Assembly: GCA_944325255.1 (NCBI GenBank)
Contig: CALUZH010000020.1
Coordinates: forward strand, 1-61,183
Source of the DNA: an uncultured Erysipelotrichaceae bacterium
GTDB lineage: Bacteria > Bacillota_I > Bacilli_A > Erysipelotrichales > Erysipelotrichaceae
Direction: 5' to 3'
DNA: 61,183 nt
This document shows positions 1-61,183 of this stretch, piece by piece. Made by a program: the position numbers and the translations under genes. Below the pieces are notes generated by a model. It worked only from the letters and a program-made list of their open reading frames with translations, searched no databases and had not been told where the DNA came from. Numbering within the stretch: position 1 is the stretch's first letter; the number at the start of each line of letters is the position of its first letter.

Positions 1-105
1 CTTTGGAGAAGTGGTCACACCTGGTCCCATCCCGAACCCAGAAGTTAAGCACTTCATCGGCGAGCATAGTGATTATTCGCAAATCAAGCACGTTGCCGGG
101 TAAGA
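1..105 (+). rRNA. rrf: 5S ribosomal RNA, 5' end cut by the window
   Basis: The stretch carries conserved 5S blocks: the loop around positions 15-35 (GGTCACACCTGGTCCCATCC), the CCGAACCCAGAAGTTAAGC block at about 32-50, and a closing GCCGGGT near the 3' end. About ten bases of the 5' strand of helix I appear to lie before the window. It is followed immediately by a strong intrinsic terminator, as expected for the end of an rRNA operon. The exact 3' end is estimated. Confidence 0.93.
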
Positions 106-106
106 T

Positions 107-139
107 TCCCCACCAAGCGGTGGGGATTTTTTTATTTTT
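107..139 (+). terminator. Intrinsic terminator of the rRNA operon
   Basis: The arms TCCCCACC and GGTGGGGA (8 bp, perfect) enclose an AAGC loop and are followed by a T-rich tail. The hairpin lies directly after the 5S rRNA and isolates it from the liv genes. Confidence 0.93.
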
Positions 140-193
140 GTGATTATAATTGAAACTCCTTGCTGAAAAACTTATGTAAATATGAAAATATTG

Positions 194-222
194 TTGAAAT
201 ATTATTTTTACTTGTTTAAAAT
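194..222 (+). promoter_or_regulatory. Probable promoter of the liv operon
   Basis: TTGAAA at 194-199 and TAAAAT at 217-222 are separated by 17 bases, about 28 bases before livJ. A G-rich ribosome binding site (AGGGGAA, about 238-244) precedes the livJ ATG. No operator repeat is obvious. Confidence 0.55.
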
Positions 223-250
223 AAATTCATTAGAAATAGGGGAATAGATT

Positions 251-1372
251 ATGAATATTTCAAAGTTTTTTAAATTATTTCTGGCTTCTGCTTTACTATT
301 TGGTCTTTGTGGATGTTCACAAGGTACCAATACTGAGCAAGGTGACTCTGATGTTGTGAAGATTGGTTTTATTGGACCACTCACTGGTGATTATGCAGTA
401 TATGGTGTTGGACAGAAGAATAGTATTGAATTAGCTATTCAAGACTATAATGCTCTTGGAAAGACGCAATTTGTCTTAGTTAGCGAAGATAGTCAAGGCG
501 ATAATACCAGCGCTTTAAATGCCTTTAATAAGCTTGTAGACAGTGATGGTGTCATTGGCATTGTTGGTGGTGTGCTATCTGGTGAGACTGCAAGTATAGT
601 TAGTGCTAGTAATGGTACACCTATTATTTCTCCAAGCGCTACAGCTATTGAAGCTACTTCTAGTGCAGATAATGCTTTTAGAGGTTGTTTTACCGACCCT
701 ATGCAAGCATCTGCTATGGCTGAAGAAGCTATTGCAAGAGGCTTTTCTAAGGTTGCCATCCTTTATTGTCAAGATAGCGATTATTCCTATGGTTTGATGG
801 AAAGCTTTAGTGAGACATTTACTTCTTTAGGTGGCGAAGTTGTCATCTCTGAATCTTATACCGATGGTGATAAAGACTTCAATACCCAATTAACTAAGAT
901 AGCCGCTTCTGATATCGATTCTTTATATATACCTAATTACTATGGTGATAATGTTTTAATTGCTTCACAAGCTAGAGATTTAGGCATTGATGTTACTTTA
1001 TTAGGCGGAGATGGATGGGATGGCGTTCTAGCTGTATCTCCTGATTCTACAGATTTCGAAGGTGTATTATTTACAAACGGATATAATCCAGATGATCCTT
1101 CTATTCTTGAATATATCGATAAATATCATGCAGCATATGGTGAGGATGAAGACCCTAATAATTTTGCTTTTCTAGCTTATGATTCAGCTATGGTCTTAAT
1201 GGAAGCTTATGATAACGCTACAACTAAAGATGATGCTGGTATTGTCGAAGCTTTGAAAGCTACCGATTATACAGGCATTCTTGGTCATCTATCATTTGAT
1301 GAAAATGGTGATCCAATTCGTGATATTCAAATCGTAACAGTAATTGATGGTAAATACAAATCTGCTGATTAG
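251..1372 (+). CDS. livJ: Branched-chain amino acid ABC transporter, substrate-binding lipoprotein (LivJ-like)
   Basis: This is a periplasmic-binding-protein type I receptor of 373 residues that would capture leucine, isoleucine, valine or related amino acids outside the membrane and hand them to LivH/LivM. The N-terminus is a lipoprotein signal peptide with lipobox LCGC, so Cys22 would be lipid-anchored. The mature protein starts with the family hallmark IGFIGPLTGDYAVYG, followed by the two-lobed receptor fold up to a C-terminal LSFDENGDPIRD segment. It is the first gene of a livJHMGF operon, 11 bases before livH. Ligand specificity cannot be read from sequence; aromatic amino acids, urea or amides are alternatives in this family. 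None of its proline codons is CCG, unlike genes further along the window. Confidence 0.9.
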   Translation: MNISKFFKLFLASALLFGLCGCSQGTNTEQGDSDVVKIGFIGPLTGDYAVYGVGQKNSIELAIQDYNALGKTQFVLVSEDSQGDNTSALNAFNKLVDSDGVIGIVGGVLSGETASIVSASNGTPIISPSATAIEATSSADNAFRGCFTDPMQASAMAEEAIARGFSKVAILYCQDSDYSYGLMESFSETFTSLGGEVVISESYTDGDKDFNTQLTKIAASDIDSLYIPNYYGDNVLIASQARDLGIDVTLLGGDGWDGVLAVSPDSTDFEGVLFTNGYNPDDPSILEYIDKYHAAYGEDEDPNNFAFLAYDSAMVLMEAYDNATTKDDAGIVEALKATDYTGILGHLSFDENGDPIRDIQIVTVIDGKYKSAD

Positions 1373-1383
1373 TAGGTAGATAT

Positions 1384-2259
1384 ATGAATTTATTTACTCA
1401 ACAGATTGTCAATGGTTTAAGCTTAGGGGCAATATATGCTCTTATTGCCCTTGGTTATACCATGGTTTATGGAATATGTAAATTAATCAATTTCGCTCAT
1501 GGCGATATCATTATGGTCGGTAGCTATATTGCTTATGTCTTACTTGCAAATGGAATTTCTTTGCCTGTATCAATTATTGCTTCGGTGGTAGGTTGTGTTA
1601 TAGTTGGTGTCTTAATTGAAAAGATTGCCTATAAACCATTAAGAGATACTTCTAGAATATCATTATTAATTACGGCAATTGGTATCTCTTATTTATTACA
1701 AAATCTTTGTCAACTTATTATGGGTGTCAATCCCTTAACTTTTCCAAGTATTATTAATATTGAGAGTTTAAATTTCTTTGGAGTGACAATTACAGGAAAT
1801 ATGTTAGTGACACTTATAATATCTATCATCTTGATGATAGTGATAGATTTATTAGTCAAAAAGACAAAAATAGGTAAAGCGATGCGAGCTGTAAGTGAAG
1901 ATAGGGAAGCTGCTAGTCTTATGGGCATCAATATCAATTCTATCATCTCGATAACTTTCGCTATTGGCAGTGCTTTAGCAGCTATCGCTGGCATTTTATG
2001 GGCAGCTAACTATCCACAATTAAAACCGACAATGGGTTCACTTCCTGGTATTAAAGCCTTTATCGCGGCTGTGTTTGGCGGTATTGGCATAGTTCCAGGA
2101 GCGGTATTAGGAGGCTTTCTTTTAGGTTTAGTTGAGACGATGACTAAGGCTTATATATCAACGCAATTTTCAGATGGCATCGTATTTTTCATCTTAATCG
2201 TAATGCTTATCTTTAAACCTAATGGCATCTTAGGCAAGAACGAAAAGGAGAAAGTATGA
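1384..2259 (+). CDS. livH: Branched-chain amino acid ABC transporter permease LivH
   Basis: This inner-membrane permease of 291 residues has about eight hydrophobic helices. It starts NGLSLGAIYALIALGYTMVYG and contains the family segment INFAHGDIIMVGSY, both typical of LivH. A cytoplasmic loop near residues 160-175 (GKAMRAVSEDREAASLMGI) is the usual coupling site for the ATPases. It would pair with LivM to form the channel. The gene sits 11 bases after livJ and 1 base before livM. The length matches the family. Confidence 0.93.
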   Translation: MNLFTQQIVNGLSLGAIYALIALGYTMVYGICKLINFAHGDIIMVGSYIAYVLLANGISLPVSIIASVVGCVIVGVLIEKIAYKPLRDTSRISLLITAIGISYLLQNLCQLIMGVNPLTFPSIINIESLNFFGVTITGNMLVTLIISIILMIVIDLLVKKTKIGKAMRAVSEDREAASLMGININSIISITFAIGSALAAIAGILWAANYPQLKPTMGSLPGIKAFIAAVFGGIGIVPGAVLGGFLLGLVETMTKAYISTQFSDGIVFFILIVMLIFKPNGILGKNEKEKV

Positions 2260-2260
2260 T

Positions 2261-3226
2261 ATGTTTAGGGAAGTTAAAAAACTTTGTAAGAACAAATGGT
2301 TTATTTTCTCTTTAATCGGTGTTGTCGTCTTGATGATATTATCTTTTACTAATCTTATTTCACGCTATTATCAAGGCATTTTTACAAGTATCTGTATTAA
2401 TATCATCTTAGTTACTTCGCTTAATCTCTTATCGGGATATCTTGGTGAATTAACTCTTGGGCATGCTGGATTTATGTCTATAGGTGCCTATGTAGGTGCT
2501 TATATCACTAAAGATTTATTTCCTTTTTTAGCTATTGAGATAAGCTTTTGGCCCGCTTTAATCATAGGAGCTATCATTGCTGCTCTGATTGGCTTTGTTG
2601 TCGCATTTGCCTCTTTAAGACTTAAGGGAGACTATTTAGCCATCATCACTTTGGCTTTTGGAGAAATAATCAAAAATATTTTGACCAATCTTGAACTTGT
2701 AGGTGGCGCAAAAGGCTATATGGGAATTTCTCGTTTTGTGAATTTGCCTCTAGCACTTATCATTATGTTTATTTCTGTCTTTTTGATATATCTATTAGTC
2801 AATAGCCAATATGGAAGAATTATCAAAGCTATCTCTGTCGATGACCTCGCCAGCAATAATTCTGGCATCGACACTAAAGCTTATAAGATTAAAACTTTTG
2901 TCATCGCAGCTTTTTTCGCTGGTATAGCTGGTGTATTATATGCCCACTACATGGGCAATCTAGCTCCTAAGATCTTTGACTATAATATGAGTATAGAGAT
3001 TTTAGTTATGGTTGTCTTAGGTGGCATGGGTAACTTTAAAGGTGGTATAATTTCAGCTATTATCTTGACTTTATTACCAGAACTTTTAAGAGGTTTTGCC
3101 GATTATCAGATGTTGGTATATGCTCTAATCTTAATCTTTATGATGTTATTTAAAAATAATGCAAAAGTTAATGCTTTCTTTTCAGAACTAAAATTAAAAA
3201 TATCAAAGGAGAAAGTCCATGAATAA
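2261..3226 (+). CDS. livM: Branched-chain amino acid ABC transporter permease LivM
   Basis: This is the second permease subunit (321 residues, about nine membrane segments). It shows the LivM signature GYLGELTLGHAGFMSIGAY and the coupling loop GRIIKAISVDDLASNNSGID near residue 190, ending with VLGGMGNFKGGIISA. The end overlaps the start of livG by 8 bases, suggesting translational coupling. A Shine-Dalgarno-like AAGGAGA lies upstream within the livH 3' end. Confidence 0.93.
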   Translation: MFREVKKLCKNKWFIFSLIGVVVLMILSFTNLISRYYQGIFTSICINIILVTSLNLLSGYLGELTLGHAGFMSIGAYVGAYITKDLFPFLAIEISFWPALIIGAIIAALIGFVVAFASLRLKGDYLAIITLAFGEIIKNILTNLELVGGAKGYMGISRFVNLPLALIIMFISVFLIYLLVNSQYGRIIKAISVDDLASNNSGIDTKAYKIKTFVIAAFFAGIAGVLYAHYMGNLAPKIFDYNMSIEILVMVVLGGMGNFKGGIISAIILTLLPELLRGFADYQMLVYALILIFMMLFKNNAKVNAFFSELKLKISKEKVHE

Positions 3227-3980
3227 TATCTTACATGTTGAAAATCTTGGTATTAATTTTGGAGGATTGAGAGCTGTTGATAACTTTTATATGGATATAT
3301 ATGGTAATGAGTTAGTGGGCCTTATTGGTCCAAATGGAGCTGGCAAGACCACTGTCTTCAATATGCTTACAGGTATCTATGCTCCAAGTGAGGGAAAGAT
3401 AGAATTGATGGGTGAATCAATTATCAATAAGAAGATAAATGATATAGCTAAGATGGGAATCGCTCGGACATTCCAAAATATTCGTCTGTTTAATAATTTA
3501 TCTGTTGTCGACAACATTAAAGTCGCTCTCAATTCTTCTCACCTTTATTCTTTAAAAGATAGTCTTTTCAGAACTAAGAAATATTATCAAGCTGAAGAAG
3601 ATATGGAAAATGAAGCGATGGAGTTATTAAAAATTATGCATCTAGATGATTTAGCGTACACATTAGCTGCCAATCTTCCTTATGGCAAACAAAGAGAATT
3701 AGAAATCGCTAGAGCTCTAGCTTTAAAACCTAAACTCTTACTCTTAGATGAGCCAGCTGCTGGTATGAATCCTAAAGAGACATTAGAATTAATAAATACT
3801 ATTCGTTATGTACAAGACTATTTTAAAGTATCTATCCTCCTTATTGAACATGATATGAATTTAGTAATGGAATTGTGCAAGCGAATTACCGTCTTAAATT
3901 ATGGTATGGTATTAAAGGTTGGAAGTCCTTTAGAAATACAGAATGATGAAGAAGTCATCAAGGCATATTTGGGTAATTAG
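3219..3980 (+). CDS. livG: Branched-chain amino acid ABC transporter ATP-binding protein LivG
   Basis: This cytoplasmic ATPase of 253 residues energises the LivHM channel. It has a Walker A motif GPNGAGKTT near residue 38, the LivG-specific ARTFQNIRLFNNLSV block, and Walker B LLLLDEPAAGMNP. The signature loop is NLPYGKQRELEIARAL, where the usual LSGGQ is replaced by LPYGKQ, as is normal for LivG. The switch histidine is in LLIEHDMN. It lies between livM (8-base overlap) and livF (2-base gap). Confidence 0.94.
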   Translation: MNNILHVENLGINFGGLRAVDNFYMDIYGNELVGLIGPNGAGKTTVFNMLTGIYAPSEGKIELMGESIINKKINDIAKMGIARTFQNIRLFNNLSVVDNIKVALNSSHLYSLKDSLFRTKKYYQAEEDMENEAMELLKIMHLDDLAYTLAANLPYGKQRELEIARALALKPKLLLLDEPAAGMNPKETLELINTIRYVQDYFKVSILLIEHDMNLVMELCKRITVLNYGMVLKVGSPLEIQNDEEVIKAYLGN

Positions 3981-3982
3981 TT

Positions 3983-4699
3983 ATGAATAATACATTATTT
4001 GAAGTAAAAGACTTAGAAGTAAATTATGGCCTTATTCAAGCGGTTAAAGGTATTAGTTTTAAGATAGATAAGGGAAGTATAGTTTCACTTATTGGTGCAA
4101 ATGGTGCTGGTAAGACTACTACTCTTCATGCCCTTAGTGGTCTTTTAAAACATAAGGGTCAAATCTATTTTGAAGATAAGGATATTACTCATCTATCAAG
4201 CGATAAAAAGGTTTCTTTAGGTATTGTGCAAGTGCCAGAGAGAAGAAGAATATTCGCCAATCTGACCGTCATTGAAAATCTTGAGATGGGTGCTTATTTA
4301 AGAAGGGATAAAGAGGAAATCAAAAAAGACCTAGATAAGGTATTTACATCTTTCCCGCGCTTAAAAGAACGTAAAGAGCAATTAGGTGGCACACTATCTG
4401 GTGGCGAACAACAGATGTTAGCTATCGCTAGAGCTCTTATGAGTAAGCCTAAATTATTACTATTAGATGAACCAAGTATGGGACTATCACCGCTTTTAGT
4501 CAAAGAGATATTCAATATCATTTTAGATATCAACAATAAAGAAGGTGTTACTGTCTTGTTAGTGGAACAGAATGCGAAAATGGCATTATCTATTTCTGAT
4601 CATGCCTATGCCTTAGAAAATGGCAAGATTGTTACTAGTGGTAGTGGTAAAGAATTACTAAATTCTGAAGATATTAAGAAAGCATATTTAGGAGGATAA
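3983..4699 (+). CDS. livF: Branched-chain amino acid ABC transporter ATP-binding protein LivF
   Basis: This second ATPase of the importer (238 residues) forms a heterodimer with LivG. It has Walker A GANGAGKTT, the LivF-specific VPERRRIFANLTVIENL block, signature LSGGEQQMLAIARAL, Walker B LLLLDEPSMGLSP, and VLLVEQNAKMAL in place of the H-loop histidine, which is usual for LivF. It is followed after 3 bases by a CBS/ACT gene that probably belongs to the same transcript. Confidence 0.94.
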   Translation: MNNTLFEVKDLEVNYGLIQAVKGISFKIDKGSIVSLIGANGAGKTTTLHALSGLLKHKGQIYFEDKDITHLSSDKKVSLGIVQVPERRRIFANLTVIENLEMGAYLRRDKEEIKKDLDKVFTSFPRLKERKEQLGGTLSGGEQQMLAIARALMSKPKLLLLDEPSMGLSPLLVKEIFNIILDINNKEGVTVLLVEQNAKMALSISDHAYALENGKIVTSGSGKELLNSEDIKKAYLGG

Positions 4700-4702
4700 A
4701 GT

Positions 4703-5344
4703 ATGTATATAAAAGATCAAATGACAAGAAATCCTTATTGTATAAGCCCTAAGACGACAATATCTAAAGCCTTAGAAATAATGTCAGTCAATAGCTTTCA
4801 TCGTTTACCAGTTGTCGATAGCGATTATAATCTGCTCGGTCTAATAACTGCGGGTATGATTTCAGACAAGACTCCTAGCAAAGCTACTTCACTTTCTATC
4901 TATGAATTAAATTATCTTTTGAGTAGGACAAGTGTTGAGGAAATTATGGAAAAGGATGTCAAAACTATTAATCCTGACGCCTTACTAGAAGAGGCTGCCA
5001 GCAAGATGCGCCTATATGACATCAGTTGTTTACCAGTAGTAGAAAATGATAAGGTAGTAGGTATTATTACGCATAATGATATCTTCAAAGCCTTTATTGA
5101 TTTATTAGGCTATAATCTTGTGGGAACTAGATATGTTATCAATGTACCTGAAGACCATCCCGGTATATTAAAAGATATCGCTGCATGTTTTGAAGATTTA
5201 AAGATTAATATTAATAATTTAGCCGTCTATAATACAGTTAGAGGAATAGAAGTAGTTGTCATTGCTACTGGGCCAAATAATAATATGGCAAAAGGATATC
5301 TAGAAGAAAAAGGTTATAACGTCACCGATATTCATGAGCGTTAA
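4703..5344 (+). CDS. CBS-pair and ACT-domain protein (AcuB-like)
   Basis: The protein has 213 residues. An N-terminal pair of CBS domains (about 1-135; phrases such as MTRNPYCISPKTTISKALEI and FHRLPVVD) is followed by an ACT domain (about 140-210, GTRYVINVPEDHPGILKDIA). CBS pairs usually bind adenosine nucleotides and ACT domains usually bind amino acids. As the last gene of a livJHMGF operon, it could report branched-chain amino acid or energy status. That role is inference from position. It resembles AcuB, whose biochemical role is not settled. A bidirectional terminator follows. Confidence 0.85.
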   Translation: MYIKDQMTRNPYCISPKTTISKALEIMSVNSFHRLPVVDSDYNLLGLITAGMISDKTPSKATSLSIYELNYLLSRTSVEEIMEKDVKTINPDALLEEAASKMRLYDISCLPVVENDKVVGIITHNDIFKAFIDLLGYNLVGTRYVINVPEDHPGILKDIAACFEDLKININNLAVYNTVRGIEVVVIATGPNNNMAKGYLEEKGYNVTDIHER

Positions 5345-5346
5345 AT

Positions 5347-5390
5347 ATAAGGCGAATACTTTTGAGATTAAGAAGTATTCGCCTTATTTC
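5347..5390. terminator. Terminator between the liv operon and murE
   Basis: The inverted repeat AAGGCGAATACTT / AAGTATTCGCCTT (13 bp) has a loop of about 11 bases. T-rich sequence on the plus strand and AT-rich flanks on both sides mean it can serve the liv operon and the converging murE. Confidence 0.85.
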
Positions 5391-5452
5391 ATCTCTTTAA
5401 TTTTTTATCCATTCATTAATAGAGGATATTTAATATCTTTATAAAAAATGCG

Positions 5453-6892
5453 TCATTGACGCATTAATTTTTCTTTTATAGCTTCTTTGGCTGTTTCGAT
5501 ATCCGAAAAAGGCAAGACTTCATTTTTTACTTTTTGATAAGTTTCACTGCCTTTTCCCAGAATCATCACCATATCTCCTTTTTCGGCAATGTCAATTGCT
5601 TTTTCTATTGCTTCTTTGCGATCTAAGATTATGCGATAGTTATCTCTTTCTTTAATATCGCTAATCATCATTTCAATAATATCTGATACGTTTTCATTAC
5701 GAGGATCTTCATATGTGAAAATGGCTAAATCGGCATTTTCAGCGACAATTCTTCCGACATCATGTCTTTTATATGGATCTCTTTCCCCGGCTTGGCCGAT
5801 TACGACTATCTTGCGCCGAATATTTTTAAGACTTTGAATAAATGTAAGCAAGCGGCTGATGCCGTTTGGGGTATGGGCATAATCGACAAGACAATAGAAA
5901 TCTTGGCCTTCCTTGATCATTTCCATTCTTCCGGATATCTTTAATTGCCCTATATTTTTAAGTATTTCATTCATCGTAAAACCCAAACTCAAAAGCGTCA
6001 ATATAGCGGCAGCCAGGTTTTCACTGTTAAAGGACCCCAGTAATGGTGATTGAACTTTATAAGTTTTATCTTGGTAGATGAAACTTATATTTGAACAATC
6101 AGGTCTTAGATCTTCCTTGGCTATATATAAGTCACATTGGGGGTTTCGGCCATAGGTCAATACTTTGTCTGTGGCATCTAATACATCTTGATAGTGTTGG
6201 TCGTCAAAATTTAGGATGGCCGTTCCGTCCTTATCTATTTGCCGGAATAATTGTTTTTTACATGCAATATAATTTTCAAGGGTTTTATGGGTATTAAGAT
6301 GTTCACTGGTAATATTGGTAATGGCTCCACAAGCGAATTTAAAGCCGTCTAAGCGATGATAATAGAAAGCTTCAGAACTGGTCTCCATGGCTACATATTC
6401 TATTCCCTCGTTGACAAATTCGCTTAAATAACGATATAGCTTGTCTTTAGCCGGAGTTGTATTGTCAGTCTTTCTTTTAAAGGCATGGCAACTATAGCCA
6501 TTGGTGCCGATATAGCCGCAACGTTTATCGCCGATGAGACTTTGAATGATGGTGGCAGTGGATGTTTTGCCATCGGTTCCGGTTATGCCGATCAATTGGA
6601 GTTTATTTTGCGGATAGTCATAAAAGCGTGAATAGAGTTCATCCAATAAAGCGTCGGGATTGGCTACCTTAATATAGGGAACATTTAAATTATCTATGTC
6701 TTTGGCGGTAATAATGGCCACAGCGCCTCTTTCTACAGCATCCGCTATAAAATCATGACGGTCGATATTTACTCCCTTAATGCAGACGAAAAGATCACCT
6801 TTTTCGATTTCGCGGGAATTAGTTTTAATACTGTTGATTGTTATATCGGGTATATGGGGATATTCAGGTAATAATTCACTTAATTTCTTCAT
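5453..6892 (-). CDS. murE: UDP-N-acetylmuramoyl-tripeptide synthetase MurE
   Basis: This cytoplasmic Mur ligase adds the third amino acid to UDP-MurNAc-L-Ala-D-Glu in peptidoglycan synthesis. The N-terminal domain has the MurE pattern TNSREIEKGDLFVCIKG. The central ATPase domain has the P-loop GITGTDGKTST near residues 102-112, and the C-terminal ligase domain follows. Near the end the acceptor loop reads YEDPRNENV. The arginine recalls the DNPR loop of diaminopimelate-adding enzymes, not the DNPA of lysine-adding ones, but Asn is replaced by Asp, so the substrate is not certain. The start (479 residues) is the ATG before KKLSELLPEY. A longer reading frame upstream would overlap the divergent promoter. 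TATAAT lies only 7 bases before this ATG and there is no Shine-Dalgarno sequence. Confidence 0.92.
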   Translation of the reverse strand: MKKLSELLPEYPHIPDITINSIKTNSREIEKGDLFVCIKGVNIDRHDFIADAVERGAVAIITAKDIDNLNVPYIKVANPDALLDELYSRFYDYPQNKLQLIGITGTDGKTSTATIIQSLIGDKRCGYIGTNGYSCHAFKRKTDNTTPAKDKLYRYLSEFVNEGIEYVAMETSSEAFYYHRLDGFKFACGAITNITSEHLNTHKTLENYIACKKQLFRQIDKDGTAILNFDDQHYQDVLDATDKVLTYGRNPQCDLYIAKEDLRPDCSNISFIYQDKTYKVQSPLLGSFNSENLAAAILTLLSLGFTMNEILKNIGQLKISGRMEMIKEGQDFYCLVDYAHTPNGISRLLTFIQSLKNIRRKIVVIGQAGERDPYKRHDVGRIVAENADLAIFTYEDPRNENVSDIIEMMISDIKERDNYRIILDRKEAIEKAIDIAEKGDMVMILGKGSETYQKVKNEVLPFSDIETAKEAIKEKLMRQ

Positions 6893-6968
6893 AACTATTA
6901 TTATATGTTGTTTTTCATTATTATTGAAAATTAAATGTGTTTTCAATAGAATAATTAGTGGTGATTTT
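6893..6968. promoter_or_regulatory. Divergent promoter region, murE / arginase
   Basis: Plus strand: TTGAAA (6924-6929), a 17-base spacer and TAGAAT (6947-6952) lead to the arginase gene. Minus strand: TATAAT (6905-6900) ends 7 bases before the murE ATG. A perfect inverted repeat ATTGAAAA / TTTTCAAT (6923-6930 and 6940-6947, 9-base centre) covers the plus -35 and touches the -10, so it could be an operator. Confidence 0.6.
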
Positions 6969-7814
6969 ATGCAAAAACATTTTATTGGTGCGGCATCGGA
7001 TTTGGGTGTCCATGTAAACGGTGCGAGCTTAGGACCGGAAACACTCTTTGATTCTTTATCTTTTGAAGACATTAAAATTTTTAAGATGAATCGTTTTTTT
7101 AAAAAATCCACCAGTCAAGATGACCGCCACAAGAACTTTAAGGAATTATATAGTTATCTTTATAACTTATATGCCAATATTATTAATATACCGAAGAATG
7201 ATTTGGTATTAAATATCGGTGGTGACCATAGTGTGGCGATTGCTTCGGCCTTGGCGGCTAATTTAAAAAAGGGTCCTTTAGGTTTGATCTGGATTGATGC
7301 CCATACCGATTATCATACCTTGGCTTCCACAACATCCGGCAATCTTCATGGTTTGCCTTGTGCTGTAATAAATGGTTATGGTGCCCATGACTTGGCTTTT
7401 TTTCATAAGGCTCCTTTTATTTCTGAAGCCAATACGGTCATTGTCGGCGCTCGAAGCATTGATGAAGGGGAATATGAAAATCTCGCACATACCAAGGTGA
7501 AGGTTATACCGATGGAAGAAGTATTTGAGCGCGGCATTGAAGATGTTATGAAAGAAGCCTTCGCTATTGCTTCATTCAATACTGAGGGTGTGCATTTAAG
7601 TTATGATCTTGATTTTCTGGATCCAAGTATCGCCCCCGGAGTTTCAACACCGGTTAAAGGCGGGGGAACGATGGCTATATATGAAAAACTTTTAAAGATC
7701 ATCAAACTTTATCGTAATGCCATATATTCTTTTGATTTGGTAGAATTTAATCCTTTGAATGATATCGATAATAAGACTAAAGAGTTAGCCGAAAGGATAT
7801 TACTTAATTTCTAG
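6969..7814 (+). CDS. Arginase-family ureohydrolase
   Basis: This Mn-dependent hydrolase of the arginase/agmatinase/formiminoglutamase superfamily has 281 residues. All metal-binding motifs are visible: GGDHS (about 84-88), DAHTD (110-114) and SYDLDFLDP (about 202-210). SGNLHGLP (123-130) resembles the arginase form SGNxHGMP more than the agmatinase form, so arginine to ornithine plus urea is the best guess. The start is the ATG at 6969, where the protein begins QKHFIGAASDLG; an upstream in-frame extension would run into murE. It converges on the glycosyltransferase gene with a 4-base overlap of stop codons. Confidence 0.85.
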   Translation: MQKHFIGAASDLGVHVNGASLGPETLFDSLSFEDIKIFKMNRFFKKSTSQDDRHKNFKELYSYLYNLYANIINIPKNDLVLNIGGDHSVAIASALAANLKKGPLGLIWIDAHTDYHTLASTTSGNLHGLPCAVINGYGAHDLAFFHKAPFISEANTVIVGARSIDEGEYENLAHTKVKVIPMEEVFERGIEDVMKEAFAIASFNTEGVHLSYDLDFLDPSIAPGVSTPVKGGGTMAIYEKLLKIIKLYRNAIYSFDLVEFNPLNDIDNKTKELAERILLNF

Positions 7815-9622
7815 CCAAAATACCAGGAAGGCAAAAAGCGGATAATATGGGAAACATAAAATTGTTTAGTCATAAAGCCGCCAATGGCCGGCAAAAAGGC
7901 AATAAATAATATAATGCTCAAGACCAGAAAGATTTTAAGTAATCTTTCTTTTTTATTGCGGTAAAAGAAGTAGATAATGGCTAAAATCAAAAAGGGAATA
8001 CAAGGATAATAATGATAGCTGAAGGTGGTACGGCTGATAAAGATCCAAGGTATCAATGATGAAAAATAAGCAGCGACAATGATGATGTTTTGCTTATCTG
8101 TCTTTTTGATGGTTTTGATTAGTGTATAAATAACGGCAAATAAGCCCATTAAAGAGATGGCGGGATTGTTGAAACAGGATATGGTTTGGATATTATCGCC
8201 CAAACGATTGACATAATACCAAATCGGCCGGATATCCAAGAGCCACATATACCATTTAGATGAATAGGGATGCGTACTTTCAAGACCGCTATGGTAAGTA
8301 AACATATATTCTGTATAATCAATTACCTGTTTGATTGCTTCAATAATATTATGCGGCAGGGTATCATAGATATAGATGCCCTGGAATACCAAAACATAAA
8401 CTATAAGGGGAAGGATGACAAAAAAGATAATACAGAAAAGCAAGACGATGATGGTTTTTTTAACTTTCTGTTTATCTTTAGTATTTTTCAAGACTTGATA
8501 AAGTTTAAAAAAGAAGCATATAGCTAGGCCGATCGATGCATAGATGCCGGTCCATTTCGTGGCCCAGGCCAAAGCCATGGAAAGTCCTGATAAGCCCAGA
8601 AAGATCAGCGCCTTTTTTAGCTTCTTTAGATAATTAAGATGCATGAAGCAAATCATGAAAAGGTACATTAAAAGAATAAAAAGCAGGGAGAAAGGTTCAA
8701 GAGTAGCAATCCTTCCGGTTGTGTAATGCATAAAATCAAGGGAAAAAAGTAAAGCCCCGATTTTGGCCCATTTAGCTTCATGGAATAAGAAATAAATTAA
8801 AAGATAAAATAGCGGCACCATTATTACCGATGTCAAGGCACCGAAAAAGCGGTAGCCGAAAGGATTCATGCCGAAAATTTTAATACCTAAGGCGATTAAA
8901 CGGGTTCCCAAAAGGGGATGAACCGCTGTATAAAGAGGCAAATTGTTGGCTATTTCATAAGCGTTGCGCACATGATATATTTCATCAAAGTATGTCTCAT
9001 TTTGATAGTCAAAATCAGCCAATATACAATCTCTTTCATCAATTAAATTTTGAGGATTGTAAGTTTCATCATCGGCTTCATAAATTGAAGTGTTTAAAAA
9101 ATATCTATTTTCACTGTCATAAAAAGCAATCTCGTTAATTACCCCATAATTATGAGGAAAGGTTAAACGGATATAGCGAAAGTCATAACTTACCGGCAAT
9201 TCTTTGACACACCATTTACCCCATTCTTCGTCATCCAAAGTCGTTAAATAAGCCCAATTTTTAAGATCATTAGAAGCTTCGATGACAATATCCCGAAAAT
9301 ATATTTGATAGCGATAATCTGAATTTACAGGTTCACCTTCTAAGGAAAACGCATAGATTTTATCAAAAGATCGGTTTTCATCATTAAGTTCAATAATGAC
9401 ATGACTATTGTTTTTTGTAACCTCATAAAAAGTTTCGGGACTTTTACTGCTTCCCAAGTCATAAAAAGTCAAAAAAGCATATATGGCCGTTAAAATAATA
9501 ATGAAGCGTTTATTTTTAAAGGGCATTGTCAAAAGATATAAAATACCAAAAATAATCAGCGAAATAAAAATAATCCTCAGCAATTCGCGATTAGCTAAGA
9601 AATTGAGACTTAAGCTTTCCAT
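7811..9622 (-). CDS. PMT-type membrane glycosyltransferase with an extracytoplasmic discoidin-like domain
   Basis: This protein of about 603 residues has two short N-terminal helices, then a soluble stretch (about 70-200) whose ASNDLKNWAYL...RYIRLTF...INEIAFYD pattern resembles F5/8 type C (discoidin) carbohydrate-binding domains. A multi-pass GT-C enzyme follows. The catalytic loop carries the acidic pair in TYFDEIYHVRNAYE and the later HPLLGTRLIALG, as in protein-mannosyltransferase family (GT39) enzymes that use lipid-linked sugars. The acceptor could be a surface protein or a cell-wall polymer. The start is the ATG giving MESLSLNFLANREL; a TTG 45 bases further upstream is an alternative. 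Substrate is unknown. Confidence 0.78.
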   Translation of the reverse strand: MESLSLNFLANRELLRIIFISLIIFGILYLLTMPFKNKRFIIILTAIYAFLTFYDLGSSKSPETFYEVTKNNSHVIIELNDENRSFDKIYAFSLEGEPVNSDYRYQIYFRDIVIEASNDLKNWAYLTTLDDEEWGKWCVKELPVSYDFRYIRLTFPHNYGVINEIAFYDSENRYFLNTSIYEADDETYNPQNLIDERDCILADFDYQNETYFDEIYHVRNAYEIANNLPLYTAVHPLLGTRLIALGIKIFGMNPFGYRFFGALTSVIMVPLFYLLIYFLFHEAKWAKIGALLFSLDFMHYTTGRIATLEPFSLLFILLMYLFMICFMHLNYLKKLKKALIFLGLSGLSMALAWATKWTGIYASIGLAICFFFKLYQVLKNTKDKQKVKKTIIVLLFCIIFFVILPLIVYVLVFQGIYIYDTLPHNIIEAIKQVIDYTEYMFTYHSGLESTHPYSSKWYMWLLDIRPIWYYVNRLGDNIQTISCFNNPAISLMGLFAVIYTLIKTIKKTDKQNIIIVAAYFSSLIPWIFISRTTFSYHYYPCIPFLILAIIYFFYRNKKERLLKIFLVLSIILFIAFLPAIGGFMTKQFYVSHIIRFLPSWYFG

Positions 9623-9693
9623 ATGTTTGATTATAAACCATCTTGGAAGCTTGCGCCGACAAAACAAGACTTTAATTAAGATTATTAATGTAT

Positions 9694-9699
9694 TAGAAT
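9694..9699 (+). promoter_or_regulatory. -10 box very close to the PfkB-family start codon
   Basis: TAGAAT ends 6 bases before the ATG at 9706, no Shine-Dalgarno sequence lies between, and only a poor -35 (TTTAAT at 9671-9676) is present. Transcription would begin at or next to the start codon, giving a leaderless mRNA. Confidence 0.4.
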
Positions 9700-9705
9700 A
9701 AAGCT

Positions 9706-10617
9706 ATGATTTATACATGTACGGTTAATCCCTCTTTGGATTATTATTTAAAAGTAACGCCGCCTTTAAGCGACAGCGGCATCAATCGCACGGAGAACGA
9801 AGATTTTAATGCCGGCGGTAAAGGCGTCAATGTTTCGATTGTTTTGAACAATTTGATGATTCCCAATGTTGCCTTGGGTTTTTTAGGCGGTTTTACTAAG
9901 GATTACTATCTATCTTTTATTAAGAAATATACTTATATTGAGCCGCTTTTTACCACGATAAATGAAAATACGCGGATTAATTTGAAAATTTTAAGTGATC
10001 ATTCGATTGATATCAATGCCAAAGGCCCGCATGTCAGCGATGAAGAATTTGAAAGATTCCGCAAACGTCTTTTTAGGATTTATCCCGGGGATATTTTTGT
10101 CCTCAGCGGTAATGTGCAAAATGACTTATTTACCAGAATGAGTGAAGTAATTCATGAATTGGCGCTTTCTGATATTAAGATTGTCCTTGATACCAATGAA
10201 GAATTACTTAAAAATTGTTTTGATGCCAAACCCTTCTTAGTTCGTTTAACTAAAAATGATTTACAATCAATTACGGCTACGGAAGATACGGTAGTGGCAA
10301 TCAGAAAATTAGTTGATCTTGGCATCCAGAATGTTTTGGTCCATGGCGATGACCGTGAGGTTTTTTTGGGCAGCGCAAGTGGTATTTATGTCTTGCATCA
10401 TGAAGAAAAAGAAGGTCTCAATACTACCGGTATGGATGACAGTATGGTTGCCGGTTTCCTTTACGCTATTCAAAAAGGGGCTCTCCCTTTGGAAGCCTTC
10501 CGCTATGCCAATGCCGCCGGAATGGCGACAGCCCTTGGTGATGGTTTAGCCGATCGTCGGGTTACGGAAGAATGTTTTGCATCGATGAATAAAGAAGAAA
10601 GGATTGATGAAGAATGA
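9706..10617 (+). CDS. PfkB-family sugar kinase (1-phosphofructokinase / tagatose-6-phosphate kinase type)
   Basis: This is a ribokinase-fold kinase of 303 residues. The N-terminus TVNPSLDYYLKV and the glycine motif NAGGKGVNVS (about 35-44) are typical of the 1-phosphofructokinase / tagatose-6-phosphate kinase branch, which phosphorylates a sugar phosphate with ATP. Near residue 245 the family motif GAGDSMVAGFLYA reads GMDDSMVAGFLYA: the catalytic Asp is kept but the Ala-Gly of the anion hole is Met-Asp. This could weaken or change activity. The ATG at 9706 lacks a ribosome binding site. The next gene overlaps by 4 bases. No PTS genes are nearby, so the physiological sugar cannot be named. Confidence 0.8.
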   Translation: MIYTCTVNPSLDYYLKVTPPLSDSGINRTENEDFNAGGKGVNVSIVLNNLMIPNVALGFLGGFTKDYYLSFIKKYTYIEPLFTTINENTRINLKILSDHSIDINAKGPHVSDEEFERFRKRLFRIYPGDIFVLSGNVQNDLFTRMSEVIHELALSDIKIVLDTNEELLKNCFDAKPFLVRLTKNDLQSITATEDTVVAIRKLVDLGIQNVLVHGDDREVFLGSASGIYVLHHEEKEGLNTTGMDDSMVAGFLYAIQKGALPLEAFRYANAAGMATALGDGLADRRVTEECFASMNKEERIDEE

Positions 10618-11171
10618 AAAAATTATTATTGTGCTTGGTTTTAATATTCGGGCTTTTTGCCTGCGGCGAGCAAGATACAGCAATAAATGAAATCGCTATT
10701 GAGAGTTATGATGTTGATATGAGCGGATATAAGGGCGTTAATTCAACAAATCATAATTTTAAGGGTATTTCCCCTGATGAAGTAATTCGTTTGATTGATG
10801 AAGGTGGTTCGGCCGTTATTTATATGGGCTATGAGGGTTGCCATGTTTGCCAAGAAGCCGTTCAATATTTGAATGAAGTTGCCCAAAATTTAGGTGTTAC
10901 TGTTTATTATTTGGATTGTAACAGCCCAATCTATCCGGTTCGCGATGAAGTCTTTACTAATTTGGTTACAGCTTTGGACAGCATTCTTGAAACCAATGAT
11001 GCCGGTGAAAAAACGATTTTTACCCCTCATGTGTTTACAATTGTCAACGGTGAATTGAATAAGGGCCATATCTCGGTTGTAAGTTCTTGGGAAGAAGGCA
11101 ATCCTAGCGAAGAATCAATCAAAGAACTTGAAGATATTTATGCGGATATCATGGCACCGTTTGCCAAGTGA
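10614..11171 (+). CDS. Thioredoxin-like lipoprotein
   Basis: This is an exported lipoprotein of 185 residues. The signal peptide ends in lipobox LFAC (Cys17). The mature part is a thioredoxin-like domain with YMGYEGCHVCQEAVQYLNE, a CHVC redox centre near residues 76-79, and a later cis-Pro-like FTPHVF. It could act as an extracytoplasmic thiol oxidoreductase or as an accessory protein of the kind annotated with bacteriocin transport; the sequence does not decide. It overlaps the sugar kinase gene by 4 bases, so the two are probably cotranscribed, although a functional link is not evident. Confidence 0.75.
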   Translation: MKKLLLCLVLIFGLFACGEQDTAINEIAIESYDVDMSGYKGVNSTNHNFKGISPDEVIRLIDEGGSAVIYMGYEGCHVCQEAVQYLNEVAQNLGVTVYYLDCNSPIYPVRDEVFTNLVTALDSILETNDAGEKTIFTPHVFTIVNGELNKGHISVVSSWEEGNPSEESIKELEDIYADIMAPFAK

Positions 11172-11192
11172 TCATGTTTAAAATGTCAAGAC

Positions 11193-11221
11193 TGTTTATT
11201 TAGTTTTGAATATATTATAAT
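11193..11221 (+). promoter_or_regulatory. Promoter of the 6S RNA candidate
   Basis: A perfect TATAAT (11216-11221) lies 17 bases after a weak -35 (TGTTTA, 11193-11198). Transcription would start near 11228, exactly where the paired RNA structure begins. Confidence 0.6.
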
Positions 11222-11227
11222 ATGCTT

Positions 11228-11381
11228 GCCTGATGGTTCTTTAAAATTCCTACATATTTATTTTGGTTCTTATTCGTGTTACAAACCCGTGTTGAAAGCT
11301 CACTTTAAGTGAGAATCCTAAAGGAATGTATAGATGAACCACCTGGAGGGTCCAGGAAATTTTAACCCCCATCAGGTTTTT
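11228..11381 (+). ncRNA. ssrS: Probable 6S RNA (RNA polymerase-binding regulatory RNA)
   Basis: The stretch folds as one long rod. CCTGATGG (11229-11236) pairs perfectly with CCATCAGG (11369-11376), and TTTAAAATT just inside pairs with AATTTTAA. GGTTC and GAACC close the middle, with a small hairpin CTCACTTTAAGTGAG in the upper part and a CCTGG/CCAGG hairpin on the 3' side. A T run follows. A consensus -10 sits 7 bases before the 5' end and no reading frame crosses it. A rod with closed ends and an open central bubble is the hallmark of 6S RNA, which mimics an open promoter. It is rather short (about 154 nt) for the family. The call rests on shape and not on a database match. Confidence 0.6.
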
Positions 11382-11436
11382 GATTTACAATTTAAAACTT
11401 ATTAAGTTAGAATTATAAAAAAGAGAGGTGTTATAG

Positions 11437-11646
11437 ATGGATATTTGGACATCAATATTGTATTTGTTGATCGGCGCTGTAGTCGGTGGTATTATCGCTT
11501 TCTTCTTAACTAAACGTTATTTTGAAAAGCAGATTAAAGAAAATCCGCCAATTACTGAGAAAATGGTACGGGCGATGTTTATGCAAATGGGCCGCAAGCC
11601 TTCTGAAGCTCAAATTCGCGCTATCATGAAATCAATGGGTCAATAA
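11437..11646 (+). CDS. YneF-like small membrane protein (UPF0154)
   Basis: This protein of 69 residues has one N-terminal membrane helix (about 5-25, LYLLIGAVVGGIIAFFLTKR) and a conserved basic, methionine-rich tail (ITEKMVRAMFMQMGRKPSEA) that matches the UPF0154/YneF family of Bacillota and Mollicutes. Its function is unknown. A good ribosome binding site (AGAGGTG) precedes the ATG, and an intrinsic terminator begins at the stop codon. Confidence 0.88.
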   Translation: MDIWTSILYLLIGAVVGGIIAFFLTKRYFEKQIKENPPITEKMVRAMFMQMGRKPSEAQIRAIMKSMGQ

Positions 11647-11676
11647 AACATTAGTTGAGGCTAATGTTTTTTATTT
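11646..11676 (+). terminator. Terminator after the YneF-like gene
   Basis: AAACATTAG / CTAATGTTT (9 bp) with a TTGAGG loop is followed by six or more T. The hairpin ends immediately before the mtgA start codon, leaving no room for a ribosome binding site for that gene. Confidence 0.85.
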
Positions 11677-11677
11677 T

Positions 11678-12397
11678 ATGAAAATACTTAAACGAACTTT
11701 TATTACGCTTACTTTATTGGCATTTTTGGCCATCGGTCTTTTGTTTGGCCTTGGCTATAATGCTTATACTGAAGCGATTGAGAATTTGCCGATTGAAGAA
11801 GTTAAAGATTATTTACAAGATAAGGTCGATGACTATACACCGCTTACTGAGATTTCGCCCTATCTTTTAAAAGCGACGATTGATGTTGAAGACCATCGTT
11901 TTTATGATCGTTACGGCATTGATTTTATCGCTTTGGCTAGGGCAATGCTTAGAAATATCTTGTCTTTTTCGGTGATTGAAGGTGGTTCGACTATCACTCA
12001 GCAATTGGCCCAAAATATATATTTTACTTTTGATTCGTCTTTGCCTGAGAAAATGGCGGAATATTACTTACTTTATGACCTTGAAAATACTTATTCTAAA
12101 GATGAAATTTTAGAGATGTATTTAAATATTATCTATTATGGTGACGGTTATTATGGCATTTATGATGCTGCAATGGGCTATTTTGATATCAAACCCATCG
12201 ATTTAGATCTTTTTGATTCAACTCTTCTGGCCGGTATTCCTAATGCTCCGAGTGTCTATCAGCTTTCAAGCGGCAAAGCTCTGGCCTTGGAAAGACAAAA
12301 ACATGTCATTAAACGGATGTATGAAGTGGGTGATATTGATGCTGCAACCAGAGATGAACTTTTTAAAATGCAGGAAGACTTATTACAAAGCGAATAA
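11678..12397 (+). CDS. mtgA: Monofunctional peptidoglycan transglycosylase (GT51)
   Basis: This membrane-anchored glycosyltransferase (239 residues) polymerises lipid II into glycan strands. It has one N-terminal helix (about 8-28) and then a GT51 domain with EDHRFYDRYGID (catalytic Glu), GGSTITQQLAQN and the helper segment KDEILEMYLNIIYYGDGYYG. No transpeptidase domain follows, so it is a stand-alone enzyme and not a class A penicillin-binding protein. It starts only a few bases after a terminator and lacks a visible Shine-Dalgarno sequence, which is unusual; a downstream start is unlikely because the signal anchor would be lost. Confidence 0.88.
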   Translation: MKILKRTFITLTLLAFLAIGLLFGLGYNAYTEAIENLPIEEVKDYLQDKVDDYTPLTEISPYLLKATIDVEDHRFYDRYGIDFIALARAMLRNILSFSVIEGGSTITQQLAQNIYFTFDSSLPEKMAEYYLLYDLENTYSKDEILEMYLNIIYYGDGYYGIYDAAMGYFDIKPIDLDLFDSTLLAGIPNAPSVYQLSSGKALALERQKHVIKRMYEVGDIDAATRDELFKMQEDLLQSE

Positions 12398-12399
12398 AA

Positions 12400-12424
12400 A
12401 AATAGTACATTGACTGTACTATTT
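12400..12424. terminator. Bidirectional terminator between mtgA and plsY
   Basis: AAATAGTACA / TGTACTATTT (10 bp, perfect) has a five-base loop and A-rich and T-rich flanks. It serves two converging genes and overlaps the plsY stop codon. Confidence 0.8.
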
Positions 12425-13033
12425 GATAAACGATACACGATTTTCTTTGCCTTTGATGATCCTTAAGATATTTGGAATATGGCGGAAGATAACTAGGCAG
12501 GTAAGAATCAATACCATCGTAGCTATCAGCTTATCTTCAAATGTGAGATAAGCTATAACGGTAGCGCCAAGCATTGCCGACATACTGGACAGGGAAACCA
12601 TTCGGGAAAGTCCCAGTACCAAGATAAATATAAGCAAGGGATAAACAAAGATAAAGACTACATCATGGGTGACAAATAAGCCCAGTCCCAAAAGGTAGCC
12701 AAAGGCACAGGCAACGCCTTTGCCCCCGCGAAATTGGGCAAATAGCGGAAAACAATGACCCACACTTACGGCCAAACCGGCAAAGGGAATGGCGTTAGGA
12801 TAAAGATAATTGGCGACAATCATCAAAATCAAAGCCTTTAATGCATCAAGAATAATTACCAGCATGCCAATTGGCTTGCCTAAGACTCTGCCGGCATTGG
12901 TGCCGCCGAGATTACCTGAGCCATAGTTTCGGATATCTTTATTGAAAAAGACTTTGCCGATAATGAGAGCCCAAGATATCGAGCCAATTAAATAGCCGAT
13001 AATTATCCATATAATCGTTAACAATATATCCAT
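12419..13033 (-). CDS. plsY: Acyl-phosphate:glycerol-3-phosphate acyltransferase PlsY
   Basis: This integral membrane enzyme of 204 residues transfers the acyl group of acyl-phosphate to glycerol-3-phosphate, the first committed step of phospholipid synthesis. The family motifs are present: GSISWALIIGK...DIRNYGSGNLGGTNAGRVLG (about 17-51), SVGHCFPLFAQFRGGKGVA (about 90-110), and a membrane segment pattern of about five helices. The gene is monocistronic and divergent from parE, whose promoter lies in the intergenic gap. Confidence 0.94.
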   Translation of the reverse strand: MDILLTIIWIIIGYLIGSISWALIIGKVFFNKDIRNYGSGNLGGTNAGRVLGKPIGMLVIILDALKALILMIVANYLYPNAIPFAGLAVSVGHCFPLFAQFRGGKGVACAFGYLLGLGLFVTHDVVFIFVYPLLIFILVLGLSRMVSLSSMSAMLGATVIAYLTFEDKLIATMVLILTCLVIFRHIPNILRIIKGKENRVSFIK

Positions 13034-13053
13034 TTTTCTACTCCCGCTTTATT

Positions 13054-13082
13054 TTAGCATAAATGTTAAATTATGCTATAAT
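13054..13082 (+). promoter_or_regulatory. Promoter of parE-parC (extended -10)
   Basis: TTAGCA (13054-13059), a 17-base spacer and TATAAT (13077-13082) are present, with TG at 13074-13075 giving an extended -10. Start of transcription is expected near 13089, 16 bases before the parE ATG. Confidence 0.7.
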
Positions 13083-13104
13083 GACATGGTTGAAACGAGG
13101 TATT

Positions 13105-15045
13105 ATGCAAGATAAAACTAATCAATCTCAAACTTATGATGCTTCCAGTATTCAAATTTTAGAAGGCTTGGAAGCTGTTCGCAAAAGACCGGGAATGTAT
13201 ATCGGATCAGTCGATGCCAAGGGCCTGCATCATTTGATTTGGGAAATTGTCGACAATGCCATAGATGAAGCCTTAAACGGTTACGGTAAAGAGATTAAAA
13301 TCACGCTTAACGGGGATGGCTCCTGTACGGTGGAAGATGCCGGCCGGGGCATGCCGGTAGGCATGCACAGCAGCGGCAAATCGGCCCTGGAAGTCATTTT
13401 TACCGTTCTTCATGCCGGCGGTAAATTCTCGGAAGGTGCCGGTTATAAAAAGTCCGGTGGTTTGCATGGCGTCGGTGCTTCGGTTGTCAATGCCTTAAGT
13501 TCTTGGCTTGAAGTTGAAGTTTGCCGTGACGGCAAACGCTACCGTATGCGTTTTGCCGACGGCGGTAAAAAGATTGGGCCTTTGGAAGTATTGGGCAGCA
13601 CTTCTAAAACCGGTTCTAAAGTAACTTTTAAACCGGACGAGCGAATCTTTCAAACGACCGTATTTAATTATGAAACTATTTTGGAAAGAGCCCAGGAAGA
13701 AGCGTTCTTGCTCAAGGATGTAGCGATAACGGTTGTTGATAAAGATAAAAGCAGCACGACCTTTAAATATCATGACGGTCTTTCGGCTTTTATGGATTAT
13801 CTTCATGAAGACAAGGATGTATTGCATAAGACAGTTACTTTTTCAGGGATAGTCAACGAGATAAGCGTTGATGTTGCCTTCCAATATACCGATTCCTATC
13901 AGGAAAATATGTTTTCTTTTGTCAATCTGGTTCGTACCAAAGACGGTGGCAGCCATGAAGTCGGTTATCGTACAGCCTTTACTAAAACCATCAATGATTA
14001 TGCCCGCAGTGTCAATATTTTAAAAGATAAGGATAAAAATTTTGAAGGCAGCGATATCCGCGAGGGTTTGACTTCCATTATATCTTTGTCAATACCGGAA
14101 CATCTTTTACAATTTGAAGGACAGGTAAAATCCAAGCTTGGAACTCCCGAAGCCAAAACAGCCGTGGAGAACCTGGTATCGGAAAAACTCCAATACTTCC
14201 TTTCGGAAAATAAAGAGACCGCTTTGACCATTATCAAAAAAATTCAACGAGCCAGCATGGCCAGAGAAGCAGCTCGTAAGGCCAAAGAAGATGCCCGCAG
14301 GGGCAAGAAAAATGCCAATCGTTCAGAAAAGGTCTTAAGCGGAAAATTAGCTAATGCCCAAAGCCGGGATGTCAAAAAATTGGAACTGTTTTTGGTCGAA
14401 GGTGATTCGGCCGGGGGCAGTGCCAAAAAAGGCCGGGATTCTAAATTTCAAGCGATCTTGCCATTGCGGGGGAAGGTTTTAAATACCGAAAAGGCCTCAT
14501 TGGCCGATATTGAAAAAAATGAGGAACTTAATACCCTTGTCCATGCCTTGGGAGCCGGGGTCGGAGCTGACTTTGATATCGAAGATATTCATTATGATAA
14601 AGTCATTATTATGACCGATGCCGATACCGATGGTGCCCATATCCAAATCTTACTTTTAACTTTCTTTTATCGTTTTATGCGCGAACTTATCGAAAAGGGT
14701 CATGTCTATATCGCCATGCCGCCATTATATCGGGTTTCCAAGGGCAAGGATTTTGCCTATTGCAATAATGATGAAGAACTAAATAATTATCGTCAAAAAT
14801 GGGGCAAAGTCGAAATAACCCGTTATAAGGGATTGGGCGAAATGGATGCCGATCAATTATGGGAAACGACAATGGACCCCGAAAAGCGAACACTTATTAA
14901 GGTGTCTATTGAAGATGCGGCGCTTTGCGAAAGAAGAATTTCGGTTTTAATGGGCAATAAGCCGGAATTGCGCCGCGCCTGGATTGAAAAGAATATTGAT
15001 TTTACATTGGAGGAAGATTTCAGAATTGAAGAAAACGGCCGATAA
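13105..15045 (+). CDS. parE: DNA topoisomerase IV subunit B
   Basis: This ATPase subunit of topoisomerase IV (646 residues from this start) works with ParC to unlink daughter chromosomes. It has the GHKL ATPase domain with EIVDNAIDEAL, DAGRGMPVG and GGLHGVGASVVNALS, then the transducer. The TOPRIM domain follows with ELFLVEGDSAGGSAKKGRD and the metal-binding DADTDGAHI, and the C-terminus has RYKGLGEMDADQLWETTMDP. The start is the ATG with GAGG upstream at 13105; a longer frame begins before the -10 box and is not credible. ParE rather than GyrB is supported by its partner ParC directly downstream. Confidence 0.93.
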   Translation: MQDKTNQSQTYDASSIQILEGLEAVRKRPGMYIGSVDAKGLHHLIWEIVDNAIDEALNGYGKEIKITLNGDGSCTVEDAGRGMPVGMHSSGKSALEVIFTVLHAGGKFSEGAGYKKSGGLHGVGASVVNALSSWLEVEVCRDGKRYRMRFADGGKKIGPLEVLGSTSKTGSKVTFKPDERIFQTTVFNYETILERAQEEAFLLKDVAITVVDKDKSSTTFKYHDGLSAFMDYLHEDKDVLHKTVTFSGIVNEISVDVAFQYTDSYQENMFSFVNLVRTKDGGSHEVGYRTAFTKTINDYARSVNILKDKDKNFEGSDIREGLTSIISLSIPEHLLQFEGQVKSKLGTPEAKTAVENLVSEKLQYFLSENKETALTIIKKIQRASMAREAARKAKEDARRGKKNANRSEKVLSGKLANAQSRDVKKLELFLVEGDSAGGSAKKGRDSKFQAILPLRGKVLNTEKASLADIEKNEELNTLVHALGAGVGADFDIEDIHYDKVIIMTDADTDGAHIQILLLTFFYRFMRELIEKGHVYIAMPPLYRVSKGKDFAYCNNDEELNNYRQKWGKVEITRYKGLGEMDADQLWETTMDPEKRTLIKVSIEDAALCERRISVLMGNKPELRRAWIEKNIDFTLEEDFRIEENGR

Positions 15046-17524
15046 AAATAAGCAAGTTGTACTCGCTAATGATATTACTCGCAGTTTGGATGATATTATG
15101 TCCGACCGTTTTGGTCGTTATTCTAAATATATTATTCAAGAGCGGGCTTTGCCGGATGCCCGTGACGGTTTAAAACCAGTACAAAGAAGAATCTTATATG
15201 CGATGAACGAAGCCGGAAATACCTATGATAAGCCGCATCGTAAGAGTGCTAAAACGGTCGGTATCGTTATCGGTACCTATCATCCTCATGGCGATACTTC
15301 CGTCTATGATGCCATGGTGCGGATGTCTCAGGACTGGAAGATGAATTTGCCTTTAATTGACATGAAGGGCAATAACGGCGGTATTGATGATGACCCGCCG
15401 GCAGCCATGCGTTATACCGAGGCCCGTCTATCGCCTTATGCTGATTTATTGTTAGAAGATATCGACAAAGATACGGTAGCCATGACTAATAATTATGATG
15501 ATACGGAACTTGAGCCGACGGTTTTGCCGGCCAAATTTCCCTTATTGATGGTAAATGGGGCAACCGGTATTGCTTCCGGTTATGCTACTAATATCGCTCC
15601 GCATAATTTAGGAGAAATTATCGATGCTACAATTTATCGTTTATATCATCCCGATTGTTCGCTGGATGATCTTTTGGTCTTTGTGAAAGGTCCGGATTTC
15701 CCTACCGGCGGTATCGTCCAAGGCAAGGAAAATATTCGGGAGGTTTTTAAAACCGGCAAGGGCAAGGTCGTTGTACGCAGTAAATGCGATATTGTTTTGG
15801 GCAAAACTATTAATCAAATTGTCATAAGCGAGATACCTTATGAAGTAGTCAAGAAAAATCTTGTCAAGAAATTGGATGAGATTCGCTTAAATAAAGATAT
15901 AGAAGGTATTATCGATGTCCGTGATGAATCGGGAAGAGACGGTTTACGCATCGTCATTGATTTAAAGAAAGATATTGATGCTGCTCAGGTTCTCAACTAT
16001 TTTTATAAAAATACCGACTTGCAAATCAATTATGCCTACAATATGATTGCCATAGTCAATCATGCTCCGGTATTAATGAATCTTATAACGGCTCTTGATG
16101 CCTTCATTGAACACCGCAAAGAAGTATCAATCAATGCCTGCACCTATTTAAAAAATAAAAAAGAAGCACGAATTCATATTATTGAGGGTTTAATTAAGGC
16201 CATATCCATCCTCGATGATGTTTTGGCTATTATCCGTAGCAGCAAGGATAAGGAAGATGCCATAAAAAGACTTTGCGAAGCTTATCTTTTCACTAAAGCC
16301 CAAGCTGAAGCAATTGTCATGATGCGCTTATATCGACTTTCCAATACTGATATCACTATCCTAAAAAGTGAATATGCCTCTTTAGTTAAGGAAGTTGCCG
16401 AATTAACGGCTATATTATCATCCCCGGCTTTATTGAATCAAAAGATTATCAATGAATTAAATGATGTCAAAAAGCAATTTCCGACCCCGCGCAAGACGAA
16501 AGTCGAAGATGAAGTCAGTGACCTGGTGGTCAATAAAGAAGCGATGATTGCCAATGAGGAAGTCTTTATCTCCGTCAGCAAGGACGGCTATATTAAACGT
16601 TGTTCGATGCGGGCATATCAGGCTAATGAAGGAAGTCTTACATCCTTTAAGGAAGAAGATTGTCTTTTGGGCTTTACGACTTCACTGAGCCTTTATAATC
16701 TTTTACTTTTTACCGACCGGGGCAATTATGCCTATATTCCGATCTATGAACTTGCTGAAAGTAAGTGGAAGGACTTAGGACAGCACTTTTCGCATTATTT
16801 TAAGGTCGATGATGCCGAAAGGATCGTATCGGCGATGATAGTTGATAACTTCCAAAGTTTTGTCTATGTCGTTACGGTTACCGCCAAAGGGCTCATAAAA
16901 AAGACTCTATTGAATGAATTCAAGGTACAAAGATCGACTAAAACGATGACGGCAATGCGCTTAAAAGATGATGATCGCTTACTAAAAGCCTTTATTGCCC
17001 TTAAAGATGATAAATTTTTATTGGCTTCTTCCAAGGGCTACTATAACTACTATGCCGGTAGTGAGGTCGCTCCGTTAGCGACCAAGGCCATGGGTATTTA
17101 TGCCATGGATTTAAAAGATGATGTCTTGGCTGATGCCTTGGCAATTAATGAAAATGATGAAAGTTTATTAATTATGAGTGATAAGGGCAGCTTTAAGCGG
17201 ATTCGTTTAAATGAATTGCCGATGACTAATCGGCGTACCAAGGGTTTACGATTATATAAATGGATTAAGTCTAATCCGCATATGCTTAAAAAGATTATCT
17301 GCATCAAAGGTGATGAGACTTTATATGTCTATGATGGTAATTTACATCTTCTTCATGGCAAAGATGTGCCTTATATGTCTATTGACGCCACTTTTTCTTC
17401 GCCATTAAGTATAAAGATGCCGTTTTTTGCCTTTGGGGAGAAGGACTTTGTTAAGGTACCGTTTGTGGAATTTCCCCAAGATGAGGCTTTGGAAAAAACA
17501 GATGATCAATTGACCCTGTTTTGA
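15026..17524 (+). CDS. parC: DNA topoisomerase IV subunit A
   Basis: This DNA breakage-reunion subunit has about 832 residues. The active-site region reads RALPDARDGLKPVQRRIL...YHPHGDTSVYDAMVRM, with the catalytic tyrosine in AAMRYTEARLS. A coiled-coil region and a C-terminal beta-pinwheel follow (repeats such as DKGSFKRIRLNELPMTNRRTKG). The pinwheel lacks a clear GyrA box (QRRGGKG), supporting ParC. The likely start is TTG at 15026, inside the parE end, with GGAGGAAG upstream; another in-frame TTG at 14984 has no such site. Confidence 0.92.
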   Translation: MKKTADKNKQVVLANDITRSLDDIMSDRFGRYSKYIIQERALPDARDGLKPVQRRILYAMNEAGNTYDKPHRKSAKTVGIVIGTYHPHGDTSVYDAMVRMSQDWKMNLPLIDMKGNNGGIDDDPPAAMRYTEARLSPYADLLLEDIDKDTVAMTNNYDDTELEPTVLPAKFPLLMVNGATGIASGYATNIAPHNLGEIIDATIYRLYHPDCSLDDLLVFVKGPDFPTGGIVQGKENIREVFKTGKGKVVVRSKCDIVLGKTINQIVISEIPYEVVKKNLVKKLDEIRLNKDIEGIIDVRDESGRDGLRIVIDLKKDIDAAQVLNYFYKNTDLQINYAYNMIAIVNHAPVLMNLITALDAFIEHRKEVSINACTYLKNKKEARIHIIEGLIKAISILDDVLAIIRSSKDKEDAIKRLCEAYLFTKAQAEAIVMMRLYRLSNTDITILKSEYASLVKEVAELTAILSSPALLNQKIINELNDVKKQFPTPRKTKVEDEVSDLVVNKEAMIANEEVFISVSKDGYIKRCSMRAYQANEGSLTSFKEEDCLLGFTTSLSLYNLLLFTDRGNYAYIPIYELAESKWKDLGQHFSHYFKVDDAERIVSAMIVDNFQSFVYVVTVTAKGLIKKTLLNEFKVQRSTKTMTAMRLKDDDRLLKAFIALKDDKFLLASSKGYYNYYAGSEVAPLATKAMGIYAMDLKDDVLADALAINENDESLLIMSDKGSFKRIRLNELPMTNRRTKGLRLYKWIKSNPHMLKKIICIKGDETLYVYDGNLHLLHGKDVPYMSIDATFSSPLSIKMPFFAFGEKDFVKVPFVEFPQDEALEKTDDQLTLF

Positions 17525-17542
17525 TATGCAAGGAGACTTTAG

Positions 17543-18028
17543 ATGAGTATTTTTAAACCTGATAGATTTCTGAAACATTATCGGGACCTTGATCTTGATG
17601 TTTTAAAAGAAGAGGGGGTCAGTCATATCTTTATGGATATTGATAATACTTTGGCACCTTATTATGAAAAAACTGCCGATAAGGAAGCCAGGGATTTTAT
17701 TCATAAACTTCAAAATGCCGGTTTTGTGATTGTTTTGGTATCAAATAATAAGCAAGAACGGGTTAAGACCTTTGCCGATTCTTTAAAATTGCCATATCGA
17801 TATTTTGCCTTAAAGCCCTTGCCGTTTACTTACCGGAGCTTGTTAAAAAAATATGGCATTAAGAAAAGCCGGGCCATATGTATCGGCGATCAGCTTTTGA
17901 CCGATGTCTTAGGTGCTCACTTTGCGGGCATCAGAGTCTTTTTAACCAAGCCTTTGGTTGACAAAGATTCGTTTTCAACCCGCATCAATCGGCGCATTGA
18001 AAAATTAATCATGAGGAATTGGCAATGA
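17543..18028 (+). CDS. yqeG: HAD-family phosphatase YqeG
   Basis: This is a haloacid dehalogenase superfamily phosphatase of 161 residues (YqeG, HAD subclass IIIA). It has motif I FMDIDNTLAP (about 31-40), motif II VLVSNNKQERV and motif III IGDQLLTDVLGA. It heads the conserved yqeG-yqeH cluster linked to ribosome biogenesis in Bacillota. A strong ribosome binding site (AAGGAGAC) precedes the ATG. The natural substrate is not established; phosphatidylglycerophosphate has been proposed for relatives. Confidence 0.92.
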   Translation: MSIFKPDRFLKHYRDLDLDVLKEEGVSHIFMDIDNTLAPYYEKTADKEARDFIHKLQNAGFVIVLVSNNKQERVKTFADSLKLPYRYFALKPLPFTYRSLLKKYGIKKSRAICIGDQLLTDVLGAHFAGIRVFLTKPLVDKDSFSTRINRRIEKLIMRNWQ

Positions 18029-19056
18029 AAAAATGTTTAGGTTGCGGTATTAGTTTGCAAGTTGATAATCCCGATGCTCCGGGATATGTAAAATCTTTAG
18101 ATCAGGATTATTGCCGTCGTTGTTTCCGTTTGGCACACTATGGCGATCTGACTCTGGATTTGCGCGATGCGATTGATCCTGATGCCTTAATTGCGGAAAT
18201 TAAAAAACATACGGATGCTGCCATCGTTCTTATTATGGATATCTTGCATATTTCAAGTGATGTTCATTATAAGTTATTTCAAGCATTTAAGGATCGACCG
18301 CTTTTTATTATCATCAATAAAATTGATCTTTTGCCGGATAATAGTAATTTTGCCAAAATCGAAACTTATATCCTTGATGAACTGAAAAAAATGGCTAAGG
18401 GCAATGATATCCGTTCACTTATTTTGACAAGTATTAAAGATCATCATTTAAATGACTTATTTTATGAAGAAATTGCGGCATCGCCATTTCGTAAATTTAT
18501 CTTTGCCGGTTTGGCCAATGCCGGCAAAAGCAGCATTATCAATAAACTTACCGGCTCTAAGAAATTGACTACTTCTTTTTATCCGGGCACAACTTTAGAC
18601 TTCAATGCCTTCCATTTGGAAAATTATACTTTCTATGATGCTCCGGGTATTTGTGATAGGGGCAGTATCTTGATGAACCTTGATAGCCGGCTCATTGAGG
18701 AAATATATCCTCTTAAGACTATAAAGCCGCTTGTTTATCAGCTATATAACAAGCAAAGCTTTTTTATCAATGATTTAATGCGCTTGGATGCTTATGTCAA
18801 AGATAGGGCAACAATTATCTTTTATTTTGATCCGCGGGTGCAGATTCATCGTACTAAATTAGCTAATGCCGATGATTATGAGCTTAAATATCCTTTGCAT
18901 AAGGATATAGAATATGACTTTAAAAGCTATAAAAATCTTGATAAGGAAGACTTAGCTATCAATGGAATGGGTTTTATTGGCTTTCATCACCTTGATTTGG
19001 TAAAATTGACTTTGCCAAATAAGGTTGAAGTCAAAAGAAGGAAGGGATTACTTTAA
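18025..19056 (+). CDS. yqeH: Circularly permuted ribosome-assembly GTPase YqeH
   Basis: This protein of 343 residues assists 30S ribosomal subunit assembly. It has an N-terminal zinc finger (CLGCGISLQ...PGYVKSL...CRRC), then the permuted GTPase with G4 NKIDLLPDN before the P-loop GLANAGKSSIINKLTG and G3 DAPGICD. A C-terminal domain would bind RNA or nucleic acid. The ATG at 18025 overlaps the yqeG stop by 4 bases and has GAGG upstream. An in-frame TTG two codons earlier is less likely. Confidence 0.94.
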   Translation: MKKCLGCGISLQVDNPDAPGYVKSLDQDYCRRCFRLAHYGDLTLDLRDAIDPDALIAEIKKHTDAAIVLIMDILHISSDVHYKLFQAFKDRPLFIIINKIDLLPDNSNFAKIETYILDELKKMAKGNDIRSLILTSIKDHHLNDLFYEEIAASPFRKFIFAGLANAGKSSIINKLTGSKKLTTSFYPGTTLDFNAFHLENYTFYDAPGICDRGSILMNLDSRLIEEIYPLKTIKPLVYQLYNKQSFFINDLMRLDAYVKDRATIIFYFDPRVQIHRTKLANADDYELKYPLHKDIEYDFKSYKNLDKEDLAINGMGFIGFHHLDLVKLTLPNKVEVKRRKGLL

Positions 19057-19343
19057 TGTTGAACGGTAAACAGAAACGTTATCTAAGATCTTTGGCCGTA
19101 AATGAAAAAGCCCTGGCTCAAATCGGCAAGGATGGTTTGAGCTATAATCTTTTTAATACCCTTGACAAGGCTTTGACGGCTCGTGAGCTTATTAAGGTTG
19201 CACTTTTAAAGACTGCACCTTTGGATATTAATGAAGCCGCTATTGAGCTGGCAGCCGCCTTAAATTGCGAGATTGTGCAAATTATCGGTCGGCATATCGT
19301 CTTATATCGTTTATCGAAAGCGGGAATTATTGATTTGCCATGA
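19056..19343 (+). CDS. yhbY: CRM-domain RNA-binding protein YhbY
   Basis: This protein of 95 residues is a single CRM (YhbY) domain: LNGKQKRYLRSLAVNEKA at the start and the basic GRHIVLYR near the end, where the family has the GxxG-type RNA-binding loop. It is thought to bind pre-50S particles. The start overlaps the yqeH stop. The neighbourhood (yqeH before, yqeK after) matches the conserved cluster without aroE, which sits between yqeH and yhbY in Bacillus. Confidence 0.92.
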   Translation: MLNGKQKRYLRSLAVNEKALAQIGKDGLSYNLFNTLDKALTARELIKVALLKTAPLDINEAAIELAAALNCEIVQIIGRHIVLYRLSKAGIIDLP

Positions 19344-20104
19344 AAATGCTTGTAGTGAAGGGCAACTTTGCACCCTTAAATCGTGGGGAAGTGGCGACCA
19401 TTAAAGATATCCATCAAAGACATAAAGATGCTTTGATTTATCTGATTCCTCCGCAAAATCGGACTTTTTATCGGATCTTAGAAAAGTTTTGCCAGCAGTT
19501 TAAATATTTAAAAATTGGGGATATTGAGGGTCTTGAAAAAATCGTTTTAGATCATGATATAGATTTTAATTTGGATAATTTTTATCAATTTTATGGCCGT
19601 GAGGACCTTCTTTGCGATAAGGATTTAATGCAGGAACTTTTAAAAAAGAAACTTTCTTTAAAACGTTTTAAGCATTCTCTTGGGGTTGCCGATACGGCTG
19701 TGACTTTAGCTAAGGTCTACCATTATCCGGTAGCTAAAGCCTATCTTGCCGGTCTTTTACATGATGTTGTCAAAGAAGAAGATATTGCTTATCTGGATGC
19801 TTATTTAAAGGCTTATGATCCGGAAAAGCTTGATGCCCCTATGGCGGTTAAGCACAGTTATGTGGCTAAGTATTATTTGCAAGAACATTTAAATTTATAT
19901 GATGCGGATATTTTAAATGCTATATATCATCATACTGACGGTACATCAGCGGCTATCTTGGCCCAAATTATTTATTTGGCCGATAAAAGGGAGCCGGGTC
20001 GGGGAATTGATGATGATATTTTGCCTTTGGCCTTTAATGATCTAGGCGCAGCATTTAATAAGCTTAAAATGAATATAAGGGAATATTTGTCAAAACATGA
20101 GTGA
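19340..20104 (+). CDS. yqeK: YqeK-type HD phosphohydrolase fused to a degenerate NadD-like domain
   Basis: The protein has 254 residues. The C-terminal part (about 105-254) is a YqeK HD domain with KRFKHSLGVADTA, LLHDVVKEED, VKHSYVAKYYLQ, IYHHTDG and YLADKREPGR, as in the Ap4A-hydrolysing family. The first 100 residues look like a shortened nicotinate-nucleotide adenylyltransferase: VKGNFAPLNRGEVATIKDI aligns with the GGxFDPxHxGH start of NadD, but both histidines of the HxGH motif are gone, and the region is about half of normal length. NadD activity is therefore unlikely. It overlaps yhbY by 4 bases and rsfS by 8. Confidence 0.82.
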   Translation: MKMLVVKGNFAPLNRGEVATIKDIHQRHKDALIYLIPPQNRTFYRILEKFCQQFKYLKIGDIEGLEKIVLDHDIDFNLDNFYQFYGREDLLCDKDLMQELLKKKLSLKRFKHSLGVADTAVTLAKVYHYPVAKAYLAGLLHDVVKEEDIAYLDAYLKAYDPEKLDAPMAVKHSYVAKYYLQEHLNLYDADILNAIYHHTDGTSAAILAQIIYLADKREPGRGIDDDILPLAFNDLGAAFNKLKMNIREYLSKHE

Positions 20105-20429
20105 TTTATTGAAACAGGTTTATGATGTGGTAGATGCCAAACAAGGCGATGACATAAGGGTCATCGATTTTCGCGGTCACAGTCCTTTTTTTGATTATAT
20201 GCTTATTGCCACAGCTCGTAACGAGCGTTTGGCCATGGCAATTATCGATGCGGTCGAAGACTTAGCTCTATCTTTGGGCTTAGAGGCGAAACATATTGAT
20301 AAAGTTAAAGATTCCAAGTGGTTTTTAATCGATCTGGGCGCAATAGTTGTTCATGTCTTTTATGACGGACAAAGGGAATATTATGATTTGGAGGGCTTAT
20401 GGAAGGATCTTGGCACTTTAAAGATGTAG
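20097..20429 (+). CDS. rsfS: Ribosomal silencing factor RsfS
   Basis: This protein of 110 residues is of the RsfS/Iojap family, which binds ribosomal protein uL14 and blocks subunit joining when nutrients are scarce. Typical phrases are SPFFDYMLIATARNERLAMAI, DSKWFLIDLGAIVVHVF and REYYDLEGLW at the end. It overlaps yqeK by 8 bases and the methyltransferase gene by 31, so the run is translationally coupled. Confidence 0.94.
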   Translation: MSDLLKQVYDVVDAKQGDDIRVIDFRGHSPFFDYMLIATARNERLAMAIIDAVEDLALSLGLEAKHIDKVKDSKWFLIDLGAIVVHVFYDGQREYYDLEGLWKDLGTLKM

Positions 20430-21103
20430 CTAATTATGCTTCGCTTTCCGCTTATTATGACGCTCTTTTGCAAGATGAGGAAAGCCTTAAGTATTGGCTT
20501 GATTATATTTTAAAGATTAAAGCCAAGGATGTTTTGGAGCTGGCTTCAGGTTCAGGTGTTATGGCCAAACGTTTAAAAGATCTAGGTTATCATGTGGTGG
20601 CATCGGATATCTCTCCGCAAATGAAGGATGTGGCTTTAAAACGTTTTGATGGTGATTATCGGCTTTTAGATATGACCGATTTTCATCTTGCCGAACGTTT
20701 TGACTTAATCCTTTGTCTTTGCGACAGTATTAATTATCTTGAACAAGATGAACTTGATAAAATGTTTGTCTGTGTATGGGAACATTTAAAAAGCGGAGGA
20801 ACGTTTTTATTTGATATGCATGATGAAAAACGTCTAAGTGAATTTAAAGAAGAATATATTGAAGAGGGCAGCGTTTTGAATACCGACTATCAATGGGCGA
20901 TTATAGCTGATGAAGATAATCGTCAGCTCTATGAGCGCTTTACTTTTTATCAAGATGACGGCATTGTGCAAGAACATCATGTCCAGAATATTTTTGATGT
21001 TGAATTAATTAAGAATAAAATGATGAAACAGGGTTTTGAAGTTAAAATAGTTAAAGATTTTATACCGGAAGAAAAAATATTATTTATGGGAGTTAAGAAA
21101 TGA
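20399..21103 (+). CDS. yqeM: Class I SAM-dependent methyltransferase (YqeM-like)
   Basis: This protein of 234 residues has a Rossmann methyltransferase fold. Motif I is VLELASGSGVMAKRL (about 47-61), followed by VVASDISPQMKDVA and LILCLCDSINYL. It occupies the yqeM place directly after rsfS. The substrate is unknown. The ATG at 20399 follows GGAGGG inside the rsfS end. The 3' end overlaps the next gene by 4 bases. Confidence 0.88.
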   Translation: MEGSWHFKDVANYASLSAYYDALLQDEESLKYWLDYILKIKAKDVLELASGSGVMAKRLKDLGYHVVASDISPQMKDVALKRFDGDYRLLDMTDFHLAERFDLILCLCDSINYLEQDELDKMFVCVWEHLKSGGTFLFDMHDEKRLSEFKEEYIEEGSVLNTDYQWAIIADEDNRQLYERFTFYQDDGIVQEHHVQNIFDVELIKNKMMKQGFEVKIVKDFIPEEKILFMGVKK

Positions 21104-21768
21104 TTGCGATTATTGCGGCGATGGATGAAGAAGTTGAAGCTTTTAAAGTTTTAATGCAGGATTTAAGAGAAGATGAATATGGTTTTTACTTAGGTACAAT
21201 TGCCGATAAAGAAGTGGTATTGGCCAAAAGCGGTATCGGCAAGGTTGGTGCGGCTATTGTGACGACAAGACTTATTGATTTTTATCATCCTAAACTTATT
21301 ATTAATATCGGTTGTGCGGGTGCTTTAAAAGAAGATATCGCTATTGGCGATATTGTAGTAGCCACTAAGGTAGCTCATCATGATATCGATGTTCCGGACT
21401 GGCCGAAAAGTTTTGAAGCGGAAAATATTGCTTATACTACGGCTTTAGAATTAATTGATATCATTAAGGAAATTAAGGATGATCATGTTCATGTTGGACC
21501 GATGGTCAGCGGTGACAGCTTTATTTGTAAGGCAAGTCAAACATCGGATATCCTTAAATATTTTCCTCAAGCCTTATGTGTTGAAATGGAAGCTGCAGCT
21601 GTCGGCCAATGCGCTACTTATTTCAAGGTCCCTTTTTTAATTTTAAGGGCGATTTCCGATATCGCGGTTGTTGACGGAAATGAAGCCGTCTATGAGCAAT
21701 TCTTTAAAGATGCAGCTATAAACAGTGCTCGTTTTACCTCAGACTTTATTAAGCGGGTAAACTTATGA
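21100..21768 (+). CDS. mtnN: 5'-methylthioadenosine / S-adenosylhomocysteine nucleosidase
   Basis: This protein of 222 residues cleaves adenine from methylthioadenosine and S-adenosylhomocysteine, recycling by-products of methyl transfer. Family motifs are IIAAMDEEVEAF at the N-terminus, INIGCAGALKEDIAIGDIVVA, VEMEAAAVGQ (substrate-binding Glu), and LRAISDIA with the catalytic Asp. The gene overlaps the methyltransferase gene before it and dnaD after it by 4 bases each. Confidence 0.93.
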   Translation: MIAIIAAMDEEVEAFKVLMQDLREDEYGFYLGTIADKEVVLAKSGIGKVGAAIVTTRLIDFYHPKLIINIGCAGALKEDIAIGDIVVATKVAHHDIDVPDWPKSFEAENIAYTTALELIDIIKEIKDDHVHVGPMVSGDSFICKASQTSDILKYFPQALCVEMEAAAVGQCATYFKVPFLILRAISDIAVVDGNEAVYEQFFKDAAINSARFTSDFIKRVNL

Positions 21769-22271
21769 ATACTATTTATAATAAGCCTTATTTCAATCGC
21801 CGTAATTGGCTTTTGGATAATGCACAAAATCTTGATTTATCACCGGCCGCCTTATTGCTTTGCTTATTATTAGATTATTGTAATGAATTCAATATCAATA
21901 TTAATTATGAACTTTTAAGCGCTAAATTAAAATGTGATAAAACGAAGGTCGATGCCTTGATTCAAGAGCTGGCCGCACATAATTATATACAGATATATGT
22001 CGGTGATAATGGCGTTAATTATGATATCAGCCGAATTTATGAGGCCCAGGCCGAAGCGGAACTGGATTATGCCGATGATATTTTCAAAGCCTTTGAAGAC
22101 AGCTTGAGTCGGCCGCTCAATCCAAATGAACTCCAAAAGCTTTCTGATTTTATCAATATATATTCGCCACAGGAAATAATGGCCGCTTTGCGCAGTGCTG
22201 ATGCCTATCGTAAAGTTTCTTTGCCTTATATTGAAAAGATATTGCGGAATAATCATGAATCCCAAAATTGA
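21765..22271 (+). CDS. dnaD: DnaD-like replication initiation protein
   Basis: This protein of 168 residues has a winged-helix N-terminal part (about 1-90; LSPAALLLCLLLDYCNEF...YELLSAKLKCDKTKVDALI). A short DnaD C-terminal domain follows (about 100-165; FKAFEDSLSRPLNPNELQKL...YIEKILRN). DnaD helps load the replicative helicase at the origin. It is shorter than Bacillus DnaD (about 230 residues) but shows both domains. The pairing with nth immediately downstream (17-base overlap) is the Bacillus order. Confidence 0.85.
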   Translation: MNTIYNKPYFNRRNWLLDNAQNLDLSPAALLLCLLLDYCNEFNININYELLSAKLKCDKTKVDALIQELAAHNYIQIYVGDNGVNYDISRIYEAQAEAELDYADDIFKAFEDSLSRPLNPNELQKLSDFINIYSPQEIMAALRSADAYRKVSLPYIEKILRNNHESQN

Positions 22272-22890
22272 TTTTATCATTAATGAATTAATCAAGCTTT
22301 ATCCTGATGCCCATTGCAGTTTGAACCACCGCAATGCTTTTGAACTTTTAATTGCCGTAGTTTTAAGTGCTCAAACTACCGATGAGCGGGTTAATCAAGT
22401 AACACCGACCCTTTTTGCCCGCTATCCGGATGCTCTAGCCATGTCTTTGGCTAATGTTGATGAGGTGGCAAAGATTATTCATTCAATCGGTCTTTATCGT
22501 AATAAAAGCCGAAATGTCGTTATTTTATCAAAGGATATCCAGGAGCGTTTTAAGGGAGAAGTCCCTTCTAAGCGTCATGAGCTTATGTCTTTGCCGGGAG
22601 TCGGCAAAAAGACGGCCAATGTCGTTTTGGCTGATGCCTTTAATATTCCGGCGATGGCTGTCGATACCCATGTTTCGCGGATTGCCAAAAGATTGGGACT
22701 AGCTAAATATGATGATGATGTCTTGAATATTGAAGCTAAGCTTTGCCGCAAAATCCCCCGTCATCTTTGGATAAGGATGCATCATACAATGATTTATTTT
22801 GGCCGTTATATGTGCCATTCTTTAAATCCGAATTGTAACGAATGTCCTTTTAAACATCTGTGCAAACGTCAAAAATATGAGAAAAAATAA
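22255..22890 (+). CDS. nth: Endonuclease III
   Basis: This base-excision DNA glycosylase/AP lyase has 211 residues. It has the helix-hairpin-helix LPGVGKKTANVVLADAF with the catalytic Lys, followed by the Asp in AVDTHVSRIAKRLG. The [4Fe-4S] cluster motif near the C-terminus is C-x6-C-x2-C-x5-C (MCHSLNPNCNECPFKHLC). The start is the ATG giving MNPKIDFIINEL; the longer frame upstream lies inside dnaD. A bidirectional terminator follows. Confidence 0.94.
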   Translation: MNPKIDFIINELIKLYPDAHCSLNHRNAFELLIAVVLSAQTTDERVNQVTPTLFARYPDALAMSLANVDEVAKIIHSIGLYRNKSRNVVILSKDIQERFKGEVPSKRHELMSLPGVGKKTANVVLADAFNIPAMAVDTHVSRIAKRLGLAKYDDDVLNIEAKLCRKIPRHLWIRMHHTMIYFGRYMCHSLNPNCNECPFKHLCKRQKYEKK

Positions 22891-22918
22891 AGATTGGGCA
22901 AATAAGCCCAATCTTTAA
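22889..22918. terminator. Bidirectional terminator nth / DUF1846 gene
   Basis: AAAGATTGGGC / GCCCAATCTTT (11 bp, perfect) with a six-base loop lies between converging genes. The A-rich and T-rich sides allow it to work on either strand. Confidence 0.88.
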
Positions 22919-24396
22919 CGTTTATGATAGAGTTTTTTATATTGATATGTCGGATCCTGTGATACATGCATACCCAATTTTTTAAAAGTTCCTAAGTCTA
23001 CAGCTGATAAAATAACTGTTGAATGGACTTCACAATCTTTAAGTTCGACCAAGGCATCCATCGCTTTACGGCAGAGTTCGGACGATTTGGATTCAATGGC
23101 TAGGGCGATGAGGGTTTCATCGGTATGCAAGCGCGGATTATGTCCTTTTAAATGAAGGGTTTTAAGTTCCTGTATGGGTTCAAGGATTTCGCTGGATAAA
23201 AGTTTGATATCCGGTAAACCGGCGATAGCTTTTAAAGCATTTAATAAGCAAGCTGAGGAGGCACCCATTAATTTTGATGTTTTACCGGTGATAATCCGTC
23301 CATCACTTAGTTCGATGGCTACGGCCGGTTCTTTGGTTTTTTCGGCCACTTCGTTGGCGGCGCTTGCTACCTTGCGATAATTTTTGTCGACTCCCGCTTT
23401 CAACATTATCGTTTCTATTTTATTTAAGGCCTCTTCCGGCATGTCTTCTTTACGGACGGCCACTTGGGTATCAAAGTAACGGCGGACGATTTCCTGTTTG
23501 GATGCTTCTTGGCATACTTCATCGTCGGTTATGCATTGGCCGATCATATTTACTCCCATATCGGTTGGCGATTTATATATTTGTTTGCCCATTACTTTGA
23601 TCAATAGATCATTCAATACCGGGAAGACTTCGACATCACGATTGTAGTTGGTAGCGACCGCTCCATAATTTTCTAAATGGAAGGGATCGATCATATTGAC
23701 ATCATCCAAATCGATAGTTGCCGCTTCATAAGCTAAATTAATCGGATGATTTAAGGACAGATTCCAAACCGGAAAGGTTTCGTATTTGGCATAGCCGGCT
23801 TGAATGCCGTGCATATTATCATGATACATTTGTGAAAGACAGGTTGCCATTTTACCGCTTCCCGGTCCCGGTGCGGTAACGACCACTAATTCTCGCGAAG
23901 TCTCGATATAGTCATTTTTACCAAAACCATCTTTGGAAAGAATCAAATTGACATCGCTAGGGTAGTTGGGGATGGCATAATGATAAGCCACCTTGATATT
24001 ATATCGTTCCAATTTTCTTTTAAGTTTTTGCGCTTCGGATTGTTTATTATAACGGGTAATGATGACGCTTCCGACATATAATCCGGCTTCTCTGAAGGCA
24101 TCGATTAAACGGAAAAGATCTTGGATATAGGTGATGCCCAAATCGCCGCGAACCTTATTTTTGCAGATGTGCTCGGCATTGATTACAAGCATCATCTCAA
24201 CCTTGTCTTTCATATGCAACAGCATCTTGATTTTACTGTCGGGTGCAAAACCGGGAATGACACGGGAAGCGTGATAATCATCAAAGAGCTTGCCACCGAA
24301 TTCCAAATAGAGCTTATTAAAACGGGAAATACGTTTTATGATTTTTTCGGATTGTTGCTTAATATACTTATCGTTATCAAAACCTATTTTATGCAT
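22915..24396 (-). CDS. DUF1846-family protein
   Basis: The protein has 493 residues and matches the DUF1846 family in length and phrases: GFDNDKYIKQQSEKIIKRIS at the start, VVTAPGPGSGKMATCLSQMYHD with a possible nucleotide-binding loop (about 172-193), and FPVWNLSLNHPINLAYEAATIDLDD. The function is not established; structures of relatives suggest a nucleotide-binding fold. A good ribosome binding site (AAAGGAGA) precedes the ATG. It follows the CofE-like gene by 12 bases and shares its promoter, divergent from the hydrogenase operon. Confidence 0.88.
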   Translation of the reverse strand: MHKIGFDNDKYIKQQSEKIIKRISRFNKLYLEFGGKLFDDYHASRVIPGFAPDSKIKMLLHMKDKVEMMLVINAEHICKNKVRGDLGITYIQDLFRLIDAFREAGLYVGSVIITRYNKQSEAQKLKRKLERYNIKVAYHYAIPNYPSDVNLILSKDGFGKNDYIETSRELVVVTAPGPGSGKMATCLSQMYHDNMHGIQAGYAKYETFPVWNLSLNHPINLAYEAATIDLDDVNMIDPFHLENYGAVATNYNRDVEVFPVLNDLLIKVMGKQIYKSPTDMGVNMIGQCITDDEVCQEASKQEIVRRYFDTQVAVRKEDMPEEALNKIETIMLKAGVDKNYRKVASAANEVAEKTKEPAVAIELSDGRIITGKTSKLMGASSACLLNALKAIAGLPDIKLLSSEILEPIQELKTLHLKGHNPRLHTDETLIALAIESKSSELCRKAMDALVELKDCEVHSTVILSAVDLGTFKKLGMHVSQDPTYQYKKLYHKR

Positions 24397-24408
24397 AGCT
24401 GGTCTCCT

Positions 24409-25092
24409 TTAATGAGCACGAATTATTCCGATAGGGGTCTGTTCATGATCTTGACCCAAGGGATTGTCTTTTAAAATGGCACAAAGTAATTCCTTATCCA
24501 TATGGGCGTCAGAACATCCTAGGATGTTACCGCCCAAGTCATTGATATCAACAATACAGACATCATGTTTGATGGCGGCGGCTATTTCTTTGGCTACCGC
24601 ATCAGGATTTTGCGGTCCCAGGACCACATATTCATTATATGGCGGAAGGGTATTGGGGGTCGGTCCGTCAATAGATGCCGCCTTAGGTCCGGCAACGATG
24701 TAAAACCAGCCTTTTTTACCGAATAATTTACCGACTGCGCCGCAAGCTGCAGCCACTAAGATGCGCCAAGTACCGCATTCCTTAATGGCATAGTGCATGG
24801 TCTCCGGCATGCCCAAACCGATGCCGTGCGGGGTTTTAGTGACAAAACGGGAAAGAAAAGTTGCAAGCTTTCCGGGTTTGATATCTTTTAAAGGAATTGC
24901 CCGATTTTGGGTGCAGGCAACACATTTTTCGGAAATAAAAACAATATCTCCATCCTTGAGAAGGGGGGAGGTATATTTGCTTACCACATCGACAATATTG
25001 TCATTTTTGGTCACCACATGTGTCTTTACCGGAATTCTTTCATATTCTTTACCGTCTACCGTAATTATTGCTTCTTTATTTTGATTGGCCAT
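24409..25092 (-). CDS. CofE-like (F420-0:gamma-glutamyl ligase family) protein
   Basis: This protein of 227 residues resembles the CofE / F420-0:gamma-glutamyl ligase superfamily: RIPVKTHVVTKNDNIVDVVSKY at the N-terminus, GDIVFISEKCVACTQNRAIP, then the glycine-rich VAAACGAVGKLFGKKGWFY and IVDINDLGGNILG. No other F420 genes are visible, and Bacillota of this kind do not normally make F420, so a different amide ligase or binding role is likely. It leads a two-gene minus-strand operon from an extended -10 promoter (TGC TATAAT, 25132 down to 25124) next to a perfect palindrome. Confidence 0.72.
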   Translation of the reverse strand: MANQNKEAIITVDGKEYERIPVKTHVVTKNDNIVDVVSKYTSPLLKDGDIVFISEKCVACTQNRAIPLKDIKPGKLATFLSRFVTKTPHGIGLGMPETMHYAIKECGTWRILVAAACGAVGKLFGKKGWFYIVAGPKAASIDGPTPNTLPPYNEYVVLGPQNPDAVAKEIAAAIKHDVCIVDINDLGGNILGCSDAHMDKELLCAILKDNPLGQDHEQTPIGIIRAH

Positions 25093-25123
25093 TTTCTTTT
25101 TTCCCTTCTTAACAACGCTTTAA

Positions 25124-25198
25124 ATTATAGCACGGTCATCGGATGACCGTTAATTATATTTATCGGCTCTAGGCATTTATCTTTATTATCGCTATAAT
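25124..25198. promoter_or_regulatory. Divergent promoters flanking a 19-bp palindrome (hydrogenase / CofE-like)
   Basis: Minus strand: extended -10 TGCTATAAT (25132-25124). Plus strand: TAGGCA (25170-25175), 17 bases, TATAAT (25193-25198), leading to hydC. Between them ACGGTCATC G GATGACCGT (25132-25150) is a perfect 9-bp inverted repeat with a 1-base centre. It covers the upstream part of the minus promoter and lies about 20 bases before the plus -35. It is not the TTGTGA-type Rex operator. A dimeric repressor or activator is the simplest reading. Confidence 0.65.
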
Positions 25199-25224
25199 TA
25201 TATTTAGAAATGCGAGGGCAAAAT

Positions 25225-25719
25225 ATGCAAAACAGAAAATTAAGTGCAGCAGCTATGGAAACTATTGACCGTATCGTTTCGAAACATCATAACGAAAAAG
25301 GACCGGTTAAATTGATGCTGCATGAGGTTCAGGAAGAATTGGGATATATTCCTTTTGAGGCCATGGTTAAGATTGCTGAAGCTGCTAAAGTATCGGTAGC
25401 TGAAGTCTATGGGGTTGTAACCTTCTATACACAATTTACGACCGAACCGAAGGGCAAGCATGTTATTAACGTCTGCCTGGGTACGGCTTGTTATGTCAAA
25501 GGTTCACAAAATCTTTTGGATGAAGTATTGCAATTAACCAACACCCAGGTTAACAAAACCAGTCCGGATGGTCTTTTTTCAGTAGATGCTACCAGATGCT
25601 TGGGAGCTTGCGGTTTGGCCCCGGTAGTTGTCGTTGACGGCGAGGTCCATGGCAATATTACAGACAAAAAGGTTTTAACCGATATCATTGAAAATATAAA
25701 AGCAAGCGAAAGAGCCTGA
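25225..25719 (+). CDS. hydC: NADH-linked [FeFe]-hydrogenase subunit HydC / NuoE-like
   Basis: This thioredoxin-fold [2Fe-2S] subunit (164 residues) is homologous to NuoE of complex I and HydC of multimeric [FeFe]-hydrogenases. It has a helical N-terminus (LMLHEVQEELGYIPFEAMVKIA...VYGVVTFYTQF) and cluster ligands Cys84, Cys89 (CLGTAC) and Cys125, Cys129 (CLGAC). It would pass electrons between the flavin subunit and the hydrogenase. The start is the ATG with GAGGGC upstream; a frame five codons longer has no better site. The stop overlaps the next start (TGATG). Confidence 0.9.
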   Translation: MQNRKLSAAAMETIDRIVSKHHNEKGPVKLMLHEVQEELGYIPFEAMVKIAEAAKVSVAEVYGVVTFYTQFTTEPKGKHVINVCLGTACYVKGSQNLLDEVLQLTNTQVNKTSPDGLFSVDATRCLGACGLAPVVVVDGEVHGNITDKKVLTDIIENIKASERA

Positions 25720-26078
25720 TGAAACTAGCTGATATTGCCGATAAAATGCCTTTAAAATTTCTTTGTCTTCCGGACGATGATCTTTTAGATAATGATTTTA
25801 CCTATGCTTTTGCATCCGATTTAATGTCGGACGCCCTTTATTTAGTTAATCATGATGCCGGCAAAACTTTACTTTTGACCGGCCTTGTCAATACCCAATC
25901 TTTGATTACGGCCGAGATGCTCGATATTAAGATGCTTATTTATGTCCGCAACAAGGAAGTTCCCCAAGAACTTTTAAACTTGGCTAAGGATAAGGAAATC
26001 GGTATTGCTGCCTTTGCCGGAACGATGTTTAAGGCCTGCGGTTTACTTTATGATTTTGGTTTAAAGGAAGCCTCATGA
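25719..26078 (+). CDS. DRTGG-type domain protein, first copy
   Basis: The protein has 119 residues and resembles the DRTGG domain found in hydrogenase operons and in phosphotransacetylase-like proteins: GKTLLLTGLVNTQSLITAEML in the middle and IAAFAGTMFKACGLLYDFGL at the end. DRTGG domains are thought to bind small ligands; function is not proven. It overlaps hydC by 1 base and the ATPase gene by 4, so translation is coupled. A second related gene lies at 27635. Confidence 0.65.
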   Translation: MKLADIADKMPLKFLCLPDDDLLDNDFTYAFASDLMSDALYLVNHDAGKTLLLTGLVNTQSLITAEMLDIKMLIYVRNKEVPQELLNLAKDKEIGIAAFAGTMFKACGLLYDFGLKEAS

Positions 26079-26491
26079 TTAAGACATTTGAGGTTAAGTC
26101 GCAGGATTTTCAAAGTGCCGGTCAAGTATCCAGTGCCATTAAGAAATTGCTTAAGCAATTGGCTGTTCCGGCTGATATTATCCGCCGTATTGCCGTAGCT
26201 TCTTATGAAGCGGAAATCAATATGATTATTCATTCCCTTGGCGGAACGATTGTACTGGATATTGAAGATGACAATATTGCCCTGACTTTTCAAGATGAGG
26301 GACCGGGTATTAAAGATATTGATCTAGCCATGCAGCCGGGCTATTCGACAGCTTCCGCCAAGGCTCGTGAATTTGGCTTTGGGGCCGGCATGGGCTTATG
26401 CAATATTAAACGTATGGCTGATTATTTTCATATTTCTTCTAAAGAAAACAGTCCTACCGTCTTAAGTATCGGATTTAAGGTGATTGAATGA
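26075..26491 (+). CDS. GHKL ATPase, anti-sigma factor / RsbW-like
   Basis: This protein of 138 residues is a stand-alone GHKL ATPase domain. The N-box is AVASYEAEINMIIHS, G1 is FQDEGPGIKDIDLA, and the G2-like glycine lid is FGFGAGMGLCNIKRMADYF. Stand-alone domains of this kind act as serine kinases of anti-anti-sigma proteins (RsbW, SpoIIAB) or as parts of split histidine kinases. No sigma factor or STAS partner is adjacent; the partners could be the DRTGG proteins on either side, which is inference. Confidence 0.8.
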   Translation: MIKTFEVKSQDFQSAGQVSSAIKKLLKQLAVPADIIRRIAVASYEAEINMIIHSLGGTIVLDIEDDNIALTFQDEGPGIKDIDLAMQPGYSTASAKAREFGFGAGMGLCNIKRMADYFHISSKENSPTVLSIGFKVIE

Positions 26492-27648
26492 AACCGACGA
26501 TTATTTTTACCAAGGCTAAGTGCGAGGCTTGTATCGCCTGCTTAAAAGCCTGTCCGATGAATGCCATCGTCATCGATAACGGACGGGTCAAAATCGAAGC
26601 TAATCGCTGCATCAACTGTATTCATTGTCTGGAAAAATGTCCCGACCATGCCCTCATAACTCATGGAAGCAGCCTTGATACTATTAAAGACTATGCATAT
26701 CCCATTTGCTTAGTACCAAGTTCTTTGCTGCATCATTATCAAAATAATGATGATATTAAAAAACTCTTTGCCGCTATAAAGAAGCTGGGCTTTAAGGAAG
26801 TCATTTCTTTAAGTGCTTTTGAAGCAGCGGCCTATCATTATTTCCAAACTGAAAGTAAGCCGCGGATTGCCAGTTTTTGTCCGGTGGTAAAAAGAGTGGT
26901 TAAGTATGATTATCCGACCCTTTTGGAATATCTTTCTAAAACTGATTATCCAAGCGAAATTGCCGCTTCCTATCTGCGTCATAAAAGGAAGGATAAGGAC
27001 CTGGGAATCTTTCTTTTGGCCGAATGCAGTGCAAAATTATCTTTAGCCAAACATCCTTATGAAAATTATCAATACGAGGTAGATCACGCTTTAGCCATTC
27101 GCGATATTTTCCCAGCCATTAAGGCTTGCTTGAGCGATGAAAGTCTGGATGTAGTAATTAATCAAGACGGCTTTTATTCGGCCAATATGGCTTCTTATCC
27201 TAAATGTGAGCGATACTTATTGGGTGATGGTCTTGAAAAGGCCTTTGATGTATTAGAGAAACTTGAATTTAAGCGTTTGGAAAAATTTGACCACTATGTA
27301 TTATTTGCCTGCTTCAACGGTTGTCCGGGCGGTGATCTTTTGTGGGGCAATCCGTATTCATGTCAAAATAATTACCGTTATATTATGACGGAAAGGATGG
27401 AAGATAAAGATATTGATCCTTTAAATCCGCGGGTGGAAAAAGATGAGGTCATTAAGGCGACATTTAAGGAACGGATAGCCTTTTTTGAAGAGGTATCTAA
27501 AGTTCTTAAGACTTTGCCGGGCTATGATTGTGCAGCTTGCGGCTATCCCGGATGTCGTTATTTAGCTGAAGCTATTGTCAAAAAAGAGGCCAGTCGTGAT
27601 CATTGCCGGCTTTTGAAAACGGAGGATAAAATTGATGAAGATAAATAA
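26488..27648 (+). CDS. Hydrogenase-like Fe-S protein with ferredoxin and 4Fe-4S C-terminal domains
   Basis: The protein has 386 residues. Two [4Fe-4S] ferredoxin motifs open it (CEACIACLKACP and CINCIHCLEKCP). The middle resembles the catalytic domain of HydA in this same operon: FCPVVKRVVKYDYPTLLEYLS (about 131) matches the L1 region, LAECSAKL (about 178) the L2 region, and NGCPGGDLLWG (about 277) the L3 region, where the last cluster Cys is Asp. A Fes-type domain (CAACGYPGCRYLAEAI) ends it. It probably lacks a working H-cluster and may serve as an electron carrier or redox sensor. Overlaps on both sides show coupling. Confidence 0.75.
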   Translation: MKPTIIFTKAKCEACIACLKACPMNAIVIDNGRVKIEANRCINCIHCLEKCPDHALITHGSSLDTIKDYAYPICLVPSSLLHHYQNNDDIKKLFAAIKKLGFKEVISLSAFEAAAYHYFQTESKPRIASFCPVVKRVVKYDYPTLLEYLSKTDYPSEIAASYLRHKRKDKDLGIFLLAECSAKLSLAKHPYENYQYEVDHALAIRDIFPAIKACLSDESLDVVINQDGFYSANMASYPKCERYLLGDGLEKAFDVLEKLEFKRLEKFDHYVLFACFNGCPGGDLLWGNPYSCQNNYRYIMTERMEDKDIDPLNPRVEKDEVIKATFKERIAFFEEVSKVLKTLPGYDCAACGYPGCRYLAEAIVKKEASRDHCRLLKTEDKIDEDK

Positions 27649-27967
27649 AATAATAGAAGCCTCACCCTTTGAACTTTTAACTCCCCATCTTGATCTTGGT
27701 AAGGAGGTTAGCGGTGTCTACATCGGTGATCTTTTATCTTGGGTTATGGGAAGGGGCAAGGCCGGTTCTTTATGGCTAACTGTTTTGACCCATCAAAATA
27801 TCATTGGGGTGGCGGCTTTAAGAGAATTTGCCGCAGTTATTATTTGTGAAGATGCTGCCGTAAATGAAGAATTGATTGCCTTAGCCAAAGAAGAAGAAAT
27901 TATTATTTTGCATTCTAAACTTCCGCTGTATGAGACTTCGGTAATCTTAAACAATCTCTTAAAATGA
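27635..27967 (+). CDS. DRTGG-type domain protein, second copy
   Basis: This protein of 110 residues is similar in layout to the DRTGG protein at 25719: VSGVYIGDLLSWVMGRGKAGSLWLTVLTHQNII, then LREFAAVIICEDAAVNEELIALAKEEEIIILHSKL. The ATG at 27635 has GGAGG nine bases upstream; the TTG one codon earlier is less likely. It overlaps the Fe-S protein gene by 14 bases and the PHP gene by 4. Having two copies in one operon suggests the two proteins see different ligands or form a heteromer. Confidence 0.68.
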   Translation: MKINKIIEASPFELLTPHLDLGKEVSGVYIGDLLSWVMGRGKAGSLWLTVLTHQNIIGVAALREFAAVIICEDAAVNEELIALAKEEEIIILHSKLPLYETSVILNNLLK

Positions 27968-28647
27968 TCTATTACGATTTGCATATTCATTCTTGTCTTT
28001 CGCCTTGCGCCGATGATGATATGACTCCTAATAATATTGTCAACATGGCTCTTTTAAACGGTTTAAAGCTGATTTCCGTTACTGATCATAATTCTTTCCT
28101 TCAGCAGGAAAGTGTCGCTCAATTATGTGCTTCAAAGGGGCTTTTATATCTTTATGGAGCTGAACTTACCAGTAAAGAAGAAGTTCATGTCTTGGCTTAT
28201 TTTAACAGCTTAGAAAAAGTCTTTAATTTTTCTTTATTTATTGATGAGCATCTGATAAAAATATTAAATAAACCAAAATATTTCGGTCATCAATATGTCA
28301 GGGATAACGATGACAATATTATTAAAGAAGAAGCAAGGCTCTTATTGTCGACACTGGACTTAAGTATTGAAGATTTAACGATGGCGATTAAAGACTATGG
28401 CGGTCTTTCGGTTTTAGCACATATTGACCGTTCTGCCAATGGGATCTTAAATCGTTTGGGTTTTATCCCCCGTAATCTATATTTTGACGGTATTGAATAT
28501 TGCCATAAAGAGCATTTTTCCGATTATCAAAAATTAAAAGCGGCGAAAAAGTTGTTTTTAAGAAGTTCGGATGCCCATCGCTTAATCGATATTGCTGAAC
28601 AAGAGAATTATTTGGATGCCGAGATTTGGGAGGGACTTTTTCGATGA
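27964..28647 (+). CDS. PHP-domain metal-dependent phosphoesterase
   Basis: This protein of 227 residues is a PHP domain of the polymerase-histidinol-phosphatase superfamily. Metal-binding motifs are DLHIHSCLSP at the start (HxH), VTDHNS (about 39-44), GAELTSKEEVHVLAYF, VLAHIDRS and RSSDAHRL. It would be a metal-dependent phosphoesterase on an unknown nucleotide or phosphate. PHP genes recur in clostridial hydrogenase operons beside DRTGG and ATPase genes, so a role in signal turnover is reasonable but unproven. Confidence 0.85.
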   Translation: MIYYDLHIHSCLSPCADDDMTPNNIVNMALLNGLKLISVTDHNSFLQQESVAQLCASKGLLYLYGAELTSKEEVHVLAYFNSLEKVFNFSLFIDEHLIKILNKPKYFGHQYVRDNDDNIIKEEARLLLSTLDLSIEDLTMAIKDYGGLSVLAHIDRSANGILNRLGFIPRNLYFDGIEYCHKEHFSDYQKLKAAKKLFLRSSDAHRLIDIAEQENYLDAEIWEGLFR

Positions 28648-29186
28648 TGGAAGATTTGGCTATGCATTTGCTGGAATTACTCATCAATGCCGTTGAACAT
28701 AAAGCCGACACTATTGTTTTAGAGATTTTTATTTCTGAAGAAGATGAGCGTATCTATTTTTTGGTTAAAGATAATGGCGAGGGAATGAGTGAAGAATTTT
28801 TAAAGAATGCCACTAAACCCTTCACTACTACCAGAACTACCCGCAAAGTCGGGATGGGTTTGGCTTTTTTAAAATCTTTGACTGATTATACCGATGGTCA
28901 TTTAAATATTGATTCCAAGATTAATGAGGGGACAATTATCCGTTTTGATGTCAAAAAAGATCATATCGATTTACCGCCGCTGGGTGATATCGGTGAAACA
29001 ATTATGTTTACTTTATCAAAAAAACCGGGTCTTGATTTGCATTTTGTCTTTAAAAATGATAATAATGCCTTTATTTTTGATACTATAAAGATAGCTGAGG
29101 AAATCGGCGAAGTCGATTATACAAATCCAAGCATTGCGCTTTGGCTTAAAACATATATTAACGAAGGGATAGGTAATATCAAATGA
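28644..29186 (+). CDS. GHKL ATPase (histidine-kinase-like), second copy
   Basis: This protein of 180 residues has an N-terminal GHKL ATPase: LAMHLLELLINAVEHKADTI (N-box), VKDNGEGMSEEFL (G1) and TTRKVGMGLAFLKSLTDYT (G2). A C-terminal 70-residue domain (DLHFVFKNDNNAFIFDTIKI) of unknown type follows. There is no phosphorylatable histidine domain. The start is the ATG at 28644 or 28647, eight bases after GGGAGGGA; both overlap the PHP stop. It is distinct from the RsbW-like gene at 26075. Confidence 0.78.
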   Translation: MMEDLAMHLLELLINAVEHKADTIVLEIFISEEDERIYFLVKDNGEGMSEEFLKNATKPFTTTRTTRKVGMGLAFLKSLTDYTDGHLNIDSKINEGTIIRFDVKKDHIDLPPLGDIGETIMFTLSKKPGLDLHFVFKNDNNAFIFDTIKIAEEIGEVDYTNPSIALWLKTYINEGIGNIK

Positions 29187-29557
29187 AAAGCTTAGAGGAA
29201 TTGAAAAAATTAAAGGAAACTGCCGGTAAAGAAATGGAATTGCGTGACAGCAACAAACGCTATCGCGTCTTGGTCGGCATGGGAACCTGCGGTATTGCGG
29301 CCGGAGCTCGTCCGGTACTCAACCGTTTGGTAGAAGAAGCAGCTAAGCATGATTATCCGTGTGTTGTATCGCAAACCGGTTGTATCGGTCTTTGCAAGTA
29401 TGAACCGATTGTTGAAGTTTTTGATCGGGAAGGTGATAAGACTACCTATGTTTATGTCGATGCCGAAAAAGCCGCTGCTATCTTTGATTCGCATATTTTG
29501 CATAATAAAGTAGCTGAAGAATATACGCTTGATGCCGAAGAAAGGAAGGGCAAATAA
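29183..29557 (+). CDS. Thioredoxin-like [2Fe-2S] ferredoxin of the hydrogenase operon
   Basis: This protein of 124 residues resembles the C-terminal [2Fe-2S] domain of NuoE and the N-terminal domain of HydB. Candidate ligands are the Cys of VGMGTCGIAAGARPVL and the two of SQTGCIGLCKYEP, plus one in the YPCVVSQ segment. It is the third thioredoxin-like cluster domain in the operon and would extend the electron chain toward HydB, which starts at its stop codon. Confidence 0.85.
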   Translation: MKSLEELKKLKETAGKEMELRDSNKRYRVLVGMGTCGIAAGARPVLNRLVEEAAKHDYPCVVSQTGCIGLCKYEPIVEVFDREGDKTTYVYVDAEKAAAIFDSHILHNKVAEEYTLDAEERKGK

Positions 29558-31353
29558 TGGAAAGAATCAATGTGCTCATTTGTGCCGGAACCGGTTGTTC
29601 ATCTTCCAACTCGGCTTTAATTTATGATAAATTCCAGGAAGTGCTGATAAAATACGGCCTGCAGGATGAAGTAAAGGTCGTCAAAACCGGTTGTTTCGGT
29701 CTATGCCAAAAAGGACCGATTGTTGCCGTACATCCTGATGGCATCTATTATTCGCATGTTAAAGTTGACGATGTTGAAACGATTGTTTCCGAACATCTAT
29801 ATAAGGGAAGAGTTGTCAAAAGCTTGGAGCTTTCCGATATTGATTATAAGACTCAGGAAAAAATCGTCGATATTGCCTCCAGTCCTTTTTATGCCAAACA
29901 AAAACGCATTGCCTTGCGCAATTGCGGGGTCATCAATCCGGAAAATATCAATGAATATATTGCCCGCGACGGTTATATGGCCCTGGGTATGGTCCTACAA
30001 TCATATACACCGCTACAAGTAATTGAAACTATTGAAAAGTCCGGTTTGCGCGGTCGCGGCGGCGGTGGCTTCCCGACTGGTAGAAAATGGCGTTTCGCTG
30101 CTCAAGAAGAAGCTGATGAAAAATATGTCATCTGTAATGCCGATGAGGGTGACCCGGGAGCTTTTATGGATCGCTCTATTTTGGAAGGTGATCCGCATGC
30201 AGTTTTAGAAGCTATGGCTATTGCTGCATATGCTATCGGCGCCCATAAAGGTTATATCTATATTCGGGCAGAGTATCCGATTGCCGTGGGTCGTTTGCGC
30301 ATCGCTATTTCACAAGCTCGTGAGCTAGGCTTATTGGGTGATAATATTTTAGGCAGCGGTTTTAATTTTGATATTGAAATTCGCTTGGGAGCCGGAGCCT
30401 TTGTATGTGGTGAAGAGACGGCTTTAATTGCATCGATCGAAGGTAAGCGCGGTAACCCGGTACCAAAACCGCCATTCCCGGCTAAAAGCGGTGTTTGGGG
30501 CAAGCCGACCATTATCAATAATGTTGAAACCTTGGCTAATGTCGCCCAAATCATCTTAAACGGCGATGATTGGTTTGCATCTATCGGTACTGAAAAGTCT
30601 AAGGGTACTAAGGTTTTTGCCTTGGGTGGCAAGATTTCCAATACCGGTCTTGTTGAGATTCCGATGGGTACAACCTTGCGAGAAGTCATTTATGATATCG
30701 GTGGTGGTTGTCCAAACGGTAAACGTTTTAAGGCTGTACAAACTGGTGGTCCTTCAGGTGGTTGCTTAACCGAAAATGATCTTGATGTACCGATCGATTA
30801 TGATAATCTTATTGAACGGGGTTCCATGATGGGCTCAGGCGGTATGATTGTCCTTGATGAAGATAATTGTATGGTCGATGTTGCCCGTTTCTATTTGGAA
30901 TTTATCGTTGATGAAAGTTGCGGCAAGTGTACGCCTTGCCGTGTGGGAACCAAACGCTTGTTGGAAATGCTGACCAAAATTTGCAAAGGCGAAGGTACGA
31001 TGGAACTTCTTAATGAAATGGAAGAACTCTGCTACCATATTAAAAATAATTCGCTTTGCGGTTTAGGCCAATCGGCTGCTAATCCGGTACTTTCCACACT
31101 CAAGAATTTCCGGGAAGAATATTTAGCTCATATTGTCGACAAGAAATGTCCGGCCCATGTATGTAAGTCTCTATTAACTTATAAGATTGATCCGGAAAAG
31201 TGTCGTAAATGTTCGCTCTGTGCCCGTAATTGTCCGGTCGGTGCCATTAGTGGTGTTGCCGGTCAGACGGTCTTCAGCATCGATACCGAAAAATGTATTA
31301 AGTGCGGTGCCTGCTTCAACAATTGTCGCTTTGACGCTATTTCGAGGGTATAA
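29557..31353 (+). CDS. hydB: NAD(H)-linked flavin subunit HydB / NuoF-like
   Basis: This protein of 598 residues would exchange electrons with NAD(H) through FMN. It has an N-terminal thioredoxin-like [2Fe-2S] domain (about 1-90, KTGCFGLCQKGP). The Rossmann-like FMN/NAD domain carries the glycine loop SGLRGRGGGGFPTGRKW and NADEGDPGAFMDR, followed by GAGAFVCGEETALIASIEG. Next are the [4Fe-4S] motif CGKCTPCRVG and two ferredoxin clusters at the C-terminus (CRKCSLCARNCP and CIKCGACFNNC). This layout matches HydB of NADH- and ferredoxin-coupled hydrogenases. It lies 2 bases before hydA. Confidence 0.93.
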   Translation: MERINVLICAGTGCSSSNSALIYDKFQEVLIKYGLQDEVKVVKTGCFGLCQKGPIVAVHPDGIYYSHVKVDDVETIVSEHLYKGRVVKSLELSDIDYKTQEKIVDIASSPFYAKQKRIALRNCGVINPENINEYIARDGYMALGMVLQSYTPLQVIETIEKSGLRGRGGGGFPTGRKWRFAAQEEADEKYVICNADEGDPGAFMDRSILEGDPHAVLEAMAIAAYAIGAHKGYIYIRAEYPIAVGRLRIAISQARELGLLGDNILGSGFNFDIEIRLGAGAFVCGEETALIASIEGKRGNPVPKPPFPAKSGVWGKPTIINNVETLANVAQIILNGDDWFASIGTEKSKGTKVFALGGKISNTGLVEIPMGTTLREVIYDIGGGCPNGKRFKAVQTGGPSGGCLTENDLDVPIDYDNLIERGSMMGSGGMIVLDEDNCMVDVARFYLEFIVDESCGKCTPCRVGTKRLLEMLTKICKGEGTMELLNEMEELCYHIKNNSLCGLGQSAANPVLSTLKNFREEYLAHIVDKKCPAHVCKSLLTYKIDPEKCRKCSLCARNCPVGAISGVAGQTVFSIDTEKCIKCGACFNNCRFDAISRV

Positions 31354-31355
31354 TC

Positions 31356-33122
31356 ATGAAAAATATCACTATTAAAATTAATGATCAAAGCTATACTGTA
31401 GCGGAAGGACAAACGATTTTAGAAGTTTGTCAAAGTTTAAATTTTCATATTCCGACTCTTTGTTATCTCAAGGATATTAATAAGTCGGGGGCCTGCCGGA
31501 TGTGTCTTGTTGAGGTGAAGGGGGCCAGAACCCTTGTCAGTGCCTGTACTTATCCGATTTATGACGGCATGGAAGTTATCACCAATTCCAAGCGGGTAAT
31601 TGAAGGAAGACGGAACACTTTGGAACTTATTTTGTCTAATCATTCCAAAGATTGCTTAAGCTGCAGCCGCAATCAACGCTGTGAATTGCAAAATTTGGCA
31701 CAGGAATTAGGCATCCGGGAATTAAAATACGAAGGTGAAAAATCACCGCGGACCCTTGATCGTTTTTCCTTGGCGATTGAACGCGATACTTCTAAATGTG
31801 TTCTTTGCGGGCGCTGCGTTGAAACCTGTAAAAAAGTTCAAGGCTTAGGTGTTTTGGGCTTTCATGACCGGGGTTTTAAAACCAGTGTCGGACCGGTTTT
31901 TGACTTCTCTTTTGCCGAAGTCAATTGTATGCAATGCGGTCAATGTGTCATCAATTGTCCGACCGGAGCCTTATCGGTCAGAAGCGATATTGCCAAAGTG
32001 GTCGATGCCTTAAATGACCCGGATAAATTTGTTGTTGTCCAAACTGCACCGGCTGTTAGAGCGGCCTTGGGCGAAGAATTCGGCTATCCAATCGGCACTT
32101 CTGTTACCGGTAAGATGGTTGCCGGTTTAAAAGCCATCGGTTTTAATCGGGTATATGATACCAATTTCGGGGCTGATTTAACCATTATGGAAGAAGGTTA
32201 TGAATTTATTAATCGTCTTCAAAACGGTGGCACATTGCCGATGATTACTTCTTGTTCGCCGGGCTGGGTTCGCTATTGTGAATTTGAATATGGTGACTTA
32301 TTAGATCACTTAAGTACTTGTAAATCACCGCATATGATGCTTGGATCGGTTATCAAACATTATTTTGCCAAGGTTAATAATATTGATCCGCATAATATCG
32401 TCAATGTTTCGATCATGCCATGCAGTGCCAAAAAAGTAGAAATAGTTAAAACCGAGAATCTTCATGATGACGGTATCCAGGATGTCGACATTGTTTTGAC
32501 GACCAGAGAATGTGGTGATCTATTGAAACTTTATGGTATTTCCTTCAAGGATCTTCCGGATGATGAATTTGATCAAGATCTTTTTGGCATTTACAGTGGT
32601 GCCGGCGTCATTTTCGGGGCTACCGGCGGAGTTATGGAAGCAGCCCTTAGAACCGTCAGCGAGGTTTTAAGCCATAAGTCTTTTGAAGAAGTAGATTATA
32701 ATGAAGTACGCGGCTTAAAGGGCGTTAAGGAAGCCACTTTGAATATTAATGATACAGAGGTAAAAATCGCCGTTGCCTCAGGTATGGCCAATGCCAAGCC
32801 TTTGTTGGAGCAGATAAGAAAGGGACTTTCACCTTATCACTTCATTGAAATAATGGGTTGTCCGGGCGGTTGCATTAATGGTGGCGGCCAGCCATATGTT
32901 TCCAGTAATATTAAGAATGTCGAAGGCCTAGACCGTTATCGTCAAAAGCGGGCTAAGGTTCTTTATGATGAGGATCGCGGTCTACCATACCGCAAATCGC
33001 ATGAAAATCCGCAAATTATCGAACTTTATAAAAACTATTTGGGTGAACCAAACAGTCATTTGGCTCATGAGCTTTTGCACACGACATATAATGCTAAAGA
33101 AAGATTTGAAAAAGCGAGTTAA
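31356..33122 (+). CDS. hydA: [FeFe]-hydrogenase catalytic subunit HydA
   Basis: This catalytic subunit of 588 residues produces or consumes H2. It has an N-terminal plant-type [2Fe-2S] domain (CYLKDINKSGACRMC), a His-ligated [4Fe-4S] motif (HSKDCLSCSRNQRC), and two ferredoxin clusters (CVLCGRCVETC, CMQCGQCVINC). The H-cluster motifs are L1 TSCSPGW (about 296-302), L2 MPCSAKKVE (about 354) and L3 GCPGGCINGGGQP (about 499). L1 has Ser where many enzymes have a second Cys (TSCCP). The C-terminal small-subunit-like tail is fused. With HydB and HydC it suggests a trimeric, possibly electron-bifurcating enzyme. Maturation genes are not in the window. Confidence 0.93.
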   Translation: MKNITIKINDQSYTVAEGQTILEVCQSLNFHIPTLCYLKDINKSGACRMCLVEVKGARTLVSACTYPIYDGMEVITNSKRVIEGRRNTLELILSNHSKDCLSCSRNQRCELQNLAQELGIRELKYEGEKSPRTLDRFSLAIERDTSKCVLCGRCVETCKKVQGLGVLGFHDRGFKTSVGPVFDFSFAEVNCMQCGQCVINCPTGALSVRSDIAKVVDALNDPDKFVVVQTAPAVRAALGEEFGYPIGTSVTGKMVAGLKAIGFNRVYDTNFGADLTIMEEGYEFINRLQNGGTLPMITSCSPGWVRYCEFEYGDLLDHLSTCKSPHMMLGSVIKHYFAKVNNIDPHNIVNVSIMPCSAKKVEIVKTENLHDDGIQDVDIVLTTRECGDLLKLYGISFKDLPDDEFDQDLFGIYSGAGVIFGATGGVMEAALRTVSEVLSHKSFEEVDYNEVRGLKGVKEATLNINDTEVKIAVASGMANAKPLLEQIRKGLSPYHFIEIMGCPGGCINGGGQPYVSSNIKNVEGLDRYRQKRAKVLYDEDRGLPYRKSHENPQIIELYKNYLGEPNSHLAHELLHTTYNAKERFEKAS

Positions 33123-33134
33123 TCGCTTTTTCAA
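33106..33134 (+). terminator. Stem-loop at the end of hydA
   Basis: TTGAAAAAGCGA / TCGCTTTTTCAA is a perfect 12-bp inverted repeat spanning the hydA stop codon, with a T run in and after the 3' arm. It probably ends most hydrogenase transcripts, with some read-through to the next gene. Confidence 0.7.
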
Positions 33135-33154
33135 TTTAGAGGATTTAAATTTAG

Positions 33155-33847
33155 ATGAATTTTTATGACGAATTAATTAAGGAAATAAGAAAAATGATTG
33201 CCGAAGATCGCCTGGAGGAAGCCAAAAAACGCATTTATGAAGAATTGGCTATGGCCTATGTCCCGGGAGCGGTGTTAGAAGAACTTACTTCGCTTTTAGA
33301 TGAAATTGATCAAAATGAAGATAGAGAGCTTGAACATCTTAGTTCTTCAAAAATAAGAGCATATCTTTTAAGTGACGACCGGCGAAAACAATTGCGGGCA
33401 GCTAATGAATTGGATCGTTTAAATGTTCGTGACTATCTTGATCTTATCCATTCTTTTTTGAGCAGTGCCGATGGGGATGAAGAAGTCAAAACGATGGTGG
33501 TAGCTACTTTGATCGATCAAGAGATCAGCGAAGAATTTAAGTTGCTTAAGGGTGGAATGGAATATGATTTTATTCCCCGTTTTGTCATGAAAGTTGAGGA
33601 CAGTGACGGTTATCAAGCTGCTAAGGCTTATTTTGATAAATATCTTTTTAAAAATCCGACCTATTTCCATTTGGCATTGGATCTCTTTAGTAAAGAAGCC
33701 TATCATGCCTTACCGCTTAATATTGATAGCGATGAGGCAACAATCATGGCCGATAATATCATTCGTCATATCTTTCGCTTATTCGATGATGAAACAGCCC
33801 TTAAAGATTATAAGGATCAAAGGGGTGAAGCTGTCGTTATGCATTGA
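33155..33847 (+). CDS. Helical repeat protein of unknown function (TPR-like, DUF3196-type)
   Basis: This protein of 230 residues is acidic and almost wholly helical, without signal peptide or membrane segment. Paired helices (LIKEIRKMIAEDRLEEAKKRIYEEL at the start) look like a TPR or HEAT-type repeat protein and recall DUF3196 proteins of Mollicutes and relatives. No catalytic motif is visible. It sits between the hydrogenase operon and tig, 32 bases after hydA, and is followed by a terminator. A scaffold or chaperone-linked role would be only a guess. Confidence 0.7.
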   Translation: MNFYDELIKEIRKMIAEDRLEEAKKRIYEELAMAYVPGAVLEELTSLLDEIDQNEDRELEHLSSSKIRAYLLSDDRRKQLRAANELDRLNVRDYLDLIHSFLSSADGDEEVKTMVVATLIDQEISEEFKLLKGGMEYDFIPRFVMKVEDSDGYQAAKAYFDKYLFKNPTYFHLALDLFSKEAYHALPLNIDSDEATIMADNIIRHIFRLFDDETALKDYKDQRGEAVVMH

Positions 33848-33875
33848 ATGCTTAAGCAGTGCTAAATATCGCTAT

Positions 33876-33909
33876 ATCACTAGTAAACAGTGATGTTTTT
33901 TGGTATAAT
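33876..33909 (+). promoter_or_regulatory. Terminator followed by the tig promoter
   Basis: ATCACT / AGTGAT (33876-33894) with a T run closes the preceding transcript. TATAAT at 33904-33909 with TG at 33901-33902 forms an extended -10 for tig; the -35 is poor. AAAAGGAG precedes the tig ATG. Confidence 0.65.
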
Positions 33910-33935
33910 CAAAAAGCTGAAAAAAGGAGAATAAA

Positions 33936-35201
33936 ATGGCAGAATTAAATAAGATTGCTGACGGCAAAGTTGAATTAAAAGTTACAATTGACCCGGAAGA
34001 CTGGAAAAAAGCCCAGGATAAGGCTTTTAATAAATTAGCTCAAAAGGTTGAAATTAAAGGCTTCCGCAAAGGCCAAGCCCCTAAAAACATGATCAGACAA
34101 CACATTCCGACGCAAAGCATTATCTATGAAGCAGTAGAATTGCTTGCTCAAGATGCTTTGATTAAGGCTATTGATGAACAACATGTTGAATTGATCGATC
34201 GTCCGGAATTAGCTTTTGAAAAAGTTGATGAAAACGAATGCATATTGAAGTTTATGTGCCCGGTTAAACCGGATGTTACTTTGGGACAATATACCGATCT
34301 TGGTTATCATATCGATGAAATAACTGTCACCGATGAAGAAATCGAAGAAGAACTCAAGATGCTGCAAGACCAAAAAGCCGATTTGGAAATCAAAGAAGAC
34401 GGCGAAGTCGAAAAGGGCGATACGGTTGTCATTGATTTTGAAGGCTTTAAAGACGGTGTAGCCTTTGAAGGCGGTAAAGCCGAAAACTATGATTTGGTTA
34501 TCGGTTCCGGATCTTTTATTCCCGGCTTCGAAGATCAATTGATTGGTATGAAGGCTGAAGAGGAAAAAGAAATTAATGTCACCTTCCCGGATAACTATCA
34601 TGTTGATGACTTAAAAGGTCAGGCGGTAGTATTCAAAGTCAAGGTACACGAAATCAAAACGAAAGTTTTACCGGAAATCGATGAAGAATTTATTGCCGAT
34701 TTAAAATTGAAGGATGTCAAGACCCTTGATGATCTTAAAGAATATATTCGCAAAGCACATTATGACCATAAAGAAAATGAATTGATCAATAAGGCGACTC
34801 AAGAAGTTATGACTAAAGTCAGTGACAATGCGACCGTCAATATTCCGGAAGTAATGATTAATGAGGAAATTGATGCCATGGTCAAAGATTATGAACAACG
34901 GCTTTTATCTCAAGGTTTAACTCTGGATCAATATTTGAAATTTGCCAAACAAAGCCGTGATGACTTCAAGGCAACCTTGCATGACGATGCTTATAAAAAA
35001 GTGAAATTGACTTTAGTTCTTGAAGCTATCGCTGATAAAGAAAAGGTTACCGTCAGCGATGAAGAAGTTGACGAACAGTTCAAAAAGATGTCTGAGCTCT
35101 ATGAAATGAGCGTCGATGAAATCAAGAAATATGTAAGTGCACAACAGGTTGAACATGATGTTCGCTTACAAAAAGCCCTTGATATCGTAAAAGGCATTTA
35201 A
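33936..35201 (+). CDS. tig: Trigger factor
   Basis: This ribosome-associated chaperone and peptidyl-prolyl isomerase has 421 residues. The N-terminal ribosome-binding domain carries the loop GFRKGQAPKNM (about 42-52). A FKBP-type PPIase domain follows (about 155-245; GDTVVIDFEGF...GSFIPGFEDQLIGM). The C-terminal helical arms end in VEHDVRLQKALDIV. It heads a tig-lon-engB group; clpX, normally between tig and lon in Bacillus, is absent here. Confidence 0.95.
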   Translation: MAELNKIADGKVELKVTIDPEDWKKAQDKAFNKLAQKVEIKGFRKGQAPKNMIRQHIPTQSIIYEAVELLAQDALIKAIDEQHVELIDRPELAFEKVDENECILKFMCPVKPDVTLGQYTDLGYHIDEITVTDEEIEEELKMLQDQKADLEIKEDGEVEKGDTVVIDFEGFKDGVAFEGGKAENYDLVIGSGSFIPGFEDQLIGMKAEEEKEINVTFPDNYHVDDLKGQAVVFKVKVHEIKTKVLPEIDEEFIADLKLKDVKTLDDLKEYIRKAHYDHKENELINKATQEVMTKVSDNATVNIPEVMINEEIDAMVKDYEQRLLSQGLTLDQYLKFAKQSRDDFKATLHDDAYKKVKLTLVLEAIADKEKVTVSDEEVDEQFKKMSELYEMSVDEIKKYVSAQQVEHDVRLQKALDIVKGI

Positions 35202-35207
35202 CTTTAC

Positions 35208-35228
35208 AAAGACGCTATGCGTCTTTTA
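35208..35228 (+). terminator. Hairpin between tig and lon
   Basis: AAAGACGC / GCGTCTTT (8 bp) with a TAT loop and a short T tail. It may end the tig transcript or only reduce read-through to lon. Confidence 0.7.
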
Positions 35229-35253
35229 TAAAATATAAAGGAGGTCTGATTAT

Positions 35254-37560
35254 ATGAACAAGAGAATCATACCCTTATTGTGTACCCGCGGAGCAATCGT
35301 TTTTCCTAATCAGGATTTGACGGTAGAAGTTGGACGGATGGCCAGTATCAATGCCGTTGAGTATGCAAACCGTGAGAATTTACCATTATTTGTCGTTTCC
35401 CAAAAGACCATCGATGTTGAACAGCCCGGTGAAGATGATATTTTTAATTACGGTACCCTAAGCACCATTAAAAATTTTCGCCGCAAAGAAGAAAACCATT
35501 TACGGGTGGTCTTCCAAGGTGAAAGAGTAGGACGGATTTTACGTCATTTTAGTGAAAATGATGTTAATTTTGTGGAAGTAGAGCTCTTAGAAGATGAGCC
35601 CAGCAACAGTGAAGACATTGATGTTTTGGTAAGACGTATTATAACCGAACTTAGCACATCTCCGCGTTTTACCAACACCAACGCTAATGTCTTTAAATTA
35701 ATCGAACGTTTAAAGTCCGGCCTTTCACCTTATGATTTGGCTTATACTTATGCCCAATTTTTCATTCCGACTTTGGAAGAGAAAGAAAAGATTCTGGAGC
35801 AAACTTCTTTAAGTGAACGACTTATTTTGGTTCTTGAAGCCATTTATCGTTTTAAAGAAATTGATAAGATCGAAGAAAGAATCAATAATGTCGTCAAGGA
35901 GCGGATTGAGGAAGGACAGAAAGAATATTATTTACGGGAAAAGCTCAAAGCCATTAAGGATGAACTTAATGACGGCGGGGGCAGTGACATTGATGACTTA
36001 AAAGAAAAAGTCTTAAATGAACCTTATCCCGACAATATCAAAAATAAGGCTTTAGAAGAATTTAAACGCTATGATATGATGCCTCAAAGTTCCAGTGAAG
36101 CTGTCGTTATTCGCAACTATCTTGATTGGCTTTTAGGCATTCCCTGGTATCAAAAATCAAATGATAATGAAGATTTGGATTTGGCGGCTAAAATCTTGGA
36201 TGAAGATCATTATGGCCTAAAAAAGGTCAAAGAACGGATCTTGGAATATTTAGCTGTTAAACAAATGACCCATAGCTTAAAATCGCCGATTATTTGTCTT
36301 GTCGGTCCTCCGGGCGTAGGAAAGACATCTTTGGCACGTTCCATTGCCCGCGCCTTAGATCGTCATTTTGTCAAAATATCTTTAGGCGGCGTTCGTGATG
36401 AGGCTGAAATTCGCGGACATCGACGGACTTATATCGGATCTATGCCGGGAAGAATCATTCAAGGTATGAAGAAGGCTGAAGTCTTAAATCCGGTCTTCTT
36501 AATCGATGAAATTGATAAGATGGCTTCGGATTATAAGGGTGATCCGGCCAGCGCGATGTTGGAAGTGCTGGACCCGGAACAAAATTCCGGTTTTTCCGAT
36601 CATTATATTGAAGAACCATATGATCTTTCGGATGTTCTTTTTATCGCTACAGCTAACTATATTGAAAATATTCCGGCCGCTCTTTTAGATCGTTTGGAAA
36701 TTATCAACTTAAGCTCTTATACGGAAATTGAAAAAATGCATATCGCCATTGAACACTTAATTCCAAAACAGTTAAAAGCCAATGGTTTAAAGTCATCACA
36801 ATTCCATTTAGATGATGATATGATTCTTTATTTGATTCGTCACTATACCCGCGAAGCCGGCGTAAGACAATTGGAAAGAGTTATTGCCACGCTTTGCCGT
36901 AAGACAGTTTTAGCGATTTTAAAGGATAAAAAGCGGACAATTAAAATCGGCAAAAAGAAAATTAATGAGTGGCTCGGTCATGAATATTATGACTATGGAA
37001 ACAAAGAAAAGAAGGATCAAATCGGGGTTGTTACCGGCTTGGCGTATTCTTCTTTTGGTGGGGATATTTTAGCGATTGAAGTCAATTATTTTGCCGGCAA
37101 AGGTGATCTTATCGTTACCGGTCAATTGGGCGATGTCATGAAAGAATCGGCGAAGATAGCCCTTGACTATATCAAAGCTAATGCCGATAAATATAAGATT
37201 AATCCGGAATTCTTTGAAAAACATGATATCCATATCCATGTTCCGGAAGGGGCTGTTCCAAAAGACGGACCTTCGGCTGGTGTTACTTTAACTACGGCTT
37301 TGGTCAGTGCTATTACGCAAACGCCGGTTAAGGCCGATTTAGCGATGACCGGTGAAGTTACCTTGCGTGGCAATGTCTTGCCGATTGGCGGTTTGAAAGA
37401 AAAATCTTTAGCTGCTCATCGTTCCGGTATTGATACCATCATTTTCCCGAAAGGCAATATTAAAGATCTTGAAGATGTACCGGAAGAAGTAAAAGATGCT
37501 GTTCATTTTATCCCGGTTGAACAGGTTGACCAAGTTATCAAAGAGGCCTTTGTCCGTTAG
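35254..37560 (+). CDS. lon: ATP-dependent protease Lon
   Basis: This cytoplasmic AAA+ serine protease of 768 residues degrades misfolded and regulatory proteins. It has an N-terminal LON substrate domain (1-190; PLLCTRGAIVFPNQDL), a coiled coil, an AAA+ domain with Walker A GPPGVGKTSLARSIA (about 349-363) and Walker B VFLIDEIDKM. The protease domain has the catalytic Ser in PKDGPSAGVT and the catalytic Lys in GGLKEKSLAAHRSG. A strong ribosome binding site (AAAGGAGG) precedes the ATG. The engB start codon directly follows the stop. Confidence 0.96.
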   Translation: MNKRIIPLLCTRGAIVFPNQDLTVEVGRMASINAVEYANRENLPLFVVSQKTIDVEQPGEDDIFNYGTLSTIKNFRRKEENHLRVVFQGERVGRILRHFSENDVNFVEVELLEDEPSNSEDIDVLVRRIITELSTSPRFTNTNANVFKLIERLKSGLSPYDLAYTYAQFFIPTLEEKEKILEQTSLSERLILVLEAIYRFKEIDKIEERINNVVKERIEEGQKEYYLREKLKAIKDELNDGGGSDIDDLKEKVLNEPYPDNIKNKALEEFKRYDMMPQSSSEAVVIRNYLDWLLGIPWYQKSNDNEDLDLAAKILDEDHYGLKKVKERILEYLAVKQMTHSLKSPIICLVGPPGVGKTSLARSIARALDRHFVKISLGGVRDEAEIRGHRRTYIGSMPGRIIQGMKKAEVLNPVFLIDEIDKMASDYKGDPASAMLEVLDPEQNSGFSDHYIEEPYDLSDVLFIATANYIENIPAALLDRLEIINLSSYTEIEKMHIAIEHLIPKQLKANGLKSSQFHLDDDMILYLIRHYTREAGVRQLERVIATLCRKTVLAILKDKKRTIKIGKKKINEWLGHEYYDYGNKEKKDQIGVVTGLAYSSFGGDILAIEVNYFAGKGDLIVTGQLGDVMKESAKIALDYIKANADKYKINPEFFEKHDIHIHVPEGAVPKDGPSAGVTLTTALVSAITQTPVKADLAMTGEVTLRGNVLPIGGLKEKSLAAHRSGIDTIIFPKGNIKDLEDVPEEVKDAVHFIPVEQVDQVIKEAFVR

Positions 37561-38133
37561 ATGATTACTTTTGTCAAAAGCTGCAAATTAGGCAATGACT
37601 GGCCAAAGGGTGGGGGCGATGTAGTATTTGTCGGTCGCAGCAATGTCGGCAAATCCAGCTTTATTAATGCATTATACAATCAAAACTTAGCCCGCGTCGG
37701 CAAGACTGCCGGCAAGACCCGACTTTTAAATTTCTTTGATATCAACGGTCAATATTTGGCCGTTGATGTTCCGGGCTATGGTTTTGCCAATCGCAGCCAG
37801 CAGGAACTTATCGAATTCGGTAAGATGATGGATAATTATTTTGCCAATCGGGAAGATATTAAACTGGTAGTAATGCTTGTAGACATTCGTCATAAACCGA
37901 GCAATGATGATATAAGCATGCTTAAGTATCTTCAATCGTTCCATAAGAAGATCCTCATAGTAGCCAATAAGGCCGATAAATTATCCTATTCAAAATCTTT
38001 GGCTGCCATCAATGAAATCAGTCAAACTTTGGGTATTGCCAAAAATTATATCTTAAAGGCCAGTGCCTTAAAAAAGACCAATATGGCTGATATTCGCACA
38101 TATATTGAAAATATAGTTGTGCAAGGAGATTAA
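37561..38133 (+). CDS. engB: Ribosome-assembly GTPase EngB (YsxC/YihA)
   Basis: This protein of 190 residues is needed for late 50S subunit assembly. It has G1 GRSNVGKSSFINALY (about 25-39), G2 threonine in GKTRLLNFF, G3 DVPGYGFA and G4 NKADKLS. The Lon-EngB order is conserved in Bacillota. The genes abut with zero bases between them, so translation depends on ribosomes leaving lon or on an internal site in its end. Confidence 0.95.
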   Translation: MITFVKSCKLGNDWPKGGGDVVFVGRSNVGKSSFINALYNQNLARVGKTAGKTRLLNFFDINGQYLAVDVPGYGFANRSQQELIEFGKMMDNYFANREDIKLVVMLVDIRHKPSNDDISMLKYLQSFHKKILIVANKADKLSYSKSLAAINEISQTLGIAKNYILKASALKKTNMADIRTYIENIVVQGD

Positions 38134-38136
38134 ATT

Positions 38137-38430
38137 ATGTCATTTCAATTACGTCGTTTTCTTACCCTATTATTTACGGTATTGCCGGTAGTATTATTGG
38201 TATTATTTATTGTCTTTGCCGATTTTATTATTGCCAATGACTTGCTTATTCCGATGTTTGCCATTATTTTTGTGACTATTATATTGGGAATTGCTTCACC
38301 ATTCATTTTTACCCGTTGTCCTTCATGTCATATGCCGATAATGGCCTTTTCCTTGTTGGGCAAAAGAAAAAACTGTCCGTATTGCAAAGCACAATTAGAT
38401 ACTGAAAATACTCCGGACAAGGAAGCATAA
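38137..38430 (+). CDS. Small membrane protein with a C-terminal zinc ribbon
   Basis: This protein of 97 residues has two hydrophobic helices (about 9-31 and 37-58). A cytoplasmic-looking zinc ribbon follows with the pairs RCPSCHMP and NCPYCKAQ (CxxC-x18-CxxC). Function unknown. It lies 3 bases after engB, is probably cotranscribed with it, and precedes the valS promoter. Confidence 0.7.
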   Translation: MSFQLRRFLTLLFTVLPVVLLVLFIVFADFIIANDLLIPMFAIIFVTIILGIASPFIFTRCPSCHMPIMAFSLLGKRKNCPYCKAQLDTENTPDKEA

Positions 38431-38438
38431 TTTTTAGA

Positions 38439-38467
38439 TTGTCTTTTCTTTAGCTATTCTTTATAAT
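38439..38467 (+). promoter_or_regulatory. Promoter of the valS T-box transcript
   Basis: TTGTCT (38439-38444), a 17-base spacer, and TATAAT (38462-38467). Transcription would start near 38474, at the beginning of the T-box leader. Confidence 0.7.
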
Positions 38468-38473
38468 AGGGAT

Positions 38474-38700
38474 ATAAGGCTAGGAAGAGAAGGAAGTACC
38501 CGAAAAAGGTGACATAAGCGATATCTTGGTTGATGCGAAAGATACGTACTTAAAGGGGAAAGTAGTCTTGGAGCTGATAAATTGAATAAAAAGTAGATTT
38601 ATTCGTTATCCGCGTTAAGGATTCAAAGGCAACTTTTTTAAAGTTGCGAATAAAGGTGGTAACACGCAAGAGCGTCCTTTGGGACGCTTTTATTTTTTTA
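38474..38700 (+). promoter_or_regulatory. T-box riboswitch controlling valS (specifier GUC, Val)
   Basis: The leader has the T-box layout. A long stem I ends in AGTAGTCTTGGAGCTG, where GTC (38565-38567) two bases before GGAG is the expected specifier for tRNA-Val. The antiterminator T-box element AAAGGTGGTAACACG is at about 38653-38666, and an intrinsic terminator AGCGTCC / GGACGCT (38671-38688) with a T tail ends it. Uncharged tRNA-Val would stabilise the antiterminator and switch valS on. Confidence 0.9.
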
Positions 38701-38716
38701 TCGGAGGTAGATTTTG

Positions 38717-41296
38717 ATGTTAGCGACAAAGTATGACAATCGGCAAGTTGAAGCCGGAAAGTATGAAAAATGGATTAAAAAGGGTTATTTTACAGCCGGT
38801 GACTTATCTAAAAGTCCTTATTGCATTGTGATTCCGCCGCCTAATGTTACCGGAAAATTGCATTTGGGACATGCGATGGATAATACCATGCAAGATATTT
38901 TGGCCCGATATCATCGTTTAAAAGGGGAAGATGTCTTATGGGTTCCGGGTATGGATCATGCCGGTATTGCCACCCAAGCCAAAGTTGAAGAGCGTTTGCG
39001 CAAGCAAGGCATTTCCCGTTATGACCTGGGAAGAGAAAAATTTGTTGAACAGGTATGGAAGTGGAAGGATGAATATGCTGCCATTATTCATGAGCAATGG
39101 CAAAAATTAGGCATTTCCGTTGATTATGATAAAGAACGCTTCACTTTGGATGAAGGTCTTTCTAAGGCTGTTACCAAAGTCTTTGTCACTTATTATAAAG
39201 AAGGGCTTATCTATCAGGGGAAAAGAATTATCAATTGGGATCCGGTTGCCAAGACAGCCCTAAGCAATGTCGAAGTCATCCACAAAGACGTGGAAGGGAA
39301 GATGTACTATTTTAAGTATGACGTTGTCGATTCCGATGAGACCTTCACGGTAGCTACAACCCGTCCGGAGACGATGTTTGGCGATGTTTGTGTTGTTGTC
39401 CATCCTGATGATGAAAACTTAAATCATTTAATCGGCAAAAAGTGTATTAATCCGGCTAATGGTGATATTTTACCGATTATCGGTGATAATTATATTGAAA
39501 TCGGTTTTGGTACCGGTGCTATGAAATGTACGCCGGCCCATGATCCTAATGACTATCAGATTGCCTTAAGACATCATCTTGAGATGCCTATTTGTATGAA
39601 TGAAGACGGTACGATGAATGAATTATGTGGCGAATTTGTCGGTATGGATCGCTTCGCTTGCCGCGAGGCTTTGGTCGCTAAAATAACTTCGGAAGGTCAC
39701 TTTGTCAAAGCGGAAAATATTGTTCATAGTGTCGGTCATTCGGAACGTACAGACTGTATGGTTGAACCTTATTTGTCCAAACAATGGTTTGTTAAGATGA
39801 AACCCTTGGCCGAAGCGGTTTTAAAAGCTCAACATAGTGCGGAAGATAAAATTAATTTTTATCCAAAACGCTTTGAGAAAACCTTCGAACAATGGCTTGA
39901 AAACATTGAGGATTGGTGTATTTCCCGTCAACTTTGGTGGGGACATCGCATTCCGGTTTGGTATCATAAGGAAACCGGGGCAATTTATTGTGAAGAAACG
40001 CCACCGGCAGATATCGAAAATTATGTGCAGGATGAAGATGTTCTCGATACCTGGTTCTCCAGTGCTTTGTGGCCGTTTTCTACCTTGGGCTGGCCTGAAG
40101 ATACAGCCTTATTAAAAAGATATTTCCCGACTTCGGTCATGGTTACGGGCTATGATATCCTCTTTTTCTGGGTTGCCCGTATGGCCTTCAGTGCCCGTCA
40201 TTTTTTGAATGATGTACCTTTTAAAGACTGTTTGATTCATGGCCTTATTCGTGATGAACAGGGCCGTAAGATGTCTAAATCCTTAGGCAACGGTATTGAT
40301 CCGATAGATATTATCGATAATTACGGATGTGATTCCTTGCGTCTTTTCCTTTTAACGAATGCGACACCGGGTTTAGATATGAATTTCTCCTTGACTAAAA
40401 TCCAATCGGCATGGAATTTTATCAATAAATTATGGAATGCTTCACGTTATTGTTTGATGAATATTGATGAAAACTTTAAGCGGGAAGAGCTTGAGCCAAG
40501 CAATCCGATTGATCATTGGATTCTTTCTCGCCTTAATCACACCATCAAACAGGTAAGCTTAAATCTTGATCGTTATGAATTCGGTATTGCCGGCAACGAA
40601 CTCATGAATTTTGTTTGGGATGATTTCTGCTCAGCTTATATTGAATTTACTAAGCCATTTTTAAATGATGAAAAGGAAAAAGCCCATACGCTTTCAATGC
40701 TGCTTACCGTACTGGAGGCAACCTTAAAACTTCTTCATCCTTTCGCACCTTTTGTCACTGAAGAAATTTATCAAAGCATTTATGACGAAGATCATAGTAT
40801 TACCATTTCTACATGGCCTGAAGCATTTAAGGGCGTTGATGAGACTAAAGCTAAGGCGATAGATGGTCTAAATGAAATCATCACAGCTGTAAGAGAACTT
40901 CGAAGCGAAAATGATCTTAAACCTTCCAAAGTTCTTGATGCGATAATTTCCACTGATATTGATATGGATGAAAGCTTAAAAGCGATTATCTATAAGATGT
41001 GTAAGGTCAATGTTGTTGAGAGAATTGAAGGCGAGACCTTGGTCAGACCGATTGGTTCCGGTAAATTAATTTTTGATCTTGCGGCGATTGTTGATAAAGA
41101 AAAAGAGATTGCCAAACTATTAAAAGAAAAAGAATTCTATGCCAATGAAATAAATCGTGGTGAGAAGATGTTGTCAAATCCGTCTTTTATCGCTAAGGCA
41201 CCGGAGTCTAAGGTCGCTGAAGAAAAATCTAAATTAGCTAAGAATAAAAAGTCTTATGAAACAATCATGACTAAATTAAAGGAATTGGAGGCCTAA
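38717..41296 (+). CDS. valS: Valyl-tRNA synthetase
   Basis: This class I synthetase of 859 residues charges tRNA-Val. The HIGH motif is PNVTGKLHLGHAMD (about 42), the editing domain includes TVATTRPETMFGD, and the KMSKS motif is GRKMSKSLGNG. The C-terminus is a coiled-coil tRNA-binding arm (KEKEIAKLLKEKEFY). The start is the ATG nine bases after GGAGG; a TTG one codon upstream is possible. Expression is governed by the upstream T-box. Confidence 0.96.
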   Translation: MLATKYDNRQVEAGKYEKWIKKGYFTAGDLSKSPYCIVIPPPNVTGKLHLGHAMDNTMQDILARYHRLKGEDVLWVPGMDHAGIATQAKVEERLRKQGISRYDLGREKFVEQVWKWKDEYAAIIHEQWQKLGISVDYDKERFTLDEGLSKAVTKVFVTYYKEGLIYQGKRIINWDPVAKTALSNVEVIHKDVEGKMYYFKYDVVDSDETFTVATTRPETMFGDVCVVVHPDDENLNHLIGKKCINPANGDILPIIGDNYIEIGFGTGAMKCTPAHDPNDYQIALRHHLEMPICMNEDGTMNELCGEFVGMDRFACREALVAKITSEGHFVKAENIVHSVGHSERTDCMVEPYLSKQWFVKMKPLAEAVLKAQHSAEDKINFYPKRFEKTFEQWLENIEDWCISRQLWWGHRIPVWYHKETGAIYCEETPPADIENYVQDEDVLDTWFSSALWPFSTLGWPEDTALLKRYFPTSVMVTGYDILFFWVARMAFSARHFLNDVPFKDCLIHGLIRDEQGRKMSKSLGNGIDPIDIIDNYGCDSLRLFLLTNATPGLDMNFSLTKIQSAWNFINKLWNASRYCLMNIDENFKREELEPSNPIDHWILSRLNHTIKQVSLNLDRYEFGIAGNELMNFVWDDFCSAYIEFTKPFLNDEKEKAHTLSMLLTVLEATLKLLHPFAPFVTEEIYQSIYDEDHSITISTWPEAFKGVDETKAKAIDGLNEIITAVRELRSENDLKPSKVLDAIISTDIDMDESLKAIIYKMCKVNVVERIEGETLVRPIGSGKLIFDLAAIVDKEKEIAKLLKEKEFYANEINRGEKMLSNPSFIAKAPESKVAEEKSKLAKNKKSYETIMTKLKELEA

Positions 41297-41298
41297 TG

Positions 41299-42249
41299 AT
41301 GAAAAAAAGCACAAAAACTTTAATTGCCCTTGCCGGTATCGGTGCTGTAGGGGCACATGTATCTTTAGAAACTATTGCCCGTCTTTCTTTTAATGATTTG
41401 TTTATTGTCGATGAACGTTATCTTCAAGCCGATCTTTTTACTATTCTGCCAACTGAAGACTTACAACAAAAGTATCTTTCGCAAATTGATGAACAGGTTG
41501 ACTGGTATAAGGATGTTCCAAAAGAAAATATCAAAATTAAAAGTTATGATGGTTTAAATCTTGATGCCGCCTTGCTTAAGGCCAATGATGAGCATAGATA
41601 TATCATTTTGGCCCATGGTTTTAACACCGATCGCTATATTTTATTAAAACAGGCCTATGAATTCTTTCATCGCGGTTTTAATGTCTTGCTTATTGACCAA
41701 AGGGCTTATGGCAAATCTGAGGGCAAATATACAACTTTCGGTTTTAAGGAACATTTAGATTTGATCCAATGGATTGATTATCTGGTCAAAGCCGATGATG
41801 AGGCTAAGATTGGTTTATATGGGGTATCGATGGGTGCTGCAACGGTGATGATGGCTTTAGGTACCAAACTTGATAAGCATGTAGTTTTCGCTATTGAAGA
41901 TTCCGGTTACAGTGATTTGAAAGAATTATTTAAAGTCCGTATTGAAAAGAAGTTCGGTATTATATCACCGCTTGCCATTGCCTACTTAAATCGTTATGTA
42001 AAAGCGACATTAGGTTTTGATTTAGGTGAAGTATCACCATATAAAGCTTTAGAGAATAATGATATCCCTATTTGCATTGTTCATGCCAAGGGTGATGATG
42101 TTGTACCTTATTCCATGGCTAAAGAGCTCTATCATGCCAATCATGGTAAGAAAGTATTTTATCCTTTAGATACTAATGTTCATGCCTATGCCTGTTATGA
42201 AGATGATTATTTCGATAATCTGGAGACCTTCTATCAACGCTATATCTAG
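41299..42249 (+). CDS. Membrane-anchored alpha/beta hydrolase
   Basis: This protein of about 316 residues has an N-terminal signal anchor (about 5-25) and an alpha/beta hydrolase domain. The oxyanion region is ILAHGFNTDRY, the nucleophile elbow is GVSMGAAT, the acid lies in HAKGDDVVPYSMA, and the histidine is in NVHAYACYED. It resembles YqkD-type serine aminopeptidase or lipase-like hydrolases; the substrate is unknown. The second of two adjacent ATGs (41299) has better spacing from GGAGG than the one at 41296, which overlaps the valS stop. Confidence 0.82.
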   Translation: MKKSTKTLIALAGIGAVGAHVSLETIARLSFNDLFIVDERYLQADLFTILPTEDLQQKYLSQIDEQVDWYKDVPKENIKIKSYDGLNLDAALLKANDEHRYIILAHGFNTDRYILLKQAYEFFHRGFNVLLIDQRAYGKSEGKYTTFGFKEHLDLIQWIDYLVKADDEAKIGLYGVSMGAATVMMALGTKLDKHVVFAIEDSGYSDLKELFKVRIEKKFGIISPLAIAYLNRYVKATLGFDLGEVSPYKALENNDIPICIVHAKGDDVVPYSMAKELYHANHGKKVFYPLDTNVHAYACYEDDYFDNLETFYQRYI

Positions 42250-42255
42250 AACCTC

Positions 42256-42282
42256 GACCGGCAAGTTGCCGGTCTTTTTTTG
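42256..42282 (+). terminator. Terminator after the valS-hydrolase transcript
   Basis: GACCGGC / GCCGGTC with an AAGTT loop is followed by seven T. It separates the housekeeping transcript from the secreted-protein gene that follows. Confidence 0.92.
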
Positions 42283-42285
42283 GCC

Positions 42286-42315
42286 TTGAAATTGAGACGG
42301 GGGGGGGTGTAAAAT
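42286..42315 (+). promoter_or_regulatory. Promoter with a nine-G tract in its spacer
   Basis: TTGAAA (42286-42291) and TAAAAT (42310-42315) are 18 bases apart, and the spacer contains G at 42299-42307 without interruption. Nothing else nearby can serve as promoter for the secreted protein. Gain or loss of one G would change the spacer to 17 or 19, so the tract could tune or switch transcription by slippage. Confidence 0.6.
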
Positions 42316-42344
42316 TGATTCATACAAAGGGAGATGTATGAATT

Positions 42345-43613
42345 ATGAAAAAGTTTATATCTGTATGCTTAATTCTTTTCTTATCACTTGGCCTATTTGT
42401 TTCGGTTAGTGCCGAAGAAGGTAAAGAGATAACATTTACTGAGTTTATCGAAACTATTGAAACAAACGGTGAATTTGATGGCCAAGGTGCCACTGTAAGA
42501 TGGTCGCCGGATGAAGATGTAGTAATCGTAGACCGGGTTCAAAAACCAAATGCCCAATATCAGATAGCTAGCGGAAAAGATTTTGATATTGTAATTAAAA
42601 ATACTACCTTTATTTATGATCCAGATGATATTCCTAATCATAGTGACGGATGGAGTGGCCATGATAAAAATTGGACAAAAGAACAAATTCGCAATGCGGA
42701 ATTTCAATTTCTTAATACCGGCGATGTCACAGTTGAAAATTGTACTTTTGAAAAGATTATTGTAAGTCCTTATGGTAAGGGCAATGATAGCGAAAGTAAT
42801 AGTGACAGAAACTTTACGGTTAAGAATTCTACTTTTTCTAATGTCTATAATGCTTATGCCTTAAAAGACATTTATACCGCAAATGCATTAATTGAAGGTA
42901 ATACTTTTACAAATTGTGGGGCTGCGATTTATTTTGAAGGTGGTGTCGAACGTGGAACAATAGTAATTAAAGATAATAAATTTGATAATATTGATACCAA
43001 TGCTGCTGATGGCAAGGCTGGTACACGAGGCCTTATTCAATTTAGTGCTGCCTTTGTTGTTACGGATAATACTTCCTTTACTTTTGAAGGAAGTGAAGTT
43101 AGCGGCAATTTATTCAAATCTTCAAGCGGCGATAAAAATAATTTAATGGGCATCAGGCAAATTTCCCAATTGCATGGCTTGATGATTCAAAATTGGACTT
43201 TAGGTGAAGCTTTCTCTTTACATGTTGAAGGTGAAAACCTTTCACTCCCTGATATGCCAAGTGGTGAAAATGAAAAGGGAACATATACTTTTATGGGTTG
43301 GGCATCTGTGGCTGACTATAATGGTCCAACCGATATAACTAATACCGATAATTTCCTTAAGGCAGAACAATCCGGTTTATTAAATCAATACTATTATGCC
43401 GTTTGGGAATTTGTACCAAATGAAGAAGAGAAACCGGTTGAAGAAGAAACTGTTCCTTCGATTTCCTGTGCCGGGGAAAAGGATAAAAACTGTGACGGTG
43501 TTGTAACCTGTGATGAAGAAATGGGTGAAGGTTGGACTTGGAACAACGACAAGGGAGTATGTGAATATAATGGCACTTCTTCATATGTTGTCGTAAATAC
43601 TGCGGTTAAATAG
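42345..43613 (+). CDS. Secreted right-handed beta-helix surface protein
   Basis: This exported protein of 422 residues has a Sec signal peptide (1-23, cleavage after VSA). The central part (about 60-260) has repeated parallel beta-helix rungs of the pectate-lyase-like kind: VENCTFEKI, VKNSTFSNV, IEGNTFTNC, IKDNKFDNI. An InlB-type repeat-like segment follows (about 300-360, MGWASVADYNG...YYAVWEF), then an acidic linker and a Cys-rich end (CAGEKDKNCDGVVTC). The C-terminus NTAVK recalls the PNTG-like tails of surface proteins but has no membrane anchor after it. Carbohydrate binding or adhesion is inferred. Its promoter contains a G tract. Confidence 0.75.
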   Translation: MKKFISVCLILFLSLGLFVSVSAEEGKEITFTEFIETIETNGEFDGQGATVRWSPDEDVVIVDRVQKPNAQYQIASGKDFDIVIKNTTFIYDPDDIPNHSDGWSGHDKNWTKEQIRNAEFQFLNTGDVTVENCTFEKIIVSPYGKGNDSESNSDRNFTVKNSTFSNVYNAYALKDIYTANALIEGNTFTNCGAAIYFEGGVERGTIVIKDNKFDNIDTNAADGKAGTRGLIQFSAAFVVTDNTSFTFEGSEVSGNLFKSSSGDKNNLMGIRQISQLHGLMIQNWTLGEAFSLHVEGENLSLPDMPSGENEKGTYTFMGWASVADYNGPTDITNTDNFLKAEQSGLLNQYYYAVWEFVPNEEEKPVEEETVPSISCAGEKDKNCDGVVTCDEEMGEGWTWNNDKGVCEYNGTSSYVVVNTAVK

Positions 43614-43622
43614 GCATCTTGT

Positions 43623-43650
43623 TTGACAAATAAGTTTATAGGGCTATAAT
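43623..43650 (+). promoter_or_regulatory. Consensus promoter of the thrS T-box transcript
   Basis: TTGACA (43623-43628) and TATAAT (43645-43650) are both perfect, with a 16-base spacer. This is the strongest promoter in the window and drives the regulated thrS leader. Confidence 0.88.
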
Positions 43651-43656
43651 TTATTT

Positions 43657-43850
43657 GTAAACGTTGAATAAGACACGATGTTTTAAGCTTTGATTTAGAG
43701 AGACAGCGGGTGGTGAGAGCTGTTGAGAAACTTAGATCGTTACTACTTAGGAGTTGCTTCTTAATCGATAGCCGTTAACTCGCGTTAAGAGTAATAGTTA
43801 AAAGTAAAGGTGGTACCGCGCTTTGGCGCCCTTGGTAGCACCTTTTATTT
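43657..43850 (+). promoter_or_regulatory. T-box riboswitch controlling thrS (specifier ACU, Thr)
   Basis: The distal stem I shows AGAGAGACAGCGGGTGGTGAG, followed by TTACTACTTAGGAGTTG. ACT (43745-43747) stands two bases before GGAG, the same geometry as the valS leader, and reads as a threonine codon. The T-box AGGTGGTACCGCG lies at about 43808-43820, and a terminator with T tail ends near 43853. Uncharged tRNA-Thr would activate thrS and probably the genes behind it. Confidence 0.92.
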
Positions 43851-43871
43851 TTGGAAGGGAGTTTATTAATT

Positions 43872-45617
43872 ATGATTAACATTAAAGAAGATGAAAAATT
43901 GTCTGTGATGAATCACAGTTGCGCTCATCTTTTGGCCCAGGCAGTATCCCATCTTTATCCAAATGCTAAGTTTTGGGTGGGTCCGGTTATTACCGATGGA
44001 TTCTATTATGATATGGACTTAGGTGATGAAGTTATTAGGGAAGAAGATTTGCCTAAAATTGAAAAAGAGATGAAAAAGATTGCCAAGGATGGTAAACGTA
44101 TTGTTCGTCATGAAATTTCTAAAGCCGAAGCCTTAGAAATGTTTAAGGATGATCCTTATAAGCTTGATTTGATTGGCCATATGGATGAAGACAATACGGT
44201 TATTTCCTGTTATACGCAAGGGGACTTTACCGATCTTTGTCGTGGTCCGCATGTTGATAGTGTTAAGGAACTAAAATATTTTAAGCTATTAAAAGTTTCC
44301 GGTGCATATTGGAAAAATGATGCCAATAATAAGATGTTACAAAGAGTTTATGGCATTTGTTTTGATTCGCAAGAAGCCCTTGATGAGTATTTATATTTCC
44401 TAGAGGAAGCTAAAAAAAGAGATCATAAGAAATTGGGTAAGGAACTTGAGCTTTTTATGATTTCCGAATATGCTCCGGGTATGCCGTTCTTTTTACCGAA
44501 AGGAATGATTTTAAGAAATATTCTCGAGAATTTTTGGTATGACGAACATACCAAGGAAGGTTATCAATTTGTCAAGACGCCGATTATGATGTCCAGAGAA
44601 TTATGGGAGACTTCGGGACATTGGGATAATTATCGGGAAAATATGTATACTACTAAAGTTGATGATCGTATTTTCGCTATTAAACCGATGAATTGTCCGG
44701 GTGGTATTTTAGTTTATAAGAATGGTCTTCATTCCTATAAAGATTTGCCGATTCGTTTAGGTGAACTGGGACTCGTTCATCGTCATGAGGCCAGTGGTGC
44801 CTTAAATGGTCTTTTCCGGGTTCGCAGTTTTACCCAAGATGATGCTCATATCTTTATGCGGGAAGATCAAATTGAAGAAGAAGTTGTTCGCTTGATTAAT
44901 TTTATTGACCGTATTTATTCATTGTTTGGTCTAAGTTATTCAATTGAACTTTCAACGCGTCCGTTAGATCATTATATCGGCGAGATTGCAGTTTGGGATA
45001 AAGCCGAAAAGGCTCTTGAAGATGCTTGCCATGCCGCTGGCAAAGAATGCAAGATTAATCCGGGAGACGGGGCATTCTATGGTCCGAAATTGGACTTTCA
45101 TATCCATGATTCTTTAGGTCGAGTATGGCAATGCGGTACCATTCAATTGGATATGAATTTGCCGGAACGCTTTGATCTTCATTATATTGATGCTGACGGC
45201 AGCAAAAAACGGCCTTTGATGTTGCATCGCGTAATTTATGGTTCAATTGAACGTTTTATGGGTATCTTGATTGAGTACTATGGCGGTGCCTTCCCGTTAT
45301 GGCTGGCTCCTGAACAGATTCGTATTGTTCCGGTACATCATGAAAATCATTTGGCTTATGCCAATAAGGTAAAAGAGGCATTAGAAGCTAAGGGCTTAAG
45401 AGTTACGGTTGATTCCCGCAATGAAAAATTAGGTTATCGGATTCGGGAAGCTCAAACCCATAAGATTCCTGTCCAATTGGTTGTCGGGGATGGAGAAATG
45501 CAAGATAATACGGTAAATATTAGACGTTTTGCATCTAAAGAAAATGAAGTGATGAATTTGGATGTGGCAGTTGATAAATTTGTAAAAGAAGTTGAGGAAA
45601 AACAATATGTCCATTAA
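43872..45617 (+). CDS. thrS: Threonyl-tRNA synthetase lacking the TGS domain
   Basis: This class II synthetase has 581 residues. It begins directly with the editing domain (NHSCAHLLAQAVSHL near residue 15 and CRGPHV later), so the 60-residue N-terminal TGS domain of typical bacterial ThrRS is missing. Catalytic motifs follow: KPMNCPGGILVYK, motif 2 LVHRHEASGALNGLFRVRSF, FTQDDAHIF, and motif 3 HRVIYGSIERF. The anticodon-binding domain is complete (to the C-terminus). The ATG at 43872 is preceded by GGAAGGGA; a longer frame would read into the terminator. Such shortened ThrRS occur in Mollicutes-related lineages. Confidence 0.94.
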   Translation: MINIKEDEKLSVMNHSCAHLLAQAVSHLYPNAKFWVGPVITDGFYYDMDLGDEVIREEDLPKIEKEMKKIAKDGKRIVRHEISKAEALEMFKDDPYKLDLIGHMDEDNTVISCYTQGDFTDLCRGPHVDSVKELKYFKLLKVSGAYWKNDANNKMLQRVYGICFDSQEALDEYLYFLEEAKKRDHKKLGKELELFMISEYAPGMPFFLPKGMILRNILENFWYDEHTKEGYQFVKTPIMMSRELWETSGHWDNYRENMYTTKVDDRIFAIKPMNCPGGILVYKNGLHSYKDLPIRLGELGLVHRHEASGALNGLFRVRSFTQDDAHIFMREDQIEEEVVRLINFIDRIYSLFGLSYSIELSTRPLDHYIGEIAVWDKAEKALEDACHAAGKECKINPGDGAFYGPKLDFHIHDSLGRVWQCGTIQLDMNLPERFDLHYIDADGSKKRPLMLHRVIYGSIERFMGILIEYYGGAFPLWLAPEQIRIVPVHHENHLAYANKVKEALEAKGLRVTVDSRNEKLGYRIREAQTHKIPVQLVVGDGEMQDNTVNIRRFASKENEVMNLDVAVDKFVKEVEEKQYVH

Positions 45618-46524
45618 AAAGTTTATTCTTATTCTTTGCGCACTTTTGACACTTGTTGCCTGTAAACCGGCCACAATAGATGAAGAAAGTGTCAGTGAAT
45701 TTTCGATTATTTCGCCTAGCGGCGCACCGGCATTAGCCCTTTTGGACTTTGTCGACAATGAAAATATTACTTATGAGATTGTTGATGGCAGTGATGTTTT
45801 GGCGGCTGAATTTGCATCAGGCGAAAAGGATTTCATTATTGCACCGGTTAATCTTGGTGTTAATTTGATTAATAACGGTGCTGAATATACCATGGTTTCG
45901 GTTTTGACCTGGGGTAATCTGTATTTGGTTGGCACCAGTGAACATTTAAATGTAGCTACTGTTGCAGCCTTTGGTGAAGCAGCCGTACCTGGTCGGGTTT
46001 TAGGCGTTTTAAGCGAGGTTTTTGCCGGCGTGAATATTGAATACTTTAATTCTGTTCAGGAAGTCTCGGCGGCTCTTTTAGCTGATCAATATGAAGCTGC
46101 TGTACTGGCTGAGCCTTATTTGACCATGACCCGCAATCAATGGTCACAAAACCATGAAAATGAATTATATGAAATATATGATATCCAAGACTTATATGCT
46201 CAAGAAACCGGTGTTTCATCCTATCCGCAAGCCGCATTGTTTGTTCGCAATGACCTTTTAAGCGATGATGTCAATAATGTTATGGAATTTGCATCCTCCA
46301 TGCAAAGATCGATAGCTAACTATAACGAAGACAGCAATGCCTTATCTACACGCATTGACAGTGTCGACTTAAGTGCTTTAGGTTTCGCCAATGCCGATCT
46401 TATCAAAGATGCTTACAGTCGTATGGCTTTGGATTTTGTCTTTGCTTATGACTGCCTTGATGAAATAGAAGAATTTTTAGCTCTTTTTGATATTGAATTA
46501 AGTTCGACATCTTATATTAAATAA
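45607..46524 (+). CDS. ABC transporter substrate-binding lipoprotein (SsuA/ThiY/NMT1-like)
   Basis: This protein of 305 residues is a periplasmic binding protein type II of the SsuA/TauA/ThiY kind. The signal peptide ends in lipobox LVAC (about Cys19). The mature part has SPSGAPALALLDFVDNENI, ASGEKDFIIAPVNLGVNLI and YEAAVLAEPYLTM, typical of receptors for sulfonates, thiamine precursors or similar small anions. The ATG at 45607 has GAGG eight bases upstream and overlaps thrS by 11 bases. The ligand cannot be named. The partner permease follows by 1 base but no ATPase gene is near. Confidence 0.8.
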   Translation: MSIKKFILILCALLTLVACKPATIDEESVSEFSIISPSGAPALALLDFVDNENITYEIVDGSDVLAAEFASGEKDFIIAPVNLGVNLINNGAEYTMVSVLTWGNLYLVGTSEHLNVATVAAFGEAAVPGRVLGVLSEVFAGVNIEYFNSVQEVSAALLADQYEAAVLAEPYLTMTRNQWSQNHENELYEIYDIQDLYAQETGVSSYPQAALFVRNDLLSDDVNNVMEFASSMQRSIANYNEDSNALSTRIDSVDLSALGFANADLIKDAYSRMALDFVFAYDCLDEIEEFLALFDIELSSTSYIK

Positions 46525-46525
46525 A

Positions 46526-47251
46526 ATGAAAAGAATGCATCTTTTATCTATTGTTTTGCTGATAACAATTTACGGGATTGCCGCATTTTTGCTGGACCGC
46601 TCTTTTATCTTGCCGAAACTTGATGAAATCGTGCATTCTTTTTTTGTCATTATCACATCTAATGATTTTATTTCCATCGTTTTGGTGACCCTGTCACGCT
46701 TTTTGATGGGGGTCCTAATTAGTTTTATCCTAGCCTTAATATTAGCGACCTGGGCTTTCTATTCACCTGGCTTTAAGGCTTTTATGGAACCCTTATATAC
46801 TTTGCTTAAAAGTATCCCTAATGTCACATATATTATTGTGGCTTTATTGTGGTTGGGAAGAAACGGCAGTGTGATACTGGTGGCTTTTTTGGCGATTTTT
46901 CCGATTTTATATAACAGTATATTAAGCAGTTATGAAAATATTGACCCGGAATTAATCGAAGTTACCGATTTATATCCGGATGGCAAATTATTTAAATTAT
47001 GGCATGTTTATTTACCGCTTATTAAACCGGGAATTATATTGAGCTTACAAAATGCTTTAACTTTAGCCTTAAGAGTCTCGGTTATGGCGGAGATTTTAGG
47101 TCAGGTAAGCATGGGTATTGGACGAGCGATGAATTTTGCGAAAATCAATTATCTAATGGCTGATATTTTTGCCTGGACGATAATTATTATCATCATTTCC
47201 GCCTTAATCGATGCCATATTTAAATTTTGGTATGAACATCTTGATTATTAA
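46526..47251 (+). CDS. ABC transporter permease (SsuC/TauC-like)
   Basis: This permease of 241 residues has about six membrane helices. The BPD_transp_1 coupling loop is present: LIEVTDLYPDGKLFKLWHVYLPLIKPGI (EAA motif, about 145-175). It resembles permeases for sulfonates, taurine, nitrate or thiamine precursors. It is one base after the substrate-binding gene. The usual ATPase (SsuB-like) is missing; the next gene downstream is a broken peptidase. Confidence 0.85.
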   Translation: MKRMHLLSIVLLITIYGIAAFLLDRSFILPKLDEIVHSFFVIITSNDFISIVLVTLSRFLMGVLISFILALILATWAFYSPGFKAFMEPLYTLLKSIPNVTYIIVALLWLGRNGSVILVAFLAIFPILYNSILSSYENIDPELIEVTDLYPDGKLFKLWHVYLPLIKPGIILSLQNALTLALRVSVMAEILGQVSMGIGRAMNFAKINYLMADIFAWTIIIIIISALIDAIFKFWYEHLDY

Positions 47252-47270
47252 AAAGGTGTGCTATTTATTT

Positions 47271-47313
47271 CAGACTTTCAACTGTGACCTAAACTTCATT
47301 TAGCAACAGTCTG
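47271..47313 (+). repeat. Imperfect stem-loop downstream of the permease gene
   Basis: CAGAC...GTCTG at the outside and ACTGT-GAC-CTAAA / TTTAG-CA-ACAGT inside form a hairpin with a CTTCA loop (47281-47310). There is no clear T tail. It may act as a weak terminator or a processing site. Confidence 0.4.
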
Positions 47314-47357
47314 AGAGCTTTTAGTTATGTATATGTAATGATGAGATTGAAGTATAT

Positions 47358-48194
47358 ATGATAAAGTGCGAAGAAGCCATAAGCAGGTTGAAGACTTATT
47401 TGAATGATGATTTTGATCTAAAGCTCTGGCAAGAATATATGGATGGCATCATTAAAGATTCTTCTAAACTTCTTTTGGATGAAACAAAAGGATATGATTT
47501 TGATAAACAATGTCTTCCTATCATTCAAAGAGCTCTTGATGATGATAGATTATGTCAAAGGATACTTGATAATTATCTTGAAATAACAGCTGACCTTGAT
47601 GATAAACTTATAAGTTTTTTCAAAAGAAGCGTCGATGTGAAGATCATCCTCTATCTTGGTCTTTGTAACGGCGCGGGCTGGGCCTTGGATCTTGATGATG
47701 AACATTATATTCTTTTGGGGATCGAAAAAATTATTGAGCTTGACTGGGGCGATAAGCCGCATCTTATAGATCTCATCTATCATGAGCTCGGTCATATCTA
47801 TCAAGACCAGTACGGCGCTAAGGTTGATAAGGAATTCAGGGATAAAGCCGATGCCTTGCTGTAGCAGCTTTATATCGAAGGTTTTGCTATGTATTTTGAA
47901 CAGTGTCTTAGCGGCGAAAAAGATCGTTTTCATCAGGAGAAAGACGGCTATAGCGAATATCTTGGCGCGCATCTTAAAGAACTAGCGCTAGACTTCTTGA
48001 ATGATCTATTAAAAGAAAGGCCGCAGCGTTATTTTGGCGATTGGTGTGATTATCATGGCTATGGGGATGCCGGCTATTATCTTGGCGCTTATTTTATGCA
48101 CTATATCATTAAAAAGACAGATCTTGATAGGGCTATGGATCTTGATATAAAAGAGCTCAAGGAACTCTATTTAGATTTTATCGATAGTCTATAG
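47358..48194 (+). pseudogene. Predicted zinc peptidase (HExxH) interrupted by an in-frame amber codon
   Basis: One frame runs from the ATG at 47358 to 48194 except for TAG at 47862-47864. Before the stop there is a zincin motif YHELGHIYQ (near residue 142). After it comes QLYIEGFAMYFEQCL, which supplies the downstream Glu expected as third zinc ligand in gluzincins. Both halves are well conserved in style, so this is one gene split by a recent nonsense change, perhaps from a Trp codon (TGG to TAG). The 101-residue downstream frame has its own ATG but no ribosome binding site. If read whole it would be 278 residues. The family resembles uncharacterised zinc-dependent peptidases. Confidence 0.75.
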
Positions 48195-48217
48195 GATCAA
48201 TCAGATAACTGAATAAT

Positions 48218-48262
48218 AAAATAGCTATCTTTTATAGATAACCTACATAAGATAGCTATTTT
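48218..48262. terminator. Bidirectional terminator between the split peptidase and proS
   Basis: AAAATAGCTATCTT / AAGATAGCTATTTT is a perfect 14-bp repeat with a 17-base loop between converging genes. A second hairpin AATAACTGC / GCAGTTATT (48274-48294) overlaps the proS stop codon and gives a good plus-strand T tail. Confidence 0.85.
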
Positions 48263-48289
48263 CAACAGTCTTAAATAACTGCTTGGCAG

Positions 48290-49990
48290 TTATTTTTTAA
48301 AAAGCGGATATTTTTTTAATTCATCAAGGATATTATCAAGAGGAATATCTTTGACTTCTTGGGTTTTTCGATCCTTCAGTTCCACAATACCTTCAAGGGC
48401 TTTTTTACCGACAGTTAATCGTAAAGGTATACCGATCAAATCTGCATCATTGAACTTAACTCCCGGTCTTTCATCGCGGTCATCCAGCAAGACATCAATA
48501 CCATTTTCTTGTAAAGTATCATAAAGCTTATTGGCAATACTTACTTGTTTTTCATCTTTGGTAATGGCGATGATTATTTCAAGTGGATAAGGAGCAATAT
48601 TTATAGGCCAAATAATGCCTTTATCATCATGATTTTGTTCAACGATGGCTGCCATGCATCGGCCAATACCGATGCCGTAAGAACCCATCCATACATCCTT
48701 GCTTTCATTATCTTTATTAAGATATGTCAAACCTAAGGCTTGCGAATATTTAGTGCCTAATTTAAAGATATTGCCGACTTCAATACCCTTGGTAAAAGAT
48801 AGGGGTTTGCCGCAATTTGGGCAAAGATCTCCCGGCATAGCTTGACGGATATCGGCAATATATTCAGCCTTAAAATCACTTTGGGCAACATCGATATAAT
48901 GATAGTCAGTCTTGTTGGCACCGGTAATAAAGTAATTCATCTTACTGACTTCATCATCCATAATCAAAGGACATTTTAAGCCGATTGGGCCGGCAAACCC
49001 AACTTTGGCTCCGGTTACTTCTTCAACAGTATCATTATCGGCCATTTCCACATTATCGGCCTTTAAGAGCTTTTGTAACTTGGTGACGGATACTTCCCGA
49101 TCGCCTCTTACCATAACTCCGTATATTTTATCATCAGCAGTGAAAATAAGAGTTTTGACAAAGTTATCTTTCGGTTTTTGCAGATATGCGCATACTTCTT
49201 CGATGCTTCCGGCATTGGGCGTATGAACAAGTTCTTTTTCCTTATAAATTAAGGGCATCGGCTTTTCCGTATTAACACATTGGCAAATCTCGAGATTGGA
49301 AGTATATCCGCATTCATCGCAATAACATACCGTATCTTCACCAATAGGGGTAATAGCTTGAAATTCTTCCGATAAAAGACCGCCCATGACTCCGGTATCG
49401 GCTTTTACGATACGATAGTTAATACCCATTTCGTCAAATGATTTTTTGTAGACATCCATCATTTGTTGATAAGAGACATCAAGGCCTTCGGCATCGGCAT
49501 CAAAACTATAGGCATCTTTCATAACAAATTCTTTAACTCTGATAAGTCCAAAGCGGGCTCGCGGTTCATCACGATATTTGGTTTGAAACTGATATAGATT
49601 AAAGGGCATATTCTTATAAGAACGAATCATTGATTTGGCTGCCAAAACAAAGAGCTCTTCATGTGTCGGACCTAAGACCATATCCTTGCCTGTACGGTCC
49701 TTTAAACGGAAAAGACTAGGTCCGAAGTTTTTCATGCGCCCGGATTTTTCATAATATTCTTGAGCAATCAAGGCCGGCATTTTAATTTCTTGACAATGGT
49801 ATTCTTCCATATGCCGACGAATGATATTTTGGATTTTTTCCTGAACTTTGAGGCCCATCGGCAACATCATATATATACCGGCACTGGTTTTTTTGATATA
49901 TCCGGCTTTTACGAGCAGGTTGCCGCTGATGGAATCTTCATCTTTGACATCTTCCCGCAAGGTATAAAAATAGGCATTTTTTAATTTCAT
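48290..49990 (-). CDS. proS: Prolyl-tRNA synthetase (bacterial type)
   Basis: This class II synthetase of 566 residues charges tRNA-Pro. Motifs include YMMLPMGLKVQEKIQNII (motif 1 region), LFRLKDRTGKDMVLGPTHEE and YQFQTKYRDEPRARFGLIRVKEFVMKDAYSFD (motif 2). The INS editing domain (about 220-400; KTLIFTADDKIYGVMVRGDRE) and a C-terminal anticodon domain ending in LKKYPLFKK are present. The bacterial ProRS layout with an INS editing domain is complete. A ribosome binding site (GAAAGGA) precedes the ATG. No T-box is upstream; guaB starts divergently about 100 bases away. Confidence 0.95.
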   Translation of the reverse strand: MKLKNAYFYTLREDVKDEDSISGNLLVKAGYIKKTSAGIYMMLPMGLKVQEKIQNIIRRHMEEYHCQEIKMPALIAQEYYEKSGRMKNFGPSLFRLKDRTGKDMVLGPTHEELFVLAAKSMIRSYKNMPFNLYQFQTKYRDEPRARFGLIRVKEFVMKDAYSFDADAEGLDVSYQQMMDVYKKSFDEMGINYRIVKADTGVMGGLLSEEFQAITPIGEDTVCYCDECGYTSNLEICQCVNTEKPMPLIYKEKELVHTPNAGSIEEVCAYLQKPKDNFVKTLIFTADDKIYGVMVRGDREVSVTKLQKLLKADNVEMADNDTVEEVTGAKVGFAGPIGLKCPLIMDDEVSKMNYFITGANKTDYHYIDVAQSDFKAEYIADIRQAMPGDLCPNCGKPLSFTKGIEVGNIFKLGTKYSQALGLTYLNKDNESKDVWMGSYGIGIGRCMAAIVEQNHDDKGIIWPINIAPYPLEIIIAITKDEKQVSIANKLYDTLQENGIDVLLDDRDERPGVKFNDADLIGIPLRLTVGKKALEGIVELKDRKTQEVKDIPLDNILDELKKYPLFKK

Positions 49991-50095
49991 AAAACGGTCC
50001 TTTCAACGACATGAATTATATCACAAATGCCTTTATTTTCGTGGCTTTTTAGTTGTTTATATGCTATCATATTTGAAAATGAAAGGAAAAATGTG

Positions 50096-51598
50096 ATGGC
50101 AAAATATTTTAAAGATGTTTCTCGTACTTTCAATGAATACCTTTTAGTGCCGGGTTATACTTCCCGTGACTGCACTCCTGATCGGGTTAGTTTAAGTACA
50201 CCTTTGGTACGTTTTCACAAAGGTGAAAAAAGTGAGATTGAATTAAAGATTCCGATGGTCTCGGCTATAATGCAATCGGTATCCGATGATAAAATGGCCA
50301 TTGCCTTGGCTAAAGAGGGTGGAATATCCTTTATTTACGGCTCGCAAAGTATTGAAGATGAGGCAGAGATGGTTCGCAATGTCAAAAAATACAAAGCCGG
50401 CTTCGTTATTTCGGATTCCAATGTTCGTCCGGATCAAAGTTTGCAAGAACTTTTGGCTATTATTGATAAAACCGGACACTCTACGGTAGCTGTTACCGAA
50501 GATGGTAAACCCCATGGCCGCCTCTTAGGCATTATTACCAGCCGTGATTATCGCCTTGGTCATGTTGATTTAAATGATCCGGTATCTAAGTATATGACGC
50601 CTTTAAAAGACTTGATCTATGGTCATGTATCACTGGATTTAAGTGACTGTAATGATTTAATTTGGGAGAAAAAGTTAAATACTTTACCGGTGGTTGATGA
50701 TGAAGGCAGTCTTGTCTATATGGTCTTCCGTAAAGACTATGATTCGCATAAGGATCATCCAAACGAATTGCTTGATGAACATAAGCGTTTTATGGTTGGC
50801 GCCGGTATCAACAGCCGTGATTATGAACAAAGAGTTCCGGCTTTGGTTGAGGCCGGTGTCGATGTCTTATGTATCGATTCTTCGGAAGGCTTCTCGGATT
50901 TCCAAAAAGATACTTTGGCCTGGATTCATAATAAATATAACGGCAAAGTTAAAGTTGGTGCCGGTAATGTGGTGGATGCCGAAGGCTTCCGTTTCTTGGC
51001 TGATGCCGGAGCTGACTTTGTCAAGATCGGTATCGGCGGCGGTTCAATTTGTATAACCAGAGAAACAAAGGGCATTGGCCGGGGCCAGGCGACAGCTGTA
51101 ATCGATGTAGCTAAGGCTCGGGATGAATATTTTGAAGAGACTGGCATCTATGTGCCGATTTGTTCAGACGGCGGTATCGTCTTTGACCATCACATTTCTT
51201 TGGCCTTGGCTATGGGCGCTGACTTCGTCATGCTTGGCCGCTACTTCTCCCGTTTTGAAGAATCGCCGACATCCAAAATTATGATTAACGGTTCATATTA
51301 TAAAGAATATTGGGGTGAAGGTTCTAATCGGGCCCGCAACTGGCAAAGATATGATATGGGCGGACAAAAGAAACTTTCTTTTGAAGAGGGCGTTGACTCC
51401 TATGTTCCTTATGCCGGTCTTTTAAAAGACAATGTTGCCGTTACGACAGCTAAAATTAAATCGACGATGTGCAATTGCGGAGCCTTGACGATTAAGGAGC
51501 TCCAACAAAAAGCTAAATTTACTTTGGTATCTTCGACTTCTATCGTTGAAGGCGGAGCCCATGATGTCATCGTCAAAAACGCCAATAAGAGCAACTAA
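50096..51598 (+). CDS. guaB: Inosine-5'-monophosphate dehydrogenase
   Basis: This enzyme of 500 residues oxidises IMP to XMP in guanine nucleotide synthesis. It has a TIM barrel with an inserted CBS pair (about 100-225; [33 protein letters not shown]). The catalytic Cys loop is [24 protein letters not shown], and the flap has [14 protein letters not shown] (Arg-Tyr dyad). The start is the ATG giving [12 protein letters not shown], preceded by AAAGG; upstream frames lack a site. TATCAT with TG upstream (50062-50070) is a possible extended -10. Confidence 0.94.
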
Positions 51599-51611
51599 AT
51601 TTAAAATATTA

Positions 51612-51640
51612 ACGGGAAGCAAGAGCTTCCCGTATTATTT
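51612..51640. terminator. Bidirectional terminator guaB / rnhC
   Basis: ACGGGAAGC / GCTTCCCGT (9 bp) with an AAGA loop and AT-rich flanks lies between converging genes. It touches the rnhC stop codon. Confidence 0.88.
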
Positions 51641-52477
51641 TAATTTTTCGGTATTTTTAAAATGCAATTTGGCGACTTCGTTTAGTCTTTGTCTGCCGTA
51701 TTTTTCAACAAATATTTTGGCATCTTCATCAACTAAATCGCCGGCGCCTTTATGAAAATTAAGATTATAGGCCTTAGCCATTTTATCCATCGTATCGATA
51801 AAGCCAAAACGGGCAATTATGGAGGCACAGGCTACGGCGATATATTTATCTTCAGCCTTGGTTTCAAAGATGAGGTCGCGATAAACTTCTTTTTCATTTA
51901 AAAGATAGCGGAAATAAATGTCTTTGGCAACAAATTGATCGACATAGGCAGCCTTGGGAATTTGATAACCTTTATGCAAAAGATTGATATAGGCTTGATT
52001 GTGCATTTTGGCTTTGATGGCGACCATATTATTGTTTTTTTGAACTTCATTATATTGTTTATTGCTTAAAATCAAGAGGGAATAGGCCAATTTATCCATT
52101 AATAGGGGAGCTAATTCCCTTATTTGTTTATCGCTCATCTTTTTGGAATCGGCAATATGATATTCCTTCAAAAAAGCAAAGTCTTCAGCCTTGACAATAC
52201 AGGCACAGACACAAACCGGACCAAAATAATCGCCGGTACCCACTTCATCCGAACCGGCCTGATCATTTATTTTTTGCGGTATGAAAGAAATGGCATACAC
52301 ATTGGCATCTTTGCCTTGGAATACCGTTTTATCATTTTGATAAATCGTAATTGTACAATCCGTTAATTTTATTTGGGTATCGACATAGGGATTATTGACA
52401 GGAACCATATGATCTTTAAATTTGTTTTTTATCTCATTAATGGTTTTTTTGTCTAGTTTTAAGCTTATGGAATTCAT
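51635..52477 (-). CDS. rnhC: Ribonuclease HIII
   Basis: This protein of 280 residues removes RNA from RNA-DNA hybrids. An N-terminal TBP-like substrate-binding domain (1-90) precedes the RNase HII/HIII domain with AGSDEVGTGDYFGPVCVCAC (Asp-Glu pair), IADSKKMSDKQI and a later Asp-containing KAEDKYIAVACASIIARF. The N-terminal domain and GTGD form distinguish it from HII. A clear AAAGGA site precedes the ATG. In Bacillus, rnhC also lies near cvpA-like, mutS2 and uvrC genes, as here. Confidence 0.94.
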   Translation of the reverse strand: MNSISLKLDKKTINEIKNKFKDHMVPVNNPYVDTQIKLTDCTITIYQNDKTVFQGKDANVYAISFIPQKINDQAGSDEVGTGDYFGPVCVCACIVKAEDFAFLKEYHIADSKKMSDKQIRELAPLLMDKLAYSLLILSNKQYNEVQKNNNMVAIKAKMHNQAYINLLHKGYQIPKAAYVDQFVAKDIYFRYLLNEKEVYRDLIFETKAEDKYIAVACASIIARFGFIDTMDKMAKAYNLNFHKGAGDLVDEDAKIFVEKYGRQRLNEVAKLHFKNTEKLK

Positions 52478-52566
52478 ATAATCCTTTCTTACTTGTGACT
52501 TAAATATCTTAGCACGGATATTGTAAAAAAGGGCTTATTCTTTTAAAATTATGAAAGAAAGTAGAG

Positions 52567-53214
52567 ATGATTATGACGATACCAAACGCTTTTTTTATAG
52601 TAATAGATATTTTGATTATCGGACTTTATCTTTTTATGATCTGGCGAGCCTACAAACATGGTTTTGTCTTTGAACTATTAAGCTTTCTCGGCTTTGTTTT
52701 GGCTTTTTTTGCTGCTTGGTTTATATCACCGATTCTGGCTGAACATTTTCCGCTTTTAGCACCTGATCCGACGACTTATCTTTCCGAGCAGTTTATTGTG
52801 TTTTTAGCGGCGCCTTTAATCAATATATTAGTTTGGTTTGTGCTGATCTTGATCTTGATTAAGATTATCTGTGCTTTAATATTGCCGATCTTTAAATTGG
52901 TATCGAAAATTCCGGTATTGGGCTTTGTCAATCGTTTGGCCGGTTCACTTTTTGGCATTATCAATGCTACGGTTTGGGTTTTAATATTATCGATGTTTTT
53001 ATCCTTGCCGCTTATTGAAAACGGAATGGAAGTTAGAGAAAATACCGTGATTAAATATGTTGGCGAACTTACTGACCAAACTTTATTATTTGTTAGTGAA
53101 CATGTTGATTTAGAGGCAATTGAAAAGATAATCGGTCAAGAGATTAATGATGTTGATTCGGCCCGTGATATTTTTGAAGCATGGTTGGCCGAACAGGGGA
53201 TAGTTAATGAATAA
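52567..53214 (+). CDS. CvpA-family membrane protein
   Basis: This protein of 215 residues has four hydrophobic segments within the first 145 residues and a cytoplasmic helical tail. Phrases such as YKHGFVFELLSFLGFVLAFF and VNRLAGSLFGIINATVWVLILS are typical of CvpA/YshB proteins. Function is unknown in Bacillota. The 3' end overlaps mutS2 by 8 bases. Either ATG at 52567 or 52573 could be used. Confidence 0.85.
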   Translation: MIMTIPNAFFIVIDILIIGLYLFMIWRAYKHGFVFELLSFLGFVLAFFAAWFISPILAEHFPLLAPDPTTYLSEQFIVFLAAPLINILVWFVLILILIKIICALILPIFKLVSKIPVLGFVNRLAGSLFGIINATVWVLILSMFLSLPLIENGMEVRENTVIKYVGELTDQTLLFVSEHVDLEAIEKIIGQEINDVDSARDIFEAWLAEQGIVNE

Positions 53215-55480
53215 TGATAATTACCGTGGTCTTGAACTAGATCAGGTCCTTTTGAATGTCAGTCGTCATTGCGCTTTTGAAGCCTCTAAAGAGGCTTTAT
53301 TAAATAGCTCAGTTATTTATAATCCTTTGCTTATCAAACGTAACTTGCAAATGACTCAAGAGGCTTTAAAACTTTTAGATCGGGATATCAATGTCGATTT
53401 TTCAGTAGTTCAGGATATTCGTTATGCCTTAGATAAAAGTCTTAAGGGACAGACTTTAAATGCAATGGAATTATTAGCTTGTCTTAATTTCCATAATCAT
53501 TGCCGGCGTATTAAAAAAATCTTTTTTGCCGTCAATGATTTAGATGCCCTTCATGAATATGTTGATGCCTTGAATATTGATGAAAAAACTTATGCAACTA
53601 TATCCATGATGCTTGACAACAATGGTCAAATAAAGCGTCAGGCTTCCAAGCTCTTGAGTGAACTTTTTGACCGCGATGAATCCTTGAATCATGAATTGCA
53701 AAGCAAAGCCAAAAGTTTTATCAATGAGCATAGTGCTTCCTTGCAAGAAGATAATATTTATTTCCGTGATGACCGCATGGCCTTTCTTTTGAAAAATTCC
53801 GATAAAAATAAATATGGCGGATTGCATCATGGTCAAAGCGCATCGGGGCTTGCTTCTTATGTAGAACCGCGTGAGTTTATTGATTTGAATAATGCCAAAG
53901 TCGATATTCGTGATGCCAAAGCTAAAGAAATCGAACGGCTTTTGAAGCTTATGAGTTCATATATTGCCCAAAGCGCCAATCTCTATATCCATAACTTTGA
54001 TACTTTTATTGTCCTTGATAATATTTTTGCCAAGGCCCGGTATGGTCAGGAATGTGACGGTACATTGGCTAAACTTACGGATGACCGGCATTTATATATG
54101 GAAAATATCGCTCATCCTTTAATTGATAAAAATAAGGTTGTTCGCAACACTTATGAATTGAAGAATGAATATCATGGTATTCTTATCACCGGGGCCAATA
54201 CCGGCGGTAAAACGGTATCATTAAAAGTTATCGGTTTGGCGGTATTAATGACATATTTGGGTATACCCTTACCTTGCGATCGGGCCCAAATTCCTTTATT
54301 TGATGCGGTTTTGGTGGATATTGATGACAATCAATCATTGGAAAGTTCACTCTCTACTTTTTCTTCGCAATTAGTAAAATTAAATGAACTATTCAAAAGA
54401 ATGAGTGATAAATCGCTTATCTTGATTGATGAATTGGGCAATGGTACCGATCCTAAACAGGCTCAAGCCTTATCCATTGCCATCGTCGATAAATTATTAA
54501 TGAGCTCTTGTCGCTTTGTTTTGACAACCCATTTTGAAGAATTAAAAAATTATGCTCTCACCTGTCATGATATTTTAGTATCGTCAGTTAGTTTTGATTC
54601 CGCAAAATTGATGCCGACCTATCATTATCTTGAAAATTCATTGGGTTCATCAAATGCTTTGGAGATTGCTGCCTTTTATTTGGATGATAAATCATTAATT
54701 GCTAAAGCTGAAACTTATTTAAAAGAGAATGCTGCCAAGCAAGAAAAAATGATGCGGGAACTGGAAAAAAAGCTTGCCGAAAATGACAAATTAAAAGCCG
54801 AATTAAATACCTTAATTCAAGAAAATGAGCAATTAAAGACGCAATATGAAGAAAAGTATGCGGCTTTTGAAGCAAAGAAAGATGAGCTTTTGAAAAACTA
54901 TAATGAGCGTTTAAATAATTTTATTGATAGTCAAAAGAAAGAAGTCAAGAAACTATTAGCTTCCTGGAATAAGGAACATAAAAATCCGGATATTCTTAAT
55001 AAATTAGATACTTATAAAGTTCAAGAAAATAAACAAGAATTAAGCAATGAAAATTTAAAAGTAGGCGATGATGTGAGGATGGAAAACGCCGAACAGGTAG
55101 GCACCATTATTGCCATTAACGGCAATCAAGCAGAGATTTCCTTAAATGGTTTAAGAGTTAAAACCAAACTTAGTTCCTTAACTAAAATGCCTAAGCAAAA
55201 AGTCAGCAATAAAACGCATTTTGAGCGTAAACCGCGAGCCAAGAAGGAAGTGGTATTGGTTGGCATGCGGGTCGAAGAAGCCTTGCCATTAATGGAAAAG
55301 TATCTGGATGATGCCTATGCTTCCAAGATGAGCCAAGTCCGCATTGTTCATGGTATTGGAACCGGTACCTTACGTAAGGCTATTCATGAAAAGCTTAAAA
55401 AATTACGCTTTGTCAAAGAATACCATTTGGCCGATTATTATGACGGCGGTTCGGCAGTTACTATTGTGGAGTTTAAGTAA
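53207..55480 (+). CDS. mutS2: MutS2 ATPase with Smr nuclease domain
   Basis: This MutS-family protein of 757 residues is associated with suppression of recombination and with rescue of collided ribosomes. It has core/clamp domains (1-290), an ATPase with Walker A ITGANTGGKTVSLK (about 326) and Walker B SLILIDELGNGTD, then a long coiled coil (about 505-580). A KOW-like segment (VGDDVRMENAEQVG) and a C-terminal Smr domain (VGMRVEEALPLMEKYLDDAY...VHGIGTGTLRKAIHEKL) follow. It abuts uvrC (1-base overlap). polX and zapA, neighbours in Bacillus, are absent. Confidence 0.95.
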   Translation: MNNDNYRGLELDQVLLNVSRHCAFEASKEALLNSSVIYNPLLIKRNLQMTQEALKLLDRDINVDFSVVQDIRYALDKSLKGQTLNAMELLACLNFHNHCRRIKKIFFAVNDLDALHEYVDALNIDEKTYATISMMLDNNGQIKRQASKLLSELFDRDESLNHELQSKAKSFINEHSASLQEDNIYFRDDRMAFLLKNSDKNKYGGLHHGQSASGLASYVEPREFIDLNNAKVDIRDAKAKEIERLLKLMSSYIAQSANLYIHNFDTFIVLDNIFAKARYGQECDGTLAKLTDDRHLYMENIAHPLIDKNKVVRNTYELKNEYHGILITGANTGGKTVSLKVIGLAVLMTYLGIPLPCDRAQIPLFDAVLVDIDDNQSLESSLSTFSSQLVKLNELFKRMSDKSLILIDELGNGTDPKQAQALSIAIVDKLLMSSCRFVLTTHFEELKNYALTCHDILVSSVSFDSAKLMPTYHYLENSLGSSNALEIAAFYLDDKSLIAKAETYLKENAAKQEKMMRELEKKLAENDKLKAELNTLIQENEQLKTQYEEKYAAFEAKKDELLKNYNERLNNFIDSQKKEVKKLLASWNKEHKNPDILNKLDTYKVQENKQELSNENLKVGDDVRMENAEQVGTIIAINGNQAEISLNGLRVKTKLSSLTKMPKQKVSNKTHFERKPRAKKEVVLVGMRVEEALPLMEKYLDDAYASKMSQVRIVHGIGTGTLRKAIHEKLKKLRFVKEYHLADYYDGGSAVTIVEFK

Positions 55481-57234
55481 TGATTAATATCAAAGATAAG
55501 CTTTTGACATTGCCGAAAAAACCGGGCTGTTACCTGATGAAAGACCGGGATAATAAGATTATCTATGTCGGTAAGGCCATCAATCTTAAAAATCGGGTCA
55601 ATTCTTACTTTCGGGGAGCTCATGATTATAAGACGACTAAACTTGTATCACATATAGCCGATTTTGATTATATTGTCACCAAAAGCGAAAAAGAAGCTTT
55701 AATCTTGGAATATAACCTTATTAAAGAATATGATCCTGAATATAATATCGTTTTTAAAGATGATAAGTCTTATCCTTATATCCTTTTAAGCGATGATGAT
55801 GCCCCTTATTGTTCGGTGGTTCGTCTTAAGAAAAACAGCAAGTATAAAGGTCATCTTTTCGGTCCTTATCCCGATGTTATGGCAGCCCGCAATGCCGTTG
55901 ATATGATCAATAAACTTTTTATGACCCGCAAGTGCGAACATTTAAAAAAAGATCTTTGTCTTTATTATCATATCGGCCAATGTCCGGGCTATTGCAAATT
56001 CAGTATTGATCAAAAGGAAACCTCAGCCATTAAGGATAAGATTCAGCGTTTTTTAAATGGTGATGTCACGTTTATTACCAATGATATCAAAGATAAGCTA
56101 AATGTTGCTGCCCGGGATTTAAATTATGAAAAAGCGATAGAATATCGGGACTTGTTGGCTGATATTGAACATATCAGTTTAAAACAGGATGTGCAAATCG
56201 GAAGCAAAGAGACCTTTGATGTCTTTGCCTATGCTGTGGAAGACGGCTATATCGCTATTGTGGCGCTGTTTATTAAACATGGGAGACTCTTAAATTCCCA
56301 TCGTTATATTGATTATCTGGTAGGGGATGTCGAAAACTTTGTCTCCTCTTATATTTATCAATTTTATACCATTAATCCTCATCCCAAATGCTTATATGTC
56401 GCAAATAAACTTTTGCCTTTTTTAAATAACGGTTTTGATTTTCCGGTCAAGACGGTGAGCAAGGGACATAAAAGAGCCTTGATTAAACAGGCTGAAGAAA
56501 ATGCCCGAACCTTCCTTATCCAGCATAAGTCGATCATCCAAAAAAGTGATCGTTATTATGAAGATATTGCTAATGAACTGCAAAGGATATTTCATAAGGT
56601 ACCGAAAAGAATTGAACTTTTCGATAATTCCCATACGGCCGGGCATGAAACTGTTGCCGCTATGGTCGTTTTTGAAAATTTGAAACCGGCAAAAAATGAA
56701 TATCGTCTCTATAAGCTTGAAGACAGCAATGATGATTTAAAATCGATGCATGAAGTTTTATACCGCCGCTATTTTCGGGTATTGAAAGATAATCTTAAAA
56801 GACCTGATCTTTTGATCGTTGACGGTGCCAAGACCCAAATCAAGATTGCCAATGAGGTTATCGGAAGCCTAGGCATGGATATTCCGATTGTCGGTTTAGG
56901 CAAGGATGAACATCATAATACTGCCTATTTAATGGACAGTAAATATGAAATAATAGATGTAAATAAGGATTCCAATCTTTTCTTCTTTTTGACAAATATG
57001 CAAGATGAGGTTCACCGTTTTGCCATAAGCTACCATCGCAAATTGCGGGCTAAAGCGATGACCAGATCGCTTTTGGATGATGTGGAAGGTATCGGAGATA
57101 AACGTAAGACTGCTTTGCGCCGTCATTTTAAAACGATGGCCAATATTAAAGCGGCATCCTTGGAAGAATTGAATGAAGTATTACCGGACAAGGTTGCCCA
57201 AAATCTTTTTTCCAAAATCCACAAGGAGGACTAA
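55480..57234 (+). CDS. uvrC: Excinuclease ABC subunit C
   Basis: This nucleotide-excision repair nuclease of 584 residues has a GIY-YIG domain at the N-terminus (KPGCYLMKDRDNKIIYVGKA). A UVR helix pair (about 205-225, AARDLNYEKAIEYRDLLADI) and the RNase H-like second nuclease domain with LFDNSHTAGHETVAAMV follow, with DGAKTQIKIA further on. A C-terminal helix-hairpin-helix (DVEGIGDKRKTALRRHF) completes it. The length is normal. A strong GGAGG near the stop serves the small gene that follows. Confidence 0.95.
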   Translation: MINIKDKLLTLPKKPGCYLMKDRDNKIIYVGKAINLKNRVNSYFRGAHDYKTTKLVSHIADFDYIVTKSEKEALILEYNLIKEYDPEYNIVFKDDKSYPYILLSDDDAPYCSVVRLKKNSKYKGHLFGPYPDVMAARNAVDMINKLFMTRKCEHLKKDLCLYYHIGQCPGYCKFSIDQKETSAIKDKIQRFLNGDVTFITNDIKDKLNVAARDLNYEKAIEYRDLLADIEHISLKQDVQIGSKETFDVFAYAVEDGYIAIVALFIKHGRLLNSHRYIDYLVGDVENFVSSYIYQFYTINPHPKCLYVANKLLPFLNNGFDFPVKTVSKGHKRALIKQAEENARTFLIQHKSIIQKSDRYYEDIANELQRIFHKVPKRIELFDNSHTAGHETVAAMVVFENLKPAKNEYRLYKLEDSNDDLKSMHEVLYRRYFRVLKDNLKRPDLLIVDGAKTQIKIANEVIGSLGMDIPIVGLGKDEHHNTAYLMDSKYEIIDVNKDSNLFFFLTNMQDEVHRFAISYHRKLRAKAMTRSLLDDVEGIGDKRKTALRRHFKTMANIKAASLEELNEVLPDKVAQNLFSKIHKED

Positions 57235-57237
57235 ATG

Positions 57238-57399
57238 ATGTTAGATGATTTAAATGATTATATTTCATTGCTTGTACTGGTTTTTATCAGCTTATTTTCT
57301 TTAAGAATCTTTATCGGAATGCTTTTCACTAATGAAGAAACAAGAAACGGCTCAATATTAAAGAAATTTTATAATTATTCGGACAACGAAGACGAATAA
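57238..57399 (+). CDS. Small single-span membrane peptide
   Basis: This reading frame encodes 53-54 residues (ATG at 57235 or 57238). It has an acidic start (MLDDLNDY), one hydrophobic helix (ISLLVLVFISLFSLRIFIGMLF) and an acidic tail ending SDNEDE. AAGGAGGA at about 57223-57230 has ideal spacing to 57238, so it is very likely translated. It is coupled to uvrC. I recognise no family. Confidence 0.6.
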   Translation: MLDDLNDYISLLVLVFISLFSLRIFIGMLFTNEETRNGSILKKFYNYSDNEDE

Positions 57400-57435
57400 T
57401 TAAGGATTTTAAAAGCCTCGGTTCAATAATAAATT

Positions 57436-57873
57436 ATGCATGACATTCTTATTATTGACCGTCAATCTTATATTGACTTAAAAGGCCAAAAATATCCTTT
57501 ACAAACGGAATTTAATTCTTTTATTGCCGCTAAGGCTATGGCCTACGGTTCAAGTATTAGCGGTCGTAAAGCTTCTTTTAGCTATTATACCGGTCATCAT
57601 ATCTTGATACCATTGATTATATCGATCAAGGAAAATCTCTATTTTTTGCTTACCCGTTCGCTTAAAGCTGATGATGTAATTTTGATTAATTATGCTCTTC
57701 TTTGGCATTATCATCGTCTGGATGATCAAAGGACGAAACTTTATTTTGATAGCGGGATAACAATTGATATCAAGGTAAATTATCGGATTATTAAAAGACA
57801 GATTAAGCTATTAAGAGACTATCTTTTGGCTTATCATCAATTTATCTTTAAAGAAGGGCAATTTATTGAATAA
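57436..57873 (+). CDS. ComK-like competence transcription factor homologue
   Basis: The protein has 145 residues. The block KAMAYGSSISGRKASFSYYTGHH (about 33-55) closely follows Bacillus ComK (FFGSSYAGRKAGTYEVT). It continues with ILIPLIISIKENLYFLLTRSLKADDVILINYALLWHYH, which tracks ComK's IMVDPSNQIFLFPTLS...WISHVHV region, and then a strand-rich DSGITIDIKVNYRIIKRQ. ComK proteins are about 190 residues and activate DNA-uptake genes in Bacillus. The shorter length here means the ends are reduced. The ATG has no ribosome binding site, and AATAAT lies 5 bases upstream. The family assignment is by pattern only. Confidence 0.65.
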   Translation: MHDILIIDRQSYIDLKGQKYPLQTEFNSFIAAKAMAYGSSISGRKASFSYYTGHHILIPLIISIKENLYFLLTRSLKADDVILINYALLWHYHRLDDQRTKLYFDSGITIDIKVNYRIIKRQIKLLRDYLLAYHQFIFKEGQFIE

Positions 57874-57891
57874 GCTTATTTACATTCGTTG

Positions 57892-57897
57892 TATAAT
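57892..57897 (+). promoter_or_regulatory. -10 box nine bases before the rmuC start codon
   Basis: A perfect TATAAT is followed by TAAAACACC and then the ATG, with no Shine-Dalgarno sequence. Transcription would begin 0-3 bases before the start codon. TTGAAT at 57866-57871 is a poorly spaced -35. Confidence 0.45.
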
Positions 57898-57906
57898 TAA
57901 AACACC

Positions 57907-59049
57907 ATGAATGAAGATAAGTTTTTTTATTTGCTCATTTTTTTGATTTTGATTTTAATGCTCATTTTTATTTTAGCTATTTTGCTTATAAATCGCATTA
58001 ATCATAAAAATAATCAAGAATTAAAAAAGCAACTGCAGGATTATATTGATAATCTTTATTCCTATAATTTAAATCTCCAGCAAAATATCGGCAATATCCG
58101 AAACAGTTTGAGTCAGGATATGCTGAATTTTCAAAACCAGATGCAGTCAAGTTTCCGATCTTTAAATGATTCTACCGGACGGGGGATGAGTGATTTCAAT
58201 AAGCATATTGAAGACTCTTTACGAAGCAATATGCAAAGTACCAACGAGCTTTTTCAAAAGATTACAGAACGCCTTGGGATCTTAGATAATTCGCAAAAAG
58301 AAATTGTTGATCTTTCTAAAAATATTATTTCTTTAGAAGCTATCTTACAAGATAAGAAGGCTAGGGGAGTCTTTGGAGAAATTGAACTATATTCTTTATT
58401 GAAGAATATTTATGGTGACAATCGTAAATTCTGGATTCCTCAATACCATTTAACTAACGGCACTATCGTCGATGCCGTTATTCTGGGGAGTGGAGGAATC
58501 AATAATTTGGCAATTGATGCTAAGTTTCCTTTGGATAATTATCGTCGGATGATTGATGATACACTTGATGACCTAAGTCGTAAACAGGCGACAAAATTAT
58601 TCGTCGGCGATATCAAGAAACATCTTGATGATATTGCTTCCAAATATTTGGGAACATCGGAAAATATCCCTTTAGCTTTGATGTTTATACCTTCGGAAGC
58701 TGTCTATGCCAAAATATATGCTGATTTTAGTGAATTAGTTGATTATTCTTATAAAAAACATGTCTTCATGGTTTCGCCATCGACCCTAATGGCCTACATT
58801 ACGGCTGTTAAGGCGATATATCTAAATTATGAAAGCAATGCCAAAGCTGATAAATTGTATGCCTTTTTAAAGACCTTGGAAATGGAATTTAAACGTTTTG
58901 CCGAAAGAAATACAAAGCTTTATAATGACTATTGTCATTTAAATGATGATTTTAAGGCCCTTAATATAACCGGCGACAAACTTAATAAACTATTTGCGAA
59001 AATAAATGAAGGAAACTTCGACGAGGTAGAAGAAAATGAACATTCGTGA
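57907..59049 (+). CDS. rmuC: DNA recombination protein RmuC
   Basis: This protein of 380 residues has an N-terminal membrane helix (about 7-30) and a coiled coil (about 35-140). An RmuC domain related to PD-(D/E)XK nucleases follows (about 145-350): KARGVFGEIELYSLLKNIYG, NLAIDAKFPLDNYRRMID and EAVYAKIYADFSELVDY. RmuC limits inversion at short inverted repeats in Escherichia coli. It overlaps the YitT gene by 14 bases. Confidence 0.92.
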   Translation: MNEDKFFYLLIFLILILMLIFILAILLINRINHKNNQELKKQLQDYIDNLYSYNLNLQQNIGNIRNSLSQDMLNFQNQMQSSFRSLNDSTGRGMSDFNKHIEDSLRSNMQSTNELFQKITERLGILDNSQKEIVDLSKNIISLEAILQDKKARGVFGEIELYSLLKNIYGDNRKFWIPQYHLTNGTIVDAVILGSGGINNLAIDAKFPLDNYRRMIDDTLDDLSRKQATKLFVGDIKKHLDDIASKYLGTSENIPLALMFIPSEAVYAKIYADFSELVDYSYKKHVFMVSPSTLMAYITAVKAIYLNYESNAKADKLYAFLKTLEMEFKRFAERNTKLYNDYCHLNDDFKALNITGDKLNKLFAKINEGNFDEVEENEHS

Positions 59050-59899
59050 TTTCAAAAAAGACCTGTATATGTTATTTTGGGTGACTTTATCCGCAGCTAT
59101 CCAAGCCGTATCACTTACCAGTTTTTCGATGCCGCAAAAACTTTATCCGGCCGGCTTTTCCGGTATTTCACGAATTATTTGTGACCTGTCTTTAGATTTT
59201 TTAAATTTCAATATTCCTTTTGGCGTTGTCTATGTCTTATTAAATATTGTGCCGACAATTGTGGTCTTTCGAGCCATCGGCAGACGCTTTACTATTTTTT
59301 CTATTGTTCAATATGGCTTAGTTTCGGTATTTTCGGCGCTTTTTCCGCCTTTATTAAGTGTCGGTGACCCAATTCTTTTATCGGTGTTTGGTGGCCTTAT
59401 TAACGGTTTTGGCGTCGGTTTGGCTCTGGCTCACGATGCCAGCAGTGGCGGTGTAGATTTTATTTCAATCTATATTTCTAATCGTTATCATTTATCAATT
59501 TGGAATTATGTAATGTATGGCAATATTGCGGTATTAGCTATTGCCGGTTTGATTTATGGCTGGGATCGGGCCCTTTATTCTATTATTTTGCAATTCTGTT
59601 CAACACAAGTAGTTAAAAAATTACATAAACGCTATACGATGGATACTTTAACGATCATTACCTCTAAGCCTGATGAAGTAGTTTCCAGTATATTAAAAAA
59701 TACCCGCCATGGAATTACCGAATTAAGTGCCAAAGGTGCATATCTTCATCAAGATGAAACGATGCTTTATACAGTTGTAAATTCTTTCCAGACCCGGGAA
59801 GTTATCCGTTCGGTTTTGGCAGCTGATGAAAAAGCCTTCATAAATATTCAAAATACCCAAAGGGTGATCGGTAATTATTATCAGAAACCTTTAGATTAA
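59036..59899 (+). CDS. YitT-family membrane protein (DUF161 + DUF2179)
   Basis: The protein has 287 residues. Five or so membrane helices in the first 190 residues carry the YitT repeats: PAGFSGISRIICDL and GFGVGLALAHDASSGGVDFISIYIS. A C-terminal DUF2179 domain (about 210-280) has RHGITELSAKGAYLHQDETMLYTVV, as in ligand-binding PII/ACT-like folds. Transport role unproven. The start lies inside rmuC. Confidence 0.9.
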   Translation: MNIRDFKKDLYMLFWVTLSAAIQAVSLTSFSMPQKLYPAGFSGISRIICDLSLDFLNFNIPFGVVYVLLNIVPTIVVFRAIGRRFTIFSIVQYGLVSVFSALFPPLLSVGDPILLSVFGGLINGFGVGLALAHDASSGGVDFISIYISNRYHLSIWNYVMYGNIAVLAIAGLIYGWDRALYSIILQFCSTQVVKKLHKRYTMDTLTIITSKPDEVVSSILKNTRHGITELSAKGAYLHQDETMLYTVVNSFQTREVIRSVLAADEKAFINIQNTQRVIGNYYQKPLD

Positions 59900-59903
59900 A
59901 TCG

Positions 59904-59928
59904 GCATCTTTATAAGGATGCTTTTTTA
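59904..59928 (+). terminator. Terminator after the YitT-family gene
   Basis: GCATC / GATGC with an eight-base loop is followed by six T. The stem is short but the T run is strong. Confidence 0.7.
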
Positions 59929-59993
59929 TTAAAGCTTTAAGTAATCTTATGTTTTATCTCGATATAATTTTTGCGAATATAGGAATGGCTCGA

Positions 59994-60018
59994 AGATAAT
60001 TGGCCAAATCGATTATCT
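59994..60018 (-). terminator. Possible terminator of the tetR gene
   Basis: AGATAAT / ATTATCT (7 bp, perfect) with an 11-base centre lies 28 bases beyond the tetR stop. The flanks are AT-rich but no clean T tail follows on the minus strand. It could also be an operator. Confidence 0.35.
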
Positions 60019-60046
60019 GAAACAAAAATACATTTAAAATTAATCT

Positions 60047-60586
60047 TTATGAGTCTTGTTTATGGCCAAGGAGTTTTCTATAAGCTTTGAGTTTTTTAAA
60101 GAAAATGTCTTTAGGAAGATCTTTTCCTTTATAGAGCCAGTAAAGGCAGATGTTGAATAGTGCTGATGTGATATAGAGAGTGAAGTAATCGTTGGCACCT
60201 TCAGTGATATCTTGCGGGTAATTATATGCATAAGACATTGACATTTCAGTATTGAATCGGGCAATGATGTCGATAAGATCCCAGTTATGTATCACTAGTA
60301 ATAATTCACTGTTTTTATCAAAGAAATTTATCATATCCTTAATAAGTTCATCGCTTAATAGATAGTCGACATCTTTGAATTTATCATTGAAAATATCATG
60401 ATGAGCCTTTTGATATACTGTGCGTAAAATAGCGTCTTTATCATGGAAATTATTATAGAAGGCGCTTCTGGAGACGTGAGCTTTTGCACATAGTTCTTTG
60501 ATAGATATGGCATCCAGAGGTTGATGTTTAAGAAGGTCTATGAGAGCTTCACTTAGTGCTTCTTTAGTTCTTTCATCTTTGGTCAT
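60047..60586 (-). CDS. TetR-family transcriptional regulator
   Basis: This protein of 179 residues has a N-terminal helix-turn-helix (about 8-55): TKEALSEALIDLLKHQPLDAISIKELCAKAHVSRSAFYNNFHDKDAIL. A helical ligand-binding domain ends with FKKLKAYRKLLGHKQDS. The C-terminal part resembles the TetR_C_8 / DhaS-like kind. It would repress the divergent gene from the operator at 60596-60622 and release it with an unknown ligand. That target is now truncated (see 60686). Confidence 0.88.
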   Translation of the reverse strand: MTKDERTKEALSEALIDLLKHQPLDAISIKELCAKAHVSRSAFYNNFHDKDAILRTVYQKAHHDIFNDKFKDVDYLLSDELIKDMINFFDKNSELLLVIHNWDLIDIIARFNTEMSMSYAYNYPQDITEGANDYFTLYITSALFNICLYWLYKGKDLPKDIFFKKLKAYRKLLGHKQDS

Positions 60587-60595
60587 ACTTAGATT

Positions 60596-60622
60596 ATGGA
60601 CAATTTATTAAGTTATGTCCAT
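60596..60622. promoter_or_regulatory. Candidate TetR operator
   Basis: ATGGACA (60596-60602) and TGTCCAT (60616-60622) form a perfect 7-bp inverted repeat with a 13-base centre, starting 10 bases before the tetR start. The same half site recurs as GGACAT at 60670-60675 just before the ribosome binding site of the divergent gene. This spacing is wider than in the best known TetR operators. Confidence 0.55.
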
Positions 60623-60685
60623 ATTTGTAATTATATATATTGCGTATTAAAGCACAAAATATACAATAAGGACATGGAGGCAAAT

Positions 60686-60739
60686 ATGAAAGATTATTTA
60701 AATTATGAAGCTAACTATATAAAATTCAAGTACTTTTGA
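60686..60739 (+). pseudogene. Remnant of the TetR-controlled gene, cut off after 17 codons
   Basis: A reading frame with an excellent ribosome binding site (ATGGAGGC) starts at 60686 and stops after MKDYLNYEANYIKFKYF. No domain can be seen. Position (divergent from tetR, behind an operator half site) suggests it was the start of an efflux or other target gene. The IS110-type element downstream probably removed the rest. Confidence 0.5.
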
Positions 60740-61183
60740 TGAAATAGTTTGAAATATAAAGGCTTGATATATAGAAGCTTATAGATTCGTTCTTTGAAAT
60801 TGTGAACAGTGGCGGAGTGACATTAATCTAAAAGTAAAGGATCAAATCTTTGATTGGTCTTTAAAAGATGAAAGATGACTCTTAAAAGCTTTCTTACACA
60901 ATGCCCCTGGGCACAACGGAAGCTTTTGCCTTCAGATAGTTTCAAGTTAAAGTATTTATTAAAAGTCGGATTGTATCGTATGACAGGAAGAATGATCTGA
61001 TAAAGAGTCTTTCTGAGGTATTTTGATCCCTTCTTGGTTATGGCGGAATGTTTAATACTAAACATTCCTGATTCATAACCGGATGGTGATACACCGGCAA
61101 ATTTAATGACCTTAGCTGCACTATTAAAGTTGTCTATATCTCCTATCTCGGCTAAAATAGAAGTACCAGAGAAGTGTGATATT
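60740..61183 (-). mobile_element. IS110-type insertion element, 3' end only
   Basis: The transposase plus about 80 non-coding bases between its stop and the truncated gene make up the visible end. IS110-group elements lack terminal inverted repeats, so the boundary cannot be fixed from this side alone; it lies between 60737 and 60822. In this family a bridge RNA is made from non-coding ends, and the 5' end with most of it would be beyond the window. Confidence 0.6.
60823..61183 (-). CDS. IS110-family transposase, C-terminal part, cut by the window end
   Basis: The minus-strand frame is open from the window edge to the stop at 60823 (about 119 residues). It reads LAEIGDIDNFNSAAKVIKFA, GVSPSGYESGMFSIKHSAIT, KKGSKYLRKTLYQIILPVIR and RCAQGHCVRKLLRVIFHLLK, the Transposase_20 domain of IS110-type DEDD transposases. 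The RuvC-like N-terminal domain lies outside. A shorter ATG-initiated frame (61065) is not the true start. It may be intact upstream. Confidence 0.93.
   Translation of the reverse strand, partial: ISHFSGTSILAEIGDIDNFNSAAKVIKFAGVSPSGYESGMFSIKHSAITKKGSKYLRKTLYQIILPVIRYNPTFNKYFNLKLSEGKSFRCAQGHCVRKLLRVIFHLLKTNQRFDPLLLD

Follow-up and report, generated by a model that had tools for sequence, protein, structure and literature searches.

A run of nine guanines (G9) in the promoter of an exported-protein gene from an uncultured Erysipelotrichaceae bacterium appears to be a contingency locus, at which poly-G slippage would produce transcriptional phase variation of the type known from porA and tp0126; we put the probability of this reading at roughly 0.82. 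The tract lies in a 61,183-nucleotide stretch of DNA, the whole of which we call the window, and the initial annotation of that stretch had proposed one slippage-controlled switch at this position. The slippage reading is supported by four similar paralogs, by recurrence across the order with no matches for the control pattern, by differences in tract length between orthologs and by missing MutS and MutL. The idea of a single locus did not survive and is replaced by a gene family of switches: judged by sequence, this is a multi-gene contingency system and not an isolated switch.

Table 1 Features around the G9 tract (positions in the window)
Feature	Position	Strand	Details
Upstream alpha/beta-hydrolase gene	41296–42249		Identity by Pfam
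Intrinsic terminator stem	42256–42274	+	8 pairs, 6 G-C; T-rich tail, T run reaching 42281
-35 hexamer	42286–42291	+	TTGAAA
Promoter spacer	42292–42309	+	TTGAGAC + G9 + TG, 18 nt
G9 tract within spacer	42299–42307	+	Sole homopolymer of at least 8 in the window
-10 hexamer	42310–42315	+	TAAAAT
Inverted repeat around likely start site	42316–42345	+	11-bp arms TGATTCATACA / TGTATGAATTA; fold -10.4 kcal/mol, z -6.5
Ribosome-binding site	42329–42333	+	GGGAG, in loop of inverted repeat
Exported-protein gene	42345–43613	+	Product 422 aa; signal peptide, beta-helix-like middle, conserved C-terminal domain
C-terminal domain	43464–43610	+	CAGEKDKNCDGVVTCDEEMGEGWTWNN...VVNTAVK, ~50 aa; common to 7 genes in the genome

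The promoter of the window gene

All parts of the annotated promoter, namely TTGAAA, an 18-nt gap with nine G's and TAAAAT, were confirmed at 42286–42315 (Table 1). The accompanying claim that the window holds no other long homopolymer was also borne out: the second-longest G run has six, and only about 0.02 runs of nine or more G's would be expected in the window under Markov models of order 2–4. A promoter scan of 42150–42500 returned TTGAAA-18-TAAAAT as its sole match (10 of 12 consensus positions), but shuffled sequence yields on average 1.3 matches of equal quality, so the consensus match by itself proves nothing. The terminator (GACCGGCAAGTTGCCGGTC-T7, 42256–42281) closes the upstream alpha/beta-hydrolase gene and insulates the exported-protein gene from transcription coming from upstream, and because only about 60 nt separate its end at 42281 from the start of the open reading frame at 42345, the promoter must be in that gap.

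Two features of this locus count against the switch reading. The first is the -35 hexamer: the paralogs described below have TTGACA, a stronger element than TTGAAA, and when the promoters are aligned, the TTGACAC of the paralogs matches TTGAGAC of the window (42292–42298) and not TTGAAA, so that the register of the window promoter is shifted. The second is the ortholog of the window gene in a congener (58% identical), where the run is only G6 and the surroundings of the -10 hexamer differ; retention of the tract is thus not universal.

We considered a conserved 5′ hairpin, formed by the inverted repeat, as part of the mechanism and rejected it. The hairpin is strong in the window gene and in two paralogs, but it is absent in the congener's ortholog and modest on average (mean z -0.65 compared with -0.03 in ordinary promoters, p 0.002), so it is treated here as an aside. 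Palindromes also lie 3′ of the -10 hexamer in paralogs C8 and C10a, and a mini-ORF (ATGTATGAATTATGA, 42334–42348) overlaps the start codon of the exported-protein gene.

Poly-G promoters in the genome and the order

In the genome that contains the window (G000, 1.40 Mb, with the window on contig C20), there are seven G runs of at least eight, six of which are G9 or G10; 0.4–0.5 runs of nine or more would be expected under Markov models of order 2–4. Five of these six sit in the spacers of promoters that precede genes with the C-terminal domain, one each on contigs C8, C20 (the window) and C28 and two on contig C10, and at all five promoters, that of the window gene included, identifiable -35 and -10 hexamers stand on either side of the homopolymer. 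The -35 hexamer is a perfect TTGACA at four of the five. Three promoters read TTGACAC-G9-T-N5-TTTTARAAT, or a close variant, with a 19-nt spacer; TTGACAC-G9-TNNNNNTTTTARAAT or a close variant was found on contigs C8, C10 and C28 and on C44 and C59 of the congener (G001). One contig C10 promoter is TTGACAAATGAAC-G10-TAAAAT. The spacers of the four paralogs are 17 nt, in this last case, and 19, 19 and 19 nt, compared with 18 nt in the window. The sixth tract, a run of ten C's in the coding strand at G000:C24:60091 (L054), falls within the gene for a PucR-type regulator, whose coding sequence is in different frames before and after the tract; it is a candidate for phase switching of this regulator at the level of translation.

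The same layout recurs across the order, which was identified as Erysipelotrichales from a stretch in genome G043 that is 100% identical to Massilimicrobiota timonensis. Among 316 genomes of this order, TTGACA-N6-14-G8-TANNNT gave 31 matches, spread over 20 genomes from 15 genera, whereas the reversed pattern gave 0. In 96 genomes of the family, the loosely flanked pattern TTGAC-N1-10-G7, which sets no constraint 3′ of the G run, gave about 24 distinct matches compared with 4 for its reverse. All 30 distinct spacers that were read are 17–21 nt long with 8–12 G's, although 14–22 nt were allowed (p about 4e-8 against a uniform distribution), and spacers of 18–20 nt were commonest among the matches listed. 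By the genome counts, Markov models and reversed-pattern controls, the tract is longer than chance and non-randomly placed. Downstream products look exported at 53 of 85 loci from genome contigs, compared with a background of 21.5%, and within the order in 13 of 27 cases compared with 8 of 58. The layout was also found, among the matches listed for named genomes and without a control, in Clostridia, Bacilli, spirochaetes, Coriobacteria, Saccharibacteria and others. No report of poly-G spacer switches in Erysipelotrichales was found in the literature searched.

These placements bear on the possibility that mutation alone made the G run, as a by-product of a GnT hotspot extending into its 3′ T together with loss of mismatch repair, and that the run is tolerated without regulatory function. 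A T does stand directly 3′ of every tract in the promoter family, the T-to-G rate at GnT motifs is elevated more than 1000-fold (PMC12344412), and MutS and MutL are missing from this genome. Neutral growth would scatter the tracts, yet five of the six in the genome lie between the -35 and -10 hexamers of one gene family, and the loosely flanked pattern still returned about 24 distinct loci against 4 in the reversed control. Spacer lengths also cluster at 17–21 nt, and some tract-bearing genomes (G034, G065 and G126) have retained MutS or MutL. We consider a by-product improbable and continue with slippage-controlled switching as the preferred reading.

Tract length, mismatch repair and other repeat devices

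With one genome per species, we compared tract length between orthologs of different species. The promoters G000:C28 and G001:C44 have G9 and G10, with 147 of 150 downstream positions identical; those in G003 and G258 have G11 and G10 (145 of 150 identical downstream and 59 of 61 upstream); and those in G065 and G106 have G12 and G10 in flanks that are about 70% identical (105 of 152 columns). Tract length thus differs in all three orthologous promoter pairs, a count to be read knowing that homopolymer lengths can be miscounted by assembly. In the first of these pairs, the promoter and signal-peptide region is 98% identical while the DNA upstream has diverged. Set against the 58% identity of the window-gene orthologs, this suggests that a promoter/signal-peptide cassette was transferred between the two species.

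The uncultured Bacilli MAG G126 has about 36 tracts of nine or more G's. All 20 of the paralogous genes sampled there (L201–L220) share the promoter TTGACA-N9-G9/10/11-TATG or a one-base variant; the tract is G10 in 17 of them and G9, G9 and G11 in the other three, in near-identical flanks. By sequence, these paralogous short surface-type proteins are a candidate for a large antigenic-variation repertoire. The same promoters raise the question of whether the tract is a fixed promoter element, either a constant weak promoter or one bound by a regulator so that the family is a regulon, with no switching by length. Exactly G10 in 17 of 20 promoters looks like one preferred length, and the flanking -35 and -10 motifs are similar across paralogs. 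The three exceptions in near-identical flanks speak against this, as do the orthologs that differ in tract length within conserved flanks; moreover, only the -35 and -10 hexamers are shared around the tract, with no further motif. A fixed element is accordingly rated unlikely, and a tract whose length switches is favoured.

Mismatch repair loss raises mononucleotide slippage. Neither MutS (PF01624) nor MutL (PF01119) was detected in G000 or its congener G001, in searches that found each gene in 11 of 14 control genomes, and both were also undetected in genomes sampled from genera g3, g61 and g63; MutS was found in 251 of the 316 genomes of the order. With both proteins missing, the slippage rate should rise. 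Across the order, the link between poly-G promoters and MutS absence is weak: MutS is absent from 8 of 20 genomes with poly-G promoters compared with 57 of 296 others (p 0.04, uncorrected for phylogeny). Because the correlation is weak only, we rejected the idea that poly-G promoters arise from mismatch repair loss.

Relatives of the window gene in two sister genera stand behind a different repeat. The ortholog in genus g34 (48% identical) has no G tract and carries (AAGC)11 upstream, and several domain genes in genus g61 carry (AAGC)n, (AGCC)n, (AGTC)n or (AGAGC)n. In both genera the array is inside a short leader ORF that is followed by a terminator, directly before the gene. Leader loci of this kind (L299–L308 and L343–L353; genomes G282, G109, G070 and G034) precede window-gene relatives and other secreted-protein genes. 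The module runs from a short ORF through 8–24 tetranucleotide copies, a conserved TATGTAATAGAGAACTTATTCTT-like segment and a terminator to a ribosome-binding site, and in one locus the pentanucleotide AGAGC takes the place of the tetranucleotide. By analogy, these modules look like a phase-variable attenuator of the Streptococcus gallolyticus Pil1 type. That the same protein family is found under another repeat type suggests selection for variable expression of the proteins with the C-terminal domain, irrespective of the repeat.

The leader repeats and terminators of the sister genera could also be taken to mean that another phase-variation device, a DNA inversion or an SSR attenuator, controls the window promoter and that its G run is incidental. 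However, there is no tandem array near the window gene, and the only terminator is upstream of the promoter, so leader attenuation is excluded for the window; flanking inverted repeats are limited to one weak, imperfect 12-mer pair, and an invertible promoter was rejected. We regard control by such a device as highly improbable, which leaves the G tract itself as the favoured switch. More broadly, there is perhaps an even chance that in this mismatch-repair-deficient lineage of Erysipelotrichales the exported family with the new C-terminal domain is under repeat switches as a class, with lineages swapping the type of switch (a poly-G spacer in the window genus, a leader-repeat attenuator in two sister genera) and each cell displaying a random combination of surface proteins.

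Mechanism, product and comparison with known switches

The proposed mechanism is anchored in the observed promoter anatomy, the family- and order-wide placement of the tracts, the change in tract length between species and the absence of mismatch repair. During replication, slipped-strand mispairing within a clone would add or remove single G's, and each change would shift the -35 hexamer relative to the -10 hexamer by one base pair. Few spacer lengths are compatible with RNA polymerase holoenzyme. On established promoter physiology and the examples of porA and tp0126, transcription of the exported-protein gene would therefore go up or down with spacer length, and the 18-nt spacer of the window promoter would represent an intermediate state. 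If 17 nt is the optimum here, as the analogy with tp0126 would have it, the G10 promoter on contig C10 would be in the ON state, the window gene would have intermediate activity, and little transcription would come from the remaining three; since spacers of 18–20 nt are commonest among the loci, the ON length here may differ from 17. Since the equivalent spacers of the four paralogs measure 17, 19, 19 and 19 nt, the set of family members on display should vary from cell to cell. Surface exposure of the products and a benefit to the cell are further steps that we infer.

The initial annotation had described the product as an exported protein with beta-helix rungs. Export is upheld by a signal peptide at about residues 1–24, and signal peptides are present in the paralogs too; together with the export-signal enrichment across loci, they mark the controlled product as exported, with a putative surface location. 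The rungs are weakly backed. In an AlphaFold2 single-sequence model (mean pLDDT 46), the middle region has repeated short strands resembling a parallel beta-helix, and the Foldseek matches, to pectate lyases and epimerases, were non-significant (best E 0.025). The model thus points weakly to a beta-helix, and we refrained from naming a fold from it, as it is too weak for confidence. The window protein has no Pfam or NCBIfam family above cut-off, including the Pectate_lyase_5 adhesive domain (PF20585), and a PDB sequence search gave no match. The paralog on contig C28 is above the Pfam cut-off for PF20585, the ‘pectate lyase-like adhesive domain’, and the window product is probably adhesive.

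The C-terminal domain is defined by the invariants D-x-N-C-D-G-x-x-x-C-x-E and G-x-G-W-x-W and by a third Cys. No Pfam or NCBIfam model reaches cut-off for it, with weak EF-hand resemblance only, and it is present in 17 of the 316 genomes, in 5 genera of the order. Two of the seven copies in the genome, C10:106924 and C21:23445, look decayed, the former carrying a stop codon in its signal peptide. A neighbour of a poly-G gene, G000:C8:3844-6000 (L049), ends in ...YIPVPNTAAK, which resembles the ...VVNTAVK tail of the poly-G family; the Cys domain is absent there. The tail common to both may be a surface-sorting tail.

Neisseria and Treponema supply the textbook examples of poly-G spacer switches, and a poly-C tract is known from opc of Neisseria meningitidis. 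In Treponema pallidum, poly-G tracts are found in the promoters of surface protein genes with several paralogs (tp0126, tprE/G/J/L); in tp0126, which encodes an OmpW homolog, the tract is between the -35 and -10 hexamers and the optimum is 17 nt (PMC7864442). Those products are spirochaete outer-membrane proteins; the family described here belongs to a Gram-positive order, is exported and beta-helix-like, has a distinct C-terminal domain and is predicted from sequence to be switched. By the account given in the same source, porA of N. meningitidis resembles the window promoter in having a G tract between -35 and -10, and its spacer length sets transcription (PMC7864442); porA is a single proteobacterial locus, unlike the five loci of one family, with MutS and MutL undetected, described here.

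Among Bacillota, one-nucleotide changes in an intergenic homopolymer alter the transcript level of a surface protein at Spy1336/R28-Spy1337 of Streptococcus pyogenes (PMC7098570), although that tract is poly-T at a single locus between a surface-protein gene and a regulator gene. In S. gallolyticus pil1, GCAGA repeats in a leader peptide were shown experimentally to control a terminator (PMC3894217). This SSR device resembles the g61 and g34 leaders upstream of the gene's relatives; the window has neither its frameshift in a leader ORF nor its terminator. In the gut Gram-positive Bifidobacterium breve, G10/G11 tracts of a pilus switch slip at high frequency, and G-tracts in promoter spacers are mentioned too, but the tracts studied there are intragenic and act by frameshift (PMC9187656). 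The recurrence of poly-G spacers in a Gram-positive gut order, on a defined multi-gene family of putative surface proteins and in a genome with no MutS or MutL, suggests that gut commensals vary their surfaces stochastically through simple repeats more often than has been recorded.

Three minor observations were made alongside. By eye, a leader resembling a T-box (AAGGTGGTACCGCGC) can be seen at window positions 43680–43850, ahead of thrS, which begins at 43873; this region had no Rfam match at the gathering threshold. The uncultured Bacilli MAG G122 (L221–L236) has many copies of the identical context CTCCTAACTCTAGGAATAGCAAGTGTGATCCT-G10-TATAATTTATAGAAG, which looks intragenic, in repeated membrane-segment coding sequence. 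Near the 5′ ends of coding regions at G034:C2:10610 and G034:C26:22963 (L065 and L064) lie a G10 and a G9 tract, respectively; the two sides of each tract are in different frames, and both are candidate frameshift switches.
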